Of a stretch of DNA of 64,000 nt, positions 1 through 64,000 are shown piece after piece. Below the pieces are notes generated by a model. The model was not told the origin of the DNA and made no database searches. It worked only from the letters and a program-made list of their open reading frames with translations. The DNA is taken from NCBI GenBank assembly GCA_013151865.1, contig JAADHN010000089.1:1-64000 (forward strand), written 5' to 3'. Position 1 is the stretch's first letter. Each line of letters begins with the position of its first letter. Origin of the DNA: Kiritimatiellota bacterium. Lineage in GTDB: Bacteria; Verrucomicrobiota; Lentisphaeria; Oligosphaerales; JAADHN01. Made by a program: the position numbers and the translations under genes.

Positions 1-69
1 CGGCGGGGCGCTGCGGGCGCCAACCGACGTTGCGTACTCCGCACAACCGGAAACAAGAGGGTTCCACGA

Positions 70-654
70 ATGAGTCGAGTCCCACGACGACGTTTCCTGA
101 GTGACGCATTGCGGGGCGGGTTGGTCTTGGTTACAGGCGGGCTGGCCGGGACCTTGGCGGCTCGACGCAGTACTGCACGGACGGTCTGGCAGATCGACCC
201 GTTCAAGTGCAAACAGTGCGGGCAATGCGCCACCGACTGCGTTCTGGACACCTCGGCCGTGAAGTGCGTCCACGACTATGCCATGTGCGGGTATTGCGAT
301 TTGTGCACGGCCTTTTTCGTGCCGAGTCCGATCTCGTTGAACGCGGGAGCGGAGAACCAGTTGTGTCCCACCGGAGCGATTCGTCGCAAGTTTGTCGAAG
401 ATCCCTATTTTGAATACACCATCGATGAATCGCTGTGCATCGGTTGCGGCAAGTGCGTGCACGGCTGCACCACGTTCGGGAACGGTTCGTTGTACTTGCA
501 AGTGCGTCACAACCTTTGCGTCAACTGCAACGAGTGCGCCATTGCCCGGAATTGCCCGGAATCGGCTTTCGTCCGCCTTCAAGCGGAAACGCCGCATTTC
601 GTCAAACACCTTGGACCCGGTCGGACCGGCGCAGTCGACCTCGCCGGATCGTGA
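70..654 (+). CDS. Tat-exported polyferredoxin (multiple 4Fe-4S clusters)
   Basis: The 194-residue protein probably carries electrons outside the cytoplasmic membrane. The N-terminus has an arginine run (PRRRFL, residues 5-10) followed by a hydrophobic stretch to about residue 30, as in Tat signals that export folded cofactor proteins. Cysteines are spaced for iron-sulfur clusters: 47/50/53/57, 66/73/76/79 with 99, 123/126/129/133 (CIGCGKC) and 150/153/156/162. Several CxxCxxC groups are each followed by a CP or HGC ending. A ribosome site (AAGAGGG) lies about 8 bases before the ATG. The partner reductase, perhaps an FMN-binding or Rnf-like protein, would lie before base 1 and cannot be seen. 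The family (ferredoxin) is certain; the electron partner is unknown. Confidence 0.85.
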   Translation: MSRVPRRRFLSDALRGGLVLVTGGLAGTLAARRSTARTVWQIDPFKCKQCGQCATDCVLDTSAVKCVHDYAMCGYCDLCTAFFVPSPISLNAGAENQLCPTGAIRRKFVEDPYFEYTIDESLCIGCGKCVHGCTTFGNGSLYLQVRHNLCVNCNECAIARNCPESAFVRLQAETPHFVKHLGPGRTGAVDLAGS

Positions 655-706
655 CACACGAGGTTGGCGCCGGAAGTGCGGAGCGGAGGGGTAGGGGGGG
701 GCGATG

Positions 707-1561
707 TCAGGCTCGCGTCCAGCGGACAAACGCCCCGGCAGGCAGTCGATGCTCCCGGCCCGCTTCCCGGATGAGCATTTCTCCGTGCGTTACCCGGCCC
801 GCGTCGGCAAAAATGGCCGTCACCAACCGTTCGAGCACTCTTGGAGTGAAGCCGGGCGTGTGGGCGCTGAGGAGGAGAAAGGCGGGGCCGGCAGGCGGGA
901 GAAGTTTTCGGCACAGGTTGAGCAAATCGGCGAGGTCCGCCTCGATTTTCCAAAACTCGCCGCTGGGTCCCCGCCCGAAAGTGGGGGGATCCAGTACGAT
1001 GCCGGTGTATCGCCGTTTGCGCCGACACTCCCGGGCACAGAACTTCATTGCATCGTCCACGATCCAGCGCACTTGTTCCTCGGGAACGCACTGGAGTTCG
1101 GCGTTCTTTCGGGCCCAAGCAACAACGCCGCGGGCGGCGTCGACGTGTGTAACGGCGGCCCCGCTTCGGGCCATGGCCAGTGTACTTCCGCCGGTGTATG
1201 CGAAGAGATTCAGGGCTTGAAAGCGGCCCTGCAGTCTCCGGCATTGCCGGGTCAGCCACGTCCAGTTGTCGGCCTGCTCGGGGAAAAGTCCGATGTGACC
1301 GAACCCGGTAGGTTTCACGATCCAAGGTCGGTCATGCCAAAAGAGGCGCCACTGTTCCGGCAACGGGTCGGCGGCTCGCCAACGCCCACTGCCGCCGCCG
1401 GAACGGACGTAGACGGCTTGGGCTTTATCCCATTCGGCCTTCGGCAGGGAACGGGGCCACACGGCCTGAGGACACGGGCGGACGATTCGATGGGGCCCGA
1501 TCTGCTCCAATTTCGCGGCCCGACCCGAATCGAGCAGGGCGTATTCAGGACGTCTCGCCAT
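707..1561 (-). CDS. Class I SAM-dependent methyltransferase, RlmI-like
   Basis: This protein of about 284 residues has the Rossmann methyltransferase core. It shows an AdoMet-binding segment NLFAYTGG (118-125), an acidic ribose-binding stretch HVDAARG and a DPPTFGRG motif (191-198). A DPP[ST]F motif at this place is usual in 23S rRNA cytosine/guanine methyltransferases of the RlmI/RlmK group, so rRNA modification is the likely role. The exact base cannot be told. The ATG at 1561 is preferred because the protein then begins MARRPEYALL; an upstream codon would extend it to 1597. It overlaps the end of nagA by 17 bases, so the two are probably co-transcribed. Confidence 0.8.
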   Translation of the reverse strand: MARRPEYALLDSGRAAKLEQIGPHRIVRPCPQAVWPRSLPKAEWDKAQAVYVRSGGGSGRWRAADPLPEQWRLFWHDRPWIVKPTGFGHIGLFPEQADNWTWLTRQCRRLQGRFQALNLFAYTGGSTLAMARSGAAVTHVDAARGVVAWARKNAELQCVPEEQVRWIVDDAMKFCARECRRKRRYTGIVLDPPTFGRGPSGEFWKIEADLADLLNLCRKLLPPAGPAFLLLSAHTPGFTPRVLERLVTAIFADAGRVTHGEMLIREAGREHRLPAGAFVRWTRA

Positions 1562-2786
1562 CCGCTGCCGCCTGTTGTAGTTGCGTACGTGAATCATAGA
1601 CGACCCGTCCGCGAACGATGGTGAGTCTCACCCTGCCGTTTCGGTCGAGCACCACGATGTCGGCCCTCTTCCCTGGTTGAATCACGCCGCGATCCGTGAG
1701 ACCGATGCTGCGAGCGGCGTTGACAGTGGCGCAGGCAACCGCTTCCGAGTGGGTGAGCGATGAGAATCGCACGAGATTGACCACGGCCCGATCCAGGGGG
1801 AGACATGAACCGGCAAGAAGTCCATCGCTCACACGTCGGGACGCGCCGTCGGCGATCCGGATTCGATCACTGCCGAGTCGGTAGAGACCGTCCCCAAGGC
1901 CGGTGCCCTGGACGGCGTCGGAGACAGCCACGAGTCTGTCGCGCGTTTTCGCCCGGCAGACCAAGTCGATCATCCGGGGATGCACGAGAATGCCGTCCAC
2001 AATGAGTTCGATGGAAATGCGGTCATCCGTGAGAGCGACTGTGGTCAGATAGATGTCCCGGTGCGCCAGCAGGGGCATGCGGTTGTAGAAGTGGGTGCAG
2101 CGCGTGGCGCCGGCCTCCACCGCACGCAGGGTCGTTTCACCGTCCGCCGCCGTGTGCCCCATGCTCGGAATCACCCCGTGGTCGCGCAAGATGGGAATGA
2201 TCTCGATGCAGCCTTTTCGTTCCGGGGCGAACGTCATGATGCGGATTTTGCCGTTGCCCGCTTCGAGGAGGTCGCGAAGTTCACCGGGATCCGCGTCCCT
2301 GACGCATTCCTGCTGGGTCCCGCGCATGTTGCTGCTGATGAAAGGTCCCTCCAGATGGAGTCCGACAGGGACTGCCCCGGGGTAATCTTCGCGGCAGGTC
2401 TCGGCCAGTCGACGGACGACGGCCCGCATTTCTTCCCGGGGCGCCGAGATCACTGTCGGCAAGAATGTGGTGACGCCGTGGGCCGCCAAGGCTTGCGACA
2501 TCGGGACAAGGTCCGGCATGGTGTCGGATGCCATGACGGACGTTGCGCCTGCGCCGTGAATATGGGTATCGACCATGCCGGGGATGGCGCAGTCGTCCGG
2601 GGCATGGATCTGCGGCACGTCCTGGACCCCGCGGAAAGCGGAGGCCCCGCCCACGGCATGAATCATGCCGCCCCGGCACAAGATCGCGGCATTGTGGATT
2701 TCCTGGAACGGCGTGAGGCAACGTCCCACCAGCAACAGCATGGGAGAATCGGGCCGTTCGTTTGAGGTCGTTTCTTGAATGTCCAC
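1545..2786 (-). CDS. nagA: N-acetylglucosamine-6-phosphate deacetylase
   Basis: NagA removes acetate from GlcNAc-6-phosphate, giving glucosamine-6-phosphate in amino-sugar recycling or catabolism. The amidohydrolase signature is present: DTHIHGAG (metal-binding HxH), HLEGPFIS, MGHTAAD, a late VSDAVQGTG (catalytic Asp) and a C-terminal KRADIVVLD return strand. I chose the GTG at 2786 because AGGAGAGG lies just upstream, giving 413 residues. The ATG at 2741 gives 398 residues and is a reasonable alternative. Longer in-frame extensions to 3308 are arginine-rich noise. No nagB or transporter is adjacent. The next gene downstream on the strand is the overlapping methyltransferase. Confidence 0.85.
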   Translation of the reverse strand: MDIQETTSNERPDSPMLLLVGRCLTPFQEIHNAAILCRGGMIHAVGGASAFRGVQDVPQIHAPDDCAIPGMVDTHIHGAGATSVMASDTMPDLVPMSQALAAHGVTTFLPTVISAPREEMRAVVRRLAETCREDYPGAVPVGLHLEGPFISSNMRGTQQECVRDADPGELRDLLEAGNGKIRIMTFAPERKGCIEIIPILRDHGVIPSMGHTAADGETTLRAVEAGATRCTHFYNRMPLLAHRDIYLTTVALTDDRISIELIVDGILVHPRMIDLVCRAKTRDRLVAVSDAVQGTGLGDGLYRLGSDRIRIADGASRRVSDGLLAGSCLPLDRAVVNLVRFSSLTHSEAVACATVNAARSIGLTDRGVIQPGKRADIVVLDRNGRVRLTIVRGRVVYDSRTQLQQAAADGETS

Positions 2787-3138
2787 GGTCCTCTCCTGCA
2801 CCGGAGGTCCCTCTTGATTCTGGCCGAAAGCCCCAAAGCATCCACCCGGCCGCCGGGAGACTGTTTGCAACGCCGGGCGTTTCCGGAGACGTCGCATCGC
2901 GGAGATCCATGTAATCATACGCCGAATTCCGCGAAAGGCAACGAGGCGAGCACGGGCGACGGACTTCCGAGGCGGCGTCCCTGTGCCTGAGAATGCCTGT
3001 ATCGACCTCCGAACGACACGGGGCGTGTTCGGACCGTACAAGTTCCGCAGGTTCGCGCTTGACGCCTCGGACACCCCGAGGTATCGTGGCGGTCGCGGGC
3101 ACGCCTTCGCTTTCCGGTTGCCGACAAAGGAGAATGTC
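2787..3138. other. Divergent intergenic region nagA / PspC-like gene
   Basis: This 352-base spacer lies between the start of nagA (minus strand) and the PspC-like gene (plus strand), so it must hold promoters for both directions. I see no clear -35/-10 pair, terminator hairpin or conserved small ORF in it. Confidence 0.5.
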
Positions 3139-3327
3139 ATGCCGCTCACCAAGTCGGCAAAAGAGCGTATCCTGGCCGGGGTCTGCGGTGGGATTGCGGA
3201 GTGGTTGGGCTGGGACCCGACGTTGGTCCGGATTGCGTTCGTGGCGATTGCGATCATGAGCGGGGGCATGCCGGGAATCGCGGCGTACATTATCCTGTGG
3301 CTGATCATGCCCGGTCCGCGGCATTGA
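3139..3327 (+). CDS. Small PspC-domain membrane protein
   Basis: The 62-residue protein is essentially one PspC domain. It starts MPLTKSAKERILAGVCGG, the hallmark PspC opening, then has the (W)xxDPTLVRIAFV segment and a hydrophobic tail ending YIILWLIMPG. PspC domains sit in the inner membrane. In enterobacteria PspC senses envelope stress, but stand-alone copies in other phyla are of unknown role. AAAGGAG lies six bases before the ATG and fixes this start; the longer open frame upstream has no ribosome site. No pspA or pspB is nearby. Confidence 0.85.
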   Translation: MPLTKSAKERILAGVCGGIAEWLGWDPTLVRIAFVAIAIMSGGMPGIAAYIILWLIMPGPRH

Positions 3328-3630
3328 TCAGGGCGAAACTTCGGCGTGCCCGGATGTTTCGCGCGGGAGATCTTGCGACATCGCCGGGCCGATCCCCAAA
3401 CGCATGATACGATTCATATTCACTGCGTCCCGTGGGCCTGCCATCCGACTGGTTTTCCGACACGACACGGCAACGACCGAAACCCGCAAACCGCCAACAT
3501 GCCGAGAACGTCGAGGAGTGTCGCGAGTGGGGGACAGGATGCGAGCAACTCGGTGACTTTGGCGTCCCGGCGGTCCACTCCTGAGTCGTCCGATGCAGGA
3601 CAACCGTCGCAGTGGGCGGACACCGTGCGA
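3328..3630. other. Intergenic region without a recognised gene
   Basis: This is the spacer between the PspC-like gene and trmB. Open frames run through it on both strands, but none has a ribosome site or a recognisable domain. It could become shorter if trmB starts upstream. Confidence 0.4.
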
Positions 3631-4311
3631 ATGGAGAAGGCGTGTAAGGTCAAGCCCCGCAATGCCGGGGCCTCAAGCACGAGACGCCCCCGAAACAAGC
3701 TTTTTTTTCAAGGTGATGGGACGGTAGTGATTCATATTCTCACAAACACCTATTCCGTGATCGATCCGTGCTTTGCTCGAGGCGCTCGAGAAGTCGAGTT
3801 GGACATGGGATGCGGCAAGGGGCGTTTCCTGTTGGGCTTGGCGCGGCGTTACCCGGAGCGTGTCGTTTTGGGAAGCGACGTGATGCTCGGTCGGTTACGC
3901 CGGGTGCAACGGAAGGTGGATCGATTCGGCCTGCGGAACGTGGAACTCCTTCGCGCCGAGAATCTCGAGTTGGCGGCTTTTTTGTTGCCGGACCGGTCCA
4001 TCCACCGGGTCCACCTGTTGTGTCCAGATCCGTGGCCCAAGGCCCGACACCGGGGACGTCGGCTGATCACGTCCGAATTCATTGGGCGCCTGCTGCGGAT
4101 CCTGGCGCCCCAAGCCGTCTTCCATGTGGCCACCGACCATGCTCCCTACCTCGAGGTGATCGAGGCGGTCGCCGGAAAGGCGTCCGGCCTTGAACCGGCG
4201 CCAACTGCGGTCGACGACATCGCGGACCTGCGGACGGACTTCGAATTGCAATGGCTTGCGGAGGGACGTCAGGTGCGGCATCTGTCGTATCGTTTCATAC
4301 CGGCGGAATGA
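3631..4311 (+). CDS. trmB: tRNA (guanine-46-N7)-methyltransferase
   Basis: TrmB methylates G46 in the tRNA variable loop using AdoMet. Recognisable features are the AdoMet site VELDMGCGKGRFLL, the GSDV ribose-binding strand, the LLCPDPWPKARH motif that defines the family, and the C-terminal TDFELQWLAEG segment. The start is uncertain. The ATG at 3631 gives 226 residues with a basic, unstructured N-terminus. A GTG at 3727, after a purine-rich stretch, would give a 194-residue protein starting VIHILTNTYS, nearer the minimal domain. An eight-T run lies between the two, in the region whose coding status is unsure. Function is firm. Confidence 0.85.
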   Translation: MEKACKVKPRNAGASSTRRPRNKLFFQGDGTVVIHILTNTYSVIDPCFARGAREVELDMGCGKGRFLLGLARRYPERVVLGSDVMLGRLRRVQRKVDRFGLRNVELLRAENLELAAFLLPDRSIHRVHLLCPDPWPKARHRGRRLITSEFIGRLLRILAPQAVFHVATDHAPYLEVIEAVAGKASGLEPAPTAVDDIADLRTDFELQWLAEGRQVRHLSYRFIPAE

Positions 4312-4659
4312 CGGCGGACGGACGCAGCCGGTCATCCGCAACGGCTTCCCGTCTCAACAAGGGACCCGTGTGCGGCCACCGGGGGGGGCGCCCCCCTTGT
4401 GCGTGGGGAGAAGCACGATAGATTGGGTTGTGTTCGGGAATACGAGATCTGCGGATTGTCTCGGAGAAATCCATCACGCAGGCAAACTCGCCAATGCCGG
4501 GCCGAAGGCAGGTCGCCCCGTGCTCCCGACCGATCCTCCCTGGTGGGAGGGCGGATCGCGCGCAGCGAGGACAGCGATCCACCTCGGTCGGAGAACGGCG
4601 ACCCCACGGATCGCGCGCGGTACCGCCACGCCATCGCCTGACAACGGAGATCCGATCAA
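4312..4659. other. Intergenic region with a G8/C6 palindrome
   Basis: There is no supportable gene in these 348 bases. A self-complementary run of G and C sits at 4383-4396, about 70 bases past the trmB stop, and a CTCCC-TGGT-GGGAG hairpin lies near 4547. Neither is followed by a T tract, so I do not call them terminators. Confidence 0.4.
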
Positions 4660-4953
4660 ATGCTGTATCTGCTGCCCAGTTGGCGGGAGCTTCTCCTTGA
4701 TACACCGTCGCTGATGATTCCCCTCTGGCAGGTATTGCTCTTTATTGTACTCATCAGTCTGGCTTCGGTGTTCGAGCGGTACCGTCTCGTCTTGATCCTG
4801 GCGTACACATTTGCTTTTTACTGGGTTTTTGTGGAGAACTTGAAGTCGTTGTGCGTCAACAAGGTTTCCATCTTCACGGTCGTGATTTTTCTCCTGTTCG
4901 GGATTCTTGGCCTCGGCCTGGCCGTTTACCACATGGCCACGGCCAAGTACTGA
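4660..4953 (+). CDS. Small membrane protein of unknown function
   Basis: This is a 97-residue protein with three likely membrane spans (about residues 20-38, 43-62 and 70-92), separated by short charged links (FERYR, ENLKSLCVNK). A ribosome site CGGAG lies 8-10 bases before the ATG. It shows no family signature that I recognise. It is transcribed in the same direction as the caspase-like lipoprotein 90 bases downstream, and the two may be co-expressed. Confidence 0.7.
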   Translation: MLYLLPSWRELLLDTPSLMIPLWQVLLFIVLISLASVFERYRLVLILAYTFAFYWVFVENLKSLCVNKVSIFTVVIFLLFGILGLGLAVYHMATAKY

Positions 4954-5043
4954 AGTCTTCCACCGAGGGTCCGGCGCCGTCGAAACAGATTAGCCGGGCC
5001 GGTCCCCCATGTTGTGGCGGCGAGAGGCGGATCGAGGTGTCGG

Positions 5044-5952
5044 ATGCGGACGCTGGCAGCGGTCTTGGCGGGAGCCCTGCTCTGTGGGATTGTCACCGGG
5101 TGCCGGGAGTTCGTCCCGTCGGCCGGGCCTGGAAGAGACGGACGGAAACGATGGCAGGTTTCTCCCCGACTCGGGCTCGACAGCGACCGGCGTCCGAACC
5201 GGCGCAGGGACGAGCTGGCGGCTGTGATCTGCGTATACAGTCGTTACCCCTGGTACATGGCCGAGCTGACTCCCTGGCGTGACTCGATTCCGTTGCTTCG
5301 CCAATCCATGTGCGACACGCTGGGGATTCGGCCGGAGAACGTTTGGACGTATGCAGACCCCGGCGCTGACGATCTCGAAGGAATTATTGATCGCTGTGCT
5401 CGCGAATTCAAGGATAAACGTGTCATTTTCTACCTTGCCGCGCATCTGCGGAAGAACGGGCGGTTGCTGACTGCCGGGGGGCGTTTCCTTCGGTTGGCGG
5501 AGCTGATGCGGCGAATCGACGCGGCGTCCAGCATTCGTATCTTTATCCTGGACGCCTGTTATGCCGCTTCCGCCGAGCGTTACGGCCCGTTCAGGAAGGA
5601 CTTGACTCGGTGGTATGCCGCCGGGGAAGGCCGTCCGGCCCAAGCTTTCGACCGGGGGTTTCGGAGCGCGCGGGCCGAACGTTTTTTTGCGCGGGTATTC
5701 GGCGTAAACAAGGCACGAATCGACAGTCGGTCCTTTTTCGCACTGACGCTGGCCGGCGCACTTCGAAAGGCGGTCTCACAGGCCGATGCGCAGCCGGTGA
5801 CCGCTGCGTCCGTGGCGGAAGAACTCCACAACCTGGCCGTGGAGTTCCGCCGGCAAACCCGGATTACCCGTGTGCCGGTCCCCGTTTGCGTCGCCGGGAG
5901 CGCCGTCGATCCAATCCTTTACGAACCGGGTGCCGCTCCGCTTCCTGAATGA
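5044..5952 (+). CDS. Caspase-like (peptidase C14 fold) lipoprotein
   Basis: This is a lipoprotein of about 302 residues. Residues 1-20 are a signal peptide ending in a lipobox (IVTGC, Cys20 as lipidation site). The body resembles the caspase/metacaspase fold. A strand ends in His134 (VIFYLAAHLRKNG) and the next core strand ends in Cys172 (IRIFILDACYAAS), the usual His-Cys dyad positions, although the typical GHG is AHL here. A linear peptide-binding segment with LLTAGG lies between them. It would act outside the inner membrane. The ATG at 5044 has GAGGTG upstream; a start at 5014 would bury the signal peptide. The caspase assignment rests on dyad spacing and hydrophobic pattern. The substrate is unknown. 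Confidence 0.65.
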   Translation: MRTLAAVLAGALLCGIVTGCREFVPSAGPGRDGRKRWQVSPRLGLDSDRRPNRRRDELAAVICVYSRYPWYMAELTPWRDSIPLLRQSMCDTLGIRPENVWTYADPGADDLEGIIDRCAREFKDKRVIFYLAAHLRKNGRLLTAGGRFLRLAELMRRIDAASSIRIFILDACYAASAERYGPFRKDLTRWYAAGEGRPAQAFDRGFRSARAERFFARVFGVNKARIDSRSFFALTLAGALRKAVSQADAQPVTAASVAEELHNLAVEFRRQTRITRVPVPVCVAGSAVDPILYEPGAAPLPE

Positions 5953-6214
5953 CCGCTGCGAAACGGCTTGGAACGGAATGGGGGCCGCGCCTTGTCCGGC
6001 GCCGGAAGTGCAGAGAGGTGGCTGCCGACTGATTGTCGGACGGGGTTCGTGCGGAACGAGTCGGCATCTCGATCGGTGTTTTTCGGCTCGACCATCTGTC
6101 GCGCGCCCGCGCCAGCCGGTGCGCGGGTGTGCTGAGATTCCGATCACTCTTGCCATGAAGACGTTGCCGGGAAAGAAAAACTCAGTTCTCCCCCACAGAA
6201 TGACCGAGTGAAAC
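5953..6214. other. Spacer before the BNR_4 gene
   Basis: I see no gene here. A GC-rich inverted repeat lies around 6097-6128. The true 5' end of the following coding sequence is unclear, so non-coding sequence may continue to about 6590. Confidence 0.35.
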
Positions 6215-8602
6215 ATGGTTTGCCCATCCCGGAAATCCCGCTGGACCGTCGGAATACCGTATTTCGGCGAAGTGTTTCGTTCCTGTCACGGTTTTCTCCC
6301 TCGAGCGGTCCTCTTCCGGTCTCGAACGAGGAGCCGGCCCGGCGCCCGCTGCAATCTGCGGAAGGAGAGTCGTTCGCAATGCGCCTGCCATGTGTCGGTT
6401 CCAGCAGAACTCCTCTGGCCGGGCAAAAGGCAAGTGCTCACTTGTCGGTCGGCAAACAGATCTGCGGCGGCTTTCCAGAAGATTCGGCCTTCCCCTTCGT
6501 CGGGATCGACCTGCGCAGGCAATCGCCACGACCGTGCGGTCAATCGACTCGCGGGACCTTCCTCCCGTGCCGGTGAACTCTGCTCTTCCGGCGGATTTGC
6601 CCGGTGGAGTGCCTGTCATGCCGCCGCATTATTGTTGTTCGGTCATACTGCAGCGGCTTCTGCCCAAGGGCCGGCCCCGGGCGACTGGTGCAGTTTCGGC
6701 GGTCGCAGAAGCTGGGCGGAGGCACGCGGTCTGCGGATGCCGCGGACCGCCGTGAGTGTAGCCGTATGGGTGCGTTTGGAGGCCGTGACGGACAGCCAGG
6801 TTTTCGTGTCGCGGGCAGGGGCGGGGGAGCAGTTTACGTTTTATGTTTTCGACGGACGTGTGCGTATGCTGATCGAGTATCGGCCGGGCCGATACGCCTA
6901 TGCCGCGGCGCCCTTGCCTCCCCCGGGCGTGCCGACGCATTATCTCGGAACGTGGGATGGGGCACAAGTCCGGATCTATCGAAATGGTCTGGCGGCGGGC
7001 GTAGCGGTTGCACGCGGCGCAATGCCGCCATCGAATGCCCCCGTTTGCATCGGAGCGCTTGAGGGGCGGACGCGTTTTCTGCATGGCGCCTTGGCCCATA
7101 TCCAGGTTTGGGGTCGAAGTCTGGATGCCGATGACGCCGTCGGGCTGGCCGCAAACCGAAACGACACTCGCCGTCTATCGCGTGGAAGACTTGCGTGGTG
7201 GACGCCTGCTTCCGGCCGCCCCGCCGTGCTCCGGAACCGGGCAGTACAAGAGGGAACGCTTGCCATGTTGCACGAGACTCCTGCCGTGGTCGGCAAAGTC
7301 GAGGACGGGTATCGCGGCATCTGGTACAGCAACCAACCGACCGGTAACGAGTATGCCTACAAGTACAGCGGCGGGTTGGGGACGTACTGCGCGAAGCACA
7401 TCCCCATGGCCGTGCACAGCCCGGAAACACGAAAGACATTCTTCTGCTGGGGCGGCCGGCCGGCGGATCGCAATGTCCTGTGGCATATGATCGGAGTCTT
7501 CGACCATCGCACGAGGCGGGTTTCGCGTCCGGTGTTTCTATTGAATAAGCACACGGACGACGCTCACGACAATCCGGTGTTGCAGATCGATGCTCACGGG
7601 TTTGTCTGGGTCTTTTCGAGTGCCCACGGAACGGCGCGTCCGGGGTTCATCCATCGAAGCCTGGCGCCTTTTTCCATTGACCGATTCGAGCAGGTGCTCA
7701 GCCAGAACTTCTCTTACCCTCAGCCGTGGGTTGTCCCGGATCAGGGCTTCGTGTTTCTCCAAACCCTTTACCGCAAGGGCAGACGCTTTCTGTTCAGTTC
7801 CCGCAGTCCGGACGGACGCACATGGGACGAGCCCGTCTGTTATGCGTGCATGGATGAAGGCCACTATCAGGTGAGCTGGCCATGGAAAAACAAGGTGGGG
7901 ACGGCGTTCAACTATCACCCTGCCGGTAAAGGGCTGAACTGGCGCACAAATCTTTACTACATGGAAACACTCGACGGAGGTCGGACATGGCGTACGGTGG
8001 ACGGAAAGCGCCTCGAGACACCGTTGCGGCGTCCGCAAAGCAGGGCCCTGGTGCACGACTATGCCGCGGAGGGCTGGAATGTGTACATGAAGGATTTGAA
8101 CTACGATGCCGAGGGAGGACCGGTCATCCTTTATCTGCTCAGCCGGGGTTGGCGTCCGGGCCCGGAGGACGGCCCTCGTGTCTGGCAAACGGCGCACTGG
8201 ACCGGATCCCGCTGGGACATCCGTCGGATCACCGAATCGGACAACTGTTACGACACCGGATGTCTCCACGTGGAGTCGAATGGCGTATGGCGACTGATTG
8301 CGCCGACCGAACCCGGGCCGCAGCCGTACAATCCCGGCGGTGAGGTGGCAATGTGGCTCAGCAGGGACGAGGGGCGGAGTTGGCGGAAAACCAAGCAATT
8401 GACCCACAACAGTCAATACAATCACAACTATTGCCGTCGCCCGTTGCGCGCCGCACCGGCGTTTTATGCATTCTGGGCCGACGGGAACCCGCGTGAACCT
8501 TCCGCTTCGCGCTTGTATTTCACGGATCGAGCCGGTTCGCATGTCTGGCGGTTGCCGGGCCGCATGACGACGGATTGGGAAGTGCCGGAGGTCGTGCGGT
8601 GA
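6215..8602 (+). CDS. Secreted LamG-like / BNR_4 propeller protein
   Basis: This appears to be an exported carbohydrate-active or carbohydrate-binding protein. A hydrophobic signal (residues 132-149 of this frame, ending AAASA/Q) is followed by a concanavalin/LamG-like domain (about 155-300; VSVAVWVRLEA, IYRNGLAAG). A long BNR_4-type propeller follows (from VEDGYRGIWYSNQ through SSAHG to the C-terminus) with Asp-box-like turns SPDGRTW, TLDGGRTW and SRDEGRSW. BNR_4 propellers occur in some ulvan-type polysaccharide lyases; that activity is only a possibility here. The oddity is the start. The first 130 residues are low-complexity, and no ATG or GTG stands directly before the signal peptide, so the coding start is unresolved or damaged. 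Confidence 0.75.
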   Translation: MVCPSRKSRWTVGIPYFGEVFRSCHGFLPRAVLFRSRTRSRPGARCNLRKESRSQCACHVSVPAELLWPGKRQVLTCRSANRSAAAFQKIRPSPSSGSTCAGNRHDRAVNRLAGPSSRAGELCSSGGFARWSACHAAALLLFGHTAAASAQGPAPGDWCSFGGRRSWAEARGLRMPRTAVSVAVWVRLEAVTDSQVFVSRAGAGEQFTFYVFDGRVRMLIEYRPGRYAYAAAPLPPPGVPTHYLGTWDGAQVRIYRNGLAAGVAVARGAMPPSNAPVCIGALEGRTRFLHGALAHIQVWGRSLDADDAVGLAANRNDTRRLSRGRLAWWTPASGRPAVLRNRAVQEGTLAMLHETPAVVGKVEDGYRGIWYSNQPTGNEYAYKYSGGLGTYCAKHIPMAVHSPETRKTFFCWGGRPADRNVLWHMIGVFDHRTRRVSRPVFLLNKHTDDAHDNPVLQIDAHGFVWVFSSAHGTARPGFIHRSLAPFSIDRFEQVLSQNFSYPQPWVVPDQGFVFLQTLYRKGRRFLFSSRSPDGRTWDEPVCYACMDEGHYQVSWPWKNKVGTAFNYHPAGKGLNWRTNLYYMETLDGGRTWRTVDGKRLETPLRRPQSRALVHDYAAEGWNVYMKDLNYDAEGGPVILYLLSRGWRPGPEDGPRVWQTAHWTGSRWDIRRITESDNCYDTGCLHVESNGVWRLIAPTEPGPQPYNPGGEVAMWLSRDEGRSWRKTKQLTHNSQYNHNYCRRPLRAAPAFYAFWADGNPREPSASRLYFTDRAGSHVWRLPGRMTTDWEVPEVVR

Positions 8603-8730
8603 GGCGTGTCCGACCAAACCTTGCCTGCGGTCTTTTCCGCGGAACCGGGCCGTCACCGGTCGAATCGTTCGATTTCGCGCAGGCGTCCCCGGGAAGGGTC
8701 GGGCATTGGAAAGCAAAAGGAGCGATCACG

Positions 8731-10977
8731 ATGAACTTCTGCAATCGAAAGAACCCGCGAGCAAGTGCGGCGTCGGTCTTGGCGTTTCTCATTGCCGCGC
8801 TCGTTTTCTGCAGTCTCTACGGGGCGGAACCCGAGAGGACGGCCGACGTCAACGGGGGGGTGATCCTGGATTATCAGGACTTGACGGGGGACGGCATTCC
8901 GGAAATCGTACTCGAAAACGAGTACCTCCGGATTGAAATCATGACAGGAAAAAAGGTCGAAGCGAAGCGTGATTCACTGGGGCGTACTCTGGCCGGTCTT
9001 CTCGGCTCACAGGGCAAGGCGCCGAAACCGCGCTACGACACCCGGTTTGTTTGGGCCGGATGGATCAACAACATCACGTTCAAACCGTCGGGGCAGCGTT
9101 GGTTCGCCAACGATTCGGTGCACCAGTGGCACGGTATTCCGGAAGAATTCGGACAGGCGGTCAAGATGCGGCGGACAGGCCGGAACGAGTTTGAGGTCAT
9201 CAAGGTGGGGATCGGAACATGTACGGGCAAGGGGATCAGTCACCACAGCAGTCTCAAGTTGTTGAAAGCTTTTCCCTGGGATCGTGTTGTGCGCACGACG
9301 GAGCGTGGCGGAAAGCGCGTCCTGTTCCGACAGAAGTTGAGTACGGAGCTGGGGTACGGGTACCTCCTCGAGAAAGAGTTTCTGCTGGAGCCCGGCCGCT
9401 CCGAGCTTCTGATTCGGCGGCGCTTGAAGAATACGGGGCGCGAACCGCTGCACACCACATGGTACACCCATGCGTTCTGGGCTCAGGCGGCCGGCAACGC
9501 CGCCGGGTACGACGCGGATTCGTGGACCACGATCCCGATCCGATACAGGGGGAATGGGCCCCGTGCCGGGATCGTCGACACGGCTTCGTGTATTCCGGAC
9601 CGTCCCAGGGGCACGGGGGTCTGGGGCGCGATCCCCGCGGACTTGCTGGCGGAGTCGTGGTACGCCTCGGGCAACCGCAAAACGGGCGATGTTTTCCTGA
9701 CTCGTTTGGATACGCCACTGGCCTGGGACCGCGTCTGGACGTATGAATCGACGTATTCGTGCGAGCCGTTTGTGGTCATCGACCTCGACCCGGGTCAGGA
9801 GAAGACCTGGACAATGGTCCGTACCGTCGGTGTGGGGCTGACCGGGGTTCGCGGCGCTGGCCCCGAGGCCGTTTTGAATTGGCGTTTCGCCCGCAAGGCC
9901 GACCGAAACGGCCGGTGGCCTTTGACGGTGCAATGCCTGACCGCAGATCTGCGGGGCGGCCTGACGCTCTCGCTGCAAGTGACGCCTGCGGCAAACAAGA
10001 ACGCCAAAGGCCCGGGCGCACCGCAGCAACAGGCGCCGGTGGTGTGCGGGGTGCCGCTTTGCGGACCAACGGCGCCGTTCGAACGCGTCCTTCCCGGCCC
10101 GTCGGTCCCGGGACTGTATCTGGTCCGGGCGATCTTAAAGGATCGGAGCGCGGTGCTCGCCGACGTTTCACGGGTTTGCGAGGTCGGCCCGGGAGCGGTC
10201 ACTCCCGAACTTTCCGTGTCCGCGTTTCCGGCCGCGGCCACGGTATTCACGGGGGCCGTCCCGGACGCCAAGACGGGCCGGATCACTCCGTCTCGGGCTG
10301 CGGCGTACGTGGGGAACGCTCTGCGAGCTGCCGGGTTCCAAGTTCGTTTTGCGAACCCGACGGCGTCCGGCAAGGCGGAGCGCTTGTGGAATGTGAGTCG
10401 TGTGGCAGTGCTCGCCGACGTGCCGCGTGTTCCCGGTTACCTTGTGGGTTGGCTGGAAAGTTTCGTCAAATCCGGGAATGGGCTGGTCATGTGTGCTCCG
10501 CTCGATTTGCGTCCCTTCGAGTTCTCGGAGTTGTTGCCCGTATCGCATGTCACTGCGAATGTGAACCTTGCGGCACCCCGCCCGCGTGACGGGACGCGAG
10601 AATTCATCGGCGATTCCTTGGAACGGTATCACTTGGCGGCGGTTCGGGATCACCCGATCATCCAGGGGCTTCCTTTGTATCCTGAAGTCTATCAAGACAT
10701 TGCGCGCTTAAGCCTTGTGGAGATGAAGCCCACGGGGACGGCCGTCCTGCGGTACGCCCCCGGGAGCTTGGTTCGTCCTCGGGTCTCGACACCCGCGTTG
10801 ATCGTGGGGCGATACGGGGCAGGGCGGGTGGCAGTCTTCACCAGCCCTGTGGACTGGGGGCTTCCGGCGTACTGGGTGCTCTACAGCCGACTGGGCGAAT
10901 ACCACCGGAAACTTCTCGCGCAGATGGGACTCTGGGCGGGCGGTTTTCTTGATGGCCGGGCGTCCGCATCCCGCTGA
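8731..10977 (+). CDS. Secreted mutarotase-like / amidotransferase-like protein
   Basis: The protein has 748 residues. It begins with a signal peptide (hydrophobic to about residue 27, then YGAEP). Residues about 35-330 show beta-rich, mutarotase-like content (DLTGDGIPEIVLENEYLRIEI; TTWYTHAFWAQA). The last 230 residues resemble a class I glutamine amidotransferase-like or ThuA-like fold with RVAVLADVPRVPG, GLVMCAPLD and YGAGRVAVFTSPVDWG. No catalytic triad is clear, so the domain may bind rather than cleave. AAAAGGAG lies before the ATG. It follows the BNR_4 gene by 128 bases in the same direction, suggesting joint work on an external polysaccharide. Family calls are by fold resemblance only. 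Confidence 0.65.
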   Translation: MNFCNRKNPRASAASVLAFLIAALVFCSLYGAEPERTADVNGGVILDYQDLTGDGIPEIVLENEYLRIEIMTGKKVEAKRDSLGRTLAGLLGSQGKAPKPRYDTRFVWAGWINNITFKPSGQRWFANDSVHQWHGIPEEFGQAVKMRRTGRNEFEVIKVGIGTCTGKGISHHSSLKLLKAFPWDRVVRTTERGGKRVLFRQKLSTELGYGYLLEKEFLLEPGRSELLIRRRLKNTGREPLHTTWYTHAFWAQAAGNAAGYDADSWTTIPIRYRGNGPRAGIVDTASCIPDRPRGTGVWGAIPADLLAESWYASGNRKTGDVFLTRLDTPLAWDRVWTYESTYSCEPFVVIDLDPGQEKTWTMVRTVGVGLTGVRGAGPEAVLNWRFARKADRNGRWPLTVQCLTADLRGGLTLSLQVTPAANKNAKGPGAPQQQAPVVCGVPLCGPTAPFERVLPGPSVPGLYLVRAILKDRSAVLADVSRVCEVGPGAVTPELSVSAFPAAATVFTGAVPDAKTGRITPSRAAAYVGNALRAAGFQVRFANPTASGKAERLWNVSRVAVLADVPRVPGYLVGWLESFVKSGNGLVMCAPLDLRPFEFSELLPVSHVTANVNLAAPRPRDGTREFIGDSLERYHLAAVRDHPIIQGLPLYPEVYQDIARLSLVEMKPTGTAVLRYAPGSLVRPRVSTPALIVGRYGAGRVAVFTSPVDWGLPAYWVLYSRLGEYHRKLLAQMGLWAGGFLDGRASASR

Positions 10978-11013
10978 CCGGACGCATTGGGTACAGAACA
11001 AAGGAGTTCCGGG

Positions 11014-11340
11014 ATGAAATCCCGCAAGAATGAAGTTGAGGCAATCGATGTCCAGTACGTGGCGGACTTGGCGCGAATCGATTTGACGCCCGACGAGGTC
11101 GCTCGTTTCGAACCGGAGCTGCGGGCCGTAGTCGCCTATGCCCGGCAACTGGGCGAGTTGGATGTGGACGACGTGGAGCCAACGGCCCACACAATTCCTC
11201 GTGCCAACGTGCTCCGTGAGGACTGTCCCGATGGGAGCGCGCTCCCTCGGGATGTGGTTTTGCAGAATTCGCCGGTTGTGGTGGAAAGAGTGCTTATCGG
11301 CGTTCCGGCGGTCATCGACGAAGGACCGGCGAAGCGCTGA
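11014..11340 (+). CDS. gatC: Aspartyl/glutamyl-tRNA amidotransferase subunit C
   Basis: GatC is the small subunit that holds GatA and GatB together in the complex converting Glu-tRNA(Gln) or Asp-tRNA(Asn) to the amide form. The 108-residue protein shows the typical VQYVADLARIDLTPDEVARF helix and the conserved DVEPTAH with LREDCP segment. AAGGAG is correctly spaced before the ATG. It is the first gene of gatC-gatA-gatB, with an unusually long 192-base gap before gatA. Confidence 0.93.
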   Translation: MKSRKNEVEAIDVQYVADLARIDLTPDEVARFEPELRAVVAYARQLGELDVDDVEPTAHTIPRANVLREDCPDGSALPRDVVLQNSPVVVERVLIGVPAVIDEGPAKR

Positions 11341-11532
11341 TTGGGCAGGCGAGAGCCTATTCCGGCCGATACATGCGGTACGCCGCTGACTTGTCCGAAA
11401 GATCCTGCCGGGACCGGGAGTTCGGCTGCGCGTTTTCGTCGAGACGATCCGTGCTCCGGGCAGACCGCCGCCCCGATACGACTCGAGGCAGCGGCCGGTG
11501 CCGTTGATCCGTATGCGCAGAGAAAGGCAGTC

Positions 11533-13026
11533 ATGAGTTCACTTGTTCCCCCGACATTGGCCGACATCGCCGACCGCCTGGGCCGCGGGGAGGTCACATC
11601 GGTCGAGATTTGCGAAGAGTTTCTCTCCCGGTTCCGCGCGGTCGACGGATTGGTCGGGGCTTTCGTTCACTTGGACGAAGACGCCGTCCTGGCCTCGGCT
11701 CGCGCCTCCGACGCGCGGCGCGCCGGGGGGCATCCCGTTGGACGTTTGGACGGTGTTCCCGTCGCCCTGAAGGACTTGCTGGCGGTGGCAGGTCAACCTT
11801 GTACGTGCGGATCCCGTATCCTGGAAGGATACATCTGCCCGTACGATGCGACGGTTGTGGCCCGCCTGCGGGCGCAGGGGGTGGTTCTGTTCGGGCGGAC
11901 CAACATGGACGAGTTCGCCATGGGATCGACAACCGAGAACAGTGCGCTGGGGGTCACGTCGAACCCGTGGCGGTCGGACTGCGTTCCCGGCGGGTCGAGC
12001 GGCGGCTCCGCGGCCGCGGTTGCGGCGGGAGAGGTCCCGGCGGCACTGGGCTCTGACACGGGCGGTTCCGTGCGCCAGCCGGCGGCGTTTTGCGGTGTCG
12101 TCGGTCTGAAACCTACGTATGGCCGCGTCTCGCGCTATGGACTGGTCGCGTACGCCTCCTCCCTCGATCAGATCGGACCGATCACGCATACCGTCCGAGA
12201 TGCCGCGTTGTTGTTGGACGTAATCGGCGGACACGATCCGCGCGATTCAACCGCTCTCCCCGGGGAGTGCACTGGACACGAAGCCGCCTTGGAGCGGGCC
12301 GACATCAAGGGAATGCGGATCGGGATTCCCGCAGAGTATTTTGAAGTGGACGGTCTGGCCCCGGAGGTGCGCCGAAGCGTCGAGGCTGTTGGCGCCCGGC
12401 TGCAGGAACAAGGCGCGAACCCGGTAGAGGTCAGCCTGCCGCACCTCAAGTACGCCGTGGCCACCTATTACATCATTGCGACCGCCGAAGCCAGTGCAAA
12501 CCTGGCACGGTATGAGGGGATCCGCTACGGACGCCGGGTGACGGCCGGCGACCTGCTCGGGACCTATCACAGGACACGTGCGGAGGGCTTCGGTCCTGAA
12601 GTGAAACGCCGGATCATTTTGGGGACCTACGTGCTGAGCAGCGGGTACTACGACGCGTATTACCGACGCGCACAAAAGGTGCGAACTCTGATCCGGCGTG
12701 ATTTTATCCGGGCTTTTGAGAAGTGCGATTTGATATTATCGCCGACAGCGCCCACTGCGGCGCCGGTGCGCGGAGGTTTTTCGTCGCCCTTGGAAATGTA
12801 TTTGGCGGACATTTATACGATTTCCGCCAATTTGGCGGGGATTTGCGGGATTTCCGTTCCGTGCGGCATGACGGACGATGGCCGGCCGATCGGGGTCCAG
12901 TTTTTGGGACCCCATCTTTGCGAGGAACGGCTTTTGTGCGCCGCTCACGTTTTTCAGCAAATCTCTCCGTTCCAGCCTCAAATTGCGACAGCACCGACGG
13001 ACGGGCTGCAAGAAAGCGGTCGTTGA
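11533..13026 (+). CDS. gatA: Aspartyl/glutamyl-tRNA amidotransferase subunit A
   Basis: GatA is the glutaminase subunit of the tRNA-dependent amidotransferase and supplies ammonia to GatB. The 497-residue protein has the amidase signature: the catalytic Lys in VALKDLL, the GGSSGGSAAAV loop and the GSDTGGSVRQPA segment holding the cis-Ser and nucleophile Ser. Length is normal for the family. The ATG at 11533 follows GAAAGGCAG. The in-frame extension back to 11341 lacks family similarity. It lies between gatC and gatB on the same strand. Confidence 0.95.
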   Translation: MSSLVPPTLADIADRLGRGEVTSVEICEEFLSRFRAVDGLVGAFVHLDEDAVLASARASDARRAGGHPVGRLDGVPVALKDLLAVAGQPCTCGSRILEGYICPYDATVVARLRAQGVVLFGRTNMDEFAMGSTTENSALGVTSNPWRSDCVPGGSSGGSAAAVAAGEVPAALGSDTGGSVRQPAAFCGVVGLKPTYGRVSRYGLVAYASSLDQIGPITHTVRDAALLLDVIGGHDPRDSTALPGECTGHEAALERADIKGMRIGIPAEYFEVDGLAPEVRRSVEAVGARLQEQGANPVEVSLPHLKYAVATYYIIATAEASANLARYEGIRYGRRVTAGDLLGTYHRTRAEGFGPEVKRRIILGTYVLSSGYYDAYYRRAQKVRTLIRRDFIRAFEKCDLILSPTAPTAAPVRGGFSSPLEMYLADIYTISANLAGICGISVPCGMTDDGRPIGVQFLGPHLCEERLLCAAHVFQQISPFQPQIATAPTDGLQESGR

Positions 13027-13087
13027 GGGCGCGGCCTTCGCGGTTTGGTCAAGGCGCCACGTGTTTTCCCTGCGACAAGGACGAACA

Positions 13088-14545
13088 ATGGAGTACGAAG
13101 CAGTCATCGGCCTGGAAGTCCACATCGAGATTCGAACGCGGACCAAAATGTTTTGCGGCTGCCCAAACCAGTTCGGGCAGCCTCCTAACACCCTGGTGTG
13201 TCCGGTCTGCCTCGGGTATCCCGGGGTCCTGCCCGTGCCCAACCGTGAGGCCGTCGACAAGACCATTGCGGCCGGCCTGATGTGCGGCTGTCGGATCGCC
13301 CCTTTCAGCAAGTTCGATCGGAAGAACTACTTTTATCCCGACATGCCCAAGAACTACCAGATCTCGCAATACGACCTGCCGATCTGCACCGGCGGCGAAA
13401 TTCCAATTGCCGGTCGGGGGTTGTCCGGCAGTGAGCTTGCACCGCGGGGCATCCGCCTGACTCGAATTCATTTGGAGGAGGATGTGGCGAAGTCGGTGCA
13501 TTTGGGTGAGGTCAGCGGCATCGACTTCAACCGGGCGGGGGTTCCCTTGATGGAGATTGTCAGCGAACCGGACATGCACACGGCGGACGAGGCGTACGCA
13601 TATCTGACCGCCTTGAAACAAGTGATGCAGTACGCGGAGATCAGCGATTGCGACATGGAGAAAGGACAGCTCCGTTGCGACGTCAACGTCTCGTTGCGGC
13701 CCGAGGGTTCGACGGAACTGGGCGAGAAAATCGAGGTAAAGAACCTGAACAGTTTTCGGGCGGTGCATCGCGCCCTCGAGTACGAAATCGAACGTCAAAT
13801 GGACGCACTGGATTACGGCGACCGTCTCCAGCAGGAAACTCGTCGTTGGGACGACGAGACCGGTCGGACTGTTGTGATGCGCACGAAGGAGAGCGCACAC
13901 GATTACCGATACTTTCCGGAACCCGACCTGATGCCGCTCGAAATTGATCGGGGCTGGGTGGATGGATTGCAGGTGCGGCTTCCCGAGGCGCCGTGGGTGC
14001 GTCGGGCCCGATTCGTCGAGGGGTACGGTCTCACGCCGTATGCGGCGCAGGTATTGACCCTGCAAAAGGGACTTGCGGACTATTTCGAGGCGGCCGCAGG
14101 CGGGCATTCGAACCCGAAATCCATTGCGAATTGGATTCAGACAGAGCTGCTGCGGGCTCTGGGGGAGGCCGGCCTTGATGTATGCAACAGTCCGATTTCG
14201 CCGACGGCCCTTGCCGAACTCGTGGCGTTGATCGACGGTGGGACGATCAGCGGCAAGATCGCCAAGGAAGTGTTCGCGGAGATGTTCCGCACCGGGGCTC
14301 TTCCGCAGCAGATTGTGGCGTCCCGGGGGCTCGAGCAGGTCACCGACACAGGGGCAATCGAGGCACTGGTTGAACGCGTGATTTCCGAGAATCCGGGGCC
14401 GGTGGCCGAGTACCTGGGCGGCAAGGGCAAGGCACTGCAATACCTGGTGGGCCAAGTTATGCGGCACAGTCGCGGGAAGGCCAACCCGAAACTGGTCGTT
14501 GCCGCGCTGCGAGGTCGGCTCGACGGGGACGGTGGTCGAGGCTGA
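13088..14545 (+). CDS. gatB: Aspartyl/glutamyl-tRNA amidotransferase subunit B
   Basis: GatB binds the misacylated tRNA and performs kinase and transamidase steps. The 485-residue protein starts MEYEAVIGLEVH, the family opening. It carries the Cys cluster CGCPNQFG with CPVCLGYPG, the KNYFYPDMPKNYQISQYD motif, and a C-terminal YqeY/tail domain (GKANPKLVVAALRGRL). Length and motifs are standard. It ends the gatCAB cluster. The presence of the complex implies that Gln-tRNA and/or Asn-tRNA is made indirectly in this organism. Confidence 0.96.
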   Translation: MEYEAVIGLEVHIEIRTRTKMFCGCPNQFGQPPNTLVCPVCLGYPGVLPVPNREAVDKTIAAGLMCGCRIAPFSKFDRKNYFYPDMPKNYQISQYDLPICTGGEIPIAGRGLSGSELAPRGIRLTRIHLEEDVAKSVHLGEVSGIDFNRAGVPLMEIVSEPDMHTADEAYAYLTALKQVMQYAEISDCDMEKGQLRCDVNVSLRPEGSTELGEKIEVKNLNSFRAVHRALEYEIERQMDALDYGDRLQQETRRWDDETGRTVVMRTKESAHDYRYFPEPDLMPLEIDRGWVDGLQVRLPEAPWVRRARFVEGYGLTPYAAQVLTLQKGLADYFEAAAGGHSNPKSIANWIQTELLRALGEAGLDVCNSPISPTALAELVALIDGGTISGKIAKEVFAEMFRTGALPQQIVASRGLEQVTDTGAIEALVERVISENPGPVAEYLGGKGKALQYLVGQVMRHSRGKANPKLVVAALRGRLDGDGGRG

Positions 14546-14580
14546 GCGAGTCGATCCGTCGCGTCGGTGTTAGACTTTTC

Positions 14581-15153
14581 TCAGCGTTTGGTGGAAGATT
14601 TCGGAGACAGCGGGGCGAGCCACACGGGGAACCGCTTGCGGAGCAGGCGGATTTCGTCTTCGAGACTTGGAGTGAATACGCCTGCACCGAGGGTCCGTGC
14701 CAATTGCGCGGAGTCCCAGAAACGCACCCCGTCGATCTCGCCGGGGTCGGGCCGAAACGGTCCGTCGTACCGGACCGCGAAGAGCCGCACGTCTTCAGAT
14801 TCAAAGTCGTTGCGGATTTTGCGATCACAGAGGTACTCAAGGGGAAGGTCCGGCGGAATCCCCAGTTCCTCGCTCATTTCCCGGCGCGCCGCGTGTTCGT
14901 AATCCTCGCCGGGATCCACGTGTCCGCCGACGGCCGTGTCCCATTTTCCAGGTTGGGTGTCTTTGTGCATCGGGCGTTTTTGCAGGAGAAGGCGTCCGTC
15001 GCGACCGACCACAACCACGTGCACGGTCCGATGAATGAGTGCGGGGTTACCGTGGCAATCTCCACGCCGGGCCAAACCGCGGAGACGCCCGGCATCGTCG
15101 AAAACCTCGAGCCAGTCCTCGGCTTGATCTGCCGGAGAAGGCGGACGACTCAT
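14581..15153 (-). CDS. Nudix hydrolase, isopentenyl-diphosphate isomerase-like subgroup
   Basis: The 190-residue protein contains a complete Nudix box. It begins GGHVDPGEDYEHAARRE and continues with MSEELGI, so the metal-binding REx2EE glutamates are present. The layout (WLEVFDDAGRLRGLARRGDCHGNPALIHRTVHV, then LLLQKRPMHKDTQPGKWD) matches the small Nudix proteins related to IPP isomerase and YfcD. Their substrates are poorly known, so I give no specific reaction. It converges on gatB with a 35-base spacer and is followed by the Ser/Thr kinase upstream on the same strand. Confidence 0.85.
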   Translation of the reverse strand: MSRPPSPADQAEDWLEVFDDAGRLRGLARRGDCHGNPALIHRTVHVVVVGRDGRLLLQKRPMHKDTQPGKWDTAVGGHVDPGEDYEHAARREMSEELGIPPDLPLEYLCDRKIRNDFESEDVRLFAVRYDGPFRPDPGEIDGVRFWDSAQLARTLGAGVFTPSLEDEIRLLRKRFPVWLAPLSPKSSTKR

Positions 15154-15222
15154 TTCGATTGTTCCTTTGCTGGAAAGCGCGTCGGCGCGTCGTGCGCCCG
15201 TTTTCGCCGCGGCGGCGTGCGT

Positions 15223-18105
15223 TCAGGGCCGTCTCCGGTCGATCAACAGCATGAAGTCGAGTGCTGTTTCCGAGGGTTCGGACTTGGCGCCGCGCCAGCG
15301 GACGATGTATTCATCCTGGATGGTCAGATAGTTCCGATTGGAGGGGAGATCGATCCGGAAGAACGTGGCGCGCTGCTCCAGTGCGGCGTCCCCGATGAAC
15401 TCCGTACCCGCATTTCGAAACCGGACCCATTTCATCGTGTGGAGGTCGTAAAGTTCCAACACGCCCGACTCCGTCCCAGCGGCGGCCCCTTTAGGACAAT
15501 CGACGGTGCAGACTTCGAGTTCGGTGGCGCAGCCCGCACTCTCGCGGCCCACGGGGAACCATGCCAGGAAGGCGGGAGTTTGTCCCGGGTCGGCGCGGTA
15601 GCGCGCACACACTTTGTCGGGTGCTTGGAGTTTCCGGTGGATCTCAGGCGGAAGAAGAGCGGGCGGGCGCATGGGATCCAAATCCGCCGTGACACCGAAC
15701 GCCAGCGTGGATGCCGCGTCGGGACGATCCTCGCCGCGGTGGAGCAATGGATAGAAAAAAAGTTGCGGACGGTTCCGGTTGAAAACGAGTTCTTCGACCG
15801 GCATTGAAATCGTCAGCCGGCGCAACGCACTATTCCCGAACAAAACGACGCCAAATCTACCGGCTTCGCCGGAGGGTCTGCCGGGTAAGACTCCCGAAAA
15901 GAGCGTCGCGCCGTTGACGCGGACCGTCATTTGGGGAAACGCGGCGACAACTCGAACGGTCAGCCGCTCCGGTGTTTGGACCGATTGAAAGCTCTGGACC
16001 TCCGGCTCGCCGGACCGTGTCCGAAACTCACACCGGATTTGACCTTGATCCCGGGTGAAGGCGAGGACGGCGGGGGCTTGAAGGGGAACATAGAGCCAAG
16101 CGTCCCGTGCGCCGAGCACGATTTTTGCATTTGTGCCATCGTTTGTGCCCAGTTCAATGTCCGCCGTGAAGGCAAAAGTGGGACCGGGCTCACAGCGCCA
16201 CATCATCCTGCGCGTCCTGGATTGTCCCTGCTGTTGCGCCGTTTCGCTCCGCCTTGCGGGGGCAGGGCCCGTTGCGGCTTGGAGGGCGGGCGACGAGGGA
16301 CGGTCCGGTGTTTCCGGCGCATTCAGCGGGTTCTGCACGTAAAAATCCGCCGATTCCTCGCTGCGGCGAAAGGCGTAAGTTACGTCTGCCCAGTAGTCGC
16401 CGGCAGGTTCAACGGTGGCGTGGAGACGGAGTTCACGGCCCAGATTTCTCAGCAGGAGATCCGGAATGCGCAGCCGATACGCAGGAAAGACGCCGCGGGC
16501 AGATTCCCGGAGCCGGTCCAGGCGCTCTCGTGTACGTTGCGCAGGATCGGCGTTCGTCATCAGGTAAGTGAATACATCTGTATTCAAGAGCCCCAGAGAG
16601 GGTCTGCGGCGACTCTCGGGAAGAAAGCCGAGGACGCGGACGAATTCGTTGAGTGCCTGGAATGCCTGGTCCGAGTTGCCGAGGAGGGTCTGCACCGCCG
16701 CCAGTCGCGCCCAAATACGTGCTTGGCTCACCAGTCCCGCGCGTCCCTCGGCCAGTTGTCGGAGCAGATCCTGGGCTTCTCGGGCCAAAGTTGCCCTTCG
16801 GGATTTGCTTTCCGCTTGAACGTTCTCCCGACCGACTCGGCGGAAGGCGACCGGGGTCCACCAGGCAAACGGCAACAGCACCAGCAGCAAGAGAACGAGC
16901 GCCAACCCCCATTCCAACTTGGCGCGCCGGAGTCTGGCGGCCTTGCTGCGCTCTCGGCGTCCGGCAAACAATGCGCTGCGGCCGCAAGACTCTTTGCGCA
17001 GGAGCAATTCGATATCATGGAGTAATTCCCCCGCAGACTGGTATCGACGCGCCGGGTCCTTGGCGAGGCAATGCCTGACAACGGCCTCCAGTTCCTCCGA
17101 CGCGCCCGAGCAGTGTTCGCGCACCGACGGGATGGCTTCCTTGAGGTGTCCGCGGAGGACTTCTATGGCGTTCTTACCGACGTACGGCGGCAAACCGGTC
17201 AGCATGTGATACAAAGTCGCGCCCAAAGCATAGATGTCGGCCCGGGCGTCCACGGCCCGCGCATCGCGAATTTGTTCGGGCGGCATATAATACGGCGTTC
17301 CCAGCCCCCGGGCCTCCCGCGTCACCGGTTTTCCGTTCCGTGTTCTCTCCACGTGCCGGGCCAAGCCGAGGTCAGCGAGTTTGAACGGACCGGCCGCCGA
17401 GCGGATGATGTTCTTGGGGTTGACATCGCGGTGCACGATACCTCGACTGCCTGCGGCGACGAGCGCCCGGGCCACATCCCGAGCGACGGTCAGTGCTTCC
17501 GGAACGGTAAGGTGCCCTCGTTCGCCCAAGAGGTCGGCCACGGTCCCGCCTTCCACGTACTCCATTGCCAAGTACAAACGGCCGTTTTCTTCGCCCCAAT
17601 CGAGGACCCGGACCACGTTAGGATGCCGGAGTTCCGCGGCCGTTCGTGCTTCCCGGAGAAAACGTTCCCGGTATTCAGGGTCGCGAGCGGCAACCGTTGG
17701 GGCCAGGACTTTGAGGGCGACCGGGACTTCGAGAACGTGATGGCGTGCCAGAAAAACGCTGCCACTGCTGCCGGCGCCGAGGGATCGTTCGATTCGACAG
17801 GGGCCGACAAGATCGCCGGGCCTGAGGTCCGTCTTACTGTGCCGGAGCGTTGCAGCCGGATCGAGAGCGCGAGTTCCCCCGGGGGATGCGGCGTCCACCA
17901 AGTCTTGCGGGCGCAGGCGGAATCGGTTGCCGCACGAGCAGAGCAGCTTCCTGCCCACTTCGATTTCCAGGGCGTAGACGCGACGGCAGGCCGGACAGCG
18001 GAATGCCGGGCCGGGCGCGCCGGCGTCGGCACGAACACGTCCCTCCGTCTGGACGGCGTCCGCGGGAGTGTGCGGCGCCCCGTGTTGTTGAGATGACGCA
18101 TTCAT
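15223..18105 (-). CDS. Membrane Ser/Thr protein kinase with zinc ribbon and outer domain
   Basis: This 960-residue receptor-like kinase has four parts. A short zinc ribbon (CPAC at 37-40, CSC at 56-58) comes first. The kinase domain (about 100-370) has the Gly loop LGAGSSGSVF, Lys132, HRDVNPKN and DLG in place of DFG (245-247). A single membrane span lies at 399-416. A C-terminal part of about 540 residues, probably outside the membrane, includes a beta-sandwich-like region (VRVNGATLFSGVLPG). The catalytic loop carries Asn where HRDLKPEN kinases have Lys, so activity should be tested. Such kinases are abundant in Planctomycetes. The exported helical-repeat protein follows upstream on the same strand. 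An FHA protein at 44.7 kb is a possible phosphothreonine reader. Confidence 0.9.
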   Translation of the reverse strand: MNASSQQHGAPHTPADAVQTEGRVRADAGAPGPAFRCPACRRVYALEIEVGRKLLCSCGNRFRLRPQDLVDAASPGGTRALDPAATLRHSKTDLRPGDLVGPCRIERSLGAGSSGSVFLARHHVLEVPVALKVLAPTVAARDPEYRERFLREARTAAELRHPNVVRVLDWGEENGRLYLAMEYVEGGTVADLLGERGHLTVPEALTVARDVARALVAAGSRGIVHRDVNPKNIIRSAAGPFKLADLGLARHVERTRNGKPVTREARGLGTPYYMPPEQIRDARAVDARADIYALGATLYHMLTGLPPYVGKNAIEVLRGHLKEAIPSVREHCSGASEELEAVVRHCLAKDPARRYQSAGELLHDIELLLRKESCGRSALFAGRRERSKAARLRRAKLEWGLALVLLLLVLLPFAWWTPVAFRRVGRENVQAESKSRRATLAREAQDLLRQLAEGRAGLVSQARIWARLAAVQTLLGNSDQAFQALNEFVRVLGFLPESRRRPSLGLLNTDVFTYLMTNADPAQRTRERLDRLRESARGVFPAYRLRIPDLLLRNLGRELRLHATVEPAGDYWADVTYAFRRSEESADFYVQNPLNAPETPDRPSSPALQAATGPAPARRSETAQQQGQSRTRRMMWRCEPGPTFAFTADIELGTNDGTNAKIVLGARDAWLYVPLQAPAVLAFTRDQGQIRCEFRTRSGEPEVQSFQSVQTPERLTVRVVAAFPQMTVRVNGATLFSGVLPGRPSGEAGRFGVVLFGNSALRRLTISMPVEELVFNRNRPQLFFYPLLHRGEDRPDAASTLAFGVTADLDPMRPPALLPPEIHRKLQAPDKVCARYRADPGQTPAFLAWFPVGRESAGCATELEVCTVDCPKGAAAGTESGVLELYDLHTMKWVRFRNAGTEFIGDAALEQRATFFRIDLPSNRNYLTIQDEYIVRWRGAKSEPSETALDFMLLIDRRRP

Positions 18106-18165
18106 TCTCTGGCTCTGGCTCAGCGCTCTCCCGAACCGCGGGCAACGAAGGGGCGTCGGCGACTG

Positions 18166-19950
18166 TCAGGGACGCTTTCGACCCGCAGCCTTTTTGGCTG
18201 GCGGTTTGCCGAAGAAGCCGTGCTCGATCAGCCAATTCCCGCACGTACTCCAGGCCGCGTCCAGCTCGAACCTGTCTGTTCGAGGCAAAGGAAAACCGGG
18301 GCCGATGAAGTTCTTCAATTCGATGAGTAGCGCACGCTTGGTCGAAGCGGGGATTTCTTCCTTTGTCCGCATTTGACTGCAGAGGAATTTCACCGCCTGT
18401 TCCGCTGGAAGCGGACCGGCGTGCAACGCCCAGCGCCAGGCGGCGGTCCAGTCCTCGGGAAAACGTGGAATTGCGCGCTTGACCGGGGAAGCCTCCCCCA
18501 TAGTCTGCCGGAGGAGGGCCAGGATGTCTTTCTTGACTTCGGTGCTCTTCCGCACGCTGAGCACTTCGGCGCGCAAGAAATCGATTTTCTGCTTTTCCGG
18601 GAGGGCGCCGCTCCGAAAAAGCCAAAGCCCGGCCCTGTGCCATTGGGCTTCCGCATCGCCGTTCCGGTCGAATTCGGGAAAACCCCGTTCCTGTAGGGCG
18701 TCGCTGAGTCGGGACAGGATGATCCGCTTTAATATCGGGTGCACGCTGATTTTGACGAACATCGGGGCCAGGAGTTCGATGGCTTTCTGCGGAGAACCCG
18801 GTTTCCATACGGCCAACCCGAAACTGATGGGCTTGGGATTGGGCCAGCGCAGGCAAGCTGCCGCTGTCTCGTCGGAGATGGACTGGCGGAGGCTGGCAAA
18901 GCGTTTGAAACAGAACTCGAGGAAACTGTCTTTGATACCCTGCGGTACGGGGGTCGGCCGCCAGGGAAGTGGTTTTCCCTCGAGAATGGCGTTGACCAGC
19001 GAGCGGATTTCCCGCTCGATGGCGGGGTCGCGACAGGCTTGGCTGTGCCAGGCCAGGAAATTGAGGTCCGCCAGCGATACGGGGTTTTTCAGCCGTTTGA
19101 GTATGTACGCGGACGCTTTGGGCGAGCGGATATTGCACAAAGTGACGATTGCCCAAACTCGGCTTTCGAAGACTTTGCCGTCCCCCTTCCGGTCGGCCAT
19201 CCGGATCAGGGGCTCGACTGCGACCTCCCCCAGGGCCGCAAGCTGGGAAGAAACCCCGATGCCCCCGTAGGCCCCTTGCTTCATCTTGGCGAGGTACCGT
19301 CGGAGTCGGGCTTTCTTTTCCGCGTCGGACATTCGGTCGCCGCTCCGCGGACGAATCAGCAACGGCCAGCGGTCCGATGCGACCACGAAATCCGGACGCC
19401 GGTCCGGCAGTCCGGAAATCAAGAGTGCTTTCATAACATAGAGCTGCGGCACGAGTTCGGCGGCCGGGACGAACCGGCTTTTGCGAGGGTCGAAAAACGG
19501 CATGCCATGCTCGAATTCTTCGACCTTGGCGAACTTCAAGGAATTGAAGGGGGTTTTGAGGACCGTCAACTCGGTGTGCGGCGCAATTTTCCCGCGCACC
19601 AAAGGATGGTCCTTGCCACGCAGCAGATCGTCGCTGAACAGGCTGTTTCCGTTCTTGTCTGCGAGTACAAAGTACAGTCGGACGAATCGCCCCTTGGTCG
19701 CGGCTTCGGCCGGGAAAATGGAGGCGCGGTTCGTGTTGTTTTTCAGAACCACTGTCACGGGTTCGGGGAGGTCTTGGGCAAAATCCACTTTCTCGGTGAA
19801 GAGCTTCAACGAGAAGCCCGCAAAGTCCTTGCCGAAGACAGGAGTTTTCTTTTCGACCCGATCATCGTAATTAATCCAAGACAATCCGAGAAGTGCAATC
19901 AGGCAAACGGCAAAGTGCCTGGTGCGCTCCTGATACTGCTTCCAAACCAT
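18166..19950 (-). CDS. Exported or membrane-anchored helical-repeat protein, unknown function
   Basis: The protein has 594 residues. One hydrophobic segment near the N-terminus (FAVCLIALLGLSWI) may be an uncleaved anchor or a signal. A beta-rich region follows (PEPVTVVLKNNTNRASIFPA). From about residue 230 onward, helical HEAT-like pairs appear (LAALGEVAVEPLIRMADR, ILKRIILSRLSDAL). The basic tail ends KKAAGRKRP. The ATG at 19950 has a good GGAGG site upstream. It is transcribed toward the kinase gene with about 60 bases between, so the pair may form one unit. No function can be assigned from sequence. Confidence 0.65.
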   Translation of the reverse strand: MVWKQYQERTRHFAVCLIALLGLSWINYDDRVEKKTPVFGKDFAGFSLKLFTEKVDFAQDLPEPVTVVLKNNTNRASIFPAEAATKGRFVRLYFVLADKNGNSLFSDDLLRGKDHPLVRGKIAPHTELTVLKTPFNSLKFAKVEEFEHGMPFFDPRKSRFVPAAELVPQLYVMKALLISGLPDRRPDFVVASDRWPLLIRPRSGDRMSDAEKKARLRRYLAKMKQGAYGGIGVSSQLAALGEVAVEPLIRMADRKGDGKVFESRVWAIVTLCNIRSPKASAYILKRLKNPVSLADLNFLAWHSQACRDPAIEREIRSLVNAILEGKPLPWRPTPVPQGIKDSFLEFCFKRFASLRQSISDETAAACLRWPNPKPISFGLAVWKPGSPQKAIELLAPMFVKISVHPILKRIILSRLSDALQERGFPEFDRNGDAEAQWHRAGLWLFRSGALPEKQKIDFLRAEVLSVRKSTEVKKDILALLRQTMGEASPVKRAIPRFPEDWTAAWRWALHAGPLPAEQAVKFLCSQMRTKEEIPASTKRALLIELKNFIGPGFPLPRTDRFELDAAWSTCGNWLIEHGFFGKPPAKKAAGRKRP

Positions 19951-20555
19951 TTTGCAGACCTCCCTCTGGTTCGGCAAGACGATGGAGTAGGGGCCGGTTC
20001 GAACAGAGGCTGTCCCTGTTGTGCGCCATCGGTTGTGAATTCGGCGACGCCGGAGAAGTCTTCCAACCCACACCGCTGAACCGGACACCGATCAGCGTCG
20101 GTCGCGGCCGCCGGCTCTTCTTGTGGTGGGGGCGGTCTCGACCTGGCGCCCGCGGTCCACACACCGGGTCGGCCGTCCGGCGGACGGGGACTTCCGGGAG
20201 GCGCGCAAAGAGGTTGCGCCCCGTTTCCAATATAGCGGATGAATCCGACTCCATAAACCGCACGCCTGACTTCCGACCCCGGCGAGCGGGATGGATGGAT
20301 CCGTTCGCGCGGGACGGAACGCCACTTCGGGCCGTCGACGTGGGGGAGTTCGTCCGGGATGTCACGTGCCGCTGTTGACACCGCGGGACCGTGCAGTAGG
20401 TTTTCGCAGCCGCGGCGTCTTCCATCCTTTTTTCGACTTGGCGGTGCCCGGAGACGGGGCCTCGGCCGAGGGCGACTGCCTTTTTGATGTTGGGTCATGC
20501 ACCCAGCCGGGATCGGTTCATCGTCCGACCTCGGATCAGCGGAGTTTTCACGGCA
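19951..20555. other. Divergent intergenic region, no gene recognised
   Basis: These 605 bases lie between the helical-repeat gene (minus) and the dehydrogenase (plus) and must hold promoters for both. Long open frames exist on both strands but show high Arg/Pro content and no domain. No T-tract terminator is visible. Confidence 0.5.
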
Positions 20556-21896
20556 ATGACAGCGGACCCCTTCTCTTTGCTCGGGACCACATTCACGTGC
20601 CCGGCATGTGGCCGCACGCACACCGTTAACCTGCGCAAGTTCTTTTTGGCTGCCGAGTCCGAGACGGTTCGCCGCGGCTTGATTGAATTCTGCGCGGAGT
20701 TTGTCGGCAACGCTCGGACGACCGTGGTCGCCGATGCCCGCACTTGGGCGGCCGCCGGTCAGGGGCTCTCCGAAACTTTGGCGGCGGCCGGTTTCGAAGT
20801 GCTGCGTCTCATGGTTCCCGACCCCGCCCCCGACACGTCACCTGTCTGCGATGATCGCACGCGCGCCTCGCTCGAACCGGTGGTGCCCGAATGCGACTTG
20901 TTCGTGGCGGTTGGCAGTGGGGTCGTGAGCGATCTGACCAAATGGATTGCAGCCGACCACGGCAAGCCGTATGTGGTTTTTGCGACAGCGGCATCCATGA
21001 ATGGTTTCGCTTCCGCAAACGTGGCCCCGACGATCAAAGGTGTGAAAAGCCTGGTGCACGGTACGGGGCCGGTGGCCGTCGTTTCATCGCTGGAGGTGTT
21101 GGCGGCGGCTCCGGCACGGATGACGGAAGCCGGTCTCGGCGACGTGCTGGCCAAAGGCGTCAGTTCTCTGGACTGGCGTCTCAATCATTTGGTGTTCGGG
21201 GAATACTATTGCCGGTATTGCGTCGACCTCATCAAAGACATCGAGCCGCGGTATTTTCAGGATCCGGAAGGCGTGGCGGACCGGGTGCCCGGCGCTCTCT
21301 CCGGACTGTTCGAGGCCCTGGTTTTGACCGGAATCGCTATGACGGTTGCCGGGACTTCTTCACCGGCTTCCGGGGGAGAGCACTTGATTTCGCATACTCT
21401 GGACATGATGTCCACACTCGATGGTGTTCCGCACGACTTGCACGGGCGGCAGGTCGGAGTCGGGACGATCCTCGCCGCCGCCCTGTATGACGAAATTCTC
21501 GCCATGGAGGCTCCGCGTTTCAGAGTGCTCGAAGAAGACACGGACCCGGCGTTTTGGGGCAAATTGGCCGGCGCGGTCGAGGAGAAACATCGGTTGAAGC
21601 GCGAAAAAGCGGCCGGCGCGGTTGCCGCCTTGAAGTCGGACTCAACACTGTGGGACAAGCTGCGAGAGGAACTCGGACGGGAGGCCCGTGGGGCGCGAGT
21701 CTTCAAAGACTGTCTGCGGCGGGCGGGCGCCGCGCACCGGATCGCCGACTTGGGAATGGACCGAGAGAGGTTTCTCGCCGCCCTGTTGCATGCGCACCAG
21801 ATGCGCGAGCGATACAGCATCCTTGATCTGGCCCGGGCCGTGGGCGTCCTGCCTGAACGTGCCCGTGAGTTCGTTGATCGGTGGATCCAAGACTGA
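20556..21896 (+). CDS. sn-Glycerol-1-phosphate dehydrogenase-like enzyme (AraM/EgsA group)
   Basis: The 446-residue protein belongs to the iron-type alcohol dehydrogenase/dehydroquinate synthase-like superfamily and most resembles the glycerol-1-phosphate dehydrogenase branch. It has a dinucleotide loop GSGVVSDLTKWIA, ATAASMNGFAS, an ASGGEHLISHTLDM metal-binding region and the DLHGRQVGVGT motif carrying the second metal His. The reaction would be NAD(P)H reduction of DHAP to sn-glycerol-1-phosphate, the archaeal lipid stereochemistry, also used by AraM-type bacterial enzymes. A CPACGRTH stretch near the N-terminus is unusual. No prenyl-glyceryl phosphate synthase gene is in the window, so the use of the product is open. 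Confidence 0.8.
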   Translation: MTADPFSLLGTTFTCPACGRTHTVNLRKFFLAAESETVRRGLIEFCAEFVGNARTTVVADARTWAAAGQGLSETLAAAGFEVLRLMVPDPAPDTSPVCDDRTRASLEPVVPECDLFVAVGSGVVSDLTKWIAADHGKPYVVFATAASMNGFASANVAPTIKGVKSLVHGTGPVAVVSSLEVLAAAPARMTEAGLGDVLAKGVSSLDWRLNHLVFGEYYCRYCVDLIKDIEPRYFQDPEGVADRVPGALSGLFEALVLTGIAMTVAGTSSPASGGEHLISHTLDMMSTLDGVPHDLHGRQVGVGTILAAALYDEILAMEAPRFRVLEEDTDPAFWGKLAGAVEEKHRLKREKAAGAVAALKSDSTLWDKLREELGREARGARVFKDCLRRAGAAHRIADLGMDRERFLAALLHAHQMRERYSILDLARAVGVLPERAREFVDRWIQD

Positions 21897-22042
21897 CTTC
21901 GACGCGCGGGCGGAATCGCCGGACCGCGGGATCTCCACGGGGGCGGTCCCTGGAGCGGGGCAAGGACGCTTCGAGTTCCTCTCTTCTTATTCCGCTTGAG
22001 GAAAATGAAAACGGGGGAGGGGGCTCTCCCCGGATCGGACCT

Positions 22043-22438
22043 TTACGGCGCACCTTCGTCCACTTCTTCCACGAGTCGCTTGAGTTTGTCCGTGGGGCTT
22101 TCCTGCCGGGACGTCGTCGCAGTATGCGGAGCGTCAGACGCGACGGCAGGGCGCCCCCCTCCCACGGAGGAGGGGCGGCGGAGAGGGCGGCGCCAACAGG
22201 CCCAGAACAGGCAGAAAAGGCAGGCCACCAAGCATGCGGCGGCAACGACCGCGGCACGCGAAGCCCAGTCGTACTTGACTTCTCCCGTAGGTTCGGTTGC
22301 AAAATTGATTTCCATCAAAATCCGGGCGGTCCCCCAAAAAACGATTGCAAGCAGAAAAGGGACGCGGCGCCGAATATAATCGTTTCGGATGCAAAGAAAG
22401 CCGATCAGTCCCAGAAGAACGACGATCTCGGAAATCAT
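22043..22438 (-). CDS. Small two-span membrane protein, unknown function
   Basis: The protein has 131 residues, with two clear membrane spans (ISEIVVLLGLIGFLCI near the start with a second short helix RRRVPFLLAIVFW, and AAVVAAACLVACLFCLFWAC at about 75-95). A hydrophilic tail follows, ending KLKRLVEEVDEGAP. A strong CGGAGGAATATC ribosome site fixes the ATG at 22438. I recognise no family. It converges with the dehydrogenase gene. Confidence 0.65.
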   Translation of the reverse strand: MISEIVVLLGLIGFLCIRNDYIRRRVPFLLAIVFWGTARILMEINFATEPTGEVKYDWASRAAVVAAACLVACLFCLFWACWRRPLRRPSSVGGGRPAVASDAPHTATTSRQESPTDKLKRLVEEVDEGAP

Positions 22439-22581
22439 GATATTCCTCCGCTTGGCCGCCGCGATCCTCCGAATAGAGGGGCGCCCGATAAAGTTATCCC
22501 CACGCGAGTCGGATGCAACTCTGGCCGGCGATCGTGAACATTGAGGGCCGAACGGACTGGGAAGAACCGGGTCGCGGCCTC

Positions 22582-22610
22582 TTGACAGAGCCCTGACCAT
22601 ACACTAACAG
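22582..22610 (+). promoter_or_regulatory. Candidate sigma-70 promoter for the FadL-type gene
   Basis: A perfect TTGACA at 22582-22587 is followed, after 17 bases, by TAACAG at 22605-22610, a moderate -10 match. It lies about 104 bases before the ATG of the FadL-like gene and points toward it. Assignment is by consensus only. Confidence 0.45.
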
Positions 22611-22713
22611 TAACCCATTCAAACGCCGAGACGGGTTCGGCAGTGGGGCAGGGCGTCCCGCACACCGTCGGCGAATCACACGAGCAGGCTTGAAGCCGAA
22701 GGAGAACATCGAA

Positions 22714-23940
22714 ATGCAAACTTGGCGGAACCGAGTGTGTTTGGGGCTCTGTTTCTTGATGGCGTTGCTCGCGGGCGCGGCCTGGGGTGCGGGTTTTCAA
22801 TTGTACACGGAGGGTTCCGCAGAGGCGCTGGGACAGGCCGGGGCGATCAGCGCCCGCCGCGACGCCCTGTCGAACGCTTGGTACAACCCGGCTTCGATGA
22901 CCGACTTCGCTCGCCCTCAAGCCATGTTCGGGGATACCACCGTGCGTCTCAAGATCGACTACTCAGACGCCACTGGAAACTGGGACTTGGAAAAGCATTG
23001 GCGACAGATTCCGCATTTCTACTACGTGCAGCCGTTTGACGAGGGAATGGCTGCAACACTGGCCCTGAATGTGCCGTATGGTCTGGCGACCGATTGGCCG
23101 GATGGTTGGCCGGGCAGCGGTGTGGCCTTGGATACCCGCATCGAGGCCCTGTATCTGACACCGGCGTTCGCCTGGAAGGCGACAGACCAGTTGTCTCTGG
23201 CCTTGGGGTTCAATCTGGTGAGGGCCACCGCCTACATTCGCAAAACGGTTTTGGCCGCCCCGGCGGTGGATCTCGAACTTTCCGGCGAAGATTATGGGTT
23301 CGGTTACTTGGCTGCAGCCAATTACCAGGTGAACGACGCGTGGGGCGTGGCACTCAAGTTTCAGTCTAAAGTGGATTTGACCCTGCGGGGCGACGTAAGC
23401 TTCACCCAACAACTACCGGGCGTTTTTCAAAACGGCGACGGAGAGGCGGACCTTCGTCTTCCCGCATCGATTACCCTCGGCGTCACGAACAGGAGTATCG
23501 AAAAATGGACGTTCGGCTTCGATGTTCTCTGGACAAAATGGGATTCCTATGATGAGCTGGGCGTGCGCTTCGAGCGTCTTCCCGGGGCCCCAGCCGCCTC
23601 GGGGGCCGTCGTTACGCCAAAAGACTGGAACAACGTGTTCAGTTACCGGTTCGGGGCCGAATACCAGTACAACGAGAACTGGCGGTTTCGGTGCGGCTAT
23701 GTCTTCGATGAATCCCCGGTCGATGGGGACACACGCGCTCCGGAAATGCCGGGCAGTGATCGCCATATGCTCATGTTGGGCTGCTCATATGACAAAGATG
23801 CCTGGGGCGTTGACGTTGGCTACTCCTATTTGATCGCGCGCGATACGGACACGGGTAATGCAGTGCCGATAGGCGGGCAGACTGGCGATTACCGGACCCG
23901 AGCGCACCTGGCGTCCGTCTCGTTCCGCTACAAGTTCTGA
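22714..23940 (+). CDS. OmpP1/FadL-family outer-membrane transport protein
   Basis: This is a beta-barrel porin for hydrophobic compounds. The 408-residue protein has a signal peptide (LCFLMALLAGAAWGA), then the FadL N-terminal hatch motif (GFQLYTEGSAEALGQAGAI, followed by NAWYNPASM). Alternating barrel strands follow, and the protein ends in an aromatic residue (SVSFRYKF), as expected for BAM-dependent insertion. AAGGAG lies before the ATG. Length matches the family (400-450). The substrate is unknown: long-chain fatty acids in E. coli FadL, aromatic hydrocarbons in TodX relatives. It stands alone, between a candidate promoter and a strong terminator. Confidence 0.9.
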   Translation: MQTWRNRVCLGLCFLMALLAGAAWGAGFQLYTEGSAEALGQAGAISARRDALSNAWYNPASMTDFARPQAMFGDTTVRLKIDYSDATGNWDLEKHWRQIPHFYYVQPFDEGMAATLALNVPYGLATDWPDGWPGSGVALDTRIEALYLTPAFAWKATDQLSLALGFNLVRATAYIRKTVLAAPAVDLELSGEDYGFGYLAAANYQVNDAWGVALKFQSKVDLTLRGDVSFTQQLPGVFQNGDGEADLRLPASITLGVTNRSIEKWTFGFDVLWTKWDSYDELGVRFERLPGAPAASGAVVTPKDWNNVFSYRFGAEYQYNENWRFRCGYVFDESPVDGDTRAPEMPGSDRHMLMLGCSYDKDAWGVDVGYSYLIARDTDTGNAVPIGGQTGDYRTRAHLASVSFRYKF

Positions 23941-23971
23941 TTCTGATTCAGCTCAGCAATTCGCCAAAAAA

Positions 23972-24010
23972 CAAAGTCCGGGCGCCATGTCCAACGGCGC
24001 CCGGACTTTG
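23972..24010. terminator. Bidirectional rho-independent terminator
   Basis: A perfect 15-base stem (23972-23986 with 23996-24010) encloses a 9-base loop. Its plus-strand right side is followed by TTGCTTC. Its left side is preceded by six A residues, which become the U tract on the minus strand. It sits between two convergent genes and probably ends both transcripts. Confidence 0.85.
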
Positions 24011-24078
24011 TTGCTTCGTACTCAAACACAAACATGCTCGGCGGCGTCGATTGGGACACCTACCATGGTCAAGCGGAA

Positions 24079-24990
24079 TCATTTTTGGGTGTTGCCTTCC
24101 GCACGCAAGCGACTCAGTTCCTCCCGCAAAACAGTCAGCACCCGCGAACCATCCAAAGAGTTCGGCTCAATGAAATCCCCGCTTTCATAGTCGTTCCAGC
24201 TCGAAATGAGCACCATCTTCGGCCCTTGGGCGAGGACCTCGCGAAACGCCGTTCGAAGGGTCCGTCCACCACGACGCGGAACACTCCAAACAGGTCGGCC
24301 GCGCTCATCGACACCGTCCAAGCCTCCGGCGCGGATCAAAACCCGGCACGCTTTTGCGTCAGGCATGGCGCCGGCGGTACCCAGCGCCCCCCAACGCCAC
24401 GAAGACCCGCGGCCACCGCCGGCCTCGAAACAAACTGCGGGGTGTCTCGCCGCAACCGCAATCAAGGCAGGGCCTAGCAGAACCAGTGCACGACCCCGTC
24501 TCCGGTAGTAGGAAGAAAAAGCCCCAATATCCTTCGAAACAAACCACTCAAGGAACCTCCCGAATCCTTGTTGTGAGACCGGCTCATCCCGCACCACCTC
24601 AAAAACAATCTGCGGAACATTCAAGTCTCCAAAGCGCGACGACGAAGCCAGGGCAACAAACCGCTCAAAGCGTTCACGGCGGTAATCGTCGGAGAGGAAT
24701 TCCCCAAGTTCAACTCGCACGACGACCACATCTATACCGGTATGCGCCATGCGGGAAAGATCGCGTTCCATCCGCTCATTGGTCCAGCCACGGTACTCAG
24801 GTACGGGAGCAAACAAAGTTCGCGAAAAAGCCGGACCGTAAGGGAAATAATGCACCGCAATCGCCGGCGGCGACGCGCCTGTAGCAAGTTTGGGGCCCCT
24901 TCCAAACCCGGTGCCGATCATACAACCACAGAACAATGAAAAAAACAAAAGCGCAACACCCACACGAATGCTGGAGAACAATCCCTTCAT
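24079..24990 (-). CDS. Lipoprotein with glycoside hydrolase 71/99-like features
   Basis: The protein has about 303 residues. It begins with a lipoprotein signal (hydrophobic VGVALLFFSLFCGC, with the Cys near residue 23 as lipid anchor). The body resembles GH99/WbsX-like TIM barrels. It has an early HYFPYGPAF strand, GIDVVVVRVELGEF, a central RRRGRALVLLGP, and near the end SSWNDYESGDFIEP, a form of the WNEW/E-EP motif of that group. GH71/99 proteins cut alpha-glucans or alpha-mannosides, but the catalytic pair is not certain here. The gene has lower GC than its neighbours. The ATG at 24990 has GGGAGC upstream; one at 25002 is possible. Confidence 0.6.
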   Translation of the reverse strand: MKGLFSSIRVGVALLFFSLFCGCMIGTGFGRGPKLATGASPPAIAVHYFPYGPAFSRTLFAPVPEYRGWTNERMERDLSRMAHTGIDVVVVRVELGEFLSDDYRRERFERFVALASSSRFGDLNVPQIVFEVVRDEPVSQQGFGRFLEWFVSKDIGAFSSYYRRRGRALVLLGPALIAVAARHPAVCFEAGGGRGSSWRWGALGTAGAMPDAKACRVLIRAGGLDGVDERGRPVWSVPRRGGRTLRTAFREVLAQGPKMVLISSWNDYESGDFIEPNSLDGSRVLTVLREELSRLRAEGNTQK

Positions 24991-25309
24991 CTCGGCTCCC
25001 ATCTGCTAGAGACAACACAAGGACACGGGCGATACGCCACCAGGGCCATCCGGACCGAACAGAGGCCACACGAAACATTTGCAGCCACTACAACCACAAG
25101 CAAAGACTCTTAAACCAAGGCACACCGAGAAAAGGCGATCCAAAACAGGGCGCCATTTACGATGAAACAAAGGATAATCTCCCACAAAAAACACCATTGT
25201 CGTACCTGCCCGGGAGTACAGCTCCCGAACAGCGACACAAAAGAAAAGGACAACGCAACCCAACGAACACGAACACATACAGCAACGGCAAGAAACAAGG
25301 GGCACCAGA
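24991..25309. other. T-poor, low-GC intergenic stretch
   Basis: No gene is called here. The plus strand is rich in A and C and poor in T, and GC content falls well below the window average. A short GGGAG-TACAG-CTCCC hairpin lies near 25212. A minus-strand open frame (25006-25407) crosses the stretch but is rich in Cys, Val and Phe without a domain, and it overlaps the zinc-ribbon gene. Confidence 0.4.
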
Positions 25310-25774
25310 TCACAGCAGCTTTCGAAACTCGGATCCAGAGTCGGCGTCCTGCGCCGAACGGGCCGAAAAATCCGGACAGTCTTGCATCGGCTCAACGGCT
25401 CGATCATGCAGGATACACCGACTCAGAAACGGATGCAACAAATAATGACGACAGTCACGACAAAAATGCCGGTCGCGGTCAGGCGCGCCCGAAGAAAGCA
25501 CGTCAGCAGCCTTCCGGCCGCCGTCCTTGTCCCTCGACAAACCAAGCAACTCCTTGGCGCGGAGGACATCCAACTCTCGCCTGTCAGGAACCGGCTCGTT
25601 AACCGCCGCCGCTTTCAACGCGGCGTGGCACAGCCCGCAGACAAGATCCTCCCCAACTCGTTTCCACCCTTCAAACCGCGGCTCGACCACCGCCACCGAA
25701 TCCCGGCCACACGCAGGGCAGCGGAATTCGTCGCCTGTTTTTAAACCGTTGGTTCGATTTTCGGTTTTGCTCAT
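25310..25774 (-). CDS. Zinc-ribbon protein of unknown function
   Basis: The protein has about 154 residues with two cysteine clusters. The first reads FRCPACGRDS and is followed about 28 residues later by CGLCH, together a four-Cys zinc ribbon. The second lies near the C-terminus: HFCRDCRHY, then a Cys in RCILHD and one in DCPDF. The middle contains a helical stretch with ELLGLSRDKDGGRK. It may bind nucleic acid or protein; no known family is recognised. Start choice is between the ATG at 25774 and a GTG at 25789. It lies in the low-GC patch shared with the GH99-like lipoprotein. Confidence 0.55.
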   Translation of the reverse strand: MSKTENRTNGLKTGDEFRCPACGRDSVAVVEPRFEGWKRVGEDLVCGLCHAALKAAAVNEPVPDRRELDVLRAKELLGLSRDKDGGRKAADVLSSGAPDRDRHFCRDCRHYLLHPFLSRCILHDRAVEPMQDCPDFSARSAQDADSGSEFRKLL

Positions 25775-25997
25775 GACTATCCCCGGCACACGGGCAGTAA
25801 CCGCCTAACTTGCCGGCAAAGTACTTCGGCATCTTGTCGGTTCAAGCCCGATCCGGGCGACATTCCCGGCGCCCAGTACGTCGCATAATATATCTTATGG
25901 GTACAAGAGGTGGACGCGGGATAGGAGGTCGAGCAAATGTAAGGTGTTGATTGCGAGTTAGGTGTACTTTTTAACCGGCGGGCTTGTCAATAACCGG

Positions 25998-26936
25998 TCA
26001 GAAAGAAATCTGCGAAAGGATCGCGGCAAGCTGTGCATCCATGCCAATACCTGGCCGCAGAGGAATGTGCAATGCGCCCGGGTGCTGGTGGCGAAACCAA
26101 GTGCGCTGCCGGCGCGCGTATGCCCAGGTTTGAGAGACCAACTTTGCCTCCAACTGGGAAATGTCTCGAGATTCTTGGTCGGCAAGGAATGCGGCGATTG
26201 TGCGGTATCCCAGCGCCTGTCTGGCTGTGGGAGTCTGAAGAAGGCCTTTTCGTATGAGCCTTCGGACTTCATCGATCCAACCCATGCGAAGCATGTCATG
26301 GGTCCTGCGAGCGATACGGGCGCGATGCTCTGACGGGGCCGGATAAAGTATGAATTGTTTGAACCCGCAGCGTGGAGTCTTGGCAAAGCGGATTTCACTG
26401 GGCGCCAGACGCGAAACCCGCAACTTCTCGACTGCCCTGACCAGCCGGCGGGGGTTGTTGCGAAGGCTCGTGGCCAGAGACGGCGAGTGCGCGGCAATCT
26501 CACGGTAAAGCTGATCGCGGCCTGCGGTGTTTTCGGACATCGCCGTCAGTTGCTCATAGAGGCTGGGATTGGTATCCGGAAGGCGATTTCCGTAGATCAA
26601 GCACTTTGCGTATAACCCGCTTCCTCCGACCAGGATCGGGATACGTCCCCGGGCGGCAATTGCGCATATTGCGCGTGAAGCATCATGCACGAAACGATGG
26701 GCATCGTAACGTTCCGAAATATCGATGAGGTCGATGAGGTGATGAGGGACACGATTTCGTTGTTGCGTGTCGGGTTTAGCGGTGCCGATGTCGAGTTCGC
26801 GGTAGATCTGCATGGAATCGCAGGAGACGATTTCGCCTCGCAGTCTCTCGGCGAGTTGGAGTGCCAGATCGGTCTTGCACGAGCCGGTCGGTCCCAGGAT
26901 CGCCAGGCAGATTCCGATATGGTCATGTTTCCTCAT
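25998..26936 (-). CDS. miaA: tRNA dimethylallyltransferase
   Basis: MiaA adds a dimethylallyl group to A37 of tRNAs reading UNN codons. The 312-residue protein has the expected order: P-loop, SCDSMQIYRELDIGTAKP (catalytic Asp region), VPHHLIDL, LVGGSGLYAKCLI, NPRRLVRAVEKL and the swinging LGYRTI-AFL segment with TWAYARRQRTWFR. The P-loop reads GPTGSCKT, with Cys where nearly all members have Gly before Lys. The gene overlaps lspA by 14 bases, and its ATG at 26936 lies inside the lspA end, so translation is probably coupled. Function is firm; the P-loop change could be real or a base error. Confidence 0.93.
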   Translation of the reverse strand: MRKHDHIGICLAILGPTGSCKTDLALQLAERLRGEIVSCDSMQIYRELDIGTAKPDTQQRNRVPHHLIDLIDISERYDAHRFVHDASRAICAIAARGRIPILVGGSGLYAKCLIYGNRLPDTNPSLYEQLTAMSENTAGRDQLYREIAAHSPSLATSLRNNPRRLVRAVEKLRVSRLAPSEIRFAKTPRCGFKQFILYPAPSEHRARIARRTHDMLRMGWIDEVRRLIRKGLLQTPTARQALGYRTIAAFLADQESRDISQLEAKLVSQTWAYARRQRTWFRHQHPGALHIPLRPGIGMDAQLAAILSQISF

Positions 26937-27459
26937 CGGGCGACGCCTTTCGGCGGGAACCGGCACTGAGCGAGGCAAACAGCAGAATCACGACGCCGCT
27001 GGTGATAGCGGAGTCGGCGAGATTGAAAGCAGGCCACTGCCATCGGCCGATGTAGAACAGGAGAAAATCCACAACTTCGCCGCGAAACATTCGGTCCATC
27101 AGGTTGCCTATAATGCCTCCCCCTAGCAAGGCGAGAGCAAGTTTGCGGAGACCGCTGCCGCCGGTTAGTTGCCGGTATTGGGTCGCGAGGTAAACAAGCA
27201 CACCGAAGGAGAGAAAAGTGAGAAGTCGCGCCCTGCCCTGGAAAAAGCCCCATGCGGCACCCGTATTACGCAGGTGCACAAGCGCAAAAAACCCCTTTAT
27301 GATTTCACGATGTGGAAACTGGTTGAGGGGGAGATACCGACACACGAGCGCCTTCGTGACTTGGTCCAGCACGACCACGCCGGACATAACCGCCACGGAA
27401 ACGGCAGGTGGGATTTGTTTCCTGGATTTTCGATCAGTGTCGTGGTCTGCTGTGTGCAT
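26923..27459 (-). CDS. lspA: Lipoprotein signal peptidase (signal peptidase II)
   Basis: LspA cuts signal peptides of lipidated prolipoproteins in the inner membrane. The 178-residue protein has four membrane spans and the two conserved catalytic-Asp motifs: GNLMDRMFRGEVVDF and FNLADSAI. The opening VSGVVVLDQVTK-type segment (SGVVVLDQVTKALV) and LRNTGAAWGFF are family marks. The ATG at 27459 follows AAGGCGG; an upstream extension to 27504 is possible. It precedes and overlaps miaA. Its clients in this window include the caspase-like and GH99-like lipoproteins. Confidence 0.95.
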   Translation of the reverse strand: MHTADHDTDRKSRKQIPPAVSVAVMSGVVVLDQVTKALVCRYLPLNQFPHREIIKGFFALVHLRNTGAAWGFFQGRARLLTFLSFGVLVYLATQYRQLTGGSGLRKLALALLGGGIIGNLMDRMFRGEVVDFLLFYIGRWQWPAFNLADSAITSGVVILLFASLSAGSRRKASPDEET

Positions 27460-27955
27460 GTGCCGCCTTATCGCGCCCGTTAACCAAGCTCGTCGCCGAT
27501 GCAAGCGTGCCGTGCGTCTGACGACGCACCTTGGGGGCCGGGATTGTTATATCAAATTGGCCGCCGGTTTTGTTTGGGGACGCTGTACGCCTGTCGATAC
27601 AGACCGGCGGCACGATTCCCGAGCGAAACAGCGACCGCTGGCATGTGCAAACATGCGGAATGAAGATCTCCCCCTCGGATAATGCGTACGGTCTCTGCCA
27701 CGATGCCGTGTCCAAGTGGCCTTGAACACATTGCAGCACGGCGACCGAAGCGGTGTTTCATTTCAACACAGGCTTGTCCCTCGTTCGTCACAACGGAACA
27801 GGCCGCGTCCTCTGGGGACGAACTTCACGAGTTACTCCTTGGCGCCCCCGTTCAACGGAACAGGCCGCTCTGAGACGGTCCGCGATCAGGTTGACAGCAA
27901 GAAAAGTCGGTGCTGCGTAGCTCACTTGCCTGGAATGGATAAAGGCGAGAAGTTC
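27460..27955. other. Intergenic region holding repeat element copy C
   Basis: This 496-base spacer separates lspA from the DksA-like gene. It contains the diverged element copy C (listed separately) and a 16-base direct repeat (27791-27806 and 27853-27868). No protein gene is supportable. Confidence 0.5.
27705..27830 (+). repeat. Dispersed intergenic element, copy C (degraded)
   Basis: This stretch aligns with the reverse complement of copies A (50.4 kb) and B (59.5 kb). Shared blocks are GCGACCGAAGCGGTGTTTC, then AACACA, then CTTGTCC, then GCGTCCT. Copy C has five extra bases (a duplicated TTTCA) inside the loop of the GTGT/ACAC hairpin and lacks some 7-10 bases further on. The element is not in a coding frame. 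Borders are approximate. Confidence 0.55.
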
Positions 27956-28393
27956 TTACTCGACAAACCGATCGAAGGCACCGGCGTCCTGAGCGTCTTG
28001 GGGCGGTATCCCGTCGTTGGCCTCCCGCAAGGCCTTGCAATCGACACACAATTTGGCGTATGGGATCGCATCGAGTCGCGCGGATTGGATTCTCTTCCCA
28101 CAATCGATGCATCGTCCATAAGTGCCTTCGTCGAGCCGGCGCAACGCTTCCTGGACCAATGCGAGGCGCTTGCCTTCTTCGCCCAAAAGCACCAGTTCTG
28201 TGTTGCGCAGAAAGTCTTCGGTGCCTGCGTCCGCCAAGTCTTTCCCCGTTTGGTCGGAATCTGTAAACGCTTCCGCTGCAAGTACGCGCAACTGAGCAAC
28301 CAATCGATCGCGCAACAGAACGAGTTCTTCGTAACGTTTCTGGTTCAATCCGGTTATGGGAGTCGACTTGTTTTTTTTCGACGCCGAAGTCAT
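27956..28393 (-). CDS. DksA/TraR-family zinc-finger protein
   Basis: The 145-residue protein has the DksA layout. A helical coiled-coil region (about 20-85; RYEELVLLRDRLVAQLRVL, then LRNTELVLLGEEGKRLALVQEAL) is followed by a four-Cys zinc finger (CIDCGKRI and CVDCK) with DEGTYGRC and RLDAIPYAKLC, the family signature. DksA-type proteins enter the RNA polymerase secondary channel and alter initiation, often with ppGpp. The coiled-coil tip lacks an obvious DxxDxA motif, so it may be a TraR-like variant. CAAGGAG precedes the ATG. No neighbour suggests a specific target. Confidence 0.88.
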   Translation of the reverse strand: MTSASKKNKSTPITGLNQKRYEELVLLRDRLVAQLRVLAAEAFTDSDQTGKDLADAGTEDFLRNTELVLLGEEGKRLALVQEALRRLDEGTYGRCIDCGKRIQSARLDAIPYAKLCVDCKALREANDGIPPQDAQDAGAFDRFVE

Positions 28394-28709
28394 TGGAATC
28401 TCCTTGGGGTTACGATGTGCGACCTTTTATCGCAGGGCGGTGGCGGTCTACAGGGGGCTTTTGTCCTCCCTGCCCTTCGGCTGGACAGCGCGCCCGGGCT
28501 CGTGGAAAGCTTGTGCCTTGGCGGGAGGACATCGTCCAATCCCGTCGGCGAGGACACGACAGCGCGCAACGGTCGTCAGCCGTCAGCGGAAACGCCCCCG
28601 CATCCGGGAAGCGATACTTTAAGCATCCGCCTGCGGCTTGCAAGCCTGTCCCGCGATTATTCTTGCACACTGTCTGCTATCTGCGGGGGATGCCGATGAA
28701 GGGGGAGAA
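28394..28709. other. Intergenic region upstream of the DksA-like gene
   Basis: This 316-base spacer follows uvrC and precedes the DksA-like gene, both on the minus strand. It should hold the DksA-like gene promoter. I see no coding sequence and no clear terminator for uvrC. Confidence 0.4.
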
Positions 28710-30278
28710 TCAGGGGGCTTTGCCGGGGGGCGAGAGCGCTTCGGCCGGTCCCGATTTTTTCGGAGGCGGAATCTCCTCAGACGCCGGTTTGGGATTATGT
28801 CTGTGGAGGTACTCGCACACGCGGGCGGCACCGCTCATTCCGAGCCCGGGTACCGCTTCGGCGATCTCGGCGGGAGTACGACATCGTAGGCGCTGAACGG
28901 ACCCGAAGGCCTGCAGGAGCGCCTGACGGCGTTTGGGGCCGATTCCCGCGATCTCGGAAAGGACGGAATTCGAGATGCGGCGACGGCGCAAGTCCCGATG
29001 ATAGGAAATGGCGAACCGGTGCGCCTCGTCCCGGAGGCTCTGAAGCAGTTTGAGCGCTGGGTGCGTACGCGGCAAAGCGACCGCGGGTCCGGCCCCGGGC
29101 AGGTAGATGTGTTCCTGTTTTTTGGCGAGTCCGAGCAATGGCACGGGCGGACAATTCAGTTCGGATAAAGCGGCCATGGCCGAGTTCACTTGGCCCGGGC
29201 CGCCATCGATCACAATAAGGTCCGGCAAGGGGCGTCGATCCTTCAAGAGCCGCCCGTAGCGCCGGCGAACGATCTCGCGGATCATGGCGAAATCATCGAC
29301 CCCCTCAACGGTCCGAATTCGGTAACGTCGGTAGTCGTTGGTCGCGGGTTTCCCGTCTCGAAAGCAGACCATACTGCCAACGGCGAACCGACCGCTGATG
29401 TTCGAGATATCGAAACACTCGATAACGCTTGGCGCACGATCCAGTCCCAATGCCTGTTGCAATGCCAAGACCTGGGCCGGTCCTGTCCCCGGGCGGGGCA
29501 GCACGGCGCGCTCGAAACTTCTGCGACCCGGCGCACACTGGGCTTGCAGATTGCGGAGGACGTCCCGGAATCGGGCAGCCTCCTCGAAACGCCGGCGTTG
29601 CGCGGCGGACTTCATGGCGGCTTCGAGTTCGCTCAGCACAGAGCGTGCCCGCCCTCGGAGAACATCGAGTGCGGCTTCCAGACGTTGGCGGTATTCGGCC
29701 TCGCTCACCCCGCCCGTACACGGCCGGGTGCAGTCTTTCAAGACATCTTTCAGGCAATGCCGGTAATCCGCGGGGCCGGGCCGGGTCGAGGCGCCGCAGG
29801 ATCGTAACCCGAAGCGGCGAACCAGGAAGTCGACGGTTCCGCGCAAGGCGCCGGCGTGAGGAAAAGGACCGAAATGCAGACAGTTGTCGTCGGTCCGAAC
29901 CCGAACGAGACGGAGACGCGGGAAAGGTTCGGTCGGGTCGACGCGAATAAGCAAAAAACGTTTGTCGTCCCGCAAGTCCACGTTGTACCGCGGAGCGTAC
30001 TGTTTGATGAGACGCGATTCGAGAAGCAGAGCTTCGGCCTCGCTTCTGACCGTGATGGTCTCATACGATGCTATGCTGTGAATCAAGGACCGCAACTTCG
30101 GGTCCGCAGTCAGTTTCCTGGAAGGTTGAAAGTAATTGCGCAGGCGTCGGCGGAGAGATTTGGCTTTGCCGACATAGATCACGGCGCCGGCGTCGCTCCG
30201 AAATACATACACGCCCGGGGCATTGGGAACGTCCTGGGCGTGAAAGTCTATGTGACGTTGGCGGTCTGTTGCGCCCAT
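28710..30278 (-). CDS. uvrC: Excinuclease ABC subunit C
   Basis: UvrC makes the two incisions of nucleotide excision repair with UvrA and UvrB. The 522-residue protein shows a GIY-YIG nuclease (GVYVFRSDAGAVIYVGKAKSLRRRL), a UVR helical motif (SAAQRRRFEEAARFRD), the RNase H-like C-terminal nuclease (VIECFDISNISG, DLIVIDGGPGQVNSA, DEAHRFAISYHR) and a helix-hairpin-helix pair at the end (IAGIGPKRRQALLQAFGS). It is somewhat shorter than E. coli UvrC (610). I chose the ATG at 30278; there is no strong ribosome site. uvrA and uvrB are not in the window. Confidence 0.95.
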   Translation of the reverse strand: MGATDRQRHIDFHAQDVPNAPGVYVFRSDAGAVIYVGKAKSLRRRLRNYFQPSRKLTADPKLRSLIHSIASYETITVRSEAEALLLESRLIKQYAPRYNVDLRDDKRFLLIRVDPTEPFPRLRLVRVRTDDNCLHFGPFPHAGALRGTVDFLVRRFGLRSCGASTRPGPADYRHCLKDVLKDCTRPCTGGVSEAEYRQRLEAALDVLRGRARSVLSELEAAMKSAAQRRRFEEAARFRDVLRNLQAQCAPGRRSFERAVLPRPGTGPAQVLALQQALGLDRAPSVIECFDISNISGRFAVGSMVCFRDGKPATNDYRRYRIRTVEGVDDFAMIREIVRRRYGRLLKDRRPLPDLIVIDGGPGQVNSAMAALSELNCPPVPLLGLAKKQEHIYLPGAGPAVALPRTHPALKLLQSLRDEAHRFAISYHRDLRRRRISNSVLSEIAGIGPKRRQALLQAFGSVQRLRCRTPAEIAEAVPGLGMSGAARVCEYLHRHNPKPASEEIPPPKKSGPAEALSPPGKAP

Positions 30279-30629
30279 GGTTCTGGTTGGATTTGGCTTC
30301 GTGCTGCACTCGAAGCAATCATCGTCACGAAACAATCTGGCGCACAGGCGAACTCGCCGCGACTCTGCGGAACCGGCCAGACTGTTCGGAGATGGTCCTC
30401 AGCCCAAAAGGTCGACCGCCGCTGCCGACCTCCGTTGCACGCACTTTCGTGGAGGCAGGCCCCCCGTCCCGTTGCCGGGCGGGGAGCGATCCCGTCAGCC
30501 CGACTTGGCGCGTGCTGTCCCTGTCCCGGTCGAAGTGAACAGGAATCGGTCGGGCAAGGGAGAAACACGGATGTTGCCAGGGCACGGCCCCCTGCCCTTT
30601 TCACGATCATTTCCCGTCTGCGGTTCGCT
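30279..30629. other. Intergenic region uvrC / aminotransferase
   Basis: This 351-base spacer lies between two minus-strand genes and probably contains the uvrC promoter. No gene, terminator or repeat was recognised. Confidence 0.4.
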
Positions 30630-31811
30630 TCAGAGGCCGGCGCAAAACTGCGCCAGGCGCGCGCAGGCTTTCTCGATCGCCTCCATGCCGCACGCGTAAG
30701 AAAGTCGAATGTTTGTATCGGCGCCAAAAGGTTTCCCGGGAATCACGGCCACCCCGACCTCCTCCAGGGCCCTCTGCGCAAACGTCATCGAGTCGAGACC
30801 GGTGTCGCGAATGTCGGGGAAGATGTAAAACGCTCCCTGCGGGCGCGCGACTCGGAGTCTGGGAATCCCGGACAGCAATTCGTAGATCCGGTCCCGGCGA
30901 GATTCAAAAGCCCTGCGCATCGTCTCGACGGGTTCCCGGGGGCCCTGTAAGGCAGCCAGCGCGCCAGCCTGTGCAAATGATGTGGCGTTCGACGTCGTGT
31001 GACTTTGCAGTGCAGCGATCCGCGACGCAATCCACGGAGGAGAAACCGAATAGCCGAGCCGCCACCCGGTCATTGCAAACGCTTTGCTGAATCCATTCAC
31101 GGTGATCGTATGCTCGCGCACATCTTCCCCGAGAGATGCAAGGCTCACGTGTTCGAGTCCGTCGTACACGAGTTTCTCGTAGATTTCATCCGCCAGCACG
31201 GCAAACCCGTGCTCGACCGCCAATCTTCCAACAGCTTCCAGGGCCGCCTTGGGCCAAACGCCCCCCGTGGGGTTCGACGGGGTGTTCAGGACGAGCAGTT
31301 TGGTCCGACCACTCACTTGAGCGGCAATGTCTTCGGGCCGGGCGCAAAACCCGTTTTCGGCAGTTGTGGGCACCGGGACAACCACCGCCCCTGCCGCACG
31401 AACCATTTCCGCATAACTCAGCCAGCACGGAGTCGGCAACAGGACTTCGTCCCCGGGTTCACACAGAACGGCTATTGCACTGAATACGGAGAACTTGGCC
31501 CCGGGGGCGACCACGACCTGCTGCGCTTCACAGGGGACCCCATTCTCTCGCAGCATCTTTTCTGCGACCGCTTCCCGGAGAGCGGGGAGGCCGCTGGCCG
31601 GCGTATACTTGGTTTGCCCGGCCGCCAACGCCCGGACCGCAGCGTCCTTAATATGTTGCGGCGTATCGAAATCTGGTTCCCCAGCGGACATGGCCACCAC
31701 ATCTGCGCCCGCAGCCAGCATGGCCTTGGCTTTCGACGTGATCGCCAGTGTCATCGAAGGCTGCAACCCGCCCAGGGTTTCGGAGAGTTTTGGCGGCCAA
31801 ACCTGTTTCAT
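30630..31811 (-). CDS. Class I/II PLP aminotransferase, aspartate-type
   Basis: The 393-residue protein is a fold-type I aminotransferase close to bacterial aspartate/aromatic aminotransferases of the Ib group. It has AGEPDFDTPQHIKDAA, the NTPSNPTGGV turn, DEIYEKLVYDG and the PLP-lysine motif NGFSKAFAMTGWRLGY, with the C-terminal Arg in RLSYACG. It transfers amino groups between aspartate (perhaps other amino acids) and 2-oxoglutarate; exact substrate range is not readable. The ATG at 31811 follows AAAGGAC. It lies directly downstream of the tandem NDK gene on the same strand. Confidence 0.92.
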   Translation of the reverse strand: MKQVWPPKLSETLGGLQPSMTLAITSKAKAMLAAGADVVAMSAGEPDFDTPQHIKDAAVRALAAGQTKYTPASGLPALREAVAEKMLRENGVPCEAQQVVVAPGAKFSVFSAIAVLCEPGDEVLLPTPCWLSYAEMVRAAGAVVVPVPTTAENGFCARPEDIAAQVSGRTKLLVLNTPSNPTGGVWPKAALEAVGRLAVEHGFAVLADEIYEKLVYDGLEHVSLASLGEDVREHTITVNGFSKAFAMTGWRLGYSVSPPWIASRIAALQSHTTSNATSFAQAGALAALQGPREPVETMRRAFESRRDRIYELLSGIPRLRVARPQGAFYIFPDIRDTGLDSMTFAQRALEEVGVAVIPGKPFGADTNIRLSYACGMEAIEKACARLAQFCAGL

Positions 31812-31911
31812 AATCTGCAGTCCTTTCCCGGCGTTCTTCAATTCTGCGATTCTTTCGGCGTCTCGGCTCTGGTTTGGCGTGACGGGCCGCACGGTGATGA
31901 GGCACCCGGAG

Positions 31912-33084
31912 TCATCTCGACAGTGAGACTCGCGGTCCAACAATGGCGGCGAAATCCGCTTCACGGACGCGGAGAATCCCCATTTCCCGCTGGGCGTTCT
32001 CCGGGCTGTCGGACGCGTGTGCGGTGTTGACCATAACATTGTGGCCGAACTCGCGGCGGACCGTGCCGTCCGGGGCTTTGGTCGGATCCGTTGGTCCCAG
32101 CACGTTTCGAATCTTGCGGACGGCGTCCTCGCCCTCGTAGACGAGAGCCAAACAACTCACGTCTCCCGGCGCGTCCCGTTCGCTCTCCGGGCATTCGCTT
32201 GGGCGGCGTCCACACATGAACGCCACAAGTTCCTCGAATTGGTTCGCCGCGTATGGGATGCCCACTTCTCGAGCCAAGCACGCCGTCACGCTGTCGGGTA
32301 ACGCAATCCCGAAGTGCTCTTCGACGAGCTTGCGCGCCTGCTGTCCGATCCCCGGCGCGAGTTTTTCGCGGAGGACGTTTTTCACAGGGCCGTAAAACTC
32401 GAGAGCCTGGTTTACCGACATTCGACAGACTTTGCAGCCGATGATCCGAAGCCCGGTCCGACTGAACATGTCGACAATGGCGCCGGGCCGCGAACTCTTT
32501 TGGCGCCAACTGTCGGGCTTGATCAAGACCAGTGTCTGTTGAACGGCAGACGGTTTACGGTATACACAAATATTCTCAAGCACAGGCGGCTGAACCTGTG
32601 CGAACCCGCTCCAGATTCGCAGGTCGCGTCGTGCGGCTTCGGACGTGTCCGCGATGACGACAGCCGGCTCAAAGTACCGGACAGACCCGTCGTCGTTCCA
32701 AACCAAGTCGCCGAAAGTGTCGCGGATGGTCTCGCCGCTGCTGGCGCTTATCCGCAGATGACCGGTCACTCGAGCGAGTTCGGCCACGGCGTTTTCCCCC
32801 TGGAAAACCAGCATGAGTACACGGTGCCGATGACCGTCCGGGGCCGGTGAGAAGTTCTGGCGAATGTAAGCGCGGATCAGTTCCCGGTAGCGTTCGGTGT
32901 CCTCGCCTTCCACGGGCTGAATCGAACGAGCGAGTATTTCCGACAATGCGCCGGTTGGGGCAAACATTTGCGCGGCAATCAGCTCGCAGGAGACTTGACC
33001 CAACAGTCGAGCGAGGACGGCGCCGGTGCGGCTCTTGCGGATAGTGTAAGGTGTGATCGCAGCATAAGCGAGTTCTTGGCCCAT
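31912..33084 (-). CDS. Tandem nucleoside-diphosphate kinase-like protein
   Basis: This 390-residue protein holds two NDK-like domains. The C-terminal one (about 170-385) is near complete: TLVLIKPDSW, a helical insertion, EEHFG, FMCG, LVYEGEDAVRKIRNVLGPTDP and TVRREFGHNVMVNTAHASDS, where the His is the phosphate carrier. The N-terminal one (about 1-165; AAITPYTIRKSRTG, VFQGENAVAELARVTGH, TIRDTFGD) lacks the final NxxHxSD motif and is probably structural or regulatory. Normal NDKs are 140-150 residues, so this is double length. AGGGAGG precedes the ATG at 33084. A strong terminator separates it from the DUF5679 gene upstream. Confidence 0.88.
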   Translation of the reverse strand: MGQELAYAAITPYTIRKSRTGAVLARLLGQVSCELIAAQMFAPTGALSEILARSIQPVEGEDTERYRELIRAYIRQNFSPAPDGHRHRVLMLVFQGENAVAELARVTGHLRISASSGETIRDTFGDLVWNDDGSVRYFEPAVVIADTSEAARRDLRIWSGFAQVQPPVLENICVYRKPSAVQQTLVLIKPDSWRQKSSRPGAIVDMFSRTGLRIIGCKVCRMSVNQALEFYGPVKNVLREKLAPGIGQQARKLVEEHFGIALPDSVTACLAREVGIPYAANQFEELVAFMCGRRPSECPESERDAPGDVSCLALVYEGEDAVRKIRNVLGPTDPTKAPDGTVRREFGHNVMVNTAHASDSPENAQREMGILRVREADFAAIVGPRVSLSR

Positions 33085-33142
33085 GCGCTCAGCCTCCCTG
33101 TAATCCCCGCCGCCCCGATCCCGAAGGGCGGGCCAAAACAAA

Positions 33143-33179
33143 ACAGCTCACCATTTTTGCGAGAAAAATGGTGAGCTGT
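33143..33179 (-). terminator. Rho-independent terminator after the DUF5679 gene
   Basis: A perfect 16-base stem (33143-33158 with 33164-33179) has a 5-base loop and is followed on the minus strand by TTTTGTTTT. It lies 33 bases past the DUF5679 stop and before the tandem NDK start, so it ends the small-gene transcript. Confidence 0.88.
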
Positions 33180-33211
33180 CGATCAGATGACGAAGACAGG
33201 ATTCCTGTCGA

Positions 33212-33361
33212 TTATTTCATCGGTAGAATCTTGTAAACGCCCGTCCCGCAGTCGGGGCAGACGCCCTTCATCGCGGGACGACCATTCTTCATCGTCACCT
33301 TCTTTGCATCCTTCATCTCCACTTTCGCCTTGCATTTGACACAGTACGCAGTCTCAGCCAT
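33212..33361 (-). CDS. Small DUF5679 zinc-ribbon protein
   Basis: The 49-residue protein begins MAETAYCVKCKAKVEM and ends in a second Cys pair (CPDCGTGVYKI). Together the two pairs make a rubredoxin-like zinc ribbon. The pattern, including KKVTMKNGRPAMKGVCP, matches DUF5679, a family of tiny proteins of unknown role in bacteria and archaea. AGGAGGAG lies just before the ATG, so it is probably well expressed. It has its own terminator and stands alone as a short transcript. Confidence 0.88.
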   Translation of the reverse strand: MAETAYCVKCKAKVEMKDAKKVTMKNGRPAMKGVCPDCGTGVYKILPMK

Positions 33362-33576
33362 CGTACTCCTCCTTCCTGTGAGAGGGCATACGGTTCGTGC
33401 ACTGCGCCGACCGATCCGCACTATAGTATCGCCGTTCGCAGTACGTTACCCCCGCCCGATCAGGACGCGACCGGGACGGGGCCGACAGGACAGGCACATC
33501 ATGTGTGCACCATACACCGCCGGGCGGGCGGTTTGCAAGGACCGAAGTTCATTTTTTTCAACAAAAAGCACTCAAA

Positions 33577-34557
33577 ATGCAAAAAAAGACACGTTTGCAG
33601 CGAGCACGAGACGTATTGAACACCGAAATCCGGGGCATCGAGGCCGTCCGCGATGGGCTTGGGCAGCCGTTCCTCGATCTCGTGGAACTCTGCCTGGCGG
33701 CCTTGAACCGTGGGGGAAAGGTCGTGCTGTCCGGCGTCGGGAAGAGCGGCCACGTGGGACGCAAGTTGGCCGCCACACTGGCCAGCACAGGATCGCCCTC
33801 GGCGTTCCTGCATCCGGTCGAGGCGGTGCACGGCGATCTCGGAATGTTGTCAACCAGCGACTTGCTCCTGGCCCTCAGCTACAGTGGCGAGACAGACGAA
33901 CTCATTGCCATGCTCCCCGCAGTTCGGCGTTTGGGAGTGCCCGTGGCGGCCATTACCGGCACGCCGGACTCGCGATTGGCCGAATGGAGCGATCTGGTGA
34001 TCCCCATGACAGTGCCGCGGGAGGCTTGTCCTTTCAACTTGGCGCCGACTGCAACGACCACCGCCCTTATGGCATTGGGGGATGCCTTGGCCATCGTCCT
34101 TCTCGAAGTCCGTGGATTCGAGAAGGACGATTATGCCCGCCTGCACCCGGCCGGCGCCATCGGCAGGAGCGTAACACTTCAGGTCTCGGACGTAATGCGG
34201 ACCGGGGAACGGTTCGCGTCGGTCCCTCCGAGCACGCCGGTCCGTGACGCCTTGATCGCCATGACGCGGGCCCGGACGGGGTCGGTCGCCGTCACCGATA
34301 CCGAAGGGAAACTGGTCGGAATTTTCACTGACGGTGATTTCCGCCGCCGGATTGTGGACCAACCGGGACTGCTGGAACTGCCCATTCGCGACGTGTTGAC
34401 GTCCAATCCAATCACGGTCTGCGAGGACGAAATGGCCGTCGAGATCCTTAGGATCATGGAAACCAGGAAGATCGACGACATTCTCGTGGTCGACCGTCAC
34501 GGACGGGCCGTCGGGTTGGTCGACAGTCAGGACCTTCCGAGGTTCAAACTGATGTGA
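33577..34557 (+). CDS. kdsD: D-arabinose 5-phosphate isomerase
   Basis: KdsD converts ribulose-5-phosphate to arabinose-5-phosphate, the first step of KDO synthesis for lipopolysaccharide. The 326-residue protein has a SIS domain (about 30-180; GGKVVLSGVGKSGHVGRKLA, EAVHGDLGM, SYSGETDEL) and two CBS domains (about 200-325; SDVMRTGE and VLTSNP openings). HPAGAIGR links them. These parts and the length match E. coli KdsD. The start at 33577 is chosen because the domain alignment begins there; no strong ribosome site is visible. It is the first gene of a long plus-strand run. Confidence 0.95.
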   Translation: MQKKTRLQRARDVLNTEIRGIEAVRDGLGQPFLDLVELCLAALNRGGKVVLSGVGKSGHVGRKLAATLASTGSPSAFLHPVEAVHGDLGMLSTSDLLLALSYSGETDELIAMLPAVRRLGVPVAAITGTPDSRLAEWSDLVIPMTVPREACPFNLAPTATTTALMALGDALAIVLLEVRGFEKDDYARLHPAGAIGRSVTLQVSDVMRTGERFASVPPSTPVRDALIAMTRARTGSVAVTDTEGKLVGIFTDGDFRRRIVDQPGLLELPIRDVLTSNPITVCEDEMAVEILRIMETRKIDDILVVDRHGRAVGLVDSQDLPRFKLM

Positions 34558-34703
34558 CCGCAGGGGGCGCCGGGCGGTTTCGACCTCCCCCCGAACGGTG
34601 AAACGGCCCCGGCCCTTGTTGTCCGCCAAACGGCCAGCCCTGGCCCACTGATCCGTCGCGTTGTTTTTCCATCCGTCACTGCGGCGCGCGGTGGGCAACT
34701 CCC

Positions 34704-34734
34704 GGACCCGACGGTATAGTACGGGTCCTTTTTT
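34704..34734 (+). terminator. Rho-independent terminator after kdsD
   Basis: A GGACCCG stem (34704-34710) pairs with CGGGTCC (34722-34728) and is followed by six T residues. It lies between kdsD and the leuB ATG, so the two genes probably have separate transcripts. Confidence 0.75.
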
Positions 34735-34782
34735 CGAACCGACCGCCCAATCGTTTCGTCAAGATCAAGGAAAAAACGTCGG

Positions 34783-35893
34783 ATGAACTCGTACAGGATT
34801 GCAGTCCTTCCCGGAGATGGCACCGGTCCCGAGGTCGTTGCCGAAGGTATCAAGGTACTCGAAGCCGCGGCGACAAAGTTCGAGTTCGAATTGGCGTTGA
34901 CCGAGTACGACTACGGCGGCGACCGTTACTTGTCGACCGGCGAAGTCCTGCCGGCCGGCGCTGTCGAGGACCTGGGCACGTACGATGCGATTTTCCTCGG
35001 GGCCATCGGCCATCCCGGCGTGAAGCCGGGGATACTCGAGAAAGGCATTCTCCTGGCACTCCGGTTTGCGCTGGACCAATACATCAATCTGCGACCGGTC
35101 AAACTGTACCCGGGGGTCGAGACACCTCTGAAGGGCAAAGGTCCGGAAGAAATCGATTATGTCGTGGTTCGGGAGAATACCGGCGGATTGTACACGGGTA
35201 CCGGCGGTTTCAGTATGAAAGGGACCGCCCACGAAGTGGCCGTCCAGTCCATGGTGTATAACCGGTTCCAGGTCGAGCGCTGTCTCCGATACGCCTTCGA
35301 TACCGCTCGACGGCGGCACAGCGCGTCGGATCCCTGGCGCGGACTTTCGAAAAAAGACTTGGCCGAGGGCAAGACCGCACAACTGACGCTGTGCGGCAAG
35401 ACCAATGTCCTGACCTACGTCTACGATTTGTGGGAACGGACATTCTACGAGATTGCCGAGGAATACCCTGAAGTCAAAACGGACTACTGCCATGTGGACG
35501 CCACCTGCATGTGGATGGTCAAGAACCCCGAATGGTTCGATGTGATCGTCACCGGCAATATGTTCGGCGACATCATCACGGACCTCGGCGCCATGACTCA
35601 GGGCGGTATGGGAATCGCGGCCGGCGGCAACATCAACCCCGATGGCGTGAGTATGTTCGAGCCGATCGGCGGCGGCGCCAAAGTATACGGGGCTGGGAGT
35701 GATCAATCCCCTAGCCGCCATTTGCGCCGCCGCGATGATGTTGGACGAACTCGGCGAATACCGGGCGGCCCGGGCCGTCGAAGCCGCCGTGGCGTTTGTG
35801 ACCGCCAACAAACTCGAGTCGCTTGCCGCCCGGCGAATGGGCTATTCCACCTCGGAAGTCGGGGACCTGGTGGTCGAAGCTTTGGAACAGTAG
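34783..35893 (+). CDS. leuB: 3-isopropylmalate dehydrogenase, with an internal frameshift
   Basis: LeuB oxidises and decarboxylates 3-isopropylmalate in leucine synthesis. The first 300 residues (34783 to about 35690) follow the family closely: [42 protein letters not shown] and [13 protein letters not shown]. Near 35689-35692 (a run of four G) the frame changes. The true C-terminus then continues in another frame as [20 protein letters not shown] to [12 protein letters not shown], ending at 35893. The total of 1111 bases is not divisible by three. Either two bases were lost or one gained. Read without the repair, the protein has a nonsense tail ending at 35925. It could be a base-call error or a real pseudogene. 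The family is firm, though other isocitrate/tartrate-type members look similar. Confidence 0.82.
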
Positions 35894-36031
35894 GACCTTG
35901 CCGAAGCGTCTGCTCTCCTGCGTAGGGGATCACCGTGGGGAGACACTTCTTCGCACAAGACGTATGCGGCTTCACTGCAAACAGGACGGGCGGCAGTTTG
36001 TGCCGCAAGAAACGGGAAAGCACCCGGACCG

Positions 36032-37033
36032 ATGGGACACGGACTTCACATTGCCATTGCCGGCGCCACGGGGGCCGTGGGCGTAGAAATGCTGGCCACT
36101 TTGGAAAAACGCAACTTTCCGGTACGCTCGCTCCGGCTGTTGGCCTCCAGCCGGTCCGTCGGACGCGAATTGGTTTTTCGAGGCGAGAAGCTCCGGGTCG
36201 AGGAATTGAGGCACGATTCCTTCGACGGGGTGGAACTCGCTCTGTTCAGCGCAGGTGCGGCGCGTTCCCGCGAATTTGCGGGAACGGCCGTGCGTGCCGG
36301 GGCCGTGGTCGTCGACAACTCGAGTGCCTTCCGGATGGATCCCGCAGTCCCGTTGGTGGTGCCGGAGATCAATCCCGGGGACGCGAACAAACACCGCGGC
36401 ACGATTGCCAATCCGAATTGCACAACGATCATCATGTTGGTGGCGCTCCATCCGCTTCACCGTTTGTCTCCCATTACCCGCATCACGGTCAGCACGTATC
36501 AAAGTGCCAGCGGAGCCGGGGCGAAAGCCATGACCGAACTCGAGAAGCAGACCGCCGAAGTACTCTCCGGGCGCGAGGCCGTTCCGCAGGTCCTGCCGCA
36601 TCCCATCGCCTTCAATCTCTTCAGTCACAACAGTCGCATCGGCCCCAACGGCTACTGCGAGGAAGAGATGAAAATGGTGAACGAGACGCGCAAGATCCTC
36701 CACAATGACCGGGTTCGGATCAGTGCCACGTGTGTGCGTGTCCCGGTGTTGCGCGCTCACGCCGAGGCCATTACCGTCGAGCAAGAGCGAAAAGTCTCCG
36801 TTGAGGAAGCCCGGGCCGCCCTCGAGGACGCTCCCGGGGTCCGGCTGGTCGACGACCGCGAGCATAATACGTTTCCCATGCCTATCGATGCCACCGGACA
36901 GGACGAGGTGCTGGTCGGCAGGCTTCGCGACGATCTGACCAGCGACCGAGGGTTAGCCCTGTTTGTATGCGGGGATCAGCTGCTGAAGGGCGCTGCCCTC
37001 AATGCGGTACAGATAGCCGAATTGCTCGTTTGA
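36032..37033 (+). CDS. asd: Aspartate-semialdehyde dehydrogenase
   Basis: Asd reduces aspartyl-phosphate to aspartate semialdehyde, feeding lysine, threonine, methionine and diaminopimelate synthesis. The 333-residue protein starts with HIAIAGATGAVGVEML (NADP site). It has the active Cys in IANPNCTT, the SGAGAKAMTELE segment and the late GCDQLLKG-type region (VCGDQLLKGAALNAVQIAELL). All standard parts are present. The ribosome site is weak. It follows leuB by 138 bases and overlaps nothing. Confidence 0.95.
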   Translation: MGHGLHIAIAGATGAVGVEMLATLEKRNFPVRSLRLLASSRSVGRELVFRGEKLRVEELRHDSFDGVELALFSAGAARSREFAGTAVRAGAVVVDNSSAFRMDPAVPLVVPEINPGDANKHRGTIANPNCTTIIMLVALHPLHRLSPITRITVSTYQSASGAGAKAMTELEKQTAEVLSGREAVPQVLPHPIAFNLFSHNSRIGPNGYCEEEMKMVNETRKILHNDRVRISATCVRVPVLRAHAEAITVEQERKVSVEEARAALEDAPGVRLVDDREHNTFPMPIDATGQDEVLVGRLRDDLTSDRGLALFVCGDQLLKGAALNAVQIAELLV

Positions 37034-37137
37034 CCGAGTGGGCGTTTGCGGCGCAGGGGCGGTCCGACGGTTCGCTTGGTTTGCGAAGCCTCGACGGGCG
37101 CGGGCGACACTGCAACGGTGAGGCCCGGGGGTCTGCG

Positions 37138-37881
37138 GTGAGAGCGATCCTTCTAAACATCGGGAACACCCACACACAGTTGGCGATGTGGCGAGGAGGC
37201 GGTCCGGAGCAGGTCGAGTCCGTCGCCACACGGGTCTTCGTCGAAACGTTTCGCTCAATCCCTGCCCTCGCCTCTTTCCCGGAACTGCCGATTCTGGCCG
37301 CGTGCGTCGTGCCGACTGCGGCCACTGCTTTGCGGGAGGCGTGGCCCGAGCGCGACTGCCGGTTTCTGAAGGCCGAGATGGCCCCGTTTCCTGATTTCAG
37401 CCGCGTCGACACCGCTGTTTTGGGCGCGGACCGGACGGCGAACGCGGTGGGGGCCCTGTGCGTCATGGGGCCGCCGGTGATCGTCCTCGACGCGGGAACG
37501 GCGACCACAACCGAAGTCATCGATGCTCGAGGGCTTTTTCTCGGGGGCGCGATTGCTCCGGGCCGGCGCATGTTGCGGAAAGCGCTCCATCTGGGTACAG
37601 GCCAGCTCCCCGATGTCCCGCTTGGAGCGGATCTCCCAGGGGCGGTGGGCACCGACACTGAGGGCGCGATTCGAGCTGGAACAGACCTGGGGTTCATCGG
37701 CATGGTCGACTGCCTGCTCGCAACCACACGACGGGAACTCGGCGTGCCGGAATGTCCCGTTCTGGTCACGGGGGGAGACCGCCGGTTCTGCGTGCGGCAT
37801 ATCCCGGGACTGACCCTCGCGCCGGCTCACCTCACACTCACGGGGTTGGCTCGAGTCGCACACGAAGTACTGCGGAACTGA
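37138..37881 (+). CDS. coaX: Type III pantothenate kinase
   Basis: CoaX phosphorylates pantothenate, the first step of coenzyme A synthesis. The 247-residue protein contains LLNIGNTHTQ (phosphate-1 motif), LGADRTANAVGA (the GADR motif) and VLDAGTATTTE (adenosine-side motif), in the correct order. The family's first motif is DxGNT, whose Asp helps bind metal; here it is Asn. A GTG start at 37138 is chosen because family similarity starts directly there. An earlier in-frame ATG would overlap asd. Activity of the Asn variant needs checking; identity of the family is clear. Confidence 0.85.
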   Translation: MRAILLNIGNTHTQLAMWRGGGPEQVESVATRVFVETFRSIPALASFPELPILAACVVPTAATALREAWPERDCRFLKAEMAPFPDFSRVDTAVLGADRTANAVGALCVMGPPVIVLDAGTATTTEVIDARGLFLGGAIAPGRRMLRKALHLGTGQLPDVPLGADLPGAVGTDTEGAIRAGTDLGFIGMVDCLLATTRRELGVPECPVLVTGGDRRFCVRHIPGLTLAPAHLTLTGLARVAHEVLRN

Positions 37882-38227
37882 AAACGGTCCGCTCGCAGCG
37901 GCGGGCCGGCATCCACCCACACGGGGCGCGCCCCGCCACCGCAAATCGACAGGACGCCCGCCCCGACGACTCTGCGCGGAGGCCGGCATCGCCGCCACTG
38001 AACAAGAGAGTCGTGTCGTCCAGAAAACGACCACCGAGCGTTGCGTACCGGTCAACGAGAAATGCACCTGAACCTTCCCGCGCGTCGGCCAAGGGATTCC
38101 GGCGGCCTGGATCGGCTCCCGTCCACCCCGCCCCAAAGGATGCAACCGCTCTTCGGTGCGTCGGTCTGAAAAGCGACGCCCTATCGGGTCGCCGCGCATA
38201 CCCGCAGTACGCAGCAGGCAGGAACAC
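37882..38227. other. Intergenic region coaX / cls
   Basis: No gene, terminator or repeat is recognised in this 346-base stretch. Open frames in both directions have biased Arg/Ala/Pro content only. A ribosome site CAGGAA lies at its end, before cls. Confidence 0.4.
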
Positions 38228-39760
38228 ATGCCCCCTCCTTATCCGCCAAACCCGACTTGGCTGGTCCATTCCGCGGTCATCTCCGCTTGGGGATGGTGGT
38301 CGTTAGGTACCGCCATGCATGTTTTGGCCTTCCTGATGATCTGCCTGCACTGTCTGAAAATGCGCCGCGAAGCAACCTCGGCCTTGCTGTGGATGTTTAT
38401 CGCTTGGTCGTTTCCGTTGGTCGGACCGATTCTGTACCTCTGCTTTGGAATCTATCGCGTCCCGGACAGAGGCTGGCGCAAACACCAGCGGAACCAGGAA
38501 TTCCTGGCGCACCGCCAAGCCTGGGAAGAAGAGACCCTCCCGCTGGCTTACTGGCGCGCTGTGCATGAATCCCGTGTGGCCGAGCCGGAAGACCCGTTCG
38601 CTCATGATCTCAACCACGCCATGGACACAATCCTCGATGAATACCCACTGCTCGGAGGGAACGAGGTCCGATTGCTCATTAACGGGACAGAAGCATATCC
38701 GGCCATGTTCGACGCGATCGCCGCCGCCCGTCATCACATTCATTTTCAAACTTTTATGATATGTAATGACGAGGTTGGGCGTGCGTTCCTCGAAGCATTG
38801 GCCGCCAAAGCGTCCGCGGGCGTGCGGGTACGCCTCTTGTATGACCGCTTCGGCTCGACTCATGCGGTTCTCACGGGCTTGCTGCGACGGTACCGATCCG
38901 TCCCGAATTTCGAGTTGGTCGGTTGGACACAGGCCAACCTGATCAAGCGCCAATTCCAGGTCAACCTCCGCAACCACCGGAAAATCATGGTCGTGGACGG
39001 ACGCGCGGCATTCGCCGGCGGCATCAATGTCCACCGCGAGAACACAGACACCGAAAAAGGCCCGGCCATCCGCGATTACCACTTTGCCCTGCGCGGGCCG
39101 ATCGTTCAGGAACTGCAATACTCTTTCCTCCGCGACTGGTACTTCATGACCGACGCCGACCCGGAGGCGCTGCTGCACGCCGACCATTTTCCCGAAGTGC
39201 CCCCTGTCGGCCGGGCACTCGTGCGCTTGATCAACAGCGGACCGACGTCCGAGTTGGAGACGATCGAAGACGTGTTCTTCACGTGCGTCACCTCGGCCCA
39301 ACGTCAGATTCTGGCGGTCACCCCGTATTTCGTACCCACACCTGACATCCTTCGCGCGTTTCGCACCGCGGCCCTGCGCGGGGTGGACGTTCGATTGACC
39401 GTCCCGAGAGTCAACAATCATGTGTATGCCGGCTTGGCCGGTCGGGCCCTTTACGGCGATCTTCTGGCTGCCGGGGTCCGTGTCTTCGAACGTAATCCGC
39501 CTTTCATGCACGCCAAAGCGTTGGTGGTCGACGACGTCCTGGCACTGGTCGGCACTGCCAATATCGACGTCCGCAGTCTCCGTCTGAACTATGAAACCAA
39601 CCTGGCGGTGTATGACGCCGGGCTCGTCACGGCGCTCAAACGTGCGATTCTCGATGAAATCGCTTGCAGCGTGGAATTGGACTACGGGACATGGAGCACC
39701 CGACCGCTTCGACGCAGGCTGATCGAAAACTTTTGCGCGTTGATGACCCCGATTCTCTGA
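38228..39760 (+). CDS. cls: Cardiolipin synthase-type phospholipase D
   Basis: The 510-residue membrane protein has two N-terminal spans (about 12-35 and 48-75, with FIAWSFPLVGPILYLCFG, the Cls nuclease-N opening). Two PLD phosphatidyltransferase domains carry HKD motifs: HRKIMVVDGRAAFAGGINV and HAKALVVDDVLALVGTAN. It joins phosphatidylglycerol units to form cardiolipin. Length and motifs match bacterial Cls. The ATG at 38228 follows CAGGAAC. The gene is plus-strand, like its neighbours, but separated by a long gap on both sides. Confidence 0.92.
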   Translation: MPPPYPPNPTWLVHSAVISAWGWWSLGTAMHVLAFLMICLHCLKMRREATSALLWMFIAWSFPLVGPILYLCFGIYRVPDRGWRKHQRNQEFLAHRQAWEEETLPLAYWRAVHESRVAEPEDPFAHDLNHAMDTILDEYPLLGGNEVRLLINGTEAYPAMFDAIAAARHHIHFQTFMICNDEVGRAFLEALAAKASAGVRVRLLYDRFGSTHAVLTGLLRRYRSVPNFELVGWTQANLIKRQFQVNLRNHRKIMVVDGRAAFAGGINVHRENTDTEKGPAIRDYHFALRGPIVQELQYSFLRDWYFMTDADPEALLHADHFPEVPPVGRALVRLINSGPTSELETIEDVFFTCVTSAQRQILAVTPYFVPTPDILRAFRTAALRGVDVRLTVPRVNNHVYAGLAGRALYGDLLAAGVRVFERNPPFMHAKALVVDDVLALVGTANIDVRSLRLNYETNLAVYDAGLVTALKRAILDEIACSVELDYGTWSTRPLRRRLIENFCALMTPIL

Positions 39761-40050
39761 CCGGAGGCGTGGCGCGATTTCGGATTGCCGCCGGGACAGT
39801 TCAAGTGCCTGTTCGGTGGTTCCAATGACAAAACCCTTCCGGCGGATTTGATTTTTCCGCGCTTGATTCAATGGTATTCACCGATGGGCGGTGACGGTTG
39901 CCCGAGGGGGTTGAGGGTCAGCGCGCATCGGTTTCGGTTTTGACACAACGAACCGCACGAATGCGGACCGATCGCCGGGGACGGGCGGACACGCTTCGAG
40001 TCCAGCCAACCTCACGCTCCAGGCAGGTGGGAACGTAGGAGGTCCTTCCG

Positions 40051-41355
40051 ATGAGAGAAGATCTGTTTCTCAAAGACTATGTGGATCGCAAGAGCTTGGA
40101 GCGTGTTCAGCTCCAGCGTTTGCGGGAGACGCTGGAACGCGTCTACGAGCGTGTTCCTTTCTACAAAAGGTCGTTCGACGCGCACGGAGTGACGCCGTCC
40201 GACCTCGAGAGTCTCGCCGATTTGGCCAAGTTCCCATGCACCAACAAGAACGATCTCCGGGACCACTATCCGTTCGGCCTGTTCGCCTGCCCGCGCACCC
40301 AAGTGGTGCGAGTCCATGCTTCGAGTGGGACGACAGGCAAACCCACGGTGGTGGGGTATACGGCGGACGACATCGGCATCTGGTCCGAAGTCATGGTGCG
40401 CACGTTCCAGTGTATCGGCATTCGGGCCGGAGACGTTGTCCAGAACGCCTACGGATACGGGCTGTTCACCGGAGGACTCGGCGCCCATTACGGCCTTGAG
40501 CGCCTCGGTTGCACTGTGATTCCGATGAGTGGCGGCAACACGGAAAGACAATTGATGGTCATGCGAGACTTTGGGGTGTCCGCCATCTGCTGCACGCCAT
40601 CGTATTTCCTTCACCTCGCAGAACAGGCCGAGGCCGCCGGAGTGCCGATTCAGAAAACCAGGCTGCGCAAAGGCGTGTTCGGCGCCGAACCTTGGTCGGA
40701 CTCCATGCGGAAGCGGATCGAAGAAAGCACTGGGATCAGCGCTTTCGACATCTACGGCCTTTCCGAAGTCATCGGCCCGGGCGTGGCCAGCGAGTGCGAG
40801 GCCAAGAGCGGCCTCCATATCTTCGAGGACCATTTTTATCCCGAAATCATCGACCCCGACACCGGTGAGGCCCTGCCGCCCGGCGAGCAAGGGGAACTGG
40901 TCTTTACGATGATTACCAAGGAGGCCCTGCCACTGATCCGATACCGGACGCGGGACATCACCGCGCTGCATTACGCCCAATGCGCCTGTGGGCGCACCTT
41001 GGTGCGCATGGATCGGATCTCTCATCGTACGGACGACATGCTCATTATCCGCGGGGTCAATCTCTATCCGTCTCAGATCGAATCCATTCTGCTCGAAGTC
41101 GAAGGCACCGAGCCCCACTATCAGCTCATCGTAAGCCGGGCAGGCGTCCTCGACGACCTTGAAGTGAAAGTGGAAGTCACTCCGCAAGTCTTCTCCGACG
41201 AAGTCCGGCACTTGGAGGCCTTGCGTGCCAAACTCCAGGAGAAGATCAAGTCGTTGATCGGTCTTTCCGCAAAAGTGACTTTCGTCGAACCGGGCAACAT
41301 CGAACGGAGCATGGGTAAAGCGAAACGTGTTCTCGACCTGCGCGAAAACGTGTGA
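40051..41355 (+). CDS. paaK: Phenylacetate-CoA ligase
   Basis: PaaK activates phenylacetate, or related aryl acids, with ATP and CoA. The 434-residue protein has the AMP-ligase core: [15 protein letters not shown] (P-loop-like), [31 protein letters not shown] (A5 motif), RYRTRDIT and [20 protein letters not shown] strong TAGGAGGT ribosome site lies before the ATG. The ACT protein follows 78 bases later. This ligase-ACT pair is often linked to indolepyruvate ferredoxin oxidoreductase for aromatic amino-acid breakdown in anaerobes; that oxidoreductase is not in the window. Confidence 0.93.
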
Positions 41356-41433
41356 GTCGTCTCGAGGAACATGCACGGCAAGAGCTTCAAGGCACGCCCG
41401 GGCGAATGCCCCAACCATGGAGGGACCCATCCC

Positions 41434-41859
41434 ATGAAGATCAGACAACTGTCCATTTTCCTCGAAAACCGCGCGGGACGTTTGGCGCACGTGACCGGCG
41501 TCCTGGGAAAAGCCGGGGTCAATCTCCTGGCCCTCTCTTTGGCCGACACAACGGATTTCGGCATCTTGAGGGTCATCGTGGACGACGTCGAAACGGCAAG
41601 AAGAGTCCTCCAGGAAAACCACATCATTTGTATGGTCAACGACGTGACCGCGGTCGAGGTGGCCGATGAACCGGGGGGGCTCGCACGGATTCTCGAGCTG
41701 TTGCTCAAGAACGATGTGAATGTGGAGTATATGTACGCGTTTTCCCAACGCCAAGCCGGCCGGGCCGCCTTGGTTTTCCGGTTCGACGATCCCGATAAAG
41801 CCGTGGGCGCCCTGCAGGAAGCCGGCATCAACGTTTTTGCCCATGTGGACCTGCTTTGA
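41434..41859 (+). CDS. Tandem ACT-domain protein
   Basis: The 141-residue protein is two ACT domains in tandem. One spans about 1-68 (RQLSIFLENRAGRLAHVTGVL, then VNLLALSLADTTDFGILR). The other spans about 70-138 (VTAVEVADEPGGLARILELLL, then INVFAHVDLL). ACT domains bind amino acids. This form usually sits next to paaK and presumably senses an aromatic amino acid. GGAGGG lies before the ATG. Its stop TGA overlaps a possible TTG start of the following ABC gene. Confidence 0.88.
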   Translation: MKIRQLSIFLENRAGRLAHVTGVLGKAGVNLLALSLADTTDFGILRVIVDDVETARRVLQENHIICMVNDVTAVEVADEPGGLARILELLLKNDVNVEYMYAFSQRQAGRAALVFRFDDPDKAVGALQEAGINVFAHVDLL

Positions 41860-41909
41860 AAAGACCCCGCTCACTGCACCCCGACGACGTCGATGGCGGC
41901 TCGGACGCA

Positions 41910-42899
41910 ATGCACGCTCCGGCCCCCGAACCCAGCCTCGACGTCCAAGGACTTTCCGTGGGCTTTCAAATCGAGACGGGGACAACGGTCGAAGTTCTGA
42001 CAGACGTCAGTTTCCGCGTCTTCCCCAGTGAAATATTCGCACTCGTAGGCGAAAGCGGCTGCGGCAAGTCGGTGACCTGTCTCGCCCTCACGCGATTGTT
42101 GCCCTCTCCGCCGGCACGTCACTTGGGCGGTGCGGTCCGCGTCGGGGGACGAGATGTCTACCGCCTTGGCCCGGGCGAACTCCGCAAAGTCCGTGGGCAC
42201 GGCGTGGCTTATGTTTTTCAGGAACCGGCAACTGCACTCAACCCGGTGCGCCGCATCGGCCCTCAGATTGCCGAGGCGGTCCGCTTGCACTCAAGGCGGG
42301 GCGATCCCGTCGCCTCCAGAGTCACTGAACTCCTCCATGCAGTTGGCATACCGGAACCCGAACGCTGTGCTCGGGCCTTTCCGCACCAACTCAGTGGAGG
42401 CATGAAACAGCGCGTCGCACTGGCCATGGCCTTGGCAATGAAGCCGGGCATTTTGGTGGCCGATGAACCGACAACCGCCCTGGATGTCACCGTTCAAGCC
42501 CAGATACTCGAATTGCTGAGAAACATTCGGGACCGTAGCGGCATGGCGATCATTCTGGTCACCCATGATCTCGGGATCGTCTCAGAAACCGCGGACCGTG
42601 TCGCCGTCATGTACGCCGGCCGAATTGTGGAGATCGCGCCCGTGGACGCCCTGTTTCGCGGACCGCGACACCCGTACACGCGGGCGTTGCTCGAGGCCGT
42701 CCCGCGCTTGGACACGCCTCTGTCGGCTGGATTGACCACCATCCCCGGACGTGTCCCCACTCCCCGGGAGTATGGGGCGGGTTGCCGGTTCGCCAACCGT
42801 TGTCCGGTGGCGAAACCCACGTGCTCGAAGGTTGTGCCGCAATTGAAGGAAGTGGTCGCCGGGCATGCCTCGGCCTGTCTGGCGACCGAGGGCGCTTGA
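41910..42899 (+). CDS. Oligopeptide/dipeptide-type ABC transporter ATPase (DppD/OppD-like)
   Basis: The 329-residue ATPase has the Walker A GESGCGKSV, Q-loop YVFQEPATALNPV, signature LSGGMKQRVALAMALAM, Walker B GILVADEPTTALDV and switch THDLG. The C-terminal GCRFANRCPVAKPTC region is the oligo/dipeptide-type extension whose four Cys may bind an iron-sulfur cluster. That group drives import of peptides and sometimes nickel. No permease or binding-protein gene is adjacent, so it is an orphan subunit here. The ATG at 41910 is chosen; a TTG at 41856, overlapping the ACT stop, would add 18 residues. Confidence 0.88.
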   Translation: MHAPAPEPSLDVQGLSVGFQIETGTTVEVLTDVSFRVFPSEIFALVGESGCGKSVTCLALTRLLPSPPARHLGGAVRVGGRDVYRLGPGELRKVRGHGVAYVFQEPATALNPVRRIGPQIAEAVRLHSRRGDPVASRVTELLHAVGIPEPERCARAFPHQLSGGMKQRVALAMALAMKPGILVADEPTTALDVTVQAQILELLRNIRDRSGMAIILVTHDLGIVSETADRVAVMYAGRIVEIAPVDALFRGPRHPYTRALLEAVPRLDTPLSAGLTTIPGRVPTPREYGAGCRFANRCPVAKPTCSKVVPQLKEVVAGHASACLATEGA

Positions 42900-43111
42900 G
42901 TACCGAGCTGCAGACACGAGGTCGGGTCCGACAATCCGCCATGCTGTCTCGCAGGCATAGAATCGCCGGTCCGATCCGTCGGGACCTCAGGCGTGATCGA
43001 TACAACCACATTGCGCATTGAGTACCACCGGAAAGAGCGCTGGTTCGCTTTAACCCGGCGCACTCGGCCCTTTTCGGTTGGGGCTCTGCGGTGTCAGGAG
43101 GACACACGTCC

Positions 43112-44392
43112 ATGAAAGCACTTGTTGTCGGCGGCGGCGGACGCGAACACGCACTTGTGTGGGCGCTGGATCGGAGCCCGAGCCTCGAAGCGGTTTATTG
43201 TGCGCCCGGGAACGACGGAATGCGTCAGGCCGAATGCGTGCCGTTCGAGGGGCCCGAGCAGATCGCCGCGTTTGCTGAACAGGCCGGCGTCGACCTGACT
43301 GTCGTGGGGCCCGAGGCGCCGCTATGCGCAGGGATCGTGGACGTCTTCCGCGACCGTGGGCTCCGCATCATCGGTCCCACAGCCGCGGCAGCCCGGCTCG
43401 AGGCGAGCAAATCGTTTGCCAAAGACTTCATGCTCCGGTATGGGATACCGACCGCACGGGCCGAGGTTTTCACCGATGAAGGGCAGGCCTTGGAGTGTCT
43501 CCGACGGCGACCGGTCCCGATTGTGGTCAAAGCGGACGGACTCGCCGCCGGCAAGGGCGTCATCGTCGCCGCGACTCGTGAAGAGGCGGCATCCGCTGTT
43601 CGCGCCTGTTTTGCCGGGCGTTTCGGCGAAGCCGGGCGGAAAGTCCTGGTCGAGGACTGTTTGGTGGGAGAGGAGGCCTCGATCATCGCGCTGACCGACG
43701 GCCGCACCATCGTTCCCCTCGCCACGTCCCAAGACCACAAACGCATCGGAGACGGCGATACAGGGCCGAATACCGGAGGCATGGGAGCCTATTCGCCGAC
43801 CCCGGCTGTGCCCCCCGCGCTGATGGACCGGATTCGGAGCGACATCCTGGACCGATTCCTGGCAGGATGTTGCGCCGAAAACCTGGATTATCGCGGGGTG
43901 ATCTACGCCGGAATCATGATCACCGACAGAGGGCCGCAAGTCCTCGAATTCAATGTGCGCCTGGGCGACCCGGAAACCCAGGCCATTCTGCCGAGACTCG
44001 ACACCGATTTGGGCGTGGCACTGATTGCCGCGGCGGACCGGCGCTTGGATGAAGTCGACATCCGCTGGTCGCCCCAGCCCGCCGTATGCGTCGTCATGGC
44101 CTCGAAAGGATACCCCGGAACTTACGCCAAGGGAGAAGTGATCCAAGGGATCGAGGAGGCGGAACGCCACGGTGCTGTGGTGTTTCACGCGGGCACGCGC
44201 CGTGACGGGTCCGGACGTATCGTCACCGACGGGGGACGCGTCCTGGGGGTCACCGCCTTGGGAGACGATCTGCCGTCTGCGGTAAAGAATGTCTACCGCG
44301 CCGTGCGGTGCATCCACTGGCCGGGCGCCTTTTATCGCCGCGATATCGCCGCAAAAGCCCTGCGGCGCTTGTCGGGCGCCGATCCGTCCTGA
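43112..44392 (+). CDS. purD: Phosphoribosylamine-glycine ligase
   Basis: PurD joins phosphoribosylamine and glycine with ATP in the second step of purine synthesis. The 426-residue protein starts MKALVVGGGGREHALVWAL and has IIGPTAAAARLEASKSFAKDFM, the ATP-grasp lid IVVKADGLAAGKGVIVA, DHKRIGDGDTGPNTGGMGAY and VLEFNVRLGDPETQ. All are canonical. CAGGAGG precedes the ATG. Length is normal. It lies alone, between an ABC ATPase and an FHA gene. Confidence 0.97.
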   Translation: MKALVVGGGGREHALVWALDRSPSLEAVYCAPGNDGMRQAECVPFEGPEQIAAFAEQAGVDLTVVGPEAPLCAGIVDVFRDRGLRIIGPTAAAARLEASKSFAKDFMLRYGIPTARAEVFTDEGQALECLRRRPVPIVVKADGLAAGKGVIVAATREEAASAVRACFAGRFGEAGRKVLVEDCLVGEEASIIALTDGRTIVPLATSQDHKRIGDGDTGPNTGGMGAYSPTPAVPPALMDRIRSDILDRFLAGCCAENLDYRGVIYAGIMITDRGPQVLEFNVRLGDPETQAILPRLDTDLGVALIAAADRRLDEVDIRWSPQPAVCVVMASKGYPGTYAKGEVIQGIEEAERHGAVVFHAGTRRDGSGRIVTDGGRVLGVTALGDDLPSAVKNVYRAVRCIHWPGAFYRRDIAAKALRRLSGADPS

Positions 44393-44701
44393 TGCACTTG
44401 GCCCAAGGCAGCGGAAAACAGCTTGCCCGCGGCATCTGTCCGGAGCCGGCCGCGGATGTGGCAGGGGACAAACACGAGGCGGGCAACAAGCGGTGGGTTC
44501 TGTGAGGCAAGTGGTCGTGACGGTCGCCGCCAGGCGGGTCGTCCCGCACGCGCGACCGCTTCCCGGGGACTGAAGGTCTCCGCCGTCACTGATCCGTTAT
44601 CGAAGCGGACGGGCACGACTTGTGCCGAAGCAAACCACGTGCTAAAGTTTCTCATAGGAGCGCGTGAGAATGGGTCGTCGAACTGGGAGGCGAGTCCACG
44701 C
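44393..44701. other. Intergenic region purD / FHA gene
   Basis: No gene is supportable in these 309 bases. An open frame continues into the FHA gene but has no domain or ribosome site. The FHA promoter should lie here. Confidence 0.4.
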
Positions 44702-45193
44702 ATGGCTAAACTGGTTTGCATTGCCGGCATGAACAAGGGCGACGAGTTTCCCTTGCCCGAAGGGACCACGACCATTGGGCGGGACCGAACTTGCGACATC
44801 ATCCTCTACGACAAGAAATGTTCGCGCGTCCACTGCCAGGTGCATTGCAAAGGAAAGTTCTACACGGTCGAGGACTTGAACAGCCGAAACGGTACCTTTC
44901 TGAATCGAAAGAGGATCACCAAACGAAGAAACCTCCAGGAAGGCGACCGGATCCATCTTGGAAGCACCACGCTCGAATTGAGCGAAAAACCTATCGGGGA
45001 TTTGCTTGACCAAACGGCGGCCGAGGTCGCCGCCGAACTGGCGGACCAGGAATTCGGCAAGGTTTTCAAGAACGCCACCGTGGAAGCTGTTCGCTCGCAC
45101 GTCGAAAGCAAGAAGACCGCGAAATCCGGCGGTCTTTTCGCTTTTCTACGTCGGAAATCCGGCGGGAAAAAGAACGCGGCCGACCGCGATTGA
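44702..45193 (+). CDS. FHA-domain protein
   Basis: The 163-residue protein has an FHA domain at about 2-98 with TTIGRDRTCDIILYD, CSRVHCQVH and VEDLNSRNGTFLNRKRI, the conserved phosphothreonine-binding loops. The rest is a helical, charged tail (LDQTAAEVAAELADQEFGKVF, then KKTAKSGGLFAFLRRKSGGKK) that might touch membrane or nucleic acid. It probably reads Thr phosphorylation made by a Ser/Thr kinase, such as the one at 15-18 kb, though no direct link is shown. The ATG is preceded by GGGAGG at a rather long spacing of 11 bases. Confidence 0.85.
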   Translation: MAKLVCIAGMNKGDEFPLPEGTTTIGRDRTCDIILYDKKCSRVHCQVHCKGKFYTVEDLNSRNGTFLNRKRITKRRNLQEGDRIHLGSTTLELSEKPIGDLLDQTAAEVAAELADQEFGKVFKNATVEAVRSHVESKKTAKSGGLFAFLRRKSGGKKNAADRD

Positions 45194-45909
45194 AGAGGAC
45201 TTCGCCGTCGCCTGCGCCCACTCGAGGCAAGGGGCGTCCGCAGCAGGCGCCGAACAGCGACCGGCAGGCGGAATTCGACCCCCGTGTGGTGTTCGGGCAC
45301 TATCTTCGTTCGCTCCTTCTCGGGCAGCGCGGCACGCAACCTCCGGAATCGAAGCGGCCCCCGGAAAAGACGTTGGCGGTGCGCCATGGGGGACATTGCC
45401 GCAAGTCCGAGCGGAACCCACCTTTCCAGAGGCGCGAACCGGATTGCCGCTCCGGCAACAACGTCGCAGGGCAGAGAGAGGTCGAGCGCCGCGGCTTCCA
45501 GCCGCCGACCCGCGAGGGCGACAATCCGCCCGGGGCCGAGGTGATTAACGGGACCTTTGCATCATCGACAGGTTGCGATTCGTCACCGCGGTGTCATAGT
45601 ATCCACGTTGTTACAGAGGCGTGAGTGAGCGACAGAAGCGAAGGCGCAAAGCAGTTGCGGGGTTTTCCGGAACAGTTTTGGTTTACGTACGGCCGGGCGG
45701 GATGGCACGACCTCCCGTCTTCCGGGTAGCCGCTGTTCCCGGCAGACGAATAGAAGCCGTGTTCTCCCGACAGGAGGCACGGCTTTCTTGTTGCGAATTA
45801 CCCCGGTGGGGCCCGGATGCAGGCGAACGTGCCGACTCCGTGCCATCGCATGCACGGTTTCCGAGGTGCACGGCAATTCGGGCGAACTGCGATAACGGGA
45901 CAGTCCATC
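45194..45909. other. Long intergenic region with a leader-like hairpin before aroF
   Basis: This 716-base gap carries no gene I can support. A frame beginning TTG at 45190, overlapping the FHA stop, lacks a domain and is Arg/Pro-rich. A hairpin lies at 45754-45785: outer AAGCCGTG with CACGGCTT, inner CTCC with GGAG. It is followed by TCTTG, about 125 bases before the DAHP synthase start. It could be an attenuator or a weak terminator. Confidence 0.45.
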
Positions 45910-46929
45910 ATGATAATCGTTTTCAAACCGCACGCGACCGACCGGCAAATCGACGACGTCAAAAAGCAGATCCGACACCTGGGCTACGAGCCTCGCGTTA
46001 TCCGCGGTGTCGAGCAAACGGTGATTGGGGCGGTCGGCGACGAACTCTCTCACCGTTCACTCGAAATCCTCCGGAGTATTCCGTATGTGGAGAACGTGGT
46101 GCCGATTCAGAAACGGTACAAACTGGCCAGCCGAGAATACCATCCCGAGGACACGGTCGTGTGCATCGGGGAGTTCTCCATCGGCGGCGGTGCTTTCCAG
46201 GTGATCGCCGGGCCTTGCGCCGTCGAGGGGGCGGACCAGTTCCGCCGAGCGGCGCGCGACCTCGCCTCGGTCGGGGTCCATATCCTGCGCGCTTCCGTTT
46301 TCAAACCGCGGACCTCTCCGTACGACTTTCAGGGGTTGGCCGAAGCCGGCCTCGAAATCGTGGCTGCAGTCAAAGAGGAATTCGGCGTTGCAGTGACCAT
46401 TGAGGTCGTAGCCCCCGCCCACGTGGAGAGTGTGGCCAAGGTGGCCGACATCCTGCAAATCGGGGCCCGAAACTGCCAGAATTACCACCTGCTTGAAATC
46501 GCCGCCGGGGCCGGCAAGCCGGTCCTCCTTAAACGCGGCATGGCAACCACCGTCGAGGAGTGGATCTCGGCCGCCGAGTATCTTCTGGTGCATGGATGCA
46601 AGGACGTGGTGCTCTGCGAACGCGGAATCCGCACCTTCGAGAACTCGACCCGCAGTACGCTCGACATCAGTTCGGTGGCCGTGGCCAAACGAGAGACGCA
46701 CCTTCCGGTCATCGTCGACCCCAGCCACGCCGCCGGTTTCCATGCCCTCGTGCTGCCGCTGGCCAGGGCCGGGGTGGCTGTCGGGGCCGACGGCCTGCTC
46801 ATCGAGGCGCACCCGAATCCCGTGGCCGCTCTGAGCGACGGCCCCCAGCAGTTGGCCAGTCATGCGTTTGGCGAGGTTATGGCGGAATTGCGCCCCTTGG
46901 TCGAACTTTCGGGAAAGACTTTGGTCTGA
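45910..46929 (+). CDS. aroF: 3-deoxy-7-phosphoheptulonate synthase, class I-beta
   Basis: This enzyme condenses phosphoenolpyruvate and erythrose-4-phosphate in the first step of aromatic amino-acid synthesis. The 339-residue protein has an N-terminal ferredoxin-like regulatory domain (about 1-70; MIIVFKPHATDRQIDDVKKQ), as in Thermotoga-type enzymes. The barrel follows, with VIAGPCAVEG, FKPRTSPYDFQG, QIGARNCQNYHLL, PVLLKRGMATT, LCERGIRTFE and VDPSHAAG carrying the metal and substrate residues. Length matches this group. The extra N-terminal domain usually binds aromatic amino acids for feedback control. A hairpin lies upstream. Confidence 0.95.
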   Translation: MIIVFKPHATDRQIDDVKKQIRHLGYEPRVIRGVEQTVIGAVGDELSHRSLEILRSIPYVENVVPIQKRYKLASREYHPEDTVVCIGEFSIGGGAFQVIAGPCAVEGADQFRRAARDLASVGVHILRASVFKPRTSPYDFQGLAEAGLEIVAAVKEEFGVAVTIEVVAPAHVESVAKVADILQIGARNCQNYHLLEIAAGAGKPVLLKRGMATTVEEWISAAEYLLVHGCKDVVLCERGIRTFENSTRSTLDISSVAVAKRETHLPVIVDPSHAAGFHALVLPLARAGVAVGADGLLIEAHPNPVAALSDGPQQLASHAFGEVMAELRPLVELSGKTLV

Positions 46930-46986
46930 TTCGGCGACGACAAGGTGGATTCAAATCGTGCACAGTAGAATCTCGGGGGGTCCGCC

Positions 46987-48447
46987 ATGAAGGGTTTCCA
47001 GGGAATACGACCACCGGCGGTTGCCGGGCAATTCTACCCCGACGATCCGGGTCGGTTGAAGGCGGCTGTACAGGATTGTCTTGCCGCCGGGGCACGCCCG
47101 ACAGCGGCTGAAAGGGCACCGGTCAGGGCCCTGATTGTTCCTCACGCCGGGTACCAATTCTCCGGTCCCACCGCCGGCAAGGGGTATGCCCTGCTATGCG
47201 ACGCAGCCGCCCCGCACCATTCACGATGCCTGGTCCTCGCGCCCAGTCACCGATCTTGGTTCCGTGGACTCGGGATTGGCGCTTTCGCGGCTTACGAGAC
47301 CCCGCTGGGCGCCGTTCCCGTTGACGAAGCAACCTGCCGGCAATTGATCTCAGCCCATGGTCTCATCGCAGACCGGCCGGACGTCCACGCTCACGAACAC
47401 GCCCTTGAAGTGCATCTGCCGTTCGTGCACACCGTACTGCCGGAGGCAACTCTTGTCCCGATAGTGTGCGGGGAAATGAGGCTTGAAGAAATCCGGGAGG
47501 TCGGTGCGATACTGGCCCGGCAGCTCTGGCTCCCGAATACTCTGTGGATTGTGAGTTCGGACTTCACCCACTACGGACGCTCGTTCGGTTACGTCCCATT
47601 CACCCACGATGTGCCCAAGCGCTTGGAAGAACTCGATCAGGGCGCCATCGACCGTATCCTCGATGCAGACTGCGCCGGGTTTCTCCAATACGTGGAACAG
47701 ACCGGGGCGACCGTCTGCGGACGTATCCCCATTGCCCTGCTGCTGGCGGCACTCGAATCCATCGCAGCAGAGGTCGACCTCCGGCTGATCGACTACACCA
47801 CTTCCGGAGCACTCACCCACGACTACCGCCACACGGTCAGCTATGCCACCCTTGCGGTACGGGACCGTGCGACCGCCCCGACCGAGCACAGCGACTTCCT
47901 CGCCGAGTCGGAAAAAAACCTCCTGCTTCACCTGGCCAGGGAGACCCTCCGCTGCAGCTTCGGAAGCGTTTCCATTCGCGTGCCCGAAACCGTGTTGGCG
48001 TCACCCCGACTCACTGCTGACGGCGCTGTCTTCGTGACCCTGAAGCACTGCGGCCGCCTCCGGGGTTGCGTCGGTTGCCTCGAGGCGGTCGAGCCGCTCT
48101 ATGAGAGCGTCATTCGCTACACCAAAAGTGCCGCGTTCCACGATTCACGTTTTCACCCTCTCGCTGAGGAAGAACTGAACAAGATCACGATCGAGATATC
48201 CGTGCTCACGCCGCCACGCCCGGTCGCCGGACCGGACGAGATCGAAATCGGCAGGCACGGCATCGTCCTCGAAAAACGCGGTCGGCGCGCCGTGTTTCTG
48301 CCGCAAGTGCCGGTCGAGGAGCACTGGGACCTGGAGACCACACTGCAGTATCTGGCCATGAAGGCTGGCCTGGGGCCCGACGAGTGGCGTCGCGGCACAC
48401 GCTTTTCCGTGTTCGAGGCCGTTGTTTTCGGGGAACCGCAACTGTGA
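46987..48447 (+). CDS. MEMO1-AMMECR1 fusion protein
   Basis: The 486-residue protein joins two families. Residues about 1-290 are MEMO-like, a relative of extradiol dioxygenases. Histidines sit in LIVPHAGYQFSGPTAGKGY, LAPSHR, HEHALEVHLPFV and SSDFTHYG, where they would hold metal. Residues about 310-486 are AMMECR1-like with FVTLKHCGRLRGCVGCLEAV and the typical PLYESV-Y-KSAAFHDSRF segment. In many bacteria and archaea these are separate genes with a radical SAM partner (AmmeMemoRadiSam), whose reaction is not established. The radical SAM gene is not in this window. The ATG at 46987 follows a GGGGG-rich spacer (TCGGGGGGTCCGCC). Confidence 0.9.
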   Translation: MKGFQGIRPPAVAGQFYPDDPGRLKAAVQDCLAAGARPTAAERAPVRALIVPHAGYQFSGPTAGKGYALLCDAAAPHHSRCLVLAPSHRSWFRGLGIGAFAAYETPLGAVPVDEATCRQLISAHGLIADRPDVHAHEHALEVHLPFVHTVLPEATLVPIVCGEMRLEEIREVGAILARQLWLPNTLWIVSSDFTHYGRSFGYVPFTHDVPKRLEELDQGAIDRILDADCAGFLQYVEQTGATVCGRIPIALLLAALESIAAEVDLRLIDYTTSGALTHDYRHTVSYATLAVRDRATAPTEHSDFLAESEKNLLLHLARETLRCSFGSVSIRVPETVLASPRLTADGAVFVTLKHCGRLRGCVGCLEAVEPLYESVIRYTKSAAFHDSRFHPLAEEELNKITIEISVLTPPRPVAGPDEIEIGRHGIVLEKRGRRAVFLPQVPVEEHWDLETTLQYLAMKAGLGPDEWRRGTRFSVFEAVVFGEPQL

Positions 48448-48568
48448 GGCATCGCTTGCCGCCGCAGTCGAGCAACGGCCCTCTGTCCGATATGGCCATA
48501 CGGGCCCTTGAGACGGTTTCGATAGTCCACCGGGCGGGGCCGACGGCCGTCAATCCGAGACGGACACC

Positions 48569-49891
48569 ATGCGAGTCGTCTACATCGCAGCCGGCGCCGG
48601 GAGCGGTCACTGCGGCGCCTGTGCTCGGGACGCGGGGCTGGTCCGCGCCCTTATCGGGTGCGGCCATCACGTGCTTATGACTCCGCTCTACACCCCCCTG
48701 GCAGTGGAAGGGGCAGACCCTAGTATCGACCGGGTTTTTTACGGCGGGATCAACGCTTGGCTCGAGCAGCGTTTCCTCTTCTGGCGTCACCGGCGCCCCG
48801 GCGGTATTTTGGACCGACTCATCGACTCGCCACGCCTCCTACGGTGGGTTTCCGGCTTTGCCGTCGAAACGCGTGCCGAAAAGCTGGGGGCCATGACTCA
48901 GTCGGTGCTCGAAGGCGAGAACGGACCCCAGGCGCGCGAGGTCCGCAAGCTCCTCGATTTTCTGCAGAAACAGCCGAGCCCCGACGTGATCCATCTTTCC
49001 AACTCACTCCTGTCCGCTCTGGCGCCCGTTTTTCGGCGTGAATTCGAGTGTCCGGTCGTCTGCAACTTTCAGGGCGAAGACTTGTGGATGTCCGGCCTGA
49101 TCGAGCCCTGCCGTACACGGGCCCTCGAGTTGATCCGACGAAACGTCCAGAGCGTCGCGCGGCTCACCGTCCCGTATGCCGATTGCGTGTCCGAGGCTGC
49201 GGCGTTCTTCGATGTTGACCGGGAACGGATACGGGTGCTGCCGCCATGCGTCGACTGCCATCTGTTTACACCTGGAACGTCGTTTCCCGGATCGTCCGGA
49301 CCGGAAGACGAGCCGTTTCGAGTCGGTTTCCTGTCGCGAATCGTCCCTGAAAAGGGCCTGGACACATTGGCGGAGGCCGTAATCCAGGTCGGCGCCGTTT
49401 GCCGTGAACGCGTCGGAAAACGGGTGCTGTTGCGCGTAGCTGGTCATATCGGGTCGGCGCACCGTCGGTTTTACCGACGCATCGCCGAGATGGTGAAAAG
49501 CGCCGAGGGGGTGGATTTGGAGTATGTCGGCCAGCCCGACCTCGAGGGGAAGTTGGCGTTCCTCCGTGGGTGCGACGTTTTCTCCGTACCCAGTCGAGTC
49601 CCTGAGCGGCGCGGTATGGCCGTGCTCGAGGCCATGAGCTGCGGGACCCCGGTTGTGTTGCCCGACCACGGCGTTTACATTGCGCTCATTCGAAAAACCG
49701 GCGGCGGACGGCTGACGCGCCCGGGGGCCTCTGGGGAACTGGCTCGGGCCCTGTTGGAACTGGCGGCCGACTCCGACGCCCAACGTGCGACCGCCGAAGC
49801 GGCTTCCCGCGGGACGCGAGCCCATTTCAGTACCGAAAACGCTGCCGCTGCATACGAGCAGATCTGTGCGGAGTTGATGCACTCGGTTTGA
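48569..49891 (+). CDS. Glycosyltransferase family 4 (GT-B fold)
   Basis: The 440-residue protein begins MRVVYIAAGAGSGHCGACAR, a glycine-rich GT-B acceptor-side loop. It ends with a family-4 donor domain (FRVGFLSRIVPEKGLDTLAEAV, LEYVGQPDLEGKLAFLRGCD, PSRVPERRGMAVLEAMSCGTPVV), where EAMSCGTPVV is the typical E-x7-E nucleotide-sugar-binding area. It transfers a sugar from a nucleotide donor to an unknown acceptor, perhaps envelope glycan or a glycolipid. It follows the MEMO-AMMECR1 gene by 121 bases and could share its transcript. The substrate cannot be read from sequence. Confidence 0.85.
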   Translation: MRVVYIAAGAGSGHCGACARDAGLVRALIGCGHHVLMTPLYTPLAVEGADPSIDRVFYGGINAWLEQRFLFWRHRRPGGILDRLIDSPRLLRWVSGFAVETRAEKLGAMTQSVLEGENGPQAREVRKLLDFLQKQPSPDVIHLSNSLLSALAPVFRREFECPVVCNFQGEDLWMSGLIEPCRTRALELIRRNVQSVARLTVPYADCVSEAAAFFDVDRERIRVLPPCVDCHLFTPGTSFPGSSGPEDEPFRVGFLSRIVPEKGLDTLAEAVIQVGAVCRERVGKRVLLRVAGHIGSAHRRFYRRIAEMVKSAEGVDLEYVGQPDLEGKLAFLRGCDVFSVPSRVPERRGMAVLEAMSCGTPVVLPDHGVYIALIRKTGGGRLTRPGASGELARALLELAADSDAQRATAEAASRGTRAHFSTENAAAAYEQICAELMHSV

Positions 49892-49989
49892 GTGGAAAGC
49901 GGACGCTCGAATGATGCGCCGAACCCCGCCTGTGTCCGCTCTGCGGGAATGAGGGCGACCAGGTCGGTCAAAAACAGGAGCTCGAACCC

Positions 49990-50391
49990 ATGACCAATAT
50001 CGATGTTGTTGATGTCAGTTTCCCCGGCGGCAAGAAAATCACCGCCATCGTGGATGGGCATGTGGTGCAAACAGACCAGCCCGAACGCGCCGGCGGCGAA
50101 AACTCCGCACCACAGCCACTCAGCCTCTTCCTGGTCTCGCTCGCCACCTGCGCGGGGACGTATGCCCAGGAATTCTGTCATGCGCGAAAGATCGCGACCG
50201 AAGGCATGAAGCTCACCGTTCGGTGTGTGTGGGATTCGGACCAACACCGATACACCGGGATCAAGTTTGAACTGGCTCTCCCCAAGGATTTTCCGGAAAA
50301 ATACAGGCGCGCCATCGTGCGGGCCATGAATCTCTGCACCGTAAAACGCTGCATTCTCGATCCGCCCGAATTCGAGGTCGAAACCGTGTGA
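49990..50391 (+). CDS. OsmC-family protein
   Basis: The 133-residue protein is a small OsmC-like protein with two conserved cysteines, in SLATCAGTYAQEFC and MNLCTVKRCI. In OsmC/Ohr enzymes such cysteines reduce organic hydroperoxides; here both regions have two Cys each. PQPLSLFLVSLATC and KKITAIVDG-HVVQTDQP also match the group (YhfA-like subfamily). It probably handles thiol or peroxide stress. CAGGAGC lies before the ATG. Element copy A follows directly after it. Confidence 0.85.
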   Translation: MTNIDVVDVSFPGGKKITAIVDGHVVQTDQPERAGGENSAPQPLSLFLVSLATCAGTYAQEFCHARKIATEGMKLTVRCVWDSDQHRYTGIKFELALPKDFPEKYRRAIVRAMNLCTVKRCILDPPEFEVETV

Positions 50392-50864
50392 CCCGATTAA
50401 TTCTTGAACTTCGTCGTGAAAGGACGCAGCTTGCACGGATCCAGGTCATTGCGTCCAACGCCGGACAAGGTTGTGTTGAAACACCGCCTCGGTCGGCGGA
50501 CTGCGGCAATATTCCGGAAACGTATGAGATACGCCATCGCAGCCGATGGCTCATGCAATACTCAAGGTAGGGGGCTGCGTTTCGCCAACCCGCCCCCGAA
50601 CACGGCGGGACGCCCCCCGCACCGGTACTGACAAGTTCAGGATGAAAAAACCGGAGGCCGACGGTCGGGCAGCCGGAGTTACCCACAGTCGGCAACTCGG
50701 CTCCGACGAGTGACTTGCGACCCATTCTCGCCGCCGCCTATGGATAACTCCGGCAACGGGGGGAGAGGTCAACTCGGCGCGTAACGCGCTTTTACAGTGA
50801 CTGTTACGGCGAAATATCGTGGTGAAAATTGACAGAACCCCCCGCACCGCCCCGGAGAGACTAC
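50392..50864. other. Intergenic region holding element copy A
   Basis: The 473 bases between the OsmC gene and the sugar isomerase contain element copy A at about 50411-50603. Downstream of it lie a T-poor stretch and the region just before the isomerase ribosome site. A small frame on either strand crosses the element but shows no domain. Confidence 0.5.
50411..50603 (-). repeat. Dispersed intergenic element, copy A
   Basis: This copy shares about 190 aligned bases with copy B at 59.5 kb, including one exact 21-base match (50472-50492 against 59565-59585) and a second exact match ATGGCTCATGCA. On the minus strand it can fold into consecutive hairpins: CCGCC-GACCGA-GGCGG, GTGT-TTCA-ACAC and GTCC-GGCGTT-GGAC. 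Copy C at 27.7 kb is a shorter relative. No reading frame runs through all copies, because small gaps shift it. It may be a structured RNA or a dispersed repeat. Borders are approximate. Confidence 0.65.
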
Positions 50865-51701
50865 ATGAAATTCGGTGGCCCGCTCCTCGCAGAATTCGCC
50901 GACCCGGCCGATTGGGTCGCCGGTTTGGAGAAACTCGCGTACACCGCGACGCCCTGCCCGCTTAAGCCGGGCGCCTCGTCCGACACGATCCGAGCCTATG
51001 CGGATGCCGCGCGTCGGGCGGGCATTGCAATCGCGGAAGTCGGCGCCTGGAGCAATCCGCTCAGCCCGAACGCCGAAATCCGTCGGCGGGCCATCGACCA
51101 CTGCCGAGACTGCCTCGCCTTGGCGGACGAAATCGGCGCCCGCTGTTGCGTGAACATTGCCGGTTCTCGCGGGGCCAAGTGGGACGGACCCTGTCCCGAA
51201 GATCTCAGTCCGGAAACATTCGACATGATCGTCGAAACTGTGCGCGATATCGTGGACGCAGTCCGGCCTATCCGGACCTTCTACACCCTCGAAACCATGC
51301 CGTGGATGATCCCGAACTCTGTCGAGACGTACGAGCGAATCCTGGAGGCCGTGGACCGGCCCCGATTCGCAGTTCATTTCGATCCCGTGAACCTGATCAA
51401 TTCCCCGGAACGCTACTTTCGAAACGGGGCCCTCGTTCGCGAATTCGTCCAAAAACTCGGGGACCGCATCCGCAGCGTGCACGCCAAAGATATCGTGCTT
51501 CGCGATCGGCTCACCGTTCACTTGGACGAAGTGCGCCCGGGGCTGGGCGGCCTGGATTACCGCTGCCTTCTGACCGAACTGGAACGGGGATGTCCCGCGG
51601 CGCCGGTCATGATGGAACATTTGCCGAATGCCGAGGAGTATGCCGCCGCGGCGGCGTATATCCGGCAACAGGCCCACACGCTCGGTTTCGACTTGACCTG
51701 A
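50865..51701 (+). CDS. Sugar phosphate isomerase/epimerase family (AP-endonuclease-2-like barrel)
   Basis: The 278-residue protein is a xylose-isomerase-like TIM barrel. It shows an N-terminal barrel strand set, NIAGSRGAKWDGPCPE, FYTLETMPWMIPN with catalytic-type Glu, AVHFDPVNLINS and RSVHAKDI, where Asp/Glu/His residues would bind a divalent metal. It likely interconverts a sugar or keto-sugar. These enzymes typically sit beside Gfo/Idh/MocA dehydrogenases, as here (56.5 kb). CCGGAG precedes the ATG at 50865. It starts the 50.8-59.1 kb catabolic-looking run. Confidence 0.85.
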   Translation: MKFGGPLLAEFADPADWVAGLEKLAYTATPCPLKPGASSDTIRAYADAARRAGIAIAEVGAWSNPLSPNAEIRRRAIDHCRDCLALADEIGARCCVNIAGSRGAKWDGPCPEDLSPETFDMIVETVRDIVDAVRPIRTFYTLETMPWMIPNSVETYERILEAVDRPRFAVHFDPVNLINSPERYFRNGALVREFVQKLGDRIRSVHAKDIVLRDRLTVHLDEVRPGLGGLDYRCLLTELERGCPAAPVMMEHLPNAEEYAAAAAYIRQQAHTLGFDLT

Positions 51702-51927
51702 ATGCGCCAACGGGAAAGACATACAACGGTAATCGTCGTATTCAGGTCGTCTGGCCGGTGCGCTGGGGACCGAAACTCGACTCCCCGGCGTCCCAAGAGC
51801 GACCCCGTGCACAAAGGGCGCAAGACCGGGGCTTTCGTTTTCCGAGGCAGAGTTCGGCGCCTCGGCCCCGCTTCCGGCCGCTTGTCCGCAAACCGGGGTC
51901 CGGAGCAATTGGGCAAAGGAGACAATC

Positions 51928-53238
51928 ATGGGGACACTGCGAGTCGGCGCGGCAAGAATGTGCATCACACCACCGCTGGGCACCCATCTCTGTGGTTTCT
52001 TTTCGGACCGCACGGCAGACGACGTGCTCGACGACCTGTACGCCAAAGCGGTGGTTTTCGAGAACGGCGAAACCTGCGTTGCCGTCGTCGCCTGTGACCT
52101 GATCGCGGCCTTCAAAACCGATTTCGATCGGGCGCGGGCAAGGGCTGCTGCCCTGTCCGGCATCCCACAGGACAATATCTTCTTCTGTTGCACGCACACC
52201 CATTACGGTCCGTCCTCGGTGTCCATCTTCAATGTTCCCCGCGAGGACGCGTACATGGAATGGGCCATGGACAGGGCTGGAGATGCGGTGAAACTGGCGT
52301 TCAACCGGTTGCGCCGCGCACGCATTGGCCACGCTCGCGCCGACTGCCCCGAGGAGGTCCACAACCGACGCTGGCACATGAAAGATGGGACCGTGCAGAT
52401 GAACCCCGGTTACCGGAACCCGGACGCACTCCGCCCCGCCGGACCGGTCGACCCGGAAATCGGCCTGCTGGTCGCTTTGGACGAAGTCGGCACGCCTATC
52501 GCAGTGCTGGCAAATTACGCACTGCACTACGTTGGAGGTCCGTACGCGACCTCTGTTTCCGCCGATTACTTCGGAGAATTCGACCGCGCTCTGCAGCGGA
52601 TGGCCGGCGCAGAATTCGTGGGAATCATGCTCAATGGGTGCTGCGGCGACATCAACAACTGCGATTTCACCCAGCCTGCACCGACCTATCCGAATCCGTT
52701 CTACCAGGCACGACGCGTCGCCAACGTGGTGGCATCCCGCGCGTTCGGCGCCTGGCAGCAAATTCGTGAATTCGACGACAACCCCAAACTCGAAGCTGCG
52801 GCCGTTCCGATGCGCTTCCGACGACGAGAGCCGTCGCCGGGGCAACTGGCCGCGGCTCGTAAGCTGCGGGCGCGTGAAGAGAACTCCAATAATCGAGATT
52901 GGATTTATGCCGGGGAATTGCTCGCGGTTCACGCCGAACCCGTTGAGCAGGACACTCTCATCCGGGCGCTCCGCCTCGGCGACACAGGGCTCGTGGGGCT
53001 CCCCGGGGAGATATTCGTCGAGATCGGACTGGCCGTTAAATCCGCCTCGCCGGCGCCCTGCACATTTACGGCGGAGCTGGCAAACGACTACCTTGGATAT
53101 ATCCCGACGGACCAAGCTTTGGCCGAAGGCAGCTACGAAACCCAACTCGCCCGGTCGGCAAAAGCCGCTCCGGGCATGGCCGACCGCTTGATTGAAGCGT
53201 GTTCGTGCGCGCTGCAAAAACTCTGGCTGAAAACCTGA
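51928..53238 (+). CDS. Neutral/alkaline ceramidase-like protein
   Basis: The 436-residue protein shows the neutral ceramidase N-terminal domain pattern: LRVGAARMCITPPLGTHLCG, VVACDLIAAF, FFCCTHTHYGPSS with zinc-binding His residues, ANYALHYVG and MLNGCCGDINNCDF, where the catalytic Ser equivalent lies in similar proteins. Related Planctomycete proteins are annotated as ceramidases, but their substrates are often unproven; other amide or glycoside substrates are possible. No signal peptide is visible, which is unusual for ceramidases, so it may be cytoplasmic. AAAGGAG precedes the ATG. It lies within the sugar-processing cluster. Confidence 0.8.
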   Translation: MGTLRVGAARMCITPPLGTHLCGFFSDRTADDVLDDLYAKAVVFENGETCVAVVACDLIAAFKTDFDRARARAAALSGIPQDNIFFCCTHTHYGPSSVSIFNVPREDAYMEWAMDRAGDAVKLAFNRLRRARIGHARADCPEEVHNRRWHMKDGTVQMNPGYRNPDALRPAGPVDPEIGLLVALDEVGTPIAVLANYALHYVGGPYATSVSADYFGEFDRALQRMAGAEFVGIMLNGCCGDINNCDFTQPAPTYPNPFYQARRVANVVASRAFGAWQQIREFDDNPKLEAAAVPMRFRRREPSPGQLAAARKLRAREENSNNRDWIYAGELLAVHAEPVEQDTLIRALRLGDTGLVGLPGEIFVEIGLAVKSASPAPCTFTAELANDYLGYIPTDQALAEGSYETQLARSAKAAPGMADRLIEACSCALQKLWLKT

Positions 53239-53393
53239 GGATCAGTGCCGTGGCATTGTCGACGCTTCCCGACGCCCCTGGCGCCACGAAAGCCGATCCT
53301 GAGACTCACAACTGCGAACTTGAACACACCTCGTTCGAGGCACGACCGGCCCTGTAGTCCGTCGCCGGCGCCACAAAAAGGAGGATTCTCGCC

Positions 53394-55625
53394 ATGCGAT
53401 TCAATCCCTGCCGGTTCATGACGGGCTGCACTGCCGCACCCCTGCTGATCGTCATCGCGGCGAACGTGTGGGCCGATCCGACGCTGGTCTGGCGCAATGC
53501 CGGGCCCGGCGGAGGCGGTTGGATACAGTCCATTGCGATGGATCCAAAAAACCCCGACGTGATCCACGTTGGATGCGATGTGGGCGGATACTACCAATCC
53601 AGAGACGGCGGAAGGACGTTTCGCATCCAGAATAGAGGACTGACGGACTACTTTGTGCAGGAGATCGTAGTCGACCCGATCAAACCGGCGATTATCTATC
53701 TGGCCACGCAAAGCGGAGTGTTCAAAAGTTCCGACGGCGGCGCTACGTGGAAGCTGAAACGCAAGGGGTTTCCGCCCGCCAGCGAGTACAACTTCAGCGC
53801 ACCCGTCGGCGCACTCGTTCTTGATCCGAGCGATCCGCGTGTGCTGTACGCCGGAATTGGTCGGCCCAGACGGTGCACGGCGGGCCGAGGACAGATCTAC
53901 AAGTCCATTGACGCCGGCGAATCGTGGCGGCTGCTCGACGGGATTGCGACGCTCGCTCCGGGCGCCGTGATCCATCGCCTTGCCCTTCGGCCCGACCGAC
54001 CGAACGTGCTTTTCGCGGCCACCGATAAAGGGCTCTTCATGAGCCGGGACGCAGGCGTTTCCTGGAGCCGGCGGGAAGCGGGTCTCCCCCACCGATACCT
54101 TCGTAACGTGCTCGTTCATCCACGACAGCCGGACGTGATGTACGCCGTGCTCTGGAGCCCGCCGGGCGAAACTCCCTGGCGAGGAGGCGTCTATCGCAGT
54201 GACGACGGCGGCGCTACGTGGGCGTCGCGCAACAACGGCCTGCCGCAACAGGTTGCGCCCCCGGGCGATGCCTGGCAGAAAACGTGCAATTATATTCGCA
54301 TTGCCGTGGACCCGCGCGACCCGGACCGAGTGTACGTCGGGGCCAACTCTTGGTGGGGCGCCGGCCTGTACCGAAGCGACGACGGCGGCCGGAACTGGAA
54401 ACTTTGCACGCGGCGACGCGAAACCCCCAACACTGATCCGGGCTGGATCACGTTTTGGGGAATCGCGGTCAAATGTCTGGCCGTTTCCCCGCTGCACCCG
54501 GACACCGTGGTCTTCGGTGACTCCGGGCGCGTGCTGCGCTCCGACGACGCGGGTCGGCACTGGCGCCCCATTTACTCCCGCCGGACCGCTTCCGGGCGCT
54601 GGCAAGGGAATGGCCTCGAAGTTACCTGTCTCAACTCCGTGACGGTCGACCCATTCCAGCCGCGAAAGCTTTTCTGCGGATATGCCGATATCGGTCTGAT
54701 GATCAGCGACGACGGCGGGACGACATGGGTCAGGAGAATCCGGGGACTGCCGGCCCAGGGCGACATCGCCCGCGTCGTCTGCGACCCGCAACGGCGCGAT
54801 ATCGCCTGGTGCTGCGATGGCAAGCCCGGACTCGGACGCGGCGGTGTGAGCCTCACCGCGGACGGAGGACTCTCCTGGCACGTTGTGGGTTCCCCGCAAA
54901 CCGGACTGCCCAAGGGCGCCGCCGCCTTCTTGACCCTCGATCCGTCCACTCCGCCCGAGGCCCGGACGCTATACGTGGTCAGCGCCCAAACCGGACTGTT
55001 CAAGTCCGTGGACAGCGGTCGGACTTGGACCGCCTGCGACAACGGTTTGGGGAACCCAGCCGCGCCTATTTCCGCCTTGACCATGGACCCGACCGACCCG
55101 AAGCGCCTCCTGGCGGCGCGGCGCGCCACCAGGGACGCACCCCTCGGCGGGCTGTTCGAGACACGTGACAGCGCCGCGCACTGGAAACAAATCAACCGCG
55201 GGATCGATTTCCCCGATATCCGGGCCATCGCCATTGATCCCGCGGCCCCTCGAACCGTATTTCTCGCCTGCCGACGACATTACAACCGCCGGTTGAAACG
55301 CAATTATGACGGCGGAGTCTTTCGCAGTGCGGACGGTGGACAAACCTGGAAACTTGTTTTCAAAGACCGGTTTGCCAGTTCTGTTCGGGTCAACCCGCAC
55401 AACCACCTGACCGTGTACGCCGGAACCACACGCCACCCGTACCATGACAATCCCGTCGCACCCGGCTTCCTGGTCAGCACGGACGGCGGCCTTTCTTGGA
55501 CGCCGGCCAACGACGGGCTGAGTCTGCGGGGAATCAGCACCATTGAACCGGACCCGCACGACCCGCGCCGGGTCTATGCCGGCACGGGCGGAAACGGTCT
55601 TTTCATCGGCGAATGGCGCCCGTAA
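53394..55625 (+). CDS. Secreted sortilin/GH74-like Asp-box propeller protein
   Basis: The 743-residue protein has a signal peptide (APLLIVIAANVWA/DP) and about 13 Asp-box turns of the S-x-D-G-G-x-T-W type (SRDGGRTF, SSDGGATW, SRDAGVSW, SDDGGRNW, SDDGGTTW, SVDSGRTW, SADGGQTW, STDGGLSW). This implies one or two seven-bladed propellers. The repeat DPKNPDVIHVGCDVGG and DP-x-x-P strings are as in VPS10/GH74-type proteins such as xyloglucanases. Catalytic residues of GH74 are not clear, so carbohydrate binding or hydrolysis is left open. AAAGGAGG lies before the ATG. It is the only clearly exported protein in the 50.8-59.1 kb run. Confidence 0.85.
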   Translation: MRFNPCRFMTGCTAAPLLIVIAANVWADPTLVWRNAGPGGGGWIQSIAMDPKNPDVIHVGCDVGGYYQSRDGGRTFRIQNRGLTDYFVQEIVVDPIKPAIIYLATQSGVFKSSDGGATWKLKRKGFPPASEYNFSAPVGALVLDPSDPRVLYAGIGRPRRCTAGRGQIYKSIDAGESWRLLDGIATLAPGAVIHRLALRPDRPNVLFAATDKGLFMSRDAGVSWSRREAGLPHRYLRNVLVHPRQPDVMYAVLWSPPGETPWRGGVYRSDDGGATWASRNNGLPQQVAPPGDAWQKTCNYIRIAVDPRDPDRVYVGANSWWGAGLYRSDDGGRNWKLCTRRRETPNTDPGWITFWGIAVKCLAVSPLHPDTVVFGDSGRVLRSDDAGRHWRPIYSRRTASGRWQGNGLEVTCLNSVTVDPFQPRKLFCGYADIGLMISDDGGTTWVRRIRGLPAQGDIARVVCDPQRRDIAWCCDGKPGLGRGGVSLTADGGLSWHVVGSPQTGLPKGAAAFLTLDPSTPPEARTLYVVSAQTGLFKSVDSGRTWTACDNGLGNPAAPISALTMDPTDPKRLLAARRATRDAPLGGLFETRDSAAHWKQINRGIDFPDIRAIAIDPAAPRTVFLACRRHYNRRLKRNYDGGVFRSADGGQTWKLVFKDRFASSVRVNPHNHLTVYAGTTRHPYHDNPVAPGFLVSTDGGLSWTPANDGLSLRGISTIEPDPHDPRRVYAGTGGNGLFIGEWRP

Positions 55626-55672
55626 TCGCCTGAAAGCCGAAAGACACGCCCGAACCAACAGCGAGGACAACC

Positions 55673-56461
55673 ATGAATGTAATGCAGATGCTGTCGCTCG
55701 ACGGAAAGGTGGCGGTGGTGACCGGCGGGGCAGGACTCTATGGACAACAGATTACCGCGGCACTCGCCGAAGCCGGGGCCGAGACGTTCATTGCCGCGCG
55801 CACGTTGGGGCCCCTCGAAAAAGTGGCCGCGGAACAACGGCGCCAAGGCCGAAGAGTTTGGGCATTGCACTATGACCAAGGCGACGAGGCGAGTATTCTG
55901 GCGCTCCGCGATGAAATCGTCCGGCGGACTGGACGCGTCGACGTATTGGTCAACAACGCTGTGGCCCGCACCACGACAAACGGTTGGCACAGCAGTGCCC
56001 GGGAGTTCGACGCCAGCATGCACATCAACGCGACCGGACTGTTCCTGATGACCCGCGCGTTCGGTGAGGTGATGCAGAAGCAACGGTCCGGTTCCATCAT
56101 CAATATCGGTTCCATGATGGGGATGGTCGGCATCGAGAATGCGAACTACAATGGGACGGATATGGGCCGCAACCCCAGTCCGGACTATTTTTTTCACAAA
56201 GGGGGGATGATCAATTTTACCCGGTTCGCCGCCAGTGTGTTCGGCAAGGACAACGTCCGGGTGAACTGCGTTTCTCCCGGCGGTCTGCGCAGCCCAAATC
56301 ACCCCGATGCCTTTGTGCGGAATTACAGTGAACGAACGCAACTCGGGCGCCTGGCAAACGACACGGACCTCAAAGGGATCATCGTCCTGCTGGCGTCGGA
56401 GGCGTCGGCGTACATCACCGGCGCCAACATCCCTGTCGATGGCGGCTACACCGCAAAATAG
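55673..56461 (+). CDS. Short-chain dehydrogenase/reductase
   Basis: The 262-residue protein is a classic SDR with the NAD(P) loop VVTGGAGLYG, NNAVA, IINIGSMMGMVG and YFFHK (Tyr-x3-Lys), plus the C-terminal GANIPVDGGYTAK typical of gluconate-5-dehydrogenase-like or 3-oxoacyl-type members. The cofactor motif has Leu where TGxxxGxG has its middle Gly. Reaction: reversible oxidation of an alcohol group, likely on a sugar acid, given its neighbours. The ATG at 55673 is chosen (GCGAGGAC before it); a second ATG at 55682 is possible. It follows the propeller gene by 47 bases. Confidence 0.9.
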   Translation: MNVMQMLSLDGKVAVVTGGAGLYGQQITAALAEAGAETFIAARTLGPLEKVAAEQRRQGRRVWALHYDQGDEASILALRDEIVRRTGRVDVLVNNAVARTTTNGWHSSAREFDASMHINATGLFLMTRAFGEVMQKQRSGSIINIGSMMGMVGIENANYNGTDMGRNPSPDYFFHKGGMINFTRFAASVFGKDNVRVNCVSPGGLRSPNHPDAFVRNYSERTQLGRLANDTDLKGIIVLLASEASAYITGANIPVDGGYTAK

Positions 56462-56532
56462 CGCACCGGTCGTGCAGCCGTATTCGCCCCCCGGGGTGAT
56501 TCTTGACCGTCGCAGCAAGAGGGACCCAGTTC

Positions 56533-57459
56533 ATGCTTACACTCGGGATCTTGGGACTCAGTGAAGGCAACGGCCATCCGTACTCGTGGTCCGCCATCGT
56601 TAACGGCGACTATAACCGGCAACTGATGGAAGAGTGCGGTTTTCCGGTCATTCCGCGCTACCTCGAAGCCAATCGCGACACGCTGGGGATAGACGGCGCC
56701 CGGGTCACCCACGTCTGGTGCCAGGAGCGACACATTGCGCAGCACGTGGCCGCAGCGGCTTACATTGAAAACGTGACCGATTCGCCCGAAGAAATGATCG
56801 GCGCGGTGGACGCCGTCCTGTTGGCCCGGGACGACCCGGAGAATCACGCATCCATGGCCCGGCCGTTTATCGACGCCGACGTGCCCATTTTCATCGACAA
56901 ACCGCTGGCGTTTTGCGCCGCAGACCTCGAGTACTTCGCCGACAAGGTTGCCGCCGGTAAGTTGATCTTGTCTTCTTCGGCCCTGCGATACTCGGCCGGG
57001 GTGCAGGCGGCCCGGGCCGAGTTGGCAGGGCTGGGGAGGGTTCGTCTTGTCGTGGCAGTCGGCAAGAAAGACTTGCGTAAATACGCAATACATTACCTCG
57101 AAGGCATGTTCTCCCTGCTCGGCGACCCACCGGCGCGGTGCGTGCGCCACGTCAGCGGTAGGTCCGGTGAAGATATCCTGTACATCGAATTCGAAAACGG
57201 CGCCCTGGCCACCGTCCACGTCTTCATGGACATTGCCCCCGGCGGAGAACTCACCGTTTATGCCGAGCACGGCAACCTACGGGTCGACCACGGGGGCGCC
57301 TACACCGCATTTCGGAATCAATTGGTCGAGGTCATACGCGCATTCCGCCAAGGCCGATCGCGTCTCGAGTTCTCCAAGACCCGAAACGTGATAGCCACCC
57401 TGATCGCCGCCCGCGAAAGCCTGGAGAACGGGGGCCGAACCGTCGCCCTGGCCGGCTGA
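56533..57459 (+). CDS. Gfo/Idh/MocA-family dehydrogenase
   Basis: The 308-residue protein has an NAD(P)-binding Rossmann start (MLTLGILGLSEGNGHPYSW), a DAVLLARDDPENHASMARPF strand set and the IDKPLAF motif, a form of the family's EKP motif with its substrate-side Lys. The C-terminal alpha/beta domain holds GDILYIEFENGALATVHVFM. It probably oxidises a sugar, inositol or sugar acid; the substrate is unknown. The ATG at 56533 has GAGGGAC upstream; a TTG at 56503 adds ten residues. It is the fifth gene of the cluster. Confidence 0.88.
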   Translation: MLTLGILGLSEGNGHPYSWSAIVNGDYNRQLMEECGFPVIPRYLEANRDTLGIDGARVTHVWCQERHIAQHVAAAAYIENVTDSPEEMIGAVDAVLLARDDPENHASMARPFIDADVPIFIDKPLAFCAADLEYFADKVAAGKLILSSSALRYSAGVQAARAELAGLGRVRLVVAVGKKDLRKYAIHYLEGMFSLLGDPPARCVRHVSGRSGEDILYIEFENGALATVHVFMDIAPGGELTVYAEHGNLRVDHGGAYTAFRNQLVEVIRAFRQGRSRLEFSKTRNVIATLIAARESLENGGRTVALAG

Positions 57460-57984
57460 AAAACGCCCGACAGATGTCGGTGCGCCCATGGCAACAGGGG
57501 GCGACTCGATGCGGAATCCCGGCCGGCCCCACACTCTGCGCCGTTTCCCGGCCGTACCCCTGCTGGCGAACAGCGCGGACATCCGGGGCATTCAAGAACT
57601 CTTCGGGCACGTGCGCCATGCAACAACCCATGGTCGCGCCCGGAGGTGCGACCTGTCCGACAGCGCCGAAACTCCCCGTGGGACCGGCTATAGTATGAAG
57701 CCGGTCGAAAAGGATGCATGGGCGCGCGCGAGTACGATTTTGGGTGAGAATCCGCCGTTTTCGGCCCAGCGGGACGACCCGCATCGGGAACGGCTGGGAA
57801 CGCCGGGCGGCCTGTGGCTCCGCGGCACGCCGCGACCGCGGAATTTCCGTCCGTTCCCGGCAGGGATTGCGGGAGGGCCGCGCCTGCGTGCCGAACGCGC
57901 AGCACAGCAGTGCGACCCTCGGGACCGCCGTGACGCGTGATTGATCATGTGTTATTCCCCCACATTACAGGAACACGATTGAAA
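57460..57984. other. Intergenic region with recombinase remnant
   Basis: The 525 bases between the Gfo/Idh/MocA gene and the lactonase contain a decayed tyrosine-recombinase fragment (listed separately) and otherwise no gene. Confidence 0.5.
57521..57640 (+). pseudogene. Tyrosine recombinase/integrase C-terminal fragment
   Basis: About 40 codons read PHTLRRFPAVPLLANSAD, then IRGIQELFGHVRHATTH. This matches the tyrosine-recombinase C-terminal core (PHxLRHSFATHLLENGAD-IRxIQxLLGHxxxxTT), including the box-II HxxR and the later Gly-His. The catalytic Tyr and the IYTHV end are missing, and no upstream recombinase domain precedes it. It is a relic of an integrase gene, possibly of integron or phage type, left in an intergenic gap. 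The exact borders are uncertain. Confidence 0.65.
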
Positions 57985-59082
57985 ATGAGTACCCCTCGCG
58001 GAAGGCTCCTCTTTGTCGGCACCTATACCAAGGGCGACAGCGTCGGCATCTATGCATTCCGGTTCGACTCGGCCACAGGAGCACTCGCATTCACCGGGGA
58101 ATCGGCCAAGACCCCGAACCCGTCCTTTCTGGCCCCGTCCCCCGATGGTAACTTCCTCTATGCCGTGAGTGAACTGAGCGGGCCCGGACCGAACGGTAAA
58201 GGCGCCCTCGGCGCTTGGCGGATCGATCGCACTTCCGGTAGATTGAGCTTCATCAACCGCCAAGCCACTCACGGAAATTCTCCGTGTCATGTCGTGCTGG
58301 ACCGCCGCGGCCGGTTCGTTTTTGCGGCCAATTACGGCAGCGGCACACTCGCCGTGTTGCCCGTTCGCGCCGACGGCTCGTTGGGGCCAGCATCCGCCGT
58401 GGTCCGACATCAGGGACGCGGCGCCGATCCGCGCCGTCAACGCGGACCCCATGCCCACAGCATGCTCGTGGACGACGACCGCCGAATCGCCTATGCCGCC
58501 GATCTCGGTATCGATAAGGTGATGATCCACACGATCGACTTCGACAATGGCAAGCTGCTCCCCGCCGACCCGCCTTTTGCTCAGTTGCATCCCGGGGCCG
58601 GCCCCCGGCATATGGCCCTGCATCCCAACGGCGGCTTCCTTTATGTGATCAACGAGCTGGATTCGACCGTCACCGTTTTTCGACGGACTTCGGATACGCC
58701 CGCTCTTACGGCCGTACAAACAATCTCCGCCCTGCCGCCCGATTTCAAGGGGAAAAGTTTTTGCGCGGACATTCACGTGCATCCGAACGGTCGGTTCGTG
58801 TACGGATCGAATCGAGGCCACGATTCGGTCGTGGCGTATCGAATCGACGGCACAACAGGCACCCTCGCCTGCCTGGGGCACACATCGACCCGCGGACGCA
58901 TCCCCCGAAATTTTGCCTTCGATCCGACTGGGCGTTTCCTCCTCGTCGCCAATCAGGAATCGTTCAACATCGTCGTCTTCCGTGTCGATGCGAAAACGGG
59001 AGCGCTCGAATTCGCCGGCCAGGAAACCCCGGCCCCCTACCCCGTTTGCCTAAAGTTTCTTCCCGACCCCACCAAGGGTTGA
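57985..59082 (+). CDS. Lactonase family protein (6-phosphogluconolactonase-like)
   Basis: The 365-residue protein is a YbhE-type seven-bladed propeller: LLFVGTYTKGDSVGIYAF, NPSFLAPSPDGNFLYAVSE, GNSPCHVVLDRRGRFVFAANYGSGT, GPHAHSMLVDDD, GPRHMALHPNGGFLYVINE, ADIHVHPNGRFVYGSNRGHDS and NFAFDPTGRFLLVANQ. It hydrolyses a sugar lactone, perhaps 6-phosphogluconolactone, or another lactone made by the adjacent dehydrogenases. The ATG at 57985 is chosen; ACAGGAAC lies upstream at a longer than usual spacing. An earlier start at 57937 would add 16 unrelated residues. Confidence 0.88.
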   Translation: MSTPRGRLLFVGTYTKGDSVGIYAFRFDSATGALAFTGESAKTPNPSFLAPSPDGNFLYAVSELSGPGPNGKGALGAWRIDRTSGRLSFINRQATHGNSPCHVVLDRRGRFVFAANYGSGTLAVLPVRADGSLGPASAVVRHQGRGADPRRQRGPHAHSMLVDDDRRIAYAADLGIDKVMIHTIDFDNGKLLPADPPFAQLHPGAGPRHMALHPNGGFLYVINELDSTVTVFRRTSDTPALTAVQTISALPPDFKGKSFCADIHVHPNGRFVYGSNRGHDSVVAYRIDGTTGTLACLGHTSTRGRIPRNFAFDPTGRFLLVANQESFNIVVFRVDAKTGALEFAGQETPAPYPVCLKFLPDPTKG

Positions 59083-59189
59083 GGCCGACCTCGGGCGGTG
59101 GCAGGGCACGCCAATTGCCCGGGATCGCCTGGCGGGAAAGGTGTGGCCCGAGCCCCCTCCCCCGTCGAAACGTACGCCAAACGGGAACC

Positions 59190-59426
59190 TCAACTCGCCG
59201 TCAACAGTTCTCTTATCCTCGACACGGGCAGGACCTTGCCCACACTCTTGACCGCGCCGTCGATGGCGAGTGCCGGAGTCAGCATGACCCCCATGGCGAG
59301 AATCTCGTCGATCTCCGTGACTTTCACGATTTCACACTCGATTCCGGCCTCGCTCACGGCCGCCTCGGCATTGGCCGCGAGCTGCAGGCACTTGGGGCAT
59401 CCACTTCCGAGTATCTGGATTCTCAT
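59190..59426 (-). CDS. Small thioredoxin-like protein (MTH895/TM0996 type)
   Basis: The 78-residue protein has the redox motif GSGCPKC near the N-terminus, with MRIQILG before it, then EIVKVTEIDEILAMGVMLTPALAIDG, where the cis-Pro (TPA) is conserved. This is the small archaeal/bacterial thioredoxin family that reduces protein disulfides in the cytoplasm, often encoded near metal- or arsenic-resistance genes. GAGGCTGAGGG lies before the ATG. Element copy B lies 74-257 bases upstream of its start, on the same strand. Confidence 0.88.
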   Translation of the reverse strand: MRIQILGSGCPKCLQLAANAEAAVSEAGIECEIVKVTEIDEILAMGVMLTPALAIDGAVKSVGKVLPVSRIRELLTAS

Positions 59427-59887
59427 GGGGTATCCCTCAGCCTCTTTTTGCCCGGACCGTTTGCTGGAGTCCGGAGTTTGCTCCAATCATTTCATGGACG
59501 CCGTCCTGAGAAGGCGCAGTTCCTTATTGCGGATACAAGTCATGGCGTCAAGCGCCAGCAGAGCTGTGTTGAAACACCGCCTCGGCAGGCAAGCGACGGC
59601 AATGTTCTATAGACGCGTGAAATGTGTCGTCACGGCAAATGGCTCATGCATGATTCAGGTTGGAAGTCGGCCCCCCCCGAACGCAACGCCCGAATCCTGC
59701 CTTTCCACGGTCCCAACCTCCCACGTAAAACTTCAGCTCGCTTCACGGCCTTGCCGGCCCATTTGCACAACCAAACGCCACTTCCCTCACGCAGCGTCCG
59801 AGTCGTGTCGGCTTTCTGCACTCGCAACCACTCAGCGAGAGTCCATTCTTACTGGTGCGTACAAAGAACGGACCGGCGCGTTCTCCA
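59427..59887. other. Intergenic region holding element copy B
   Basis: The 461 bases between the RND gene and the small thioredoxin gene (both minus) contain element copy B at about 59500-59683. The rest lacks a gene or terminator. Confidence 0.5.
59500..59683 (-). repeat. Dispersed intergenic element, copy B
   Basis: This is the closest relative of copy A, with the exact 21-base match at 59565-59585 and ATGGCTCATGCA further on. On the minus strand it can form GCCT-GCCG-AGGC, GTGT-TTCA-ACAC and GGCG-CTTGA-CGCC hairpins in the same order as copy A, although the third uses different bases at nearly the same place. It lies upstream of the small thioredoxin gene. Borders are approximate. Confidence 0.65.
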
Positions 59888-62800
59888 TCACGCCAACAAC
59901 AGACGCACGAGACGTTGTGTTGTCCTGGCAACACTTTCCATAGACGAGTAGACAACCGGCGTCAGAATCATGGTGAGAAATGTCCCCACGGCCAACCCCG
60001 CCGCAGCGACGATTCCAAGCGGACTCATGCGCTCCAGTCCGACAGCCATTTCCAGAATCAGCGGAGTCAATCCCACGATCGTCGAGACGGTGGTCATCAA
60101 GATCGGTCGAATCCGAAGACGCACGGACTGAATGATGGCCTCATCGCGCGAGACTCCCCGGGCGCGTGCGGCCAGAATAAAATCGAGGAGCAGAATACTG
60201 TTGTTGACAATGGTCCCCCCCAACAGGATCAACCCCATCATGGCCGGCATGCACATGGGTTTGTCGAAAAAGAGGAGACCCCACATCGAGCCGGCGGCCG
60301 CCACGGGAATCGAGGCCATGATGGTGACTGGATGCCGGAACGATTTGAACATGGCCAACAACAGCATATAGAGCAGGACAATTCCGAGCGCCAAGGCTTT
60401 CGCCAAGCGCAGTTGTGTTTCTTTCATGTCCGCATCGGTGCCGGAGACCGTAATGCGGTATCCGGCCGGTAATCTGATGCCGGCCAATTTGTCGCGGACC
60501 GACTCTGCGACCTGCTTGATGGTGTAGGTCCGGTTGCCGCCAGTCACGTCGATAGTATTCCGCAGTTGCTCCCGTGTGATGAACGGTTGGTCCACACGGG
60601 TGGTTACCGCGGCAGTGGCTCGCAACGGGATCGGACCGTTCGGAGTGGAAATATACGCCTCTCCCAACTGGTTCGGACTGCACATATCGCGTTGGGCATA
60701 CTGGACCCGAATCGGGATGTCCAGCGCCCTGTCCAGTCGCATTCGGCCGACGGGGACTCCCCGTACAGCCGTCTTCAGGTCAAACGCCACCTGGCCGGGA
60801 GACGTGCGATAGAGACGGGCCAAGGCCGGGTCGACCGTTACCTGATGTTCAACTTTGTCGAAGTACCAGCTCCGCCGCACGTCCACCAAGCCGGGGGTGC
60901 CCCGGATCGCCTCCAGGCACTGGTCCGCAATGCGACTGACCACTGTCGAGTCCGCGCCGCTGACGACCAAGTCCAAAGGCGCCTTGGTCGTCGACACCGG
61001 GGTGGCGCCGTACTCGCTGACCCGAAACGTGCGGACGCCCGGGATTCGGCGCATTTTTGCGCGCCAGTCGTCTTCGATGTCCCAAATGGTCTTGCTGCGG
61101 CGCGTTCGGTCCTCCAAGTTGATCGTTATGCGCCCCGACTGGGCAGTCGCCCCGCCGCCTCCAAAGCTGATCTGCCCCGGCTCGGAACCGACAACCGAGG
61201 ATACCATGAGAACGCCCGGCTCGGCATAAATCATTCGCTCAATTCGATCCAGCACCTCCTCCACTGCGTGTGCATTGTAGTCGGTCGGGGTATCAAAATC
61301 CACCAGCACAATGCCGGTATCCATAAACGGCATCAATTCCCCACCGATCAGGGGAACAACCACCTTCCGAGTGACGACGAGCAGAAGCACCGCCAAGGCG
61401 AGAGTTGCCACCCGCCAACGCAGAGCTTTTCTCAGAATACCGATATACAGCCCCGCAAGGAGCGAAACCCCCTTGTCCGTGTGTCCCAGGAAACGCTCTA
61501 TTGGATTGCGACGCTCATGCGGACGCCCCAATAACCGGGCCGCCAACAGCGGAATCACTGCCAGCGCCACCACAAGCGAAGCAACAAGCGTGGAGGAAAT
61601 CATGATGTTGAGAGGGCGCAGGATGCGCTGCGGATAACCGCCGACAAACATCACCGGAATCAGGACGATCACAGTGGTCAGCATCCCCGCAGTTATGGCC
61701 AAGCCGACTTCGGACGCACCCTCCCGCGCCGCACGCCGCGCGTCCGGCACTTCCATCTCTGCATAGTGCCGGTAAATGTTCTCGATGACCACGATCGCAG
61801 CGTCGACCACCATGCCTACGGCAATGATCAGTCCGGAGAGGGTAACCATGTTCAATGTGTACGGGCTGAACCAAAGCACCACAAGACTGGCGAGGAACGC
61901 CAACGGAATGCTGACGCTGACGACCAGGGCTGCGCGGAAGTCCGCGAGAAACACCAGGATGACCAGAACCGTGAGAACCACGGCCTGGACCAGGCTGGAG
62001 CGCATGCCGCGAACATTGATGTCGATGATGGGTTGCTGGTCGTCGGCAAGCTCGAAACCAATGTCCGGATAACGCGCCTCCAACTTCGGGAGCAAGGCTT
62101 TGATCGCTTCAATAGCGGACACCGTCGCACCGCCTTCGGGGCGCATAAGGTTCATGGCGATCGCCGGCCGACCGTTGCCGTGGTAGACGCTGCGCTGTTC
62201 GCGTACCCCCGCAAAAACGGTTGCCACGTCCCGCAGACGCAACCAGCCCTGGCCGGACTTACGCAGCGGCAGGTCCCGTATCTGATCGAGAGTTCGAAAC
62301 TCCCCGACCGTTTTCACGAGGTACTCCCGCTTGGTCGAGTAGATTGTCCCGGCGGGTGCGGTGATGTTCTGTTTCGCGAGCGTCGAGATGACTTCACCGA
62401 GCGAGAGACGATTCGCCGTCAAACGATCACGGTCGACCCGCACCTTGACTTCCGGTTGATGTCCCCCGAACACATCCACGTCCGCGACGCCTGGCAGGGC
62501 CAGAAACTCGTCCATGATTTCATTGTCGGCGAGCAAGCGGATGTCGCGAAGACTCTTCGTGCTTCCCTTCTTCGGAGTCAGGGCAAGCGTGACCAGGGGA
62601 CGCGTGGCATCCGTCACCCGATAGATGCGCGGTTCGAGGATGTCCCCGGGAAGGTCCGCACGAATACGGCCAATGACGCTCTGCACGTCGAGTACGGCTT
62701 CGCCCAACGGTTTGGAGTACACGAACTCGGCGTTGATAGACGACACTTCGTCACGGGAGGTGCTCAGGATCTTTTTTAAACCGCCGATGGTATTCAACTC

Positions 62801-63007
62801 TTTCTCGATGACCTGAGTGATCTTGTCCGCAATGTCGGCGGCGGCGGCGCCCGGCTCAACTGTAATTACGATTACCTGCGGAGGAACAGCATTTGGAAAA
62901 AGGTCGGTCGGCGTCCGAAAAAAGGCATAACCGCCCAAAACCACGACGGCCAACATCACGGCAAGAACGGTGTACGGGGTTCGCATTGCGAAGGCGGTCA
63001 GATTCAC
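59888..63007 (-). CDS. RND-family efflux transporter, inner-membrane pump
   Basis: The 1039-residue protein is an AcrB/MexB-like proton-driven pump. It starts VNLTAFAMRTPYTVLAVML (first span). It has a large periplasmic loop with DVFGGHQPEVKVRVDRDRL and the IGMVVDAAIV type segment (AVGMVVDAAIVVIENIYRH, transmembrane helix 4; the usual Asp pair has one Asp, then Ala). A second half contains a duplicated arrangement. The GTG at 63007 follows a strong GGAGGTG site and overlaps the stop of the adaptor gene (GTGA), so the two are translationally coupled. The upstream frame to 63277 belongs to no recognisable domain. The substrate is unknown. Confidence 0.93.
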   Translation of the reverse strand: MNLTAFAMRTPYTVLAVMLAVVVLGGYAFFRTPTDLFPNAVPPQVIVITVEPGAAAADIADKITQVIEKELNTIGGLKKILSTSRDEVSSINAEFVYSKPLGEAVLDVQSVIGRIRADLPGDILEPRIYRVTDATRPLVTLALTPKKGSTKSLRDIRLLADNEIMDEFLALPGVADVDVFGGHQPEVKVRVDRDRLTANRLSLGEVISTLAKQNITAPAGTIYSTKREYLVKTVGEFRTLDQIRDLPLRKSGQGWLRLRDVATVFAGVREQRSVYHGNGRPAIAMNLMRPEGGATVSAIEAIKALLPKLEARYPDIGFELADDQQPIIDINVRGMRSSLVQAVVLTVLVILVFLADFRAALVVSVSIPLAFLASLVVLWFSPYTLNMVTLSGLIIAVGMVVDAAIVVIENIYRHYAEMEVPDARRAAREGASEVGLAITAGMLTTVIVLIPVMFVGGYPQRILRPLNIMISSTLVASLVVALAVIPLLAARLLGRPHERRNPIERFLGHTDKGVSLLAGLYIGILRKALRWRVATLALAVLLLVVTRKVVVPLIGGELMPFMDTGIVLVDFDTPTDYNAHAVEEVLDRIERMIYAEPGVLMVSSVVGSEPGQISFGGGGATAQSGRITINLEDRTRRSKTIWDIEDDWRAKMRRIPGVRTFRVSEYGATPVSTTKAPLDLVVSGADSTVVSRIADQCLEAIRGTPGLVDVRRSWYFDKVEHQVTVDPALARLYRTSPGQVAFDLKTAVRGVPVGRMRLDRALDIPIRVQYAQRDMCSPNQLGEAYISTPNGPIPLRATAAVTTRVDQPFITREQLRNTIDVTGGNRTYTIKQVAESVRDKLAGIRLPAGYRITVSGTDADMKETQLRLAKALALGIVLLYMLLLAMFKSFRHPVTIMASIPVAAAGSMWGLLFFDKPMCMPAMMGLILLGGTIVNNSILLLDFILAARARGVSRDEAIIQSVRLRIRPILMTTVSTIVGLTPLILEMAVGLERMSPLGIVAAAGLAVGTFLTMILTPVVYSSMESVARTTQRLVRLLLA

Positions 63008-64000
63008 TGCGTCACCTCCACCCGCAAACCGCTCGACAGTCGAACCCACCCCAGAAAACCGCTGGTGACCACTCGCTCTCCCGGAGCTATGCCCCGGACC
63101 GCCCTGCCCTTGCCGCAGGAGGCCAAGACGGTCAGAGACCGAGTCTCCAATCGGTCCCCGCGCACAACAAAGGCAAACGGCGCGTGGGCCGGCCCGGCCA
63201 CGACGGAAGACGCCGGCACCACGGTGACCCGCATCAAAGTGCGCAGTTCCACCACAAGCGGCACGTATGCGCCGCAAACCAGCCCTGCCCCCGATTCCTC
63301 GCCCAAAAGCGCTTCAACCCGAGTCATGCGCGCCGCGTCCAGGGACGGATAAACCAGCGTGATCTTCGTCCGGCGGACAGCCTCGCCAACGCGGAACTCG
63401 ACGGACAACCCCGTACGCAAACTCGGTACATCGTCCTGAGGAACATCGAACGCCAATTTCAGTCGCGAACGGTCTTCGACAACCATGAGCGGCCTGCCGG
63501 GTACGGCCAAGTCGCCGGGATCCACAAGACGATGGGTGACAATGCCATCGTAGGGGCTTCGTACCGTGCAGTACCCAAGCTTGGTCTCCTGTTCGCTTTT
63601 CTTGCTCTGCAGAGACCGCACCAGATGCCGGATTGCGTCTGACCGCTTTCGCGTCGCCTCGTACCTGCCCCGAAACTCATTGGCCTTTTCCGCGGTCCCC
63701 TCGGCTTGCGACACGGGAATCGAACCCCGGTCCGCGAGCCGACGGTCGCGGGCCGCCTCCCGATCCCAAAACGCCACGGACCGTTTGAGCGACGCAACAG
63801 ATGCTTCGTTGCCGGCCAAGTCGGCTTGGGCCTGGGCGATTTGACCCTCAACCGCCGCAATGCCCTCGCGAATATCCCGCCCGTCCAATGTGACCAGTGG
63901 CGCCCCCGATCTTACGGCGTCGCCCTCGTCGAACAAAACTTCTTCAATCGTTGCGGTCAAACGCGCCGAGACGTTGGCCCGATGAACCGGCTCCACAATG
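63004..64000 (-). CDS. RND efflux membrane fusion protein (HlyD-like), N-terminus off window
   Basis: This is the periplasmic adaptor of the pump at 59.9-63.0 kb. The visible part (about 330 residues) has a lipoyl-type half-domain (VSARLTATIEEVLFDEGDAVRSGAPLVTLD), an alpha-helical hairpin (EGQIAQAQADLAGNEASVASLKRSV), then the second lipoyl half (GYCTVRSPYDGIVTHRLVDPGDLAVPGRPLMVVED) and a beta-barrel domain. The frame is open to the window edge at 64000, so the signal peptide and first residues are missing. It ends overlapping the pump start by four bases. Confidence 0.9.
   Translation of the reverse strand, partial: IVEPVHRANVSARLTATIEEVLFDEGDAVRSGAPLVTLDGRDIREGIAAVEGQIAQAQADLAGNEASVASLKRSVAFWDREAARDRRLADRGSIPVSQAEGTAEKANEFRGRYEATRKRSDAIRHLVRSLQSKKSEQETKLGYCTVRSPYDGIVTHRLVDPGDLAVPGRPLMVVEDRSRLKLAFDVPQDDVPSLRTGLSVEFRVGEAVRRTKITLVYPSLDAARMTRVEALLGEESGAGLVCGAYVPLVVELRTLMRVTVVPASSVVAGPAHAPFAFVVRGDRLETRSLTVLASCGKGRAVRGIAPGERVVTSGFLGWVRLSSGLRVEVTQ

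Follow-up and report, generated by a model that had tools for sequence, protein, structure and literature searches.

Small bacterial repeats are usually regarded either as remnants of transposons or as sequences that now and then regulate host genes. Several small bacterial MITEs that give stem-loop transcripts have been well characterised, including ERIC, NEMIS, RUP and YPAL (PMC2229807). The ERIC/IRU, NEMIS/Correia, RUP and YPAL repeats (~100-200 bp) are non-coding and mostly intergenic, carry terminal inverted repeats and a target duplication, and form a long stem-loop by pairing of their 5' and 3' ends (PMC2229807). The reviewed ERIC-type repeats are listed from one genus, or from enterobacteria and their near relatives, and most have TA at their ends (PMC2229807). 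REP/RAYT and TIRtron repeats are scattered palindromic sequences in which the fold of one strand is important, and REPs are 20-40 bp long with a GTAG tag at one end (PMC3733652). The bcr1-bcr18 repeats are dispersed sequences of 100-400 bp, present in tens to more than 100 copies, with features of mobile elements; they are reported to be restricted to the Bacillus cereus group, have a TTTAT motif, and are proposed to move by a mechanism resembling site-specific recombination (PMC6542083). The IS1380 family (PF13701) is the prokaryotic outgroup of piggyBac (PMC10813416).

Here we describe a family of dispersed 175-bp elements that shares with the ERIC-type repeats the features listed above. In contrast to them, it is flanked by YTAR duplications, extends to several phyla, and shows a covarying fold of one strand despite neutral decay of its resident copies. 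A conserved RNA fold is also a property of bcr1. The element further differs from the bcr repeats in its YTAR target, and from the much shorter REPs in having a duplicated YTAR at both ends. It resembles IS1380 insertion sequences in its terminal repeats and in YTAR flanks of the same kind, whereas these carry a transposase and do not have this hairpin body beyond the terminal repeat. What is new is the cross-phylum, strand-specific and structure-conserved body, together with the contrast between spreading and resident copies; the element works like a MITE.

The family was found in the window, the stretch of 64,000 nucleotides analysed here (contig JAADHN010000089.1, Kiritimatiellota bacterium). 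Its features are as follows.

50392-50566, plus strand: copy A, element body of 175 bp, from the family profile and covariance model
50392-50407, plus strand: left terminal inverted repeat of copy A, CCCGATTAATTCTTGA (family form CCTGATTAATTCATGA), from the sequence and family alignment
50551-50566, minus strand: right terminal inverted repeat of copy A (family form read inward, CCTGAATAATGCATGA), from the sequence and family alignment
50388-50391, unstranded: left flank GTGA of copy A, a decayed YTAR target duplication that overlaps the stop codon of the OsmC-like gene
50567-50570, unstranded: right flank GTAG of copy A, a decayed YTAR target duplication, from the sequence and family-level duplication evidence
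49990-50391: OsmC-like gene (PF02566), with its stop codon directly before copy A
59483-59659, plus strand: copy B (covariance model 46.4 bits, E 2.9e-9; nhmmer 124.2 bits)
27676-27837, minus strand: copy C, very degraded (nhmmer 56.6 bits, E 6.3e-17)

Copy A is 84% identical to the family consensus and scores 174.7 bits against the family profile (nhmmer) and 120.8 bits against covariance model R1 (E 1.4e-27, with copy A itself in the training set). A TIM-barrel isomerase-like gene (PF01261) lies well downstream of its end. Copy B lies between convergently placed genes, and the worn copy C, recovered by the profile search, was missed by the covariance model at E 0.01. The three copies belong to one family, as the initial annotation had proposed. 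It was also right that copies A and B match over about 190 bases and share an exact 21-base block at 50472-50492 (TGTGTTGAAACACCGCCTCGG; 93 nt, 72% ungapped identity). The true unit, however, is 50392-50566 with 4-bp flanks, so that the span first given for copy A, 50411-50603, missed the left end and overshot the right end by about 37 nt.

The repeat occurs in the window's genome far beyond chance. A 24-base piece of the element has 76 matches there with at most three mismatches, while the reversed pattern has 0. We collected at least 93 distinct copies, each about 175 bp and 85 of them full length; this number is a lower bound, and first-look candidates numbered 162-499. The copies diverge from their own consensus by 15.5% on average. 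By predicted genes, obtained with a home-made codon-usage predictor, 72 of 87 copies are intergenic and many adjoin gene ends. Two copies in the same orientation lie about 190 bp apart at G000:C77:40868-41425 (L007:1122-1309 and L007:1501-1679).

The initial annotation held that a protein match, or a lack of further copies in the genome, would speak against a noncoding element. Further copies are abundant, as shown above. Open frames of 60-154 aa do cross copy A, as would be expected of a decayed protein gene, yet none of the three tested matches Pfam, the copies differ by indels, and hairpin covariation, described below, accounts for the conservation. We consider the chance that the element is a decayed gene to be negligible. 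The window has no Rfam match at gathering scores, and related loci gave only chance-level matches to eukaryotic microRNAs. The 'skipping-rope' hairpin motif was rejected as well, since Rfam gave no match, and a literature search listed no paper using the term. No account of the family turned up in Rfam or in the searchable literature. The proposal of a dispersed noncoding element or structured RNA holds in outline, given the copy number, the lack of Pfam and Rfam matches and the covarying fold. Its description as new to this lineage also holds in outline, although the family is not confined to it and extends to Bacteroidota.

The element is sharply bounded, and terminal inverted repeats of about 16 bp, CCTGAWTAATTCATGA, are present at both of its ends. 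The repeat reads CCTGA(A/T)TAATTCATGA at both ends, with TGCATGA at the right end in the window's genome, and a 4-bp YTAR target duplication flanks each side. In many other genomes, matching flank pairs (TTAG/TTAG, CTAA/CTAA, TTAA/TTAA and CTAG/CTAG) surround paired terminal repeats. Since the TTAG/TTAG and CTAA/CTAA duplicates are non-palindromic, the flank cannot belong to the inverted repeat. In the window's genome the flanks have decayed, yet left and right still match at 154 letters, compared to 127.6 +- 7.2 when shuffled, a value reached in 0 of 2000 shuffles. By the tests made here, the element is a transposed non-autonomous DNA element, a MITE. The stop triplets TAA and TAG both occur within YTAR, and this would account for the many copies that adjoin gene ends.

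Shortened forms with deleted centres span 26-105 bp. In the minimal forms of 26-33 bp (L143:2547-2572, L174:6002-6027, G016:C336:4859-4884 and L134:1808-1840), the two terminal repeats are fused at or near their common TCATGA core, with TTAA on both sides in L143 and L134. They possibly arose by deletion of the hairpin's inner part, or represent the minimal form able to move. In genome G175, a 205-bp variant (L348:165-377, G175:C38 and other repeat pairs) stands beside the 175-bp form; the two share their subterminal sequences, and the longer one also folds over its full length, with additional side hairpins at the tip. Elements found in Neomarinimicrobiota/Marinimicrobia genomes have these terminal repeats too, along with TTAA/TTAG duplications (L105:1958-2134, L215:2352-2528, L216:418-612 and L180:3838-4024). 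Their interior is unrelated and has several internal inverted repeats, marking another MITE family with these ends; L105, L215 and L216 were rejected as family members for their different interior, which lacks this hairpin.

The consensus of the copies in the window's genome folds end to end into a single, imperfect full-length hairpin, at -99.0 kcal/mol for the plus strand versus -67.0 kcal/mol for the minus strand. The initial annotation had instead proposed three consecutive hairpins on the minus strand. These can be drawn for copy A, whose best folds are -60.3 (plus) and -63.6 kcal/mol (minus), but they are not the conserved structure. With copy A this worn, we read them as local remnants of a degraded copy.

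The same end-to-end hairpin is formed, with different arm sequences, by 173-177 bp elements in Lentisphaeria, Verrucomicrobia, Cyclobacteriaceae (two types), Marinilabilia and Bacteroidales. Covariation between lineages, which the initial annotation had suggested examining, is strong: in an alignment of 21 elements, RNAalifold gave 46 pairs, 32 with compensatory changes on both sides. Cells that pair amount to 90.3% of this alignment, against 71.4% when shuffled and 33-41% with partners slid, although the slid control flatters a structure derived from the same alignment. The covariance model provides an independent check of the fold: it recovered full-length hairpins in four genomes outside its training set (G175, G230, G240 and G167). 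The terminal repeats of these hairpins have diverged, as in CCCGCATTTCTCACCA.

Across the window's phylum, covariance-model matches were found in 7 of 289 sampled genomes, so the distribution is patchy. Among the seven, the match in G323 is weak and favours neither strand (G.U:A.C 2:2). Searches of plasmids and phages gave no match to the element. Carrier host names were taken from record titles, which may mislead. For example, L214, titled Nealsonbacteria, bears a copy of the Lentisphaeria type, and a contig titled Candidatus Paceibacterota has the repeat in the same position as a contig of G012, from the window's order (L202 and L047, G012:C260); titles or binning are doubtful in these cases.

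If the arms were merely decaying, or were kept only as double-stranded DNA, then G.U and A.C should be equally frequent on each strand. Beyond arm position 36, nine element types oriented by their end sequence gave a G.U:A.C ratio of 52:10 (p 6e-8), and one copy from each of five later-found genomes gave 32:4 (p 2e-6); because the element types share ancestry, both p-values count the changes as too independent. We rejected the idea that the bias arises from picking the stabler strand, as orientation by end sequence only, with the lineage left out, gave the same strand. The exceptions to strand agreement are L160b (G.U:A.C 1:4) and L310 of G240, whose orientation score is near zero. In most lineages, G.A mismatches also recur at two places in the arm, near positions 38-39 and 48-49.

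These features bear on whether the hairpin is kept by DNA processes, with quasi-palindrome correction copying one arm from the other in an ordinary snap-back MITE. Templated correction could be the source of part of the covariation. The elements are near-palindromic, such correction would make the arms change together, and covariation alone cannot tell the two apart; the deleted-centre forms show that these palindromes do rearrange. Correction yields perfect pairs, however, which leaves over the same-strand G.U excess in independent lineages and does not account for the G.A mismatches. We consider it unlikely to be the main explanation.

The resident copies behave differently. At consensus Watson-Crick pairs, private mutations of copies in the window's genome gave 393 G.U and 384 A.C, and 26 pairs leaned one way and 32 the other, so that the bias was looked for among these copies and was absent. 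Double changes were in small excess (110 versus 83 in shuffles), which may stem from subfamilies. With the symmetric resident mutations set against the G.U excess between lineages, the simplest reading is that selection acts on the fold of one strand in spreading copies but no longer acts on it in resident ones. The folding strand, as RNA or single-stranded DNA, thus appears to be under selection during spread, after which resident copies decay. RNA is the usual substrate for a G.U-over-A.C signature, and single-stranded DNA would give the same signature.

The symmetry of resident mutations also weighs against biased mutation of transcribed source copies without selection on the fold. C-to-T changes on one exposed strand would make G.U from G-C pairs in either arm and so mimic the bias, but such mutation alone would keep neither covariation nor the fixed G.A positions, and we regard this explanation as very improbable indeed. 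Nor do the resident copies point to a host function, in which a transcribed hairpin would stabilise or destabilise the mRNAs of adjacent genes, an effect reported for ERIC and NEMIS. The mostly intergenic positions, often adjoining gene ends, would suit such a role, and it has known precedents (PMC2229807). Upstream genes, however, are co-oriented with the element's plus strand in 24 cases and opposed in 42, which gives no bias toward plus-strand co-transcription, and the fold of resident copies is unconstrained, although single copies could have been co-opted. A general host function is therefore very unlikely. One detail of the initial annotation changes accordingly: nothing indicates that resident copies are preserved as host RNAs, and their mutations are neutral with respect to structure. 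Copy A itself is worn debris of the element, with no hint of a function.

The ends of the element point to a candidate mobilising enzyme. When species genomes were scanned for the terminal repeat preceded by YTAR, many phyla were among the matches listed. At four loci, PF13701 (IS1380 transposase) genes lie within ends and YTAR flanks like those of the element. L072, in a genome of the window's order (G020), has a PF13701 gene without internal stops, flanked by CTAA and CTAG; L219 (Marinilabilia) has one with two stops and CTAA on both sides. Partial PF13701 genes were found in L228 (Nitrospira), adjoining an exact CCTGAATAATTCATGA with CTAG, and in L223 (a Chlorobi genome), with TTAG. Several Bacteroidota carriers also have PF13701 (G042, G044, G050 and G051). 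In carriers of the window's own phylum it was found in 0 of 9 genomes tested; it may have been lost, may be missing from draft assemblies, or another enzyme may move the element. The IS1380 copies seen have no similarity to the hairpin body beyond the terminal repeats, and complete IS1380 elements gave no covariance-model match covering both ends. Judged from its ends, the element is likely mobilised by IS1380.

In the drifted-end carriers G167 and G175, a terminal-repeat search for an autonomous element gave bounded hairpins or short forms, with no complete transposon recognised. In L124, L127 and L160, the intervals between terminal repeats, considered as candidate larger elements and rejected, held ordinary-looking genes separating distinct copies.

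Another candidate mobiliser is a RAYT/IS200-type HUH (Y1) transposase, which would bind the hairpin in the form of single-stranded DNA. Such enzymes recognise REPs through strand-specific hairpins with required mismatches (PMC3733652), and Y1 genes are present in 9 of 9 carriers of the window's phylum. Genomes that lack the element have them at a similar frequency (8 of 10), however, and unlike REP/RAYT systems the element has no close link to Y1 loci, with at most one weak and one marginal match near 30 of them. A variable tetranucleotide duplicated at both ends fits a staggered DDE cut rather than Y1 insertion. We give a Y1 mobiliser a very small probability.

Together, these data argue for an account that we hold to be probable, if by no means assured: the family is a MITE of about 175 bp, most likely moved by IS1380 into YTAR sites, whose plus-strand fold is needed while it spreads. 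The terminal repeats would be recognised by a DDE transposase supplied from another locus or cell, most likely an IS1380 family member, which would place the element into YTAR sites, often those at stop codons. As long as a copy spreads it would require its folded plus strand, most likely in the form of RNA, with single-stranded DNA the less likely option. The fold could serve, for example, in protection of the element or in control of its transposition. Inserted inactive copies, including those in the window, would then decay without constraint on the fold.

More tentatively, the folded strand may itself belong to the life cycle of the element, which would have to make a defined structured RNA, or a hairpin of single-stranded DNA, in order to spread, with its structure conserved across phyla; we put this at somewhat short of an even chance. 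Under this reading, the sequence turns over and the terminal repeats drift, perhaps following different transposases. If true, the element would parallel, in bacteria, those short elements of eukaryotes in which only the active source copies retain the RNA fold. The comparison of spreading lineages to resident copies suggests that the fold is constrained only during spread. Whether MITE hairpins serve the element itself therefore becomes testable, and a culturable host, Marinilabilia salmonicolor, is available, whose strain MSL42 has full-length copies in L121 and L172.

The family also matters for environmental genomes, where many contigs end inside such repeats and the element lacks an Rfam model. 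In several Proteobacteria bins (L101, L128, L161 and L163), contigs break off some 120 bp into sequences that closely resemble one another; these open with the same YTAR and terminal repeat but differ from the 175-bp hairpin, and are probably a repeated insertion sequence.
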